NCBI RefSeq assembly: GCF_903643035.1
Contig: NZ_CAHJWW010000004.1
Location: forward strand, 1 to 32,934
Reading direction: 5' to 3'
Length of the DNA: 32,934 bases
From: Sphingomonas bacterium
GTDB lineage: Bacteria > Pseudomonadota > Alphaproteobacteria > Sphingomonadales > Sphingomonadaceae
Part shown: positions 1 through 32,934 of the stretch, in pieces
Numbering within the stretch: position 1 is the first letter of the stretch
How the letters are laid out: each line of letters begins with the position of its first letter
Translations under genes and position numbers: made by a program
The notes under the pieces: model-generated
Databases searched by the model: none
What the model saw: the letters and a program-made list of their open reading frames with translations, nothing else
What the model was told of the DNA's origin: nothing

Positions 1-480
1 GAGCGGCCCGGTGGCCCGCCGGGCGAGCCGCGCCGCCAGCCGCCGGTGGCGCTGGAGGACATCCCGGCCGACGCCACCGACGTCCATCTGGTCGAGAGGG
101 TAGGCCGGGTCGAGACTTTCGTCACCGCCGGGCCGCCCACCACGACGGTGTTCCGGCCGGCAGGCAGGGGGCTGGAGCTCGAGCCGATCACCCACCCCAA
201 CGCGGTCGTCGCGGGTGAGATGGCGCGCTTCCGCTTCTTGGTCGACGGAAAGCCGGCCGCGGGCGTCAGGGTGACGGTGCTGGCGGGCGGCGACCGCTAT
301 CGCAACGACGCGGGCGCCCGCGTGATGACGGCCGGGGCCGACGGCATCGTCGCGGTGACGTGGCCCGCGCCCGGCATGTACTGGCTGGGCGCGGAGGCCG
401 AGGACCGTGCTCCCGCCGAGAAGCGCGCGGAGGTGCGGCGGATGAGCTATGCGGCGACCCTGGAAGTGATGACGCCCTGA
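1..480 (+). CDS. DUF4198 domain protein, 5' end missing
   Basis: The reading frame is open from the first base of the window and ends with TGA at 478-480, so the gene begins upstream. About 159 residues are visible. The segment reads as the C-terminal beta-rich half of a DUF4198 (NikM-like) protein: a PITHPNAVVAGE stretch, then a 'FLVDGKPAAGVRVTVLAGGDRYRND' type carboxypeptidase-regulatory-like fold and a closing GMYWLGAE strand. Proteins of this family are periplasmic and often sit beside PepSY, DUF2271 and ApbE genes in sphingomonads and relatives. The apbE gene follows after 32 bases, which fits that setting and suggests a role in a metal-related or flavin-dependent envelope redox system. 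The substrate is unknown. A GTG at 46 is only an internal codon. Confidence 0.8.
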   Translation, partial: ERPGGPPGEPRRQPPVALEDIPADATDVHLVERVGRVETFVTAGPPTTTVFRPAGRGLELEPITHPNAVVAGEMARFRFLVDGKPAAGVRVTVLAGGDRYRNDAGARVMTAGADGIVAVTWPAPGMYWLGAEAEDRAPAEKRAEVRRMSYAATLEVMTP

Positions 481-512
481 ACTTGCCGGAGCTGAACTTG
501 CCGGAGCGCGTG

Positions 513-1493
513 ATGGAGCCGAGGATCGCGCTGCCGCCGACCGTCTCGCCGGTGGCGCTTCGGCGCTGCGATTCGGGGATGTCGGTATCGGCGATGGCAG
601 GATCGGCGCTCGGGACCACGTGGCGGGTGCGGTTGGTCGCGCATCCGGCCACCGCCATCGACCGGCTGCGCGCCACCATCGACACGCGGCTCGCCGACAT
701 CGTCGCCGAGATGAGCCAGTGGAAGCCGGATTCACTGCTGTCGCGCTTCAACCGTGCGCCGGCGGGGACGTGGATGACGCTTCCGCCGGACTTCGCGACG
801 GTGCTGGCCACCGCGCTGGCGATCGCGGAGCGGAGCGACGGAGCGTTCGATCCCACCCATGGGCGCGCTGCGGCGCTGCTGGGCCACGGCGCCATGACGG
901 TCGCCGGGGCGCCGACGGCGGCGGCACTGGACGAGGCGCGTGTGGCGGCCGGGTGGCGGCGGCTCGTCTGGGAGCCCGGCCGCCGCCGCCTGCGCCAGCC
1001 CGGCGGGCTGTGGCTCGACTTCTCCGGCATCGCCAAGGGCTTCGCCGTCGACGCGGTGGCGGATCTGCTGCGCGAGCAGGGGTTCGACGACGTGCTGGTC
1101 GATATCGGCGGCGAGCTCGTCGGGCGCGGACTGAGGCCGGACGGACGCCCCTGGTGGGTCGATGCCGAGCTGCCGCCCGGCATCGTGCTGCCGCCGCTGC
1201 GGATCGGGCTGCACGATCAGGCGGTCGCCACCTCCGGCGACTACGTACGGCGTGGCCATACCATCGATCCCGGGACCGGCCGTTCGCTCGCGTCGGACGT
1301 CGCCTCCGTCAGCGTGATCCATGCCAGCGCGATGCTGGCCGACGCCTGGGCGACCGCGCTGACGGTGCAGGGACCGGTTGCCGCGTTGGCGACGGCGACC
1401 CGCGACCGGCTGGCGGTCCGCATCGTTCGGCGCGAGCGCGGCCGCGCATCGGAAACGCTGAGCCCCGCGTTGCACGGGATGACGGAGGGCTGA
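513..1493 (+). CDS. apbE: FAD:protein FMN transferase (ApbE family)
   Basis: ApbE enzymes attach FMN from FAD to a Thr/Ser of a target flavoprotein, using Mg2+. The 326-residue product has the family signatures: a GSALGTTW start of the core, the DFSGIAKGFAVD nucleotide-binding motif near residue 169, DIGGEL, ATSGDY, the HTIDPGTG motif near 248 and a metal-binding ADAWATAL segment near 276. ATG 513 is chosen because GGAG at 503-506 lies six bases upstream; the frame stays open further upstream but there it overlaps the DUF4198 gene. No N-terminal signal peptide or lipobox is visible, although many ApbE proteins are exported lipoproteins, so this copy looks cytoplasmic. It probably shares a transcript with the DUF4198 gene. 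Its flavinylation target would be encoded upstream, outside the window. Confidence 0.93.
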   Translation: MEPRIALPPTVSPVALRRCDSGMSVSAMAGSALGTTWRVRLVAHPATAIDRLRATIDTRLADIVAEMSQWKPDSLLSRFNRAPAGTWMTLPPDFATVLATALAIAERSDGAFDPTHGRAAALLGHGAMTVAGAPTAAALDEARVAAGWRRLVWEPGRRRLRQPGGLWLDFSGIAKGFAVDAVADLLREQGFDDVLVDIGGELVGRGLRPDGRPWWVDAELPPGIVLPPLRIGLHDQAVATSGDYVRRGHTIDPGTGRSLASDVASVSVIHASAMLADAWATALTVQGPVAALATATRDRLAVRIVRRERGRASETLSPALHGMTEG

Positions 1494-1532
1494 CTCGGCG
1501 GGATCGCGCCATGCGGCGAGCGTCCAATCGGT

Positions 1533-1658
1533 TCAGTAGATCATTGCATAGGCCGCCTGGCACATCCCGATGAGCGCCAGAACAAACAGATTGGCCCCGA
1601 TCACGAGGCGAAGGTCCGAACCACCGTCTACCGCCCGCCCGTCGACATCGCTCCGCAT
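1533..1658 (-). CDS. 41-residue single-pass membrane protein, unknown function
   Basis: A short ORF starts with ATG at 1658 and ends with TGA at 1533-1535. It is supported by a near-perfect ribosome binding site: AGGAGGG (complement of 1665-1671) six bases before the ATG. The product has a hydrophilic N-terminus of about 18 residues, rich in Asp, followed by one transmembrane segment (LVIGANLFVLALIGMCQAAYA). It ends in Ile-Tyr. I do not recognise the family. It is convergent with apbE (stop at 1493) and lies downstream of the aminopeptidase gene on the same strand with about 119 bases between, so it could be co-transcribed or independent. The quality of the Shine-Dalgarno sequence is the main reason to believe it is translated. 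Confidence 0.6.
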   Translation of the reverse strand: MRSDVDGRAVDGGSDLRLVIGANLFVLALIGMCQAAYAMIY

Positions 1659-1777
1659 CGTCGTCCCTCCTGTCTTCCCATGGACAAGACGACGCGAACG
1701 CCAACTACCCGCAACGACCTGGTAACCTTTCCCGATCGCGGTATCTGCCACCGGGCCTGGACAGGATCGCGGCCCGG

Positions 1778-4411
1778 CTAGGATGGAGTCGCGATCGCCG
1801 CGTTGATCTCGGCCTGCTTCGCGTCGCGCAGCGCGCCGCAATGCCGGATCGTCTCTACCGTCCGCTCGAACTCCAGCACGCCGGCGTTGGCGGCGCGCAC
1901 CTTGGGTCCGAGCGTCCGGTCCAGCCGGTCGGCCCTGTCCACGCCGCATTGCAGGGCGAACATGCCGGGCAGGCGGCTGGTCGTGAAGATGCCGTTGCCG
2001 CCCGCTGCCAAGGTGGCGTAGTTGGCGAGGATCCAGTCGCCCGCGATCCCGGTCGTCTCGGGCGTCCCGGCCAGGCCGGCCAGCAGCTGCAACCGTTCGA
2101 GCGACCGCAGCCGCGGGTCCCGGAAGCCCAGCAGCCACTGCGCCACGTCGGCGCGGCCGGTGGTGCCGATCGCGCCGATGGCGGCGCTGCGGAACGATGC
2201 GTCCTCGCTCGCCAGCGCGCGCGCCATCATGGTCCGGGACGCCGGCAGGCCGCCCTGCTCCAGCACGACGCCCAGCGCCGGCGCGACGATTGCGGGATCG
2301 AGCGCGGTCCGGTCGCCGGCCAGATAGGCGTTCGCCGCCACGGCCATCCGCGCCCGGAGCGCAGCGTCCTGCGCCTCGCCCGCCAGCAGGGAGAGAAGCT
2401 CCTGGCGCAGCTTCTGCCGGTCCGGCGCGTCGGCGGCATAGGCGCCGGCCTTCAGGTCGCCGCCGAGCGAGGCGAGCCGGGGCGCGTAGATCGCGGCCAC
2501 CAGCGCGCGATAGGCGGGCATCGTCGCGGGCGTCAGGAACCCGTGCCGCCGCCACGAGGCGAGATGACCCGCCGGCTCCAGCGCCACCTCGGAGTTCGGG
2601 TTGCCCGCCATTGCGCGGGCGGCGTCGACGATCCAGCCGGCCGGCGCGGTGCCGGCGCGGAAGGCGGCGTAGAGGCTGTCGTCGCTCGCCAGCGCCTCGC
2701 CGGCGTCCAAGCCCGCCCCTTGCGCGATCAGCGCCTTCCAGTCGGCGGGAGCGAGGTCGAAGCGGTAGTAGCCGGTGCCGCCGGCGTTGGGCATGATGAC
2801 GTCCGCGGGGGCCGCGTCGATCGTCATGGTCGGCCGGTCCAGCAGCGTGCAGGCCCGCGTCGTGCCGGTGCGGACGCACAGCGGGATCGTCCACCGTTCC
2901 GGCGACGGACGGCTGCCGAGATAGCCGTAGCGCGACTGGGTCGCGACCAGCCGCCCGCCGTCCCGCCGGATCGAGACGACGGGAACGCCCTGCTGGTCGA
3001 CGAAGCTGCGCATCGCCGCGACGACGCGCGGGTCCCGCGCCGAGTCGGCGAGCGCCTGGAAGAACTGATTGGAGGTCGCGTTGCCGTACTGGTGGCGGGA
3101 CAGGTGCAGCCGCACGCCCGCCTTGAAACGGTCGTCGCCCAGATAGGCGGCGATCATCGTGATGACCTGCCCGCCCTTGCCGTAGGTGATGGTGTCGAAC
3201 GCGTCGTCGATCTGCGCGTTGGTGGCGATGTGCTGGTGGATCGGGCGCCCGACCTCCAGCGCGTCGGTGTTCATCGCCGAGAAGCCTTCCGCGATGCCGC
3301 CGACGCCGATGTTCAGCTCGGGTCGCCACTCGTTGCCGATGCGGTAGCCCATCCAGTTGGCGAAGCTCTCGTTCAGCCAGGTGTCGTCCCACCAGGCGGG
3401 CGAGACGAGGTCGCCGAACCATTGGTGCGACAGCTCGTGCGACACCACCATGCCGAAGGTCTGCCTGCTCCGGGTCGGTGCCTTGCCGTCGAGCAGCAGG
3501 ATGCCGTCGCCATAGATGTCCGCCCCGGCGTTCTCCATGGCCCCCGGCATCACCGGCGAGCCGATCTGGTCGAGCTTGGGGAAGGGGAACGACTGGCCGA
3601 AATACCGTTCCAGCAGCGACACGATGCGCGGAGTTTCCGCCATCGCATAGTCCAGCCTGCCGGCCTGAGCCCCCGTCGTCACCACGCCCAGCGGCAGCCG
3701 CGTCAGCCGCTCCGCGTCGACGGGCACGGCGCCGGTCGGATGCAGGAACGGCCCGGTGACCATCGCCACCAGATAGGTCGGCAGCGGCTTCGTGACCTGG
3801 AAGACGTGTCGTTCCAGTGCTCCGACCGTCGTGACGCTCGCCTCGGGCGCGTTGCTGACCGCCTTGTTGCCTGGCGCGGTGGTGATCGAGATGGCGAACG
3901 GCGTCTTGTAGCCGGGCTCGTCGAACGAGGGAAAGGCGGCGCGCGCGTCGATGCTCTCGAACTGCGTCCAGCTGTACCAGGTGCCGGCGACGTTGATCCG
4001 GTAGAGTCCCGACGGATTGCTGCCGAACGCGGCATCATAGTCGAACGTCAGCGTAATCGGTCCGCTCACCGGTTCGGGGAAGTCGAGCCGCACCACGCCG
4101 GTCGGATCGACCTGCGTGTAGGCGACCGGCATCGTCGTCCCGCCCACCGTCGCGACCGAGCGCGACACGGCAAGGTCGCGGCCGTGCATGTAGAGGTGCG
4201 TCGTCGGCGCCTTCACCGTCACGTCGATCTCGTCATGACCGGTGAAACGCGGACGATCGGGCAGGATCGTCATGTCCAGCCGATAGGCGGTGGGCGTCGC
4301 GGCATCGGCCAGCCTGCCGAGCGGCACGGACGGGTCCGCCGTCGCGGCGAGTGCGCCGCTCGCGCAGGTGAGGAGCAGGGCAGCGAGCAGCGGGCGCATC
4401 GGCGGTTCCAT
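1778..4411 (-). CDS. Secreted M1 family zinc aminopeptidase
   Basis: This 877-residue protein is an M1 (gluzincin) metallopeptidase that removes N-terminal residues from peptides. It begins with a signal peptide (MRPLLAALLLTCASGALA after a short MEPP lead), so it acts in the periplasm or outside. Key motifs are visible: the GAMEN exopeptidase motif near residue 290, and HELSH at 325-329 with the third zinc ligand Glu at 348 in the NESFANW motif, exactly 18 residues later. The C-terminal ERAP1-like helical domain follows. Length is normal for the family. Two starts are possible, ATG 4411 and ATG 4399; neither has a strong ribosome binding site, and the second gives a more typical signal peptide. 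It is divergent from the small lysine-rich gene at 4561. Confidence 0.95.
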   Translation of the reverse strand: MEPPMRPLLAALLLTCASGALAATADPSVPLGRLADAATPTAYRLDMTILPDRPRFTGHDEIDVTVKAPTTHLYMHGRDLAVSRSVATVGGTTMPVAYTQVDPTGVVRLDFPEPVSGPITLTFDYDAAFGSNPSGLYRINVAGTWYSWTQFESIDARAAFPSFDEPGYKTPFAISITTAPGNKAVSNAPEASVTTVGALERHVFQVTKPLPTYLVAMVTGPFLHPTGAVPVDAERLTRLPLGVVTTGAQAGRLDYAMAETPRIVSLLERYFGQSFPFPKLDQIGSPVMPGAMENAGADIYGDGILLLDGKAPTRSRQTFGMVVSHELSHQWFGDLVSPAWWDDTWLNESFANWMGYRIGNEWRPELNIGVGGIAEGFSAMNTDALEVGRPIHQHIATNAQIDDAFDTITYGKGGQVITMIAAYLGDDRFKAGVRLHLSRHQYGNATSNQFFQALADSARDPRVVAAMRSFVDQQGVPVVSIRRDGGRLVATQSRYGYLGSRPSPERWTIPLCVRTGTTRACTLLDRPTMTIDAAPADVIMPNAGGTGYYRFDLAPADWKALIAQGAGLDAGEALASDDSLYAAFRAGTAPAGWIVDAARAMAGNPNSEVALEPAGHLASWRRHGFLTPATMPAYRALVAAIYAPRLASLGGDLKAGAYAADAPDRQKLRQELLSLLAGEAQDAALRARMAVAANAYLAGDRTALDPAIVAPALGVVLEQGGLPASRTMMARALASEDASFRSAAIGAIGTTGRADVAQWLLGFRDPRLRSLERLQLLAGLAGTPETTGIAGDWILANYATLAAGGNGIFTTSRLPGMFALQCGVDRADRLDRTLGPKVRAANAGVLEFERTVETIRHCGALRDAKQAEINAAIATPS

Positions 4412-4560
4412 CTTGCAGGGAGAGGCGACGGAGTAGGGCGACGGCGGCGGCCGGACAAGCTGCCCCGACGGTCGTGCCGCCCCTTCGATAATTTCCGGCG
4501 GGCGCGTCCCCGGAAGCTGCTATGCCATGCGCCCAGACCGTTCGAAGAGGAGATGGAACC

Positions 4561-4689
4561 GTGGCCAAGAGCCAGCAAAAGTCCAACAAGGAAGTCCGCA
4601 AGCCCAAGGCGGAGAAGCCGGCCAAGCAAAACGCGTCGAACCCGTCGACCAAGGGAAAGGCGTCGGATGGCACGCCGCCGAAGGGCTAG
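4561..4689 (+). CDS. 42-residue lysine-rich protein, unknown function
   Basis: GTG at 4561 opens a 42-residue ORF ending with TAG at 4687-4689. AGAGGAG at 4546-4552 sits eight bases upstream, a good ribosome binding site. The product (MAKSQQKSNKEVRKPKAEK... ending TPPKG) has no hydrophobic core: Lys, Ala, Ser, Asn and Pro dominate, so it is very basic and probably disordered. From memory, similar short proteins starting MAKSQQKSN are widespread as conserved hypotheticals in proteobacteria; I know of no assigned function. Nucleic-acid binding would fit the charge but is only inference. The 149 bases between this start and the divergent aminopeptidase start hold both promoters. Because it starts with GTG and is short, automated gene callers may miss it. 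Confidence 0.75.
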   Translation: MAKSQQKSNKEVRKPKAEKPAKQNASNPSTKGKASDGTPPKG

Positions 4690-4752
4690 CGCGGCCGGGC
4701 GAGGGGTCCGGGCGGAGGAGGCGTCGCCGCCGCGCCCGGATCGTGCCGTCGG

Positions 4753-5247
4753 GTGATCGTCACGCCCGATCCCATCGGCCCCGGGCAGGAGAGTGTGTGG
4801 GCATACCCGCGCCCGGCGGTCGCCGAGCCGAGCGGTCGGCACGTCCGGATCGAGCATCGCGGGCGCGTGATAGCCGACACGCGGGCCAGCATCCGCACGA
4901 TCGAGACCAGCCATCCGCCCAGCTACTACGTTCCGCCCGCTGACGTCCTCGCGTCCGTGCTGCGCCGGTCGGCGCACCGCTCGTTCTGCGAGTGGAAGGG
5001 ACATGCGGTCTATTGGGATCTCGTGACGGACGGGGCCGTCCTTTCCGACGTCGCCTGGAGCTATCCGTCGCCGACCCGCGCGTTCGCGATGCTGCGCGAT
5101 CACCTCGCCTTCTATGCCGCCCCGCTGGACGCCTGCTCCGTGGATGGCGAGCGCGTGGCGCCGCAGCCGGGCGGCTTCTACGGCGGCTGGATCACATCCG
5201 ACCTGGCAGGGCCATTCAAGGGCGTGCCGGGCAGCCGCTACTGGTGA
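4753..5247 (+). CDS. DUF427 domain protein
   Basis: The 164-residue product matches the DUF427 family: an N-terminal TPDPIGPGQESVWAYPRP segment, then RVIADTRASIRTIETSHPPSYYVPPADV, then FCEWKGHAVYWDL with its conserved Cys, Lys and Gly. DUF427 forms a small beta-barrel-like fold; its biochemical role is not established. The longer form with an extra N-terminal segment and a C-terminal tail, as here, is common in alphaproteobacteria. GTG 4753 is chosen because the conserved DPIxPGQESVW segment begins right after it; no clear Shine-Dalgarno sequence is seen. The gene follows the small lysine-rich gene after 63 bases on the same strand and is convergent with the DUF6481 gene. Confidence 0.88.
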   Translation: MIVTPDPIGPGQESVWAYPRPAVAEPSGRHVRIEHRGRVIADTRASIRTIETSHPPSYYVPPADVLASVLRRSAHRSFCEWKGHAVYWDLVTDGAVLSDVAWSYPSPTRAFAMLRDHLAFYAAPLDACSVDGERVAPQPGGFYGGWITSDLAGPFKGVPGSRYW

Positions 5248-5310
5248 CCGACCCTATGTGACCGGCCCCGTGTAATTGATCGCCTGCCGTGACGGCGAGC
5301 GGCTTCGGGA

Positions 5311-5658
5311 CTATTTCCGCGCCTTGCGAGCGGCGAAGCGGGCATCGCGCGCCGCCTTCATCTCCGCTGCACTGGCCGGCTTCAGCCGGGCGGCCTTGAG
5401 CTCGGCCGCCGCCGCCGCCGCCGCGATCGCCGCCGCGACGATCGCCGCCTTCTCGGCCTTCAGCGCCGCACGGGCCTCCGCCCTTGCGGCCCGCTCGTCG
5501 GCGAGGACCTGCTCACGCGCTTCCCAGGCCCGGCGCTGCTCAGCCATCAGCGCCTCGTCGACCGGCGGCCTCGCCTTGAGCTGGTCGAGCGCCTTCTGCT
5601 TGGCTTTCCCGGCCAACGCCGCGCGATCCTGGAAGGTGGGAGTTTTGAAGGAAGCCAC
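5311..5658 (-). CDS. DUF6481 family protein
   Basis: The 115-residue product is rich in Ala, Lys, Arg and Glu and is almost entirely predicted helix or coiled coil. It begins MASFKTPTFQDRAALAGKAKQKALDQLKARP, which I recognise as the DUF6481 pattern of alphaproteobacteria. Function is unknown; a charged, helical, cytoplasmic protein is all the sequence supports. The start is GTG at 5658, preceded by AAGGA about seven bases upstream. A run of Ala codons (GCC/GCG repeats around 5404-5460 on the plus strand) makes a low-complexity block in the middle. It is divergent from the TonB receptor at 5844. Confidence 0.8.
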   Translation of the reverse strand: MASFKTPTFQDRAALAGKAKQKALDQLKARPPVDEALMAEQRRAWEAREQVLADERAARAEARAALKAEKAAIVAAAIAAAAAAAELKAARLKPASAAEMKAARDARFAARKARK

Positions 5659-5759
5659 TCAATTGTCCTTTGGGGCGAACGCCTTGTCGAGCGTGCCATC
5701 TATCCGGCGGCCCTTGCGCTTTCAAGCTCGCGCGAGGGCGATCCGGCAGGTTCGTCGCA

Positions 5760-5799
5760 CCGTCACCAACCTGTCGTCGAACCGTCGCCGAACCGCAAC
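5760..5799 (+). promoter_or_regulatory. Probable PhoB box array upstream of the first TonB receptor
   Basis: Four 7-base units lie exactly 11 bases apart: CCGTCAC at 5760, CTGTCGT at 5771, CCGTCGC at 5782 and the weaker CCGCAAC at 5793. The PhoB consensus is two CTGTCAT-like 7-mers separated by 4 bases, also an 11-base period. The second unit matches 6 of 7 positions. The array ends 44 bases before the ATG at 5844, a suitable place for an activator site. That this is a true PhoB site is inference. Confidence 0.5.
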
Positions 5800-5843
5800 G
5801 AAGCGGCATTACGACGCCGGATCGGGCAAGCAGGGGATGACAG

Positions 5844-8249
5844 ATGCGATACACGCTCGTGCGACAAGTCGGAAGCGCCTCGGTGCTGACCCTGGCCATG
5901 GCCCTGACATCGGGTGCAGCGCACGCCCAGACGGCCGACCTGGCGGCCGCATCGTCAGCCGACCCGGCGCCCGCCGCCGCCGACGCGCCGCAGACCGACG
6001 CACAGCCGCAGGACATCGTGGTGCTGGGGTTCGGTCGCAGCCGGCAGGTGCAGACGGTGACGGCGGACGACATCGCGCTGCTCACCCCAGGCACCAGCCC
6101 GCTCAAGGCGGTCAGCAAGCTGCCGGGCGTCTCGTTCCAGGCGGCGGACGCGTTCGGCGCCTATGAATGGGCGGTGCGCATCTCGCTGCGCGGCTTCAAC
6201 CAGAACCAGCTCGGCTTCACGCTGGACGACATCCCGCTCGGCGACATGAGCTACGGCAACGACAACGGCCTGCACATCAGCCGCGCGATCATCTCGGAGA
6301 ACGTCGGCCGGGTGGAAGTGGCGCAGGGCGCAGGCGCGCTCGCCACCGCGTCCACGAGCAATCTGGGCGGCACGCTGCAGTTCTACAGCGCGGCGCCGCG
6401 AGACCGCGCGGGGGTCGAGGTGTCGGGGACCGGCGGTTCGGACTCGACGTACCGGGCCTATGTCCGGCTCGACTCGGGCGATCTGACGGGCGGCGGCCTG
6501 CGCGGCTATGTCAGCTATGCATATCTCACGACCGACAAATGGAAGGGCTATGGCCCGCAGCGCCAGCATCAGGCGAACGCCAAGCTGGTTCAGGACCTGG
6601 GGCCGCTCGGCAGCATCTCGGCCTTCTTCAACTTCTCCGCCCGACGCGAGACGGACTATCAGGACCTGACGTTCGACCTGTTCAACCGGTTGGGCCAGAA
6701 CGCGGCCTACCGCGTCGACAACATCCGTCCCGACTACGCGCTGGCCGAGCGGCTGGCGCGCGCCTATCAGACGGGCGGCGCGTTTCCCGCGCCGTACCAG
6801 AACGTCGACGACGTCTATTACGACGCCGGCGGCCTGCGGAACGACTATCTGGCCGGCGCGACGTTCGACGCGCATCTGGCGCCGGGCCTCGTGTTCAAGA
6901 CCACCGGCTATTACCATCGCAACCGCGGCCAGGGTTCGTGGATCACGCCCTATGCCGCGACCCCGACCGGCGCGCCCGATGCGAACGGCGACCCGATCGC
7001 CAATCCGGCTCCTCTGTCGTTCCGCACCACGGAATACGCCATCCACCGCGGCGGCGTCGTCTCGACGGCCAGCTACGAGACAGGGCCGAACACGCTGGAG
7101 ATCGGCGGATGGTACGAAAGCAACGCCTTCGACCAGGCCCGCCGGTACTACGGGCTGGGAGCGACGGCGCCGGGGCGCGAGACGCTCGAGTTCCAGGCCA
7201 ATTCCTTCTTCACTCAGTATGAGGGCAAGTACGACACCCGGACGATGCAGTACCACGTCTCGGACACGCTGAAGCTCCTGAACGACGCGCTCGTCATCAA
7301 CGGCGGCTGGAAGGGGGTGAAGGTCGACAACACCGCCCGTGTCACCGTCGGCCCGCTGGCGAGCGGACGCATAGGCGCGACCGACTGGTTTCAGCCCCAG
7401 GTCGGGGCCGTGTTCCACGCCGGGCCGATGGTGGAAGTGTTCGCCGACTATACGCAGAACATGCACGCCTTCGTCTCCGCACTGACCGCCGGGCCGTTCT
7501 CCACGACGCAGGTCGGGTTCAACGCGCTGCTGGGCAATCTGAAGCCCGAGACGTCGCGCACCTATGAAGGTGGGCTGCGCTTTCATCAGGGGCCGTTGCA
7601 GGCGTCGGCCGTCGGATATTACGTCAACTTCGACAACCGGCTCGCCGCTTTCGCCAACGGATCGGGCATCGTCGGCAACCCCTCGATCCTCAGCAACGTC
7701 GGCAGCGTCCACACCTATGGCGCGGAGGGTACGGTCAACTATCGCCTGATGAGCGACCTGTCCGTATTCGCCAACTATTCGTACAACCACTCCAAATACG
7801 CCAACAACGTCCTGAACGGGAACGGGTCCGTATACGCCTATACCCAGAACAAGTTCGTCGTCGACGCGCCAGAGCACATGGCGAAGGCCGAACTGGTCTA
7901 TGACAATCGCTCGCTCTTCGCCCGCGTGAACGGCGACTACATGTCGAAGCGGTATTTCTCCTATGAGAACGACCTAGTCGCCAACGGCCGCTTCCTCGCC
8001 AACGCGAGCATCGGCTATCGCTTCGCCCACGAAGGCCCGATGCACGACGTCACGATCGAGTTCAACGTGAACAACCTGACCGACAAGCAGTATATCGCGA
8101 CGGTGAACACCAACAACGTCCAGGTTCGGGGCTATACCGACACGCCCAACTCCGGCCGGGTGAACGGCGCGGGGTTCGATGCCGACAACCCCAACTTCAT
8201 GGTCGGGTCGCCGCGCCAGTATTTCGTATCGCTCAAGAGCCGCTTCTGA
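5844..8249 (+). CDS. TonB-dependent outer membrane receptor (first of pair)
   Basis: This 801-residue protein is a TonB-dependent active transporter of the outer membrane. It has a signal peptide cleaved after AHA near residue 28, a TonB-box-like DIVVLG near 57, and a plug domain (LLTPGTSPLKAVSKLPGVSF, LRGFNQNQLGFTLDDIPLGD, STSNLGGT). A long beta-barrel follows, with a NVNNLTDKQY motif near the end and a terminal Phe (SLKSRF) typical of outer membrane proteins. AGGGG at 5832-5836 is the ribosome binding site. It is related to the receptor at 9401-11887: both share FNxxQLGxTLDxxPLGD, RAIISExVGRV and STSNLGGT. The substrate cannot be read from sequence; the neighbouring phosphodiesterase and the Pho-box-like repeats upstream suggest a phosphate-containing compound. 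Confidence 0.94.
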   Translation: MRYTLVRQVGSASVLTLAMALTSGAAHAQTADLAAASSADPAPAAADAPQTDAQPQDIVVLGFGRSRQVQTVTADDIALLTPGTSPLKAVSKLPGVSFQAADAFGAYEWAVRISLRGFNQNQLGFTLDDIPLGDMSYGNDNGLHISRAIISENVGRVEVAQGAGALATASTSNLGGTLQFYSAAPRDRAGVEVSGTGGSDSTYRAYVRLDSGDLTGGGLRGYVSYAYLTTDKWKGYGPQRQHQANAKLVQDLGPLGSISAFFNFSARRETDYQDLTFDLFNRLGQNAAYRVDNIRPDYALAERLARAYQTGGAFPAPYQNVDDVYYDAGGLRNDYLAGATFDAHLAPGLVFKTTGYYHRNRGQGSWITPYAATPTGAPDANGDPIANPAPLSFRTTEYAIHRGGVVSTASYETGPNTLEIGGWYESNAFDQARRYYGLGATAPGRETLEFQANSFFTQYEGKYDTRTMQYHVSDTLKLLNDALVINGGWKGVKVDNTARVTVGPLASGRIGATDWFQPQVGAVFHAGPMVEVFADYTQNMHAFVSALTAGPFSTTQVGFNALLGNLKPETSRTYEGGLRFHQGPLQASAVGYYVNFDNRLAAFANGSGIVGNPSILSNVGSVHTYGAEGTVNYRLMSDLSVFANYSYNHSKYANNVLNGNGSVYAYTQNKFVVDAPEHMAKAELVYDNRSLFARVNGDYMSKRYFSYENDLVANGRFLANASIGYRFAHEGPMHDVTIEFNVNNLTDKQYIATVNTNNVQVRGYTDTPNSGRVNGAGFDADNPNFMVGSPRQYFVSLKSRF

Positions 8250-8273
8250 CGGCGTTCGCCGGCGCGTCCCTGT

Positions 8274-9398
8274 TCAGCGGTTCGCGGGCGACATCCGCCC
8301 GTCGACCGCGGCGCGGCCGAGCGCGGGATCGTCGGTGAAGAAACCATCGATGCCGGTCGCGAGACAGGCGCGGATCTCGGCAACCGAACCGGCAGGCGAG
8401 CGCGATGCCGGATCGCCGCCGTTGCGGAAGTCCGCGGCCAGGAACTGGTTCTCGGGCCGGAACGTCCATGGCATGACCGCGAGCCCGGCGCGATGCGCAT
8501 CGGCGACGAGGCGGGCAGGCTTGCCGAGCCGCCCGTTGGGACCGAGCGGGATGATGCTGCGCATGTCGGGTGCGACGATGTGCGCGTAGGTCGCCATCTC
8601 CGCGAGGCCCGCCGGCGTCATCATGCCCGCATAGGTCAGCCTGCCGCCGGCCGCGGCGACATCGCCCGGCTGAAGGCCCGCCGGCGTGCCGGTGACGAGC
8701 TGCATCAGCCGCGCGTCCGGCCGGGCGAGCCACGGCCGCAGGTAGCGCAGGTTGCCGACCTCGAACGACTGGACGATCAGCGGGCAGCGCCGGGTATAGT
8801 CGTGCTGCGCGAGGCTGGCGAGGAACCGGTCCTCGAGCGGCAGGCCGACCGAGGCGAAATACGTCGAGTGCTTCAACTCGGGCACCAGCCCGATCGACCT
8901 GCCCCGCGCGAGGCTCTCGGCCGCGGCGAAGTCGATCATCTCGGGCCAGGTGACGAGATCGAATTGTCCGTCGAGCGCGGCGTTCTGCGGCCGAACCCGG
9001 GGCAGCCGCTCGATGGCGCGGAGCGTCTTGAGCTCGGCCAGCGTGAAGTCCTCGGTGAACCAGCCGAGCTGGCGGTCGCCGTCGATCGTCTTTTGCGCGC
9101 GTCGGCCGGCGAACTCGGGATGCGCCCGCACGTCGGTCGTCTCGGCGATGTTGTTCTCGTGCCGGATCAGCAGCGCGCCGTCCTTCGTGGCGACGAGGTC
9201 GGGCTCGATGAAGTCCGCACCGTCCGCGATCGCCTTGGCGTAGGAGGCGAGCGTGTGCTCAGGTCGCAACGCCGATGCGCCGCGATGGCCAAGGACGAGC
9301 GGGCGAGTCGCCGGCCCCGGCGCCGCCCGTGCCGCACCGCCGCCGCCACCCAGCGCCAGCATCGCCCCGCCTGCCATCACCGTGCGCCGCCCGATCAC
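8274..9398 (-). CDS. Exported glycerophosphodiester phosphodiesterase
   Basis: GDPD enzymes hydrolyse glycerophosphodiesters to glycerol-3-phosphate and an alcohol. The 374-residue product has the TIM-barrel signatures: HRGASALRPEHT with His38 and Arg39, then Glu65 and Asp67 in FIEPDL, and the second catalytic His80 in LIRHEN. The N-terminus carries a twin-arginine-like leader (MIGRRTVMAGGAMLAL) and an ARA-AP cleavage site, so it should act in the periplasm, like GlpQ. The start is GTG at 9398, two bases after the stop of the upstream receptor gene, so the two are surely co-transcribed and probably translationally coupled. Its 3' end is convergent with the first receptor gene, with 24 bases between. 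Confidence 0.93.
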   Translation of the reverse strand: MIGRRTVMAGGAMLALGGGGGAARAAPGPATRPLVLGHRGASALRPEHTLASYAKAIADGADFIEPDLVATKDGALLIRHENNIAETTDVRAHPEFAGRRAQKTIDGDRQLGWFTEDFTLAELKTLRAIERLPRVRPQNAALDGQFDLVTWPEMIDFAAAESLARGRSIGLVPELKHSTYFASVGLPLEDRFLASLAQHDYTRRCPLIVQSFEVGNLRYLRPWLARPDARLMQLVTGTPAGLQPGDVAAAGGRLTYAGMMTPAGLAEMATYAHIVAPDMRSIIPLGPNGRLGKPARLVADAHRAGLAVMPWTFRPENQFLAADFRNGGDPASRSPAGSVAEIRACLATGIDGFFTDDPALGRAAVDGRMSPANR

Positions 9399-9400
9399 CG

Positions 9401-11887
9401 TCAGAACCCCACGCTGACCGTGCCGAAGAACTGGCGCGGCGCGACGGGGAAGAAGTTGTAGGTGCCCGACGCCGCGCCGACCGCGAGCGTGGATGCGGCC
9501 CGCTTGCCGGTGATGTTGGTCACGTTGAGGCTCACTGTCGCCTTGCGCACCCGGAACGCCTCCGGCAGCGCGACGTCGACCGCGATCCGGCCCGATAGCG
9601 TGAAATAGGCTGGGACCGACAGGTCGTCGGTGAAGGTGGCGTATCGCCTGCCCAGATAATCACCGACCAGCTGCACGTCGACCGGTCCGACGTCCGCCGT
9701 CGCGACCGTCTTGTTCAGCCAGTCGGGCGATCCCGGCACCTTCTTGCCCGCGGTCGGCACCGTCGTCGTGCCGCTGGTGTAGTTACCATCGTAGCGCGAG
9801 TTGTTGTACGACACCGCGTCGTAGATCGAGAAGTGCGACCCGAAGCGCAGCGTGCCTGCGATGTCGAAGCCGTCGGTGGTGACGCTGCCGACGTTCTGCA
9901 GGATGGTCGCGCCGCTGACGATCGCGGTGATCGTGGTCGTCGGGCTGATCGCCAGCAACCGGTTCGAGAAATCGACATGGTAGTAGCTCAGCTGCCCGTC
10001 GAAGGCGGTGATTGGCCCCAGCGACAGCGCATGGTGCGAGCGGGCGCCCGCCTCATAGGTCCAGCTCGTTTCCGGCTTGGTGTTCGCCTCGAACGCGGCG
10101 AACAAGGTCTGGCTGCCAAGCGCGAACGGCGACAGGCCGGCGGCGGCGCTGGTCTGGAACTGGCGCACGTTCTTCTGAATGTTGAAGAACAGCTGCTCGC
10201 GCCCCGTCACCTCCCAGATCGCACCGATCTCGGGTAGGAACGCCTGCGTCGTGTTCAGCCGTCCGGTCGGCAGCTCGCGCGAGCCGGTGAACGAGCCGGG
10301 GATCGGCTGCACCGGCACCGCCTGCGTGGCCATCTGGAACGTGCTCTTGAAGCCCGCCTGGATCGTGACCGCGGGTACGATCTTCCATGCGTCCTGGATG
10401 TGGGTCTGGATTTCGTCCACGCGGACTTCGCTGCCATACTGGGTGATGAGCGGCGTCTCGTAATCGTGCGGCCGGGTATAGGGCGAGGACGGGGCGCCTG
10501 CGTTCACCGCGTACCAGCGGCGATAGGCGGATGAACTCTGGTGCTCGTACCAGCCGCCCAGCTCGATCTGGTGATCGCCAAGGTCTAGCCGCAGCGTGGA
10601 AAGCAGGCCCTCGCGGTCGATCCGATACTCGGTGGTCCGGGCCGCCAGGCTGGAGCCGCCGAATATGGTCGACAGGCGTGCAAGGTTCGCCGCCGAGGTG
10701 GGGCTGCTGCCCGCCGCGCCGGGATAGTAGAAGGAGAACAGCTGCGGCAGACCGGCGGCGGTGATCGGCCCCGCCACGACGCCGACACCGTCGTCGTGGT
10801 GGAAATAGACCTGGTTGATCCAGTGTATGCGGTCGGATGCGTGCCAGTCGTACTTCGCATAGCCAAGATAGTCGGTCCGTTGCGCGTCGCTGTAGTAGTT
10901 GCTGTAGTTGGAGCCCGAGGCGGCATAGCTCGCCGCCCCGTTGTAAGCGAGCTGTCCGGCATAATAGCTCTGCGCGGCGCCGAAGTCGGGGTACAGGAAC
11001 GGGCGCGCATAGGGCTGATACGCCTGGGCGGCGGACACGACGGTCGCGTCCTCGTTCGGCTCGGTCTTGTCCGAATAGGAAAAAAACACGTCGAGCCGCC
11101 CGGTCGGGTCCTCGTGGACTAGCTTGGCGTCGGCCTGATAGCCGCCCTGACGGCCGTTGAAGTCCCATGCGCGCGCCTTCTGGCGCAGGCCTGAGACGTA
11201 GAACCGCGTGTTCTGGCCGATGTCGCCGCTGTCGATCCGGGCATAGGTCCGCAGCGCGTCATAGCTGCCGACCACCTGCTCCACCGTGGCGCCGAGCATG
11301 GGCCTGGGATCGCTGGAGAAGGTGTCGATCGTACCGCCGAGGTTGCTGGTGGACGGCGTGCCGAGATCGCCCGCGCCGCTCGCCAGCGTCACCCGGCCGA
11401 CATCCTCCGAGATGATCGCGCGCTGCGGCGACAGGCCGTTGTAGTTGCCGTATTGCTGGTCGCCGAGCGGCAGGCCGTCGAGCGTGTAGCCGAGCTGCTG
11501 CGCGTTGAAGCCGTGGATGAAGAGCGAGATGTTCTGCTCGTTGTTGCCCCACGGGTCGGCGGTCAGATAGGTCACGCCCGGCAGCGTCTGCAACGCCTTC
11601 AGCGGGCTGATGCCGGGCAGGATCTTCTGGATCTCGGTGCCCGACACCTGGGACACGGCGCGTGTCGTCGTGCCGGTGACGACGATGTCGCCGCTCTCGG
11701 TATCGGTCGCGGACGGGCCGGTCGCCTGAACGGTCGTCGTGGTCGCGCCGTCATCGGCGCGGGCGGCGGGTTGGGCGGTGGCTGGGCCGGTTGCGGCCGC
11801 GACCTGCGCTGCGGCCGGCGAGGCCGCGATCATCGCCGCGATGGAGGCTCCCGCCCGCAGCCGCTTAGGTCCCGCCCTGTTCGTCAT
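9401..11887 (-). CDS. TonB-dependent outer membrane receptor (second of pair)
   Basis: The 828-residue product is a second TonB-dependent receptor. It has a signal peptide ending AAA-Q near residue 27, a TonB box DIVVTG near 67, a plug with LPGVTYLTADPWGNNEQNISLFIHGF, LGYTLDGLPLGDQQYGNYNG and STSNLGGT, and a barrel ending with FFGTVSVGF (C-terminal Phe). GGGAG lies seven bases before ATG 11887. It is a paralogue of the receptor at 5844, in inverted orientation, and the first gene of an operon with the GDPD. A Pho-box-like site lies 75 bases upstream. Together these favour uptake of a phosphodiester or phosphate ester during phosphate limitation, but the substrate is inferred from context only. 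Confidence 0.94.
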   Translation of the reverse strand: MTNRAGPKRLRAGASIAAMIAASPAAAQVAAATGPATAQPAARADDGATTTTVQATGPSATDTESGDIVVTGTTTRAVSQVSGTEIQKILPGISPLKALQTLPGVTYLTADPWGNNEQNISLFIHGFNAQQLGYTLDGLPLGDQQYGNYNGLSPQRAIISEDVGRVTLASGAGDLGTPSTSNLGGTIDTFSSDPRPMLGATVEQVVGSYDALRTYARIDSGDIGQNTRFYVSGLRQKARAWDFNGRQGGYQADAKLVHEDPTGRLDVFFSYSDKTEPNEDATVVSAAQAYQPYARPFLYPDFGAAQSYYAGQLAYNGAASYAASGSNYSNYYSDAQRTDYLGYAKYDWHASDRIHWINQVYFHHDDGVGVVAGPITAAGLPQLFSFYYPGAAGSSPTSAANLARLSTIFGGSSLAARTTEYRIDREGLLSTLRLDLGDHQIELGGWYEHQSSSAYRRWYAVNAGAPSSPYTRPHDYETPLITQYGSEVRVDEIQTHIQDAWKIVPAVTIQAGFKSTFQMATQAVPVQPIPGSFTGSRELPTGRLNTTQAFLPEIGAIWEVTGREQLFFNIQKNVRQFQTSAAAGLSPFALGSQTLFAAFEANTKPETSWTYEAGARSHHALSLGPITAFDGQLSYYHVDFSNRLLAISPTTTITAIVSGATILQNVGSVTTDGFDIAGTLRFGSHFSIYDAVSYNNSRYDGNYTSGTTTVPTAGKKVPGSPDWLNKTVATADVGPVDVQLVGDYLGRRYATFTDDLSVPAYFTLSGRIAVDVALPEAFRVRKATVSLNVTNITGKRAASTLAVGAASGTYNFFPVAPRQFFGTVSVGF

Positions 11888-12285
11888 CGCGTCGCTCCCG
11901 CCGACGATCTGCCGACCCGCCGCCCTCTATTTCTGGCGCACGACAGAATGCGGTCAATCCGATGACACTGATGTGACGAGTTGTCGCCGTGACGCGGGAT
12001 CCGCCGTCATCCGCCCCGAACGCGTGGCTCGGCCACATGGCACGAGCAGCTGTCTCGCTCCGACATCCCGCGCCCACCCGCCCTTTGCCCATCCGCCAGG
12101 AAACGGCCCATCCGCCACGAACCGGACCTGAGCCATCGTCGGCTCCTTGGGAGAACTCGGGCGTGGCTGAACGCCTTGCGTGTTTCCGCATCGTTGCCCT
12201 GCAGCGTCGAGTCGATGCTTGACACTCCAACGGGTGCGGCCGCAGTCCGGTGGCCATGACGCATCAGGGCGACGGAGGCGCGCGG
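11888..12285. other. Divergent intergenic region between second receptor and sulfatase
   Basis: These 398 bases hold no convincing gene; ORFs in it have no family resemblance and no supported starts. It contains a Pho-box-like site at 11962-11979 facing the receptor gene, a direct repeat (GCCCATCCGCCA at 12087-12098 and again at 12106-12117), and an isolated TTGACA at 12219-12224 that could be a -35 element for the sulfatase, though no matching -10 is evident. Confidence 0.6.
11962..11979 (-). promoter_or_regulatory. Probable PhoB box upstream of the second receptor-GDPD operon
   Basis: Read on the minus strand the site is TCGTCACATCAGTGTCAT: two GTCA cores exactly 11 bases apart with a 4-base spacer between 7-mers. 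The GTGTCAT half matches 6 of 7 positions of CTGTCAT, the other half 4 of 7. It lies 75 bases upstream of ATG 11887. The match and the independent array in front of the paralogous receptor support a shared PhoB control, by inference. Confidence 0.5.
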
Positions 12286-13827
12286 ATGGACGACCCGACG
12301 CGGCGCGGCGTCCTGCTGGCGGGGACCGGGGGTGCCTTTGGTCTCTATTCATGGGCGACGGACGCGGCGGCGACGGGGGTGCGGCGGTCGCGCACCTTGG
12401 CGCGGGTGCCGGGCGTCAGGCCCAGGAACATCCTCGTCGTGCTGACGGACGACCACCGCTACGACGCGCTGGGCTTCCTCAAGCCGCAGGACTTCGTCGA
12501 GACGCCGACGCTGGATCGGCTGGCGCGCGAGGGCACGCACTTCCGCAATGCCTTCGTGACGACCGCGCTCTGCTCGCCGTCGCGCGCGTCGATCTTCACC
12601 GGGCTCTACGCGCACCAGCACAAGGTGGTCGACAACAACCACCCGATCCCGCCGGGCCTCGTCTTCTACCCGGAGTATCTCCAGGCGGCGGGCTACCAGA
12701 CGGCGTTCATCGGCAAGTGGCACATGGGGGACGAGACCGACGCGCCGCAGCCCGGCTTCGACCGCTGGGTCAGCTTCAAGGGGCAGGGCAGCTATCTGCC
12801 GAGCGCCGACGGGCTCAACGTCGACGGGCGCCGGGTGGCGCAGCGCGGCTACATCACCGACGAGCTGACCGACTATGCGCTCGACTGGCTGGGCGCGCGC
12901 GACCGGACCAGGCCCTGGATGATGCACCTCGCGCACAAGGCGGTGCATGCCGAGTTCATTCCCGCCGCACGCCATGCCGGGCGCTACGACGGTGCGACCT
13001 TCCGATATCCCGCCTCGATGAGGGCGGGCGTGCCCGGCCGTCCCGCCTGGGTCGAGAATCAGCGCAACAGCTGGCACGGCGTCGCCTATCCCTATCACGG
13101 CAAGTTGGACGTCGGCGCCTACTACAAGCGATACATGGAGACGCTGCTGGCGGTGGACGAGGGGCTGGCGCAGATACTGGACCTGCTCGAGCGGCGGGGC
13201 GAGCTCGACGACACGCTCATCCTGTATCTGGGCGACAACGGGTTCATGTTCGGCGAGCACGGACTGATCGACAAGCGTGCGGCGTACGAGGAGTCCATGC
13301 GGGTGCCGATGATCGCGCGCTGCCCGGCGCTGTTCCCGGCGGGCGGTACGGTCGAGCAGGTGGTCGCCAACATCGACATCGCGCCGACGATGCTCGCCGC
13401 CGCCGGGCTACAGGCGCCCGCCGGCCTGGCGGGGGCGGACATGCTGCCGCTTGCCGCCGGGCGCGCGGTGCCGTGGCGGCGCGATCTGCTGTACGAATAT
13501 TACTGGGAGCGCAACTTCCCCCAGACGCCCACGGTCCATGCATTGCGCGAGGACCGCTACAAATACATGCATTTCCACGGTATCTGGGACATCGACGAGC
13601 TCTACGATCTCGCCGCGGACCCGCAGGAGAACGACAACCTGCTCGCTCGCCCCGGGCACGAGGAACTGGCCGAGCGGATGAGCGGCAAGCTCTTCAGGAT
13701 CCTCGAGGAGACCGGCGGGATGGAGATCCCGCTCAGCCCCGACCAGGGCGGGCGCAACGACCTGCGCGACCCGCACGGACCGCCACAGGCGCCGTTCCCG
13801 CCCGGCTTCTTCCGCCCGCCCGTGTGA
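12286..13827 (+). CDS. Exported sulfatase-family hydrolase (formylglycine type)
   Basis: The 513-residue product belongs to the alkaline-phosphatase superfamily, type I sulfatases. It shows the metal-binding Asp pair in VVLTDDHRYDALG near residue 55, and the CSPSR signature with Cys96, which a maturase would convert to formylglycine. Later come GKWH, the second metal site in YLGDNGF and the RYKYMHF and LYDLAADPQENDNL C-terminal motifs. The leader (DDPTRRGVLLAGTGG) has a twin-arginine look, placing the enzyme in the periplasm. ATG 12286 is chosen over GTG 12250 because GGAGG at 12274-12278 sits seven bases upstream. The substrate is not clear; a sulfate ester is the default, but some relatives cleave phosphodiesters or phosphonate monoesters. 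No sulfatase-maturing enzyme is encoded in the window. Confidence 0.9.
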   Translation: MDDPTRRGVLLAGTGGAFGLYSWATDAAATGVRRSRTLARVPGVRPRNILVVLTDDHRYDALGFLKPQDFVETPTLDRLAREGTHFRNAFVTTALCSPSRASIFTGLYAHQHKVVDNNHPIPPGLVFYPEYLQAAGYQTAFIGKWHMGDETDAPQPGFDRWVSFKGQGSYLPSADGLNVDGRRVAQRGYITDELTDYALDWLGARDRTRPWMMHLAHKAVHAEFIPAARHAGRYDGATFRYPASMRAGVPGRPAWVENQRNSWHGVAYPYHGKLDVGAYYKRYMETLLAVDEGLAQILDLLERRGELDDTLILYLGDNGFMFGEHGLIDKRAAYEESMRVPMIARCPALFPAGGTVEQVVANIDIAPTMLAAAGLQAPAGLAGADMLPLAAGRAVPWRRDLLYEYYWERNFPQTPTVHALREDRYKYMHFHGIWDIDELYDLAADPQENDNLLARPGHEELAERMSGKLFRILEETGGMEIPLSPDQGGRNDLRDPHGPPQAPFPPGFFRPPV

Positions 13828-14016
13828 CGGCGGGACCGATGCCCGGCGCGCTCCGCGGTGGATTGGCCGACACGGGCTCGCGACCGGCGCATGGGGCCGC
13901 CGTCCGACCTGAACCAGCGGCGGACCAGGGAGCCGACCCGGTCGCCTGCATGTCGGAAGTCATCCATATCGCTCTGGCCGGCGGCGGGACGACTTCAGAA
14001 GCACGGCTGCTTGCGG

Positions 14017-14090
14017 TGGAGCGGGTGAAGGGAATCGAACCCTCGTCGTAAGCTTGGGAAGCTTCTGCTCTGCCATTGAGCTACACCCGC
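14017..14090 (-). tRNA. tRNA-Gly (anticodon CCC)
   Basis: On the minus strand a full cloverleaf can be drawn: acceptor GCGGGTG pairs with CACCCGC, D stem GCTC/GAGC, anticodon loop TTCCCAA (plus strand 14054-14060) with anticodon CCC, and a T arm containing GGTTCGATTCC. The 3' CCA is encoded (TGGA complement at 14017-14020). It reads the GGG glycine codon. The anticodon stem has a mismatch at its outer pair (G27-A43), otherwise all stems pair. It lies alone between the sulfatase and the M15 peptidase. Confidence 0.96.
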
Positions 14091-14129
14091 GGGCGAGCTC
14101 GACGTCTCCGGTTTCGTCGATCCTGTCAA
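14091..14129 (-). promoter_or_regulatory. Candidate promoter of tRNA-Gly
   Basis: A perfect TTGACA -35 hexamer (complement of 14124-14129) lies 33 bases upstream of the mature tRNA 5' end, so transcription would start only a few bases before the tRNA. The -10 region is GC-rich and not close to consensus, as is usual for alphaproteobacteria. Confidence 0.45.
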
Positions 14130-14208
14130 CCGGCTTCCGCATCCCGACCGACTGGCCGGGGAGGACGCGTCGACGGCTCGCCGGCGAAAACTGCGGCCGA
14201 AAGCCGTT

Positions 14209-14949
14209 TCATAGATCAGGCGTCGCTACCGTCCCCGGTGGCTCCGCCCGTGCCGTCGCGTGCAACGCGAAGCCTGCCTCCTCGGGCCGGGCGGGATAAT
14301 GCATGCGCGCCTCGGCCAGGGTAGCGCGCGCCTCGGCCGCGCCGGGCTCGTCCTGGCTGGTGCCCGCCCAGCGCCAGTGCCACGGCTCATAGGCGACGCC
14401 CTGCGCGTTGCCGGCGGGAAACGACAGCTCGAACCCATAGGCCGGCGCGTTGGCGAGCAGCCACCGGCCGGCGGCGGTTTCCGCGATACAGTCGGACACG
14501 TCGGCGCAGCCTCGGGCGGGCCGGACCGCAAAGTCGATCGCATAACCCGTCGCATGTTCGCTGCGGCCCGGCGGCCCCACCGTCACCGCCCGTCGCTGGA
14601 CGTCCGCGCACCCTGCGGCAGTCCGGCAGAACACCGCCCGCTGGTGCGCCACCGACCGGAAGCACGAGACCGCGTGCAGCGTCTCGCCCAGTCCCGCCGC
14701 CGCCTCGTCCTCCAGCAGCCGCATGAGGTCCGGCAGCATCGCCACGCGGACGCGGCACGGCTGGCCGACCGCGAAGCCGGCCGGGACGGTGGTGAGGGTG
14801 GCGGCGTCGGTCTCCGCATAGGGAAGATGCCCCGGCATGCTGTCGCCCCGGGCAGCGGAAACGGGCGCGGTCTGCACGACCGTGGCCATGGGCATCGCCA
14901 CCGCCGCCAGTGCGGCGACGGCCGCCGTCCCTCCGCGTGTCGTCCTCAT
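14209..14949 (-). CDS. M15 family D-alanyl-D-alanine carboxypeptidase
   Basis: This is a VanY/M15B-type zinc peptidase that trims peptidoglycan stem peptides. From ATG 14949 the protein has 246 residues. An N-terminal hydrophobic segment (AAVAALAAVAMPMATVVQTAPVSA) acts as signal peptide or anchor, putting the enzyme in the periplasm. The zinc site is SEHATGYAIDF (His132, Asp139) and EPWHW (Glu188, His191). Several cysteines (SCFR, VFCRTAAGC, GCADVSDC) could form disulfides. A GTG six codons upstream (14967) is an alternative start; neither start has a visible Shine-Dalgarno sequence. The gene is divergent from the pseudouridine synthase at 14997, with only 47 bases between starts. Confidence 0.87.
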   Translation of the reverse strand: MRTTRGGTAAVAALAAVAMPMATVVQTAPVSAARGDSMPGHLPYAETDAATLTTVPAGFAVGQPCRVRVAMLPDLMRLLEDEAAAGLGETLHAVSCFRSVAHQRAVFCRTAAGCADVQRRAVTVGPPGRSEHATGYAIDFAVRPARGCADVSDCIAETAAGRWLLANAPAYGFELSFPAGNAQGVAYEPWHWRWAGTSQDEPGAAEARATLAEARMHYPARPEEAGFALHATARAEPPGTVATPDL

Positions 14950-14996
14950 GCGACGAAGTTCTGGCACGCGGTCGTCGGGGGTGGCAAGGGCGGAAC

Positions 14997-15719
14997 ATGC
15001 TGACCAATCGCGTACTCTTCCTCGACGGCGAGGCGCTGGTCATCGACAAGCCCGCGGGACTGGCGGTCGACCCGCCCCGCGACGGCGGGTTGAGCCTGGA
15101 GAACCACCTCGATGCGCTGACGTTCGGTTTCCATCGCTGGCCGCGTGCGGTGCACCGGCTGGACCGCGACACCAGCGGCTGCCTGCTGTTGTCGCGCAAC
15201 CCCAAGGCGCATGCCCGGCTCCAGCAGGCGTTCGAGCGTGGCGAGGTCGAGAAGCTGTATCTCGCGGTGCTGGCCGGCGAGCCCGCCGAGGACGAGGGGG
15301 TGGTCGACCTGCCGCTCGCCAAGCACAGCACGCGCGAGGGTGGCTGGCGGATGGTCCCTGACGGCGGGAATGCGAGCGGCACGGCCAAGTCGGCGCTTAC
15401 CCGCTGGCGCGTGGTGGCGCGGCGCGAGGGGCGTGCGCTGATCGAGATGCGGCCGGCGACCGGACGGACGCATCAGCTTCGCGTCCATGCCGCAAGCGGG
15501 ATCGGCATGCCGATCGCCGGCGACCCGGTGTACGGACGAGCGAACAGGGGCGAGCCGATGCTGCTCCACGCCGCCGCGCTGTTGGTGCCGCGCGGGACCA
15601 GGGCGCCGGTGCGGGCGCATGCGCCGCTGCCCGAGCGGTTCGGGACCTTCGCCGATCACCAGGTCGCGCCCGTCGTCGATGCGAACGCTGACGCGGCGGA
15701 GCCGGCACAAGCCCGCTAG
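14997..15719 (+). CDS. RluA family pseudouridine synthase
   Basis: The enzyme converts uridine to pseudouridine in rRNA or tRNA. The 240-residue product carries the catalytic motif HRLDRDTSGCLLL (residues 53-65) with Asp56, the DKPAGLAV motif at 17-24, and the late RPATGRTHQLRVH motif. No S4 domain is present, as in the short RluA/TruC-like members; the exact target cannot be told from sequence. ATG 14997 is chosen because AAGGGCGGA just upstream is a good ribosome binding site; the frame is open further upstream but runs over the divergent gene's start. The arfB gene begins 7 bases after the stop, so the two probably form an operon linked by ribosome biology. Confidence 0.93.
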   Translation: MLTNRVLFLDGEALVIDKPAGLAVDPPRDGGLSLENHLDALTFGFHRWPRAVHRLDRDTSGCLLLSRNPKAHARLQQAFERGEVEKLYLAVLAGEPAEDEGVVDLPLAKHSTREGGWRMVPDGGNASGTAKSALTRWRVVARREGRALIEMRPATGRTHQLRVHAASGIGMPIAGDPVYGRANRGEPMLLHAAALLVPRGTRAPVRAHAPLPERFGTFADHQVAPVVDANADAAEPAQAR

Positions 15720-15726
15720 CCTGCCG

Positions 15727-16152
15727 ATGGTCGCCATCCCGGTCACGCGCCACCTGTCGATCGACGACGGCGAGATCGTCGAGACGGCGACGCGGGCCGG
15801 CGGTCCCGGCGGCCAGCACGTCAACACGACGGACAGCGCCGTCATCCTGCGGTTCGACGTCGCCAAGTCCCCGAGCCTGCCCGAGGCGGTGAAGCACCGG
15901 CTGGCCGCGCTGGCGGGGTCGCGACTCACCCGCGACGGCGTGCTGGTGCTGCGCAGCGAGGGATCGCGGTCGCAGCTGCTGAACCGGCAGGAAGTGCGCG
16001 AGCGACTGGTCGCGCTGATCCACGAGGCAACGATCGTCCCCAAGAAGCGGCGCGCGACCAAGCCCACCCGCGCTTCCCAGACGCGGCGAGTCGATGGCAA
16101 GGTGAAGCGGTCCGGCGTGAAGGCCGGTCGCGGGCGCGTGCAGGAGGATTAA
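15727..16152 (+). CDS. arfB: Alternative ribosome-rescue factor ArfB (peptidyl-tRNA hydrolase)
   Basis: ArfB (YaeJ) enters stalled ribosomes that lack a stop codon and hydrolyses the peptidyl-tRNA. The 141-residue product has the class I release factor motif GGQ at residues 28-30 within AGGPGGQHVNTTDSAVILRF. It also has the basic C-terminal tail (KKRRATKPTRASQTRRVDGKVKRSGVKAGRGRVQ) that occupies the empty mRNA channel. The length is normal. ATG 15727 has no clear Shine-Dalgarno sequence; translation may be coupled to the pseudouridine synthase gene that ends 7 bases earlier. Confidence 0.94.
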   Translation: MVAIPVTRHLSIDDGEIVETATRAGGPGGQHVNTTDSAVILRFDVAKSPSLPEAVKHRLAALAGSRLTRDGVLVLRSEGSRSQLLNRQEVRERLVALIHEATIVPKKRRATKPTRASQTRRVDGKVKRSGVKAGRGRVQED

Positions 16153-16193
16153 GGGCGCTCGCGTCCGTATGAAGTCGGCCCTATCGGATCGCG

Positions 16194-16676
16194 ATGCATG
16201 ACATCCGTATCGAGTCCACGGACCCGGAGACATCATACCGCGAGCTGCTCGCCGCGATCGACGCACTGACCGCGGGCGAGCCGGACGGGATCGCCAACAT
16301 GGCCAATGCGGCGGCGGTGCTGTGGGAATGGTTGCCCGACCTGAACTGGGCCGGCTTCTACCGGATGGTCGGCGGCGGGCTGGTGTTGGGGCCGTTCCAG
16401 GGCCGCGCCGCGTGCATCCGCATCCCGGTCGGCCGGGGCGTGTGCGGCACGGCGGCGGCGACCCGGCGGACGCAGGTCGTGGCGGACGTCCACGCCTTTC
16501 CCGGCCACATCGCCTGCGATGCGGCGAGCCGGTCCGAGCTGGTGGTGCCGATCGTGCGGGATGACGCGGTGATCGCGGTGCTCGACCTCGACAGCCCGCT
16601 GGCCGGCCGCTTCGGGGCGGTCGATGCGGCGGGAGCCGAGGCGATCGCCGCGTTGCTGGCGACGCGGATCGGCTGA
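16194..16676 (+). CDS. msrC: Free methionine-(R)-sulfoxide reductase (GAF domain)
   Basis: fRMsr enzymes reduce free methionine-(R)-sulfoxide, part of oxidative damage repair in the cytoplasm. The 160-residue single-GAF protein has the diagnostic segments NWAGFY, LGPFQGRAACIRI, GVCGTAA and DVHAFPGHIACDAASRSELVVP. The three cysteines of the family are all present at residues 74, 84 and 108. ATG 16194 matches the usual family start; the ribosome binding site is weak. It stands between arfB and an RcnB gene on the same strand. Confidence 0.94.
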   Translation: MHDIRIESTDPETSYRELLAAIDALTAGEPDGIANMANAAAVLWEWLPDLNWAGFYRMVGGGLVLGPFQGRAACIRIPVGRGVCGTAAATRRTQVVADVHAFPGHIACDAASRSELVVPIVRDDAVIAVLDLDSPLAGRFGAVDAAGAEAIAALLATRIG

Positions 16677-16782
16677 TCCGAATCGGGACAGCGCCCCTGC
16701 TGGCGATGTCCGGGCCGCGATGGTAACGGACCTGTTAACGAAGCGGCCCGGGCGCGCCGTTCCAGCTGGGAGTGAAGGCGAC

Positions 16783-17901
16783 ATGCGGACCGTTCTGATC
16801 GCGACGGCGGCGCTGGCCAGCGCCGGCACGGCGGATGCCGGGCAGCGCATGGTGGTGCATGGTCCCGACATGGCCTCCTCCGCGATGTCAGACGGCGCGA
16901 CGGCCCCGCTGCCCGGCCCGACGGGCTACGATCCGCGGTCGCGCCCGGTCGGTATGCAGCCTGGGCCGGACGACCGTCCCGTTGGCCGGCACTGGGGCGG
17001 CCGCGATCAGGGTCGTTGGATCGGCGGGGTGCGCGCGCCGGGCGGCTGGAGCAGCTATCGCCGGCCGTACCGCGGCTATGGCCTGCCCGGCTACTGGATG
17101 TCCTCCGGCTTCCGGATCGGCGACTGGGGCGATTACGGCCTGTACCAGCCGCCGGTCGGCTACAGCTGGTCGCGCTACTACGACGATGCGGTGCTGATCG
17201 ACACGCAAGGATCGGTGTACGACACGATCGGCGGAATCGACTGGCCGCGTTACGACCTCGACGAGGCGCAGGGCGGGCGGGTGGACACCTATAACGCGAA
17301 CGTCGACCAGTACCGGGCGACCGCGGGGGCCGACTATGCCTATCCGCAGGGTAGTTACCTGCAGCCGGACGGCTCCTATCCCCAGCCGCGCCGAAGCGAC
17401 GGCGTCGGCGGGGCGCTCGTCGGCGGCGCCGCCGGCGGGATCGCCGGCGGGCTGATCGCGGGCCGTCACGACAAGGTCGCCGGTGCGTTGATCGGTGTGG
17501 GTGGCGGCGCGCTGGCGGGCTATGCGATCGACCGCCGCGCACATCGTCGTGACTATCCGCAGGCAGGTGGGCCGGGCGCGGACTATCCGCCGCCGCCGCC
17601 GGGCTATGCGCCGGGACCAGGCTACCCGCCGCCCGGCGCCGACCGTGCGCCGCCCACCGTCATCCGGAGCGGCGGCGGCACGCTGGTGACGACCAGCACC
17701 GTCGGTGGCATAGCCGGCGGCCCCTATGTCAACGGCTATTACTACCCGCCAGCCACCGTCACGACGGTAACGGTGGCGAGTGCTCCGGTGGTGACGACCA
17801 CGACCGAAGTGTTCGAGGACAGCGTCACCTACACGCGCCGGCCGACACGCAAGGTGTACCGCAGGCCCGTGTGGCACCGGCCGGTCTGCTACTGCCGCTG
17901 A
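16783..17901 (+). CDS. RcnB family protein with glycine-zipper segment
   Basis: The 372-residue exported protein has a signal peptide (MRTVLIATAALASAGTADA), then a region rich in Arg, Gly, Tyr and Pro. The RcnB-like core follows (LPGYWMSSGFRIGDWGDYGLYQPPVGYSWSRY, DAVLIDTQGSVYDTIGG). A glycine-zipper stretch lies at about residues 206-250 (GGALVGGAAGGIAGGLIAG, GALIGVGGGALAGYAIDRR) and probably forms a membrane hairpin. The C-terminus is rich in Pro, Thr and Val and ends CYCR. E. coli RcnB is a periplasmic nickel/cobalt homeostasis protein; whether this larger version shares that role is unknown. ATG 16783 begins the signal peptide; GGGAGTGAAGG upstream serves as ribosome binding site. Its last 13 bases overlap the end of the convergent M28 gene. 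Confidence 0.82.
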   Translation: MRTVLIATAALASAGTADAGQRMVVHGPDMASSAMSDGATAPLPGPTGYDPRSRPVGMQPGPDDRPVGRHWGGRDQGRWIGGVRAPGGWSSYRRPYRGYGLPGYWMSSGFRIGDWGDYGLYQPPVGYSWSRYYDDAVLIDTQGSVYDTIGGIDWPRYDLDEAQGGRVDTYNANVDQYRATAGADYAYPQGSYLQPDGSYPQPRRSDGVGGALVGGAAGGIAGGLIAGRHDKVAGALIGVGGGALAGYAIDRRAHRRDYPQAGGPGADYPPPPPGYAPGPGYPPPGADRAPPTVIRSGGGTLVTTSTVGGIAGGPYVNGYYYPPATVTTVTVASAPVVTTTTEVFEDSVTYTRRPTRKVYRRPVWHRPVCYCR

Positions 17902-19241
17902 GCCAGCGAAGGGGTGGGCGCCGCCGCCGGTCGCGGAGGAGCGGGGGGAGCGCGACCGCCGAAGGTGACCAGGCTTTCCGCTCCGTCCGCCGCGACCGCC
18001 GCGACGCCGAAGAAATTGTCGTCGACCGGCGTATCCGCCAGCACGGTGCTGGTCGCGCCCGCGACGGGACGGCTGGCGCTCCAGGCGACCGTGTCGTTGG
18101 GGCGCCAATAGACCTTGTAGGCTACCGCATCGGCGACCGACGGCCACGATACGGTGACGTCTCGGGAAAGCGCGCCCGACAGGCCGACCCGCATCGGCGC
18201 GGCGGGCGCGTCCGCCAGCCGCGCGAGCGTCGCGATGTTGATCGCGGTCACCTTGGACAGATAGTCGAAATCGACGCCCTCGATCGTGTCGCCATAGCTG
18301 CGGCCGTTCTCGGTGCGCACATACTGGTGCTGCCGGTCCCAATTCTCGGCGGCGACAGTGAAGCGTACCGCCGGAGATCCAAGCGCGAGAAACGCCTCAT
18401 GGTCGCCGCCGCGGCCGAACCGGTCCGGCCGGCGCTCCACCTTCACGTCGAGCCCGCCCGGTATCGCTTCCGCCACCAGATCGATCGCCTTGGCGAGAGC
18501 GCGCGACGACCCGTCGTCCTCGCCACCCTCCGCGCGCCGCGTCATCGCCTCGGTCAGGCTCTCGTCCGCGCGCGCGCCTTCGGAGAAGACACGGACCCTG
18601 TCCGCCACGCGCACGCCGCCCTGGCCGACCGAACTGCCGACGATGTCGTTGTTCAGCATCGCATCGATGTGCCAGCCGCGGGCCTTTGCGGTCTCCGCCA
18701 GCAGGGTGCCGCCCCATAGCCCCTGCTCCTCGCCCGAGAAGACGGCGTACACGATCGTCGCCTTGAACTTGTGCTTCGACAGGAGGCGCGCCGCTTCCAG
18801 CACCAGCGCGACGCCCGATGCGTCGTCGTTCGCACCCGGGGCATCTGCGTTCGCATCCATGACATCGCCGACGATCGAATCGATGTGGCCGCCGACTATG
18901 ACGTAGCGGTCCGGGTCCGATCCGCGCTGGATGCCCAGCACGTCCTCGACGATCACGCCCGCCGGCGCGCGAGGCCCCGTGAACTTACGGTCGATCCGCT
19001 CGACCGTCAGGCAGCCGCCGCACGCCTTGCCGATCCCGGCAAACTGGGTCGCTGTCCAGTTGCGTGCCGCACCGATGCCGCGCACCGGATCGGTCCGCGA
19101 CGAGGCGGTGTGCCGCGTGCCGAACGCGACCAGCCGGGTAACGGTCGCCTTCAACCGCTCGGGACTTGGGACCTCCTGCGCGGGCGCGGCGAACGCAGGA
19201 GCAGCGAGCAGGGCGAGCGGGAGTAGCGGGATGATCTGCAT
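17889..19241 (-). CDS. Secreted M28 family zinc peptidase
   Basis: This 450-residue protein is an M28 (aminopeptidase Y/S type) metallopeptidase. A signal peptide (MQIIPLLPLALLAAPAFA) precedes the catalytic domain. Zinc and catalytic residues are visible: His119 and Asp121 in GGHIDS, the bridging Asp139 in GANDDASG, Glu171 and Glu172 in FSGEEQG, and Asp in LNNDIVG. A C-terminal fibronectin-III-like domain (from about residue 345, VGLSGALSRDVTVSWP) and a Pro/Ala-rich tail follow. ATG 19241 is preferred to the TTG at 19283 because it starts the signal peptide directly. The stop codon region overlaps the RcnB gene by 13 bases. Confidence 0.93.
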   Translation of the reverse strand: MQIIPLLPLALLAAPAFAAPAQEVPSPERLKATVTRLVAFGTRHTASSRTDPVRGIGAARNWTATQFAGIGKACGGCLTVERIDRKFTGPRAPAGVIVEDVLGIQRGSDPDRYVIVGGHIDSIVGDVMDANADAPGANDDASGVALVLEAARLLSKHKFKATIVYAVFSGEEQGLWGGTLLAETAKARGWHIDAMLNNDIVGSSVGQGGVRVADRVRVFSEGARADESLTEAMTRRAEGGEDDGSSRALAKAIDLVAEAIPGGLDVKVERRPDRFGRGGDHEAFLALGSPAVRFTVAAENWDRQHQYVRTENGRSYGDTIEGVDFDYLSKVTAINIATLARLADAPAAPMRVGLSGALSRDVTVSWPSVADAVAYKVYWRPNDTVAWSASRPVAGATSTVLADTPVDDNFFGVAAVAADGAESLVTFGGRAPPAPPRPAAAPTPSLAQRQ

Positions 19242-19308
19242 GGCCGCAATGTGGCCGGGAGCGGCGGCGCGCTCAAGCCGCAAACGCCGGGGCCGCAGCT
19301 GAACGTCT

Positions 19309-19764
19309 TCAGCTCAGCCGATCGATGGCCGCCGCATCAAGGCTGCCCGGGACGATCATGATCGGCACCGGCAGGGCGCCGGCGTCCGCTCCCGCGAAAT
19401 GCGCCACAAGCGGACCCGGTGCGCCGCTGGCGGCGGCACCCAGCACCAGAGCGGCGATGGCCGGATTGGCGGCGATCATCTCGCGGATCACGCGCGGGCC
19501 GTCTCCGTGGCGGACGGTGATGGCGGGGATCAGCCCCGACTCGGTCAGCAGGGTGCCCGCCGCCGCGGCGACCAGTCGCTCGGCGTGCTCGTGCGCCTCA
19601 TCCTCGATCGCCGCCTGCACGCCGCTCCAAGGAACGAGTTCGGTCGGCGCGATCAGGGCGAGGATCTCCACCGCGCCGCCGGTCTTCACCGCCCGCCGCG
19701 CGGCGAAACGCAGCGCGATCTGCGCTTCCGCACTGTCGTCGACCACCACCAGGTAGATGCGCAT
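19309..19764 (-). CDS. Universal stress protein (UspA family)
   Basis: The 151-residue product has the UspA fold: an N-terminal MRIYLVVVDDSAEAQIALRFAARRA strand-helix and a C-terminal segment (ALVLGAAASGAPGPLVAHFAG...PVPIMIVPGS) related to the ATP-binding G2xG9xG(S/T) pattern, here imperfect. ATG 19764 follows GGGAG by about eight bases; the frame continues upstream but would overlap the E2 gene. It is divergent from the E2 gene at 19877. UspA proteins respond to starvation and stress; the specific role here is unknown. Confidence 0.88.
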   Translation of the reverse strand: MRIYLVVVDDSAEAQIALRFAARRAVKTGGAVEILALIAPTELVPWSGVQAAIEDEAHEHAERLVAAAAGTLLTESGLIPAITVRHGDGPRVIREMIAANPAIAALVLGAAASGAPGPLVAHFAGADAGALPVPIMIVPGSLDAAAIDRLS

Positions 19765-19876
19765 GAGCAGACTCCCTAAAAACTTACTGACGCGACCGCA
19801 TCGCCCTCGCAAGGCCCGGCTTGACCGGCGCGGGCGCGGGCGCGAGAGACGTCGGGTGTTCGCCGGAGGTTTCTGA

Positions 19877-21280
19877 ATGCCGATCGAGATCAGGATGCCG
19901 GCGCTGTCGCCGACGATGGAGGAGGGCACGCTGGCCAAATGGCTGGTAAAGGCTGGTGATCAGGTGAAGTCCGGCGATCTGCTGGCCGAGATCGAAACCG
20001 ACAAGGCGACGATGGAGTTCGAGGCGGTCGACGAGGGCACGATCACGAGCATTGCGGTGGCCGAAGGTACCGACGGCGTGAAGGTGGGCACCGTCATCGC
20101 GACGCTGGCGATGGAGGGCGAGGATGCCTCGTCGGAGCCGACGAGGAGCGGGACGCCGCAGCCCGCCGACCCTGAGTTCCGCGGCCGTCCCGATCCGACC
20201 GATCCCAACGCCAAGGGCAATGAAGGCGCCCCCGTCATCCGTGACGCGAGTGCGGCGGAGGACCATGGCTTGCCGCCTGTCGAGGTCGACGGTCCCAGCA
20301 GCCCCGCGGCGGCGGTATCCGGCGGTGAGGAGGGCCGTGTTAACGCGAGCCCCCTCGCGCGCCGGCTCGCGGCGCAGAAGGGCATCGACCTGGCGGCGCT
20401 CGCAGGGTCGGGTCCGAACGGCCGGGTGGTGAAGGCGGATGTCGAGCGTGGCAGGCCCGCGGTCGCTTCCGCTCCTGCTCAAGCCGCTCCTGCTCAGGCC
20501 GACCCTGCTTCTGCGCCGACTTCGCCGGCCGTCGCCGCGCCGGCTCCTGTCGCCATCCCGCCCTCAACGCCCACTGCTGTGCCGGACATCCCGCGTCAGG
20601 CGGCCAAGCTCAGCAACATACGCAGGACGATCGCGCGACGGCTGACGGAGTCGAAGCAGACGGTGCCGCACATCTATCTGACGGTCGATGTCCAGCTCGA
20701 TGCGCTGTTGGCGCTGCGTACCGAGCTGAACGCCTCGCTCGCGAAGCGCGGCGTGAAGCTGTCGGTCAACGATCTGATGGTGAAGGCACTGGCGGCGGCG
20801 CTGATCGAGGTGCCGGCGTGCAACGTCATGTTCACGCCCGACCAGCTTGTCAGCTTCAGCCGTGCCGACATCTCGGTGGCGGTGTCGACGCCCACCGGCC
20901 TCATCACTCCGGTCGTGACGGGTGCGAACGAGAAGTCGCTGTCGGCGATCTCGACCGAGGTGAAGGAGCTGGCGGCGCTTGCCCGCGACGGCAAGCTGAA
21001 ACCCGAGCAGTACCAGGGCGGCACCGCCTCGATAAGCAACATGGGCATGTACGGGATCAAGCAGTTCGACGCGGTCATCAATCCGCCGCAAGGCATGATC
21101 CTGGCGGTTGGCGCAGGCGAGCGGCGGCCATGGGTGATGGAGGACGATACGCTGGGCATCGCGACCATCATGTCCGCGACCGGCAGCTTCGATCACCGGG
21201 CGATCGACGGCGCCGACGGCGCGGCGCTGATGCGTGCGTTCAAGGCGCTGGTCGAGGCGCCGATGGCGATGCTCGCGTGA
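19877..21280 (+). CDS. pdhC: Pyruvate dehydrogenase E2, dihydrolipoamide acetyltransferase
   Basis: E2 moves the acetyl group from E1 to CoA and forms the core of the pyruvate dehydrogenase complex. The 467-residue protein has one lipoyl domain (residues 1-77, lipoylated Lys43 in ETDKATMEF), an Ala/Pro linker, an E1/E3-binding domain at about 156-190 ([34 protein letters not shown]) and a catalytic domain. The acyltransferase motif [11 protein letters not shown] lies near residue 440. The extended second linker with Ala-Pro repeats is typical. GGAGG at 19865-19869 precedes ATG 19877 by seven bases. E1 genes are not adjacent: a divergent uspA gene lies upstream. Downstream are a small membrane protein, a thioesterase and E3. 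Confidence 0.96.
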
Positions 21281-21290
21281 GGGGGCGATC

Positions 21291-21530
21291 GTGAGCGAGT
21301 GGTCCAAGCCGTTGGGTCTGCGCACGCTTGCCGAGTTGCTGCATCTCGCCGCCGGACTGACCGTGACGGCGGCGGTGTTCGCGGCTGGCGCATGGTCGTA
21401 CCCGGTCGGGCGCGGTACGGTGCGCGGAGTGGGGTGGGGTACGATGCTCGTGGTGCTGGCGATGGGCATCGGCCCGCTGCGCCGCGCTTGGCGGCAGGAT
21501 CGTAGTTCTAGCCGGGGCGACCTGGCGTGA
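21291..21530 (+). CDS. 79-residue membrane protein in the pdh cluster
   Basis: GTG at 21291, preceded by GAGGGGG, opens a 79-residue ORF ending at 21530. The product has two hydrophobic segments (LLHLAAGLTVTAAVFAAGAW and GTMLVVLAMGIGPL) with a short basic loop, and a basic C-terminus (RRAWRQDRSSSRG): a two-pass inner membrane protein. I do not recognise a named family. It starts 10 bases after the E2 stop and its TGA overlaps the GTG of the thioesterase gene (GTGA), so it lies inside the operon and is likely translated. Confidence 0.72.
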   Translation: MSEWSKPLGLRTLAELLHLAAGLTVTAAVFAAGAWSYPVGRGTVRGVGWGTMLVVLAMGIGPLRRAWRQDRSSSRGDLA

Positions 21531-21928
21531 TCGAGCAGCCGCCGACGGTCGCGCCGACGATCCGCGTCACGACCATGCCGGCAGACGCCAATCCTTATGG
21601 TGATATCTTCGGCGGCTGGTTGATGAGCCAGATGGACATGGCGGCGGGCCTGCTCGCCTCGCGACACTCCAAGGGACGAGCGGTGACGATCGCGGTCGAA
21701 GGCATGAAGTTCCATGCGCCGGTCGCGATCGGCGACGAGGTGAGCGTCTATGCCACGCTGACGGCGGTGGGCCGCACGTCGATGACGATCGAGGTCGAGG
21801 CATGGCGACGCGGCCGGCACGTCGAGGAGCAATGCCGGGTGACGCAGGCGCGCTTCGTGTTTGTCGCGATCGACGAGCAGCGGAGACCGCGGGCGGTCGG
21901 GGGCGACAGGGTGGGTGCGCCTGGATGA
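21527..21928 (+). CDS. Acyl-CoA thioesterase (hotdog fold, YciA-like)
   Basis: The 133-residue protein is a hotdog-fold thioesterase that hydrolyses acyl-CoA esters. It shows the YciA/BACH pattern: MPADANPYGDIFGGWLMSQMDMAAGLLASRHS with the catalytic Asp in NPYGDIFGGW, then VEGMKFHAPVAIGDEVSVYATL. GTG 21527 overlaps the preceding stop by four bases. Its presence between E2 and E3 genes suggests a role in balancing acetyl-CoA or other short acyl-CoA pools, which is inference. Confidence 0.92.
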   Translation: MIEQPPTVAPTIRVTTMPADANPYGDIFGGWLMSQMDMAAGLLASRHSKGRAVTIAVEGMKFHAPVAIGDEVSVYATLTAVGRTSMTIEVEAWRRGRHVEEQCRVTQARFVFVAIDEQRRPRAVGGDRVGAPG

Positions 21929-22114
21929 TCGGCATCTCGGCACCTCGGGCACGCGAAGGGCGCGAAGACGGCCCACCGGCACCCGTACGGGCGACGACGA
22001 GAGGTTCCGTTCGACGTGCCATCCTCGATGTGTCCGCCATGGACCACACCGAGACCCGCGCCACCGATGGGCGCCATGCTGAACATCAACGGGCCGCGGC
22101 CCTGGAGTGGTTAA

Positions 22115-23509
22115 ATGCCTGACACGTTCGACCTCATCATTCTCGGTTCGGGACCCGGCGGCTATGTCTCGGCGATCCGGGCGTCGCAGCTTGGGCTGAA
22201 GGTGGCGATTGTCGAGCGCGAGCGGCTGGGGGGCATCTGCCTCAACTGGGGATGCATTCCGACCAAGGCGCTGCTGCGTACGTCCGAGATCTATCACTAC
22301 ATGACCCACGCCGCCGATTACGGGCTGAAGGCGGAGAATATCAGCTTTGACCTCGGCAAGGTGGTCGACCGCAGCCGCAAGGTGGCGGGGCAGCTCAACG
22401 CCGGCGTCAAGGGGCTGATGAAGAAGCACAAGGTTCAGGTGTACGATGGCGTCGGCGCGCTGGCCGGCCCCGGCAAGCTGTCGGTGAAGCAGGGCGACCG
22501 CACGGTCGCGCTTGCCGCGAAGCACGTCATGGTCGCCACCGGCGCGCGCGCGCGCGACCTGCCGTTCGCCAAGGCGGACGGGAAGCGCGTCTGGACCTAC
22601 CGCCACGCGATGGTCCCGCCCGAGATGCCGACCAAGTTGCTGGTGATCGGATCGGGTGCGATCGGCGTCGAGTTCGCCAGCTTCTACCATGACATGGGTG
22701 CGGAGGTGACGATCCTGGAGATGCTGCCGCGCATCCTCCCGGTGGAGGACGAGGAGATCAGCGCCTTCATGGACAAGCGCCTGACCAAGGACGGCATCAG
22801 GATCCGCACCGCCACCGGGCTGGAGAAGCTGGACACCTCCGCCACCGGCGTCACGGCATCGATCAAGGGAGCGGACGGCAAGGTTTCGGTCGAGCAGTTC
22901 AGCCACGCGATCGTCGCGATCGGCATCGTGCCCAACACCGAGGAGATCGGGCTGGAGTCGCTGGGCGTCGAGACGGAGCGCGGGCACATCAAGGTCGACG
23001 GGTTCGGGCGCACCAACGCCGAGGGCATTTACGCGATCGGCGACGTGACGGGGGCGCCGTGGCTGGCGCACAAGGCAAGTCACGAGGGGATCGTCTGCGT
23101 CGAGAAGATCGCCGGCGAGGACCCGCACCCCTTCAAGACGTGGAACATTCCCGGCTGCACCTACAGCCGCCCGCAGGTCGCGAGCGTCGGGTTGACGGAG
23201 GCCAAGGCGAAGGAGGCCGGGCATGAGGTACGCGCGGCCAAGTTCCCCTTCATCGGCAACGGCAAGGCGATCGCGCTCGGCGAGGCTAACGGCTTCGTGA
23301 AGACGGTGTTCGACGCGAAGACCGGAGAGCTGCTGGGCGCCCACATGATCGGCGCCGAGGTGACCGAGCTGATCCAAGGCTATGTCATCGCGCGCCAGCT
23401 GGAGAGCACGGAGGCCGAGCTGATGGAGACGGTGTTCGCGCACCCGACGCTCAGCGAAATGATGCACGAAAGCGTGCTGGGCGCCTATGGACGCGCGATC
23501 CACATCTGA
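22115..23509 (+). CDS. lpdA: Dihydrolipoyl dehydrogenase (E3)
   Basis: E3 re-oxidises dihydrolipoamide with NAD+, using FAD and a redox-active disulfide. The 464-residue protein has the FAD-binding GSGPGGYVSAIRASQLG motif, the disulfide motif GGICLNWGCIPTK (Cys42 and Cys47), the NAD-binding GSGAIGVEFASFYHDMGAEVT segment and the C-terminal catalytic pair His443 and Glu448 in HPTLSEMMHE. GGAG lies about seven bases before ATG 22115. It completes the pdh cluster with the E2 gene and could also serve the other 2-oxoacid dehydrogenases. Confidence 0.97.
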   Translation: MPDTFDLIILGSGPGGYVSAIRASQLGLKVAIVERERLGGICLNWGCIPTKALLRTSEIYHYMTHAADYGLKAENISFDLGKVVDRSRKVAGQLNAGVKGLMKKHKVQVYDGVGALAGPGKLSVKQGDRTVALAAKHVMVATGARARDLPFAKADGKRVWTYRHAMVPPEMPTKLLVIGSGAIGVEFASFYHDMGAEVTILEMLPRILPVEDEEISAFMDKRLTKDGIRIRTATGLEKLDTSATGVTASIKGADGKVSVEQFSHAIVAIGIVPNTEEIGLESLGVETERGHIKVDGFGRTNAEGIYAIGDVTGAPWLAHKASHEGIVCVEKIAGEDPHPFKTWNIPGCTYSRPQVASVGLTEAKAKEAGHEVRAAKFPFIGNGKAIALGEANGFVKTVFDAKTGELLGAHMIGAEVTELIQGYVIARQLESTEAELMETVFAHPTLSEMMHESVLGAYGRAIHI

Positions 23510-23897
23510 TCGTGACTCGGCAGTGGACCCGGACCTTGCGGGGGTCGCCATCGCCGACGTGGCGGGCGTGCGCACGTTGCTGATCGAAGCGGCGTGCGAA
23601 GGCGAGGCGGTCAGCTACTCCGCGCTGCTGATGCGACTTGGCGTGCGGTTCACCCGGCCGCGTATGCGAGCATTGTGCCGGACGATGGACGCGATCGACC
23701 GGGCGGGACGCGGAGCCGGCGAGCCCGATCTCGCGGTCCTGGTGGTGCGCGAGAGCGACCGGTTGCCGGGACAGGGCTGGTGGATCGCGCGCGCCGAGGC
23801 GCTTGGGTATCGGGGCGCGTGGACCGGACCGGTCGCCGCCGCGCTGGTCGCGCGCCTGCAACGCGAAGCGTTTGCTTACTGGAAAGGCTCGGCATGA
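23487..23897 (+). CDS. Small conserved protein, often labelled ribose-phosphate pyrophosphokinase
   Basis: The 136-residue product (core: LLIEAACEGEAVSYSALLMRLGVRFTRPRMRALCRTMDAIDRAGRGAGEPDLAVLVVRESDRLPGQGWW) resembles short proteins that databases of sphingomonads tend to call ribose-phosphate pyrophosphokinase. No PRPP synthase motifs are present, so that label is unsupported. The pattern of a helical N-terminus followed by a LAVLVVRxxDRLPGxGWW strand looks more like a small DNA- or nucleotide-associated module; function unknown. ATG 23487 overlaps the end of lpdA by 23 bases; GTG 23523 is an alternative start just after it. Its TGA overlaps the ATG of the next gene (ATGA). Confidence 0.7.
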   Translation: MDARSTSDRDSAVDPDLAGVAIADVAGVRTLLIEAACEGEAVSYSALLMRLGVRFTRPRMRALCRTMDAIDRAGRGAGEPDLAVLVVRESDRLPGQGWWIARAEALGYRGAWTGPVAAALVARLQREAFAYWKGSA

Positions 23898-25336
23898 CTG
23901 ACGTGCCGGCGACGAGTTCGGCTGCCCCGGTGCTTGCAGCGGCGGCGCTGCTGTATGCCGGTTCGCTGGCGTTCTTCTGGCCGGGCATCCCGCTCTACGA
24001 CAGCGTTGCGCAATATAGTCAGGCGATATCGAACACGTACGACGACTGGCATCCGCCTGCGATGGCGCGGCTCTGGGCCGTGCTGCACGCGATCTTCGGT
24101 GGCGGGACGGGGCCAATGCTTGCGGTTCAGATGCTGGCGTATTGGACGGGTTTCGGACTGTTCGCCGGTGCGCTGGTGACGACCGGCCGGCGGTGGGCAG
24201 GCTGGGCGTTGCTGGTGGTCGCCGCATGGCCGCCGTTTCTCGGCTGGCAGGCCGTCGTGCTGAAGGACGCGCAGCTGACTGGCGCGATGCTGGCCGCCGC
24301 GGGGCTGGCTGGCTGGTGGCGATTGCGTCACCGGCAGATCCCGGTGGCGGTCTGGGGCGGAGTCGTGGCGCTGCTCGGCTATGCGGTGCTGGTGCGCGCC
24401 AACGCGGTGTTCGCGGTGGTGCCGATGGTGGTGATGCTCCCTCGGGACTGGCGACCGCTCGTGCGTCTGGGCGTGGCCCTGGCGGGGATCGTGGCGGTTC
24501 TGACGCTCGCCGGGCCGATCAATCACGGGCTGCTGCGCGCGAACCGCAGCGGCGTGGAGCGAACGGAAGCGATCTACGACCTCGCCGGCATCGCGGTCCG
24601 GCTGCCAGAAGCGATCGCGCCTTCCGTCGATGCGATGTTCGACCGCGCGGCCTTGGCGACGCTGATCGCCCGCCACTGCGTCAAGCCGTTCTTCTGGGAC
24701 CCGCTCGGCGAGCCGGCGCGCTGCGATAGCGTGGTGGAACCGTTGCGGCACGTACCACCGGGTACGTTGTATATGACACTGTTGCGCGCGATACTGGCAC
24801 ATCCCTTCGTCTATGCCGCTCATCGCCTCGCGCACCTCAACTCGACCGACCGCTGGCTTGTGCCAGCCGCTCTGCCGAGCGCGGCACCACCCTTCATCGG
24901 CGAGTCCAACGACTTGGGTCTCACCGGGCCGGGTCCGCTTACAGTCGGGTTCCAGCGGCTGGCGGGCAGGTTGGTGGACACGCCGCCCGCGTGGCCGGTC
25001 GGCTGGATCGTCGTCGCCGCGACTGCCTGGCTGGTGGCTCTGCGACGATTGCGCGATCCAGCGCGCGATCTCGCCCTCGCGCTTGCGACGTCAGCACTGG
25101 CGCTCGAAGGCAGTTTCGTCGTGCTGAGCATCGCATCGGACCTTCGCTATCACCTTTGGCCGATGATCGCGGCGGCGGTTGCGGTACTGTTGCTGATGGA
25201 CGGGAAACGCGTCGGCGAGCAGCACCGTTGGCTGACCGGTGGCGGCGTGCTCACGATCGTCATCGCTGCGGCCGCGGTCGCTCGTCTGTCGCTTCCCGCG
25301 CCGCCGCCGAGCTACGTGGGCATGTTGGTCTGGTAA
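23894..25336 (+). CDS. Polytopic membrane protein, GT-C glycosyltransferase-like
   Basis: This 480-residue protein has about 11 predicted transmembrane segments. After the first one comes a periplasmic loop with acidic residues (PLYDSVAQYSQAISNTYDDWHPPAMARL), in the place where GT-C glycosyltransferases keep their catalytic Asp. That and the overall layout suggest a lipid-linked sugar transferase or a related membrane enzyme, but no motif proves it. A large loop around residues 220-370 contains HCVKPFFWDP and WLVPAALPS. ATG 23894 overlaps the preceding stop (ATGA), so translation is coupled to the small protein upstream. No glycan gene is nearby. Confidence 0.75.
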   Translation: MTDVPATSSAAPVLAAAALLYAGSLAFFWPGIPLYDSVAQYSQAISNTYDDWHPPAMARLWAVLHAIFGGGTGPMLAVQMLAYWTGFGLFAGALVTTGRRWAGWALLVVAAWPPFLGWQAVVLKDAQLTGAMLAAAGLAGWWRLRHRQIPVAVWGGVVALLGYAVLVRANAVFAVVPMVVMLPRDWRPLVRLGVALAGIVAVLTLAGPINHGLLRANRSGVERTEAIYDLAGIAVRLPEAIAPSVDAMFDRAALATLIARHCVKPFFWDPLGEPARCDSVVEPLRHVPPGTLYMTLLRAILAHPFVYAAHRLAHLNSTDRWLVPAALPSAAPPFIGESNDLGLTGPGPLTVGFQRLAGRLVDTPPAWPVGWIVVAATAWLVALRRLRDPARDLALALATSALALEGSFVVLSIASDLRYHLWPMIAAAVAVLLLMDGKRVGEQHRWLTGGGVLTIVIAAAAVARLSLPAPPPSYVGMLVW

Positions 25337-25386
25337 ACGCAACTCAGCCGATCGAACCTGCGTTGGCGGTGGCAAGGAGAACAATC

Positions 25387-25731
25387 ATGGCCGACGATCA
25401 CGACCAGACGTACCGAGCTTTCCATGAAGCCGTGAACATGTCGCCAGCGACCTTGGCGAAGTGGCTCGATACCGAGGAGAGCCGCGCCGTCGGCTGGAAA
25501 GGCACGGACGGCCATGGCTCGGGAGAAAGCGTCGGACATAAATCTGGAGAGCGGATCGTCGAGATCGCGCATCGCAAGAAGGCAGACCTGAGTGACGACG
25601 ATTATGCGCATATGGCCAAGGTCGTCGGCTACGTGCATCGCCACCTAGCCGAGGGAGGTCCGGCACAGGACGTCGAACACAGCCGTTGGCGCTACTCGCT
25701 GATGAACTGGGGGCATGATCCCTGCGAGTAG
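25387..25731 (+). CDS. DUF3140 family protein
   Basis: The 114-residue product is a DUF3140 protein: AFHEAVNMSPATLAKWLDTEESRAVGWK, then GESVGHKSGERIVEIAHRKKADLSDDDYAHMAKVVGYVHRHLAEGG and a closing SRWRYSLMNWGHDP motif. It is small, soluble and helical. The function is not known. AAGGAGA lies about seven bases before ATG 25387. The frame is open upstream but that part overlaps the membrane protein gene and is not credible as coding. Confidence 0.88.
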   Translation: MADDHDQTYRAFHEAVNMSPATLAKWLDTEESRAVGWKGTDGHGSGESVGHKSGERIVEIAHRKKADLSDDDYAHMAKVVGYVHRHLAEGGPAQDVEHSRWRYSLMNWGHDPCE

Positions 25732-25808
25732 TGCCCGTCCTTTGCGCCGAAGTCGCAAAGATGTATCGCCCGAGTATGATTTGCCTCGCCACCGAACCTC
25801 CTGCTGGA

Positions 25809-25835
25809 ACCCTCCTGATTGACCGGGAGGAGGGT
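25809..25835 (+). terminator. Hairpin downstream of the DUF3140 gene
   Basis: ACCCTCCT at 25809-25816 and AGGAGGGT at 25828-25835 form a perfect 8-bp stem with an 11-base loop, 77 bases after the DUF3140 stop and before the rpsL leader. There is no T-run after it, so it may terminate weakly, stabilise an RNA end or be part of the str operon promoter region. Confidence 0.35.
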
Positions 25836-26003
25836 AGCGGCTAGGGCAACCCGCACCCGATGGCGAATGAAGCTATCGGACGCGCTTGAACATTGCTGGA
25901 TGCGTGGAGGGGCCTGGATCGGCGATGCCGGATTATGAGCCTCTTTTCGTATTCCGAGTTGTTGGGCTCCAGCAAAGTAACCCTTTGAAAGGTGAAGGCT
26001 TCA

Positions 26004-26375
26004 ATGCCGACGATCAACCAGCTGGTCCGCAAGGGCCGCGACCCGCAGAAAGCCAAGAGCAAGGTTCCTGCGATGGAACAGAATCCGCAAAAGCGCGGCG
26101 TCTGCACCCGCGTATACACGACGACACCCAAGAAGCCGAACTCGGCGCTGCGCAAGGTAGCCAAGGTTCGCCTGACCAATCAGCGCGAGGTCATCAGCTA
26201 CATCCCCGGTGAGGGGCACAATCTGCAGGAGCATTCGGTGGTGCTGATCCGGGGCGGTCGCGTACGCGATCTGCCGGGTGTGCGCTATCATGTCCTGCGT
26301 GGCGTGCTCGATACGCAGGGCGTGAAGAACCGCAAGCAGTCCAGGTCGAAGTACGGTGCGAAGCGGCCGAAGTAA
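26004..26375 (+). CDS. rpsL: Ribosomal protein S12
   Basis: S12 sits at the decoding centre of the 30S subunit. The 123-residue product is colinear with known S12 ([60 protein letters not shown]). ATG 26004 is the family start; an ATG four codons upstream is in frame but gives an extra MKAS and lies in the ribosome binding site. Lys43 is the usual residue, but position 88 is Arg where most bacteria have Lys. It is the first gene of the str operon; the promoter should lie in 25732-26003, where no clear consensus was found. Confidence 0.98.
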
Positions 26376-26415
26376 GACCGTCCCGTACTCCCAGCTGATT
26401 TGAAAGGAAGCCGCC

Positions 26416-26886
26416 ATGGCCCGTCGTCGTCGTCCCGAAAAGCGGGAAATCCTGCCCGATCCCCAGTATGGGGATACTGTCCTTTCCAAGTTCATGAACT
26501 CCGTCATGTACGACGGTAAGAAATCCGTGGCCGAGCTCATCGTCTATGGTGCGATGACTACGGTAGAGACGCGCGCCAAGCGCGATCCGTTGGGCGTGTT
26601 CCACGACGCGCTGAACAACATCAAGCCGGGTATTGAGGTTCGCAGCCGCCGGGTCGGCGGCGCGACTTATCAGGTGCCGGTCGAAGTGCGGCCCGAACGG
26701 GCGCAGGCGCTTGCGATCCGCTGGCTTATCACCTCGGCGCGCAACCGCAGCGAGAACACGATGGCCGCGCGGTTGTCAGGCGAACTGATGGACGCAGCCA
26801 ACAACCGCGGCAATGCGGTGAAGAAGCGCGAGGATACGCATCGCATGGCCGAGGCGAACCGGGCGTTCTCGCACTACCGTTGGTAG
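26416..26886 (+). CDS. rpsG: Ribosomal protein S7
   Basis: S7 is a primary 16S rRNA binding protein that organises the 30S head. The 156-residue product is full length ([84 protein letters not shown]). GAAAGGAAG precedes ATG 26416. It follows rpsL after 40 bases in the conserved str operon order. Confidence 0.98.
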
Positions 26887-26917
26887 GCTTGGAAGCGCAT
26901 CAGATTTGACCTATATC

Positions 26918-26948
26918 GTGGGGAGCCGGCCAGTCGCCTGCTCCCCAC
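26918..26948 (+). promoter_or_regulatory. Strong hairpin between rpsG and fusA
   Basis: GTGGGGAGC at 26918-26926 and GCTCCCCAC at 26940-26948 form a perfect 9-bp GC-rich stem with a 13-base loop. It ends 21 bases before the fusA ATG and just before its AAGGAAG ribosome binding site. No T-run follows, so it is not a classical terminator; an attenuating, processing or protein-binding role is possible. Confidence 0.45.
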
Positions 26949-26969
26949 ATCGCTAAGGAAGCTCCGATC

Positions 26970-29045
<2,076 letters not shown>

Positions 29046-29125
29046 TCCTGCGGACACCGTTATGGGGCCGCGTCCGGCGCGGCTCCGAGCGAATCCGGAA
29101 CCCAACGCAGCAAGGCAAGGAAATC

Positions 29126-30319
29126 ATGGCAAAGGCAAAGTTTGAGCGGACGAAGCCGCATCTCAACATCGGTACCATCGGTCACGTCGACCATGGCAAA
29201 ACGTCGTTGACCGCCGCGATTACGAAGGTGTTGGCGGAAACGGGTGGCGCTACGTTCACCAGCTATGCAAACATCGACAAGGCTCCTGAGGAGCGTGAGC
29301 GCGGTATCACCATCTCGACCGCACACGTCGAGTATGAGACGACCGCGCGGCACTATGCGCACGTCGATTGTCCGGGTCATGCCGACTACGTGAAGAACAT
29401 GATTACCGGTGCCGCGCAGATGGATGGTGCCATTTTGGTCGTGTCCGCTACCGATGGCCCGATGCCGCAGACCCGCGAGCACATCCTGCTCGCACGTCAG
29501 GTTGGTGTGCCGACGATGGTCGTATTCATGAACAAGGTCGATCTGGTCGACGATCCCGAGATCCTGGAGCTCGTCGAGCTCGAGATCCGCGAATTGTTGT
29601 CCAAGTACGATTTCGATGGTGATAATATTCCCATCATCCAGGGTTCCGCGGTGTGCGCGCTCGACGACAAGCAGCCCGAGATCGGTCATGATGCCGTCCT
29701 CAAGCTGATGCAAGCGGTGGACGAATACCTGCCGCAGCCAGAGCGTCCGCTCGACAAGCCTTTCATGATGCCGATTGAGGACGTGTTCTCGATCTCGGGT
29801 CGCGGTACGGTTGTTACCGGCCGTGTCGAAACGGGCGTCGTCAAGGTCGGTGAGGAAGTCGAGATCGTCGGCATTCATCCGGCGGTGCGCAAGACGGTCG
29901 TCACCGGGGTCGAGATGTTCCGCAAGCTGCTCGACCAAGGTCAGGCGGGTGACAACATCGGCGCATTGATCCGCGGCGTCGGTCGCGAAGAGGTCGAGCG
30001 TGGCCAGGTGCTGTGCAAGCCTGGTTCGATCAAGCCGCACACCGACTTCTCGTCGGAAGTGTACGTGCTATCAAAGGACGAGGGTGGTCGTCATACACCA
30101 TTCTTCGCCAACTATCGCCCGCAGTTCTACTTCCGCACGACGGATGTGACCGGCACGGTCGAACTGCCGGAGGGTACTGAAATGGTGATGCCCGGCGATA
30201 ATGTTGCACTGGGCATTAAGCTGATCGCGCCGATCGCGATGGACGTGGGTCAGCGCTTCACCATTCGTGAGGGCGGCCGGACCGTCGGTTCGGGGATTGT
30301 CAGCGGCATTTCAAAGTAA
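29126..30319 (+). CDS. tuf: Elongation factor Tu
   Basis: EF-Tu delivers aminoacyl-tRNA to the ribosome. The 397-residue product has [15 protein letters not shown], the effector region [34 protein letters not shown] and a complete domain III. AAGGAAA lies just before ATG 29126. Near the C-terminus it reads RFTIREGG, with Thr at the position that is Ala375 in E. coli. A terminator follows at 30341. Other tuf copies elsewhere in the genome cannot be assessed. Confidence 0.98.
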
Positions 30320-30340
30320 TAAGGGCTTTAGCCAGTGGAG

Positions 30341-30379
30341 CGGCCGATCCCGGGCAACTGGGGTCGGCCGTTTCCTTTT
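30341..30379 (+). terminator. Intrinsic terminator of the str operon
   Basis: An 11-bp stem (30341-30351 with 30360-30370, one G-U pair) with an 8-base loop is followed by TTTCCTTTT at 30371-30379. It starts 21 bases after the tuf stop. This separates the str operon from the S10 operon, at least in part. Confidence 0.85.
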
Positions 30380-30521
30380 AGTGTAGGGTTCACTCGGCTC
30401 TTTCTCCTCGCTCCGGCCTGTCGGAGCCTCATCCCGCCGGCCGATCGCCTGCGGCACGAGCCTTCTCCCAATCGGGGCGGAAGGGCGGGGGCCGGAGTCG
30501 TCATTCGCATCGGTAGGGATC

Positions 30522-30830
30522 ATGGACACCAATATCCGCATTCGCCTGAAGGCGTTCGATCATCGCGTGCTCGACCAGGCCGCCGGCGACATCGCTGACA
30601 CCGCGCGTCGCACCGGCGCGCTGATCCGCGGGCCGATCCCGCTGCCGACCCATATCGACAAGTTCACCGTCAACCGCGGCCCGCACATCGACAAGAAGAG
30701 CCGCGAGCAGTTCGAGACGCGCACCTACAAGCGGTTGCTCGATATAGTCCAGCCGACGCCGCAGACGGTTGACGCGCTGATGAAGCTCGACTTGGCGGCG
30801 GGCGTCGATGTCGAGATCAAACTCGCCTGA
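30522..30830 (+). CDS. rpsJ: Ribosomal protein S10
   Basis: S10 is part of the 30S head and also the NusE antitermination factor. The 102-residue product is full length ([65 protein letters not shown]). ATG 30522 follows GTAGGG. The 142 bases between the tuf terminator and this gene should hold the S10 promoter and leader; a small perfect hairpin (GCTCCG at 30410-30415 with CGGAGC at 30422-30427) is the only clear structure there. Confidence 0.98.
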
Positions 30831-30872
30831 GGCGGATTTGCCGTCGGCCCCTACGAAAGCGGGGGTGGCCTG

Positions 30873-30901
30873 TTGACGAGAGCAAAGACCTCGCGTACTG
30901 G
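30873..30901 (+). promoter_or_regulatory. Candidate internal promoter between rpsJ and rplC
   Basis: TTGACG at 30873-30878 and TACTGG at 30896-30901 are 17 bases apart, like a sigma-70 promoter with a weak -10. It lies in an unusually long 269-base gap upstream of rplC. A REP-like hairpin (30845-30870) precedes it. The promoter call is tentative. Confidence 0.3.
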
Positions 30902-31099
30902 CGTTGCTCACGCGACTGACCTGCGGGTCTCGCGGAAGTCGTACATTTGAGATACCGCTGGTGGCTTGCCGCCGGGACAGCGTCTCCCGTCGCGCCCTCC
31001 CTCGTGGGGGCGACCAGCCCGGGACGGGGCACGCTTCGTACTTTCGGGCTGACACGCACTTTGGGATTTCCCTGCGGTGCCTCTGTGAGGAGATGGATC

Positions 31100-31960
31100 A
31101 TGCGCACCGGCGTGATCGCGAAGAAGATGGGCATGACCCGCCTGTTCCAGGACGACGGTCGCCACGTGCCCGTAACCGTCCTGCAACTGGATTCGCTGCA
31201 GGTTGTCTCGCGCCGCGAGATGGACGTGGATGGCTACACCGCCGTTCAGCTCGGCGCGGGAGTCGCCAAGGCCAAGAACGTCGCCAAGCCGCAACGCGGC
31301 CATTTCGGCAAGGCCGAGGTCGAGCCCAAGGCGATCGTGGTCGAGTTCCGCGTGACGCAGGAGAACCTCCTCGACGTCGGTGCCGAGATTTCGGCCGAGC
31401 ATTTCGTTGCCGGCCAGATGGTCGATATCCAAGGCCGCACGCAGGGCAAGGGCTTTGCCGGCGGCATGAAGCGGTGGAATTTCGGCGGTCTGCGCGCGAC
31501 GCACGGCGTTTCGCTGTCGCACCGCTCGCTCGGCTCGACCGGTCAGCGCCAGGATCCCGGCAAGGTCTTCAAGAACAAGAAGATGGCCGGCCATATGGGC
31601 GACAAGAACCGCACTCAGCAGAATCTCGAAATCGTGTCGACCGACGCAGCGCGCGGGCTGATCTTCGTCAAGGGCTCGGTGCCCGGGTCGAAGGGGGGCT
31701 GGCTGCTCGTCAAGGATGCGGTGAAGGTCGCGCGCCACGCCGATGCGCCGCTGCCTGCCGCGATCCGCGTACCGACCCAGGACGAGACGCCGCACGTCGC
31801 CGAGGTCGAGGCCGGCGCGGTCCACGACTTGCCGCACGATCCGAGCGCCGAGGATGTCACCGCCGGTGCCGCGGCGTCCGACGCGGCCGGTGCCGGCGTC
31901 GCCGATCCGGGCAGCGTGCCCCCGGCGGACACGGTTCCCGGCACCGGTCAGGAGGGCTGA
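31100..31960 (+). CDS. rplC: Ribosomal protein L3 with acidic C-terminal extension
   Basis: L3 binds 23S rRNA and nucleates 50S assembly. The core ([79 protein letters not shown]) ends near residue 222. Residues 223-286 form an extra tail of about 64 residues, rich in Ala, Asp, Glu, Pro and Gly, which is not part of the L3 fold and is probably disordered. The total of 286 residues is long for the family. AGGAGA lies seven bases before ATG 31100; an ORF start at 30947 is in frame but not credible. Confidence 0.97.
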
Positions 31961-31963
31961 TCC

Positions 31964-32605
31964 ATGAAGCTGACATCCACATCGTTCACCGGCGAGGCCG
32001 GCGGCGACATCGAGCTGAGCGACGAGGTCTTCGGTCTCGATCCGCGCGCGGACATCCTGCACCGCGTCGTTACCTGGCAGCTTGAGAAGCGTCGCGGCAC
32101 CGCCCGCGGCACTCGCGAGCGCGCCGACGTCGCGCGCACCGGCAAGAAGTTCGGCCGGCAGAAGGGCGGCGGCACGGCGCGTCACGGCGACCGGCGCGCG
32201 CCCGTCTTCATCGGTGGCGGCAAGGCGCACGGCGCCCGCGTCCGCGACTTCAATCCGGGCCTCAACAAGAAGGTTCGCGCGCTGGGTCTGCGGATGGCGC
32301 TGAGCAGCCACGCCAAGGCGGGCACGCTGGTTGTCATGGACAGCCTAGCGGTCGAGGGCGGCAAGGCCAAGGCGCTGAAGGGTCACTGGGCGAACCTGCC
32401 GGTCGGCAAGACCGCGCTGGTGATCGACGGCGACGCGGTGGAGACGAGCTTCGTGCTTGCTGCCGGCAACCTCCGCCAGATCAGCGTGCTGCCGGCCGCC
32501 GGTGCCAACGTCTACGATATCCTGAAGCATGACACGCTGGTGCTGACCCGCGCCGCGGTCGAGAAGCTGGAGGCGCGCTTCGCCCTCCCGGGAGGGGTTA
32601 ACTAA
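31964..32605 (+). CDS. rplD: Ribosomal protein L4
   Basis: L4 binds 23S rRNA and lines the peptide exit tunnel; in enterobacteria it also represses the S10 operon. The 213-residue product has [69 protein letters not shown], the tunnel loop region. AGGAGGG at 31950-31956, inside the end of rplC, is its ribosome binding site, so the genes are tightly coupled. Confidence 0.98.
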
Positions 32606-32919
32606 TGGCTAAGCCGGCCAAGACGGTGGACGTGCGTCACTACGACGTGATCGTCGCGCCGCACATCACGGAGAAGGCGACCCTGCTATCCGAGCAGAAC
32701 GCGGTCGTCTTCAAGGTCTCGAACAACGCGACCAAGCCTCAGATCAAGGCGGCGGTCGAGGCGCTGTTCGACGTCAAGGTGACGGGCGTGAACACGCTGG
32801 TCCAGAAGGGCAAGACCAAGAAGTGGAAGGGCACGCCCTACACCAAGTCCGACGTGAAGAAGGCGATCGTGACGCTGGCCGACGGCCAGTCGATCGACGT
32901 GACGACGGGGATCAGCTGA
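32605..32919 (+). CDS. rplW: Ribosomal protein L23
   Basis: L23 lies at the tunnel exit and docks trigger factor and SRP. The 104-residue product has the expected pattern ([65 protein letters not shown]). ATG 32605 overlaps the last base of the rplD stop (TAATG). GGGAGGGG just upstream is the ribosome binding site. Confidence 0.98.
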
Positions 32920-32920
32920 C

Positions 32921-32934
32921 ATGGCGCTGAAGCA
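32921..32934 (+). CDS. rplB: Ribosomal protein L2, first codons only
   Basis: ATG at 32921, one base after the rplW stop, opens MALK, the usual first residues of L2. The gene order rplC-rplD-rplW-rplB is conserved in bacteria. Only 14 bases are in the window, so the call rests on position and these four residues. Confidence 0.85.

Follow-up and report, generated by a model that had tools for sequence, protein, structure and literature searches.

Two TonB-dependent receptors and a GlpQ-type phosphodiesterase in a probable phosphate-starvation locus of a Sphingomonas bacterium

Organization of the locus

The window, by which we mean the whole stretch of 32,934 nucleotides that was analysed, is contig C4 of a Sphingomonas genome that consists of 339 contigs and is 78% complete. 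It contains two related TonB-dependent receptor genes that converge on a GDPD gene (Table 1). This arrangement had been claimed in a preliminary description made from the sequence alone, and it is borne out by the ORFs, Pfam and BLASTP. The same description placed receptor 2 and the GDPD gene two bases apart, and the spacer between the receptor 2 stop codon and the GDPD start on the same strand is indeed made up of positions 9399-9400. Judged from the sequence, the two genes probably form an operon and would then be co-transcribed. The convergent ends of the receptor 1 and GDPD genes are separated by 24 bases.

Table 1. Features of the receptor-GDPD locus, with positions in the window
Feature	Position	Strand	Details
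Pho-box-like array before receptor 1	5760-5799	+	11-bp units; 84 to 45 bases before the receptor 1 ATG
TonB-dependent receptor 1	5844-8249	+	801 aa; PF00593 and PF07715
GlpQ-type GDPD	8274-9398	-	374 aa; GTG start; PF03009 at 3.6e-37
TonB-dependent receptor 2	9401-11887	-	828 aa; PF07715 only
Pho-box-like array before receptor 2	11951-11990	-	64-103 bases before the receptor 2 ATG; extra GTCG unit at 11944
Sulfatase-superfamily enzyme	12250-13827	+	PF00884 at 2.6e-55; divergent from receptor 2

The two receptors are paralogous, with 33% identity over 827 columns (E 2e-107, BLASTP). The plug and β-barrel domains that define TonB-dependent receptors could be identified, PF07715 on both proteins and PF00593 on receptor 1 only. 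An AlphaFold2 model of receptor 2 (mean pLDDT 75) matches PqqU (9c4o) at TM 0.66/0.81, and the closest folds among solved structures belong to PqqU/YncD and to siderophore receptors, with identities of mostly 12-15%. As the comparison returns generic TonB receptors only and is silent on the ligand, it was set aside as a ligand clue.

The GDPD contains the HRG...E-x-D...H motif of GlpQ-type enzymes in addition to PF03009, and it is the sole PF03009 match in the assembly, which is incomplete. Among solved sequences, the one nearest to it is E. coli GlpQ (1ydy, 6.5e-26). With 119.6 bits it stays under the cut-off of 254 bits of the NCBIfam equivalog PRK11143, and is by that model a member of the same superfamily and not an equivalog. 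The N-terminus is twin-arginine-like, with RRTVMAGG near the start. Loose patterns found the GlpQ-type motif in 47 of 51 GDPD family genes and an RR motif ahead of HRG likewise in 47 of 51; the four genes without a match to the former are three over-extended ORFs with a spurious first HRG and one distant paralogue.

The region singled out in the preliminary description ends at 13827 with a sulfatase-family gene that is absent from its text. The sulfatase has an intact CSPSR motif and a twin-arginine-like start. The genes called at the 108 other loci of the comparison include no homologue of it at E ≤ 1e-10, and the boxes between the divergent genes point to receptor 2, so the sulfatase was set aside as a third component. 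The intergenic region that precedes the sulfatase gene also contains a tandem pair of 19-bp direct repeats (12087-12124; 89% alike). Elsewhere in the window, positions 1778-4756 hold two long open frames (877 and 971 aa) that overlap on opposite strands, and no Pfam match was found for the one on the plus strand.

Pho-box-like arrays in the window

GTCA/GTCG units are located at 5762, 5773 and 5784 (+) before receptor 1 and at 11977, 11966 and 11944 (-) before receptor 2, where GACC occupies the 11-bp position between the units at 11966 and 11944. At least two 11-bp direct repeats near the promoter, as seen for the pst genes and expected of the Pho regulon, are thereby present for both receptors.

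A Pho-box matrix of 29 bp, which covers three 11-bp units, was trained on the upstream regions of pstS-type genes of relatives and included no receptors. Twelve of 30 pstS-type loci were used, chosen for a clear site in a hand-made half-site matrix built on what we take to be the PhoB consensus; two of the remaining loci had no usable ORF, and 16 had no clear site or an ill-placed start. When both strands of the 33-kb window were scanned, the four best sites all fell in the two receptor promoters (18.6 at 5760+, 17.6 at 5771+, 17.4 at 11962- and 13.3 at 11951-) and the next site in the window scored 10.6, and the repeats are therefore more than chance. The unit positions and the matrix ranking agree with the earlier claim that GTCA/GTCG repeats with an 11-bp period are found upstream of each receptor.

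Pho context in the same genome

The genome encodes PhoB (338 bits against a curated cut-off of 296), and the neighbours of phoB are phoU and a gene for a PhoR-like kinase (287 bits, under its cut-off of 334). On contig C53 (L206, 3043-5987 +) the phoR-like gene, phoU and phoB are contiguous, and pstCAB is not located between them. No matrix site of 9 or more was found in this phoR-phoU-phoB locus, and the incomplete assembly yielded no PstB above its cut-off. A 515-aa protein that joins a PstS-like binding domain with an OmpA domain is encoded on contig C40 (L207, 2187-3734 +), and this is the sole PF12849 match in the same incomplete genome.

Genome-wide, the pattern YGTCAYNNNNNYGTCRY occurs 49 times and its reversed control 9 times. 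The matrix was applied to 34 of the 49 matches and reached at least 9 at eight places among these 34 scored sites, including the two window promoters, an NPP gene (C30) and a junction between a receptor and PhoD (C56). The other places are two inside genes (C58 and C93), one that is unclear (C98) and one that precedes an HTH-like gene with a score of 9.0 (C100). The C30 gene (L213, 1990-4266 +) encodes an NPP-type phosphodiesterase with its called TTG start within the Pho-box-like site. On C56 (L212, 2-1993 - and 2034-3812 +), a third TonB receptor is divergent from a PhoD phosphatase with Pho-box-like sites at the junction, one of which overlaps the called start of PhoD. Since the boxes contain or overlap them, the called starts of both NPP and PhoD are probably too early.

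Pho-box signal across related receptors

The Pho-box matrix was also applied to related loci, with the other genes of the same loci as controls; these controls include real Pho genes. Gene starts came from a simple GC-based caller and several are over-extended, and upstream regions shortened by a contig end were left out of the box scoring. In the family set, 23 of 28 receptors (the window's two included) scored over the 95th percentile of 410 control genes, a set that includes one receptor fragment (Mann-Whitney p 7e-13). For 80 named loci (L090-L169), 61 of 84 receptors were over the 95th percentile and 44 of 84 over the 99th percentile of 994 controls (p 6e-34). These loci are the best 80 of at least 574 relatives when ordered by similarity to receptor 2 and are therefore no even sample, and near-copies such as L165 and L169 are counted separately. 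L101 and L103 duplicate the records of L036 and L035, respectively; both were kept in the clustering, the 84-receptor test and the gap survey, and dropped from the tree and the merged counts.

Merged without duplicates, 82 of 109 receptors were over the 95th percentile of 1377 controls (18 of 21 type-1 receptors, which resemble receptor 1, and 64 of 88 type-2 receptors, which resemble receptor 2), and 52 of 109 were over the 99th. Some of the 27 receptors not over the 95th percentile have over-extended called starts. The excess of half-site triples was strongest at the 11-bp spacing (29 vs 414, p 3e-14); it was weaker at spacings of 7, 8 and 14 (p 6e-4 to 3e-5), and the other six spacings gave p ≥ 0.02.

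The top-scoring control genes of the relatives include PhoX (L052), type II secretion gene C (L057) and a PHO4-family phosphate transporter located just upstream of a receptor (L099), all of which are expected Pho targets. According to the excerpted account of the Caulobacter PhoB regulon, the type II secretion system is PhoB-regulated in this bacterium (PMC11208175). The type II secretion gene C of L057 (15345-16169) has a strong Pho-box-like site 91 bases upstream and lies on the same stretch as a family receptor.

A less biased check is given by a sample of 398 genomes drawn evenly from the phylum, in which 19 genomes, one of them the own genome, contain a family member at E ≤ 1e-120. The own genome and the already seen G042 were excluded, and 23 loci were taken; in one of these (L219) no receptor was called and it was not counted, which gives 22 receptors. 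The Pho-box signal is weaker in this sample, with 6 of 22 receptors over the 95th percentile and 1 of 22 over the 99th percentile of 185 controls (p 2.7e-6). Many receptors in the sample share just 28-46% identity with the nearer of the two window receptors and may have other functions.

Receptor clades and their phosphoesterase neighbours

With receptor 2 as the query, matches of either type at E ≤ 1e-50 were found in 22 of 149 family genomes, including the own genome. Thirteen other family genomes have a type-2 receptor, and in six of them a GDPD gene lies directly downstream on the same strand. With duplicates removed from the whole set, a GDPD gene was found in this position for 50 of 89 type-2 receptors vs 0 of 21 type-1 receptors (Fisher p 6e-7), and an NPP gene for 0 of 89 type-2 vs 6 of 21 type-1 receptors (p 2.5e-5), relatives being treated as independent in both tests. 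On the receptor tree, 14 changes are required for GDPD linkage, compared with a mean of 36.5 after shuffling (0 of 500 shuffles as low), and 5 are required for NPP linkage, compared with a mean of 6.9 (3 of 500 as low).

The pairing of receptor 2 with a GDPD spans Sphingomonadaceae/Sphingobiaceae, Oxalobacteraceae/Burkholderiaceae and Rhodanobacteraceae, and the gap between the two genes is -1 to 4 bases in many loci. The linkage, which the preliminary description had proposed to look for in other sphingomonads, is conserved there and extends beyond them. For 38 of 89 type-2 receptors, some of them at a contig end, no GDPD, NPP or PhoD gene was found directly downstream on the same strand; these 38 include all five type-2 receptors from Caulobacteraceae and Azospirillaceae, whose loci have no adjacent GDPD. 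In the phylum sample, BLASTP found a phosphoesterase directly downstream of 6 of 22 receptors, namely GDPD (2), NPP (1) and PhoD-like (3, two of these at 33-34% identity), so the link between receptor and phosphoesterase is real but not universal.

In the receptor 1 clade, the neighbour is an NPP-type phosphodiesterase or PhoD wherever a phosphoesterase was found: NPP adjoins 7 of 21 and PhoD 4 of 21 type-1 receptors, with Pfam run on representatives. Receptor 1 of the window is the only one of the 21 beside a GDPD, and the two genes are convergent. As the two receptor clades keep different phosphoesterases adjacent, the earlier idea that the receptors have two different specificities gains support. 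PhoD, receptor 1, receptor 2 and GDPD follow each other head to tail in the Sphingomonas loci L093, L096 and L160 (PhoD assigned by Pfam in L096 and by clustering in the other two). The four-gene order is present in S. phyllosphaerae FA2, and the pair of receptor 2 and GDPD in Sphingomonas sp. Leaf339. Locus L136 from Rhodanobacteraceae has receptor 2, GDPD, a small gene, NPP and a type-1-like receptor with a long branch, likewise head to tail. Two receptor types around a GDPD are therefore one form of a recurrent cluster.

The neighbourhoods also bear on the reading of the receptors as carriers of siderophores or other metal chelates that lie beside a GDPD by chance, which we regard as very improbable. 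TonB-siderophor (TIGR01783) is the best NCBIfam match of receptor 1 (5.9e-34) and siderophore receptors are among the nearest folds, but the match is far under the curated cut-off (117.7 vs 223.5 bits) and receptor 2 has no TIGR01783 match at E ≤ 0.01. The E. coli-type Fur consensus, from which alphaproteobacterial iron boxes can differ, showed no excess of matches (p 0.14; 8 and 9 of 19 for the window receptors). The linkage to GDPD, NPP or PhoD, which recurs across families, and the enrichment of Pho boxes likewise argue against metal chelates as the cargo.

Proposed function of the locus

The Pho regulation proposed in the preliminary description is supported at the sequence level by the independently trained matrix, the 11-bp spacing, the conservation in relatives and the Pho-type genes at other sites of the own genome. 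From the Pho-type control sites and the recurring receptor-enzyme pairing it follows that the locus probably scavenges organic phosphate. We consider it likely that this is a phosphate-starvation locus in which Pho-regulated import of phosphate esters across the outer membrane is coupled to hydrolysis in the periplasm. Here we infer PhoB binding, induction, co-transcription, export and transport as well as the substrates, both their identity and the very point that phosphate esters are the cargo of the receptors.

At low phosphate, phosphorylated PhoB would bind the boxes with the 11-bp period and switch on both receptors, and the GDPD would be turned on by read-through from receptor 2. The receptors would spend TonB energy to carry organic phosphate esters across the outer membrane. 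In the periplasm, the GlpQ-type GDPD, presumably exported by Tat, would split glycerophosphodiesters into glycerol-3-phosphate and an alcohol, and the glycerol-3-phosphate might then be taken up or dephosphorylated, e.g. by PhoD-like phosphatases. Receptor 2 would most likely import glycerophosphodiesters, which are deacylated phospholipids like glycerophosphocholine or -ethanolamine. A different phosphate ester, probably one that NPP- or PhoD-type enzymes act on, might be the cargo of receptor 1.

Small glycerophosphodiesters may need no TonB receptor where porins exist, and this counts against the explanation above. The usual cargo of TonB receptors is molecules that do not fit through porins, and a Pho-regulated locus could instead serve larger substrates (for example glycerophosphate polymers in the form of teichoic acid fragments, nucleic-acid pieces, lysophospholipids) that the GDPD or an NPP trims in the periplasm. 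The GDPD belongs to the GlpQ family, in which some Gram-positive enzymes cut teichoic acid, and type-1 relatives lie beside NPP-type phosphodiesterases, as would suit such cargo. We nevertheless find larger substrates unlikely; the nearest solved relative of the GDPD is the periplasmic GlpQ of E. coli, which is known for small glycerophosphodiesters.

The preferred reading, import of phosphate esters coupled to their hydrolysis, is also favoured by the very tight receptor-GDPD coupling in many loci, which points to a shared substrate path. This makes it rather improbable that the GDPD recycles the cell's own phospholipid headgroups in starvation lipid remodelling, with the receptors meeting another Pho-regulated need, even though the Caulobacter PhoB regulon has GDPDs and a phospholipase C that the excerpted account ties to phospholipid replacement (PMC11208175).

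Tentatively, and with slightly more doubt than confidence, we suggest that there is a proteobacterial family of Pho-regulated receptors in which every clade is accompanied by a particular periplasmic phosphoesterase, clade 2 by GDPD and clade 1 by NPP or PhoD. The result would be modular loci for phosphate-ester utilisation in which receptor and enzyme match in specificity, and polymers that exceed the size limit of porins may be imported by some of the clades. If true, such loci would be the counterpart of polysaccharide utilisation loci.

Relation to known systems

The passage of organic phosphate through the bacterial outer membrane is poorly mapped, especially in groups that are thought to depend on TonB receptors instead of general porins. 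The periplasmic GlpQ of E. coli (PDB 1ydy, 1t8q) belongs to the same enzyme family as the GDPD of the window, but glpQ is coupled to inner-membrane glpT, whereas the GDPD here is coupled to an outer-membrane receptor.

The concept is already known from the Flavobacterium PUS loci and the Caulobacter PhoB regulon, and the present locus is a variant with clear receptor-enzyme pairing. In the excerpted account of Flavobacterium, the PUS include outer-membrane transporters that are induced by Pi depletion, some of them beside phosphodiesterases, and three TonB transporters are also Pi-induced (PMC8115612). Both here and there, outer-membrane transporters lie beside periplasmic phosphodiesterases or phosphatases and import of phosphate esters is proposed (PMC8115612). 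PUS I and II have SusC-like transporters with a SusD lipoprotein (PMC8115612, in the same excerpt); Pfam gave no SusD family member for the window genes and the neighbours scanned, and a PusCD pair could thus not be recognized. Unlike PUS, the locus described here is found in Proteobacteria and has a GlpQ-type GDPD as the main partner.

The PhoB regulon of Caulobacter crescentus comprises TonB receptors, GDPDs and a nucleotide pyrophosphatase; in the excerpt of this account the receptors are unnamed and a receptor-GDPD linkage is unstated (PMC11208175). Unlike the window, the three Caulobacteraceae loci compared have no adjacent GDPD. The organophosphate hydrolase-TonB complex of Sphingobium fuliginis is similar in that a sphingomonad uses TonB-linked phosphate esters as a phosphate source, but it is based on a phosphotriesterase for insecticides, and GDPD is unmentioned in the excerpt of the review (PMC7142613). 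A receptor-GDPD module in Proteobacteria was undescribed in titles and abstract openings among the matches listed, with subscription journals mostly outside the scope. The conserved, tight receptor-GDPD pair with Pho boxes is a testable candidate in Sphingomonas, Duganella, Janthinobacterium, Massilia and similar genera, and a linked phosphoesterase would allow many unassigned TonB receptors to be annotated.

Other observations in the related loci

Two further neighbours were too few for linkage: a DUF2235/Tle1-like gene, convergent with a type-2 receptor in L033 and with a homologue near a receptor fragment in L045, and a PAP2 gene, which adjoins a more distant receptor in L037. The receptor of L169 (Arthrobacter sp. 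TPD3018) is nearly identical to those of Sphingomonas, and that of L105 (Microvirga sp. SRT01) is nested among them; both records are probably misnamed or contaminated. Finally, L137 contains a second, distant GDPD paralogue (12033-13442, -) near its receptor-GDPD pair, and this gene has a Pho-box-like site upstream with a score of 12.6.
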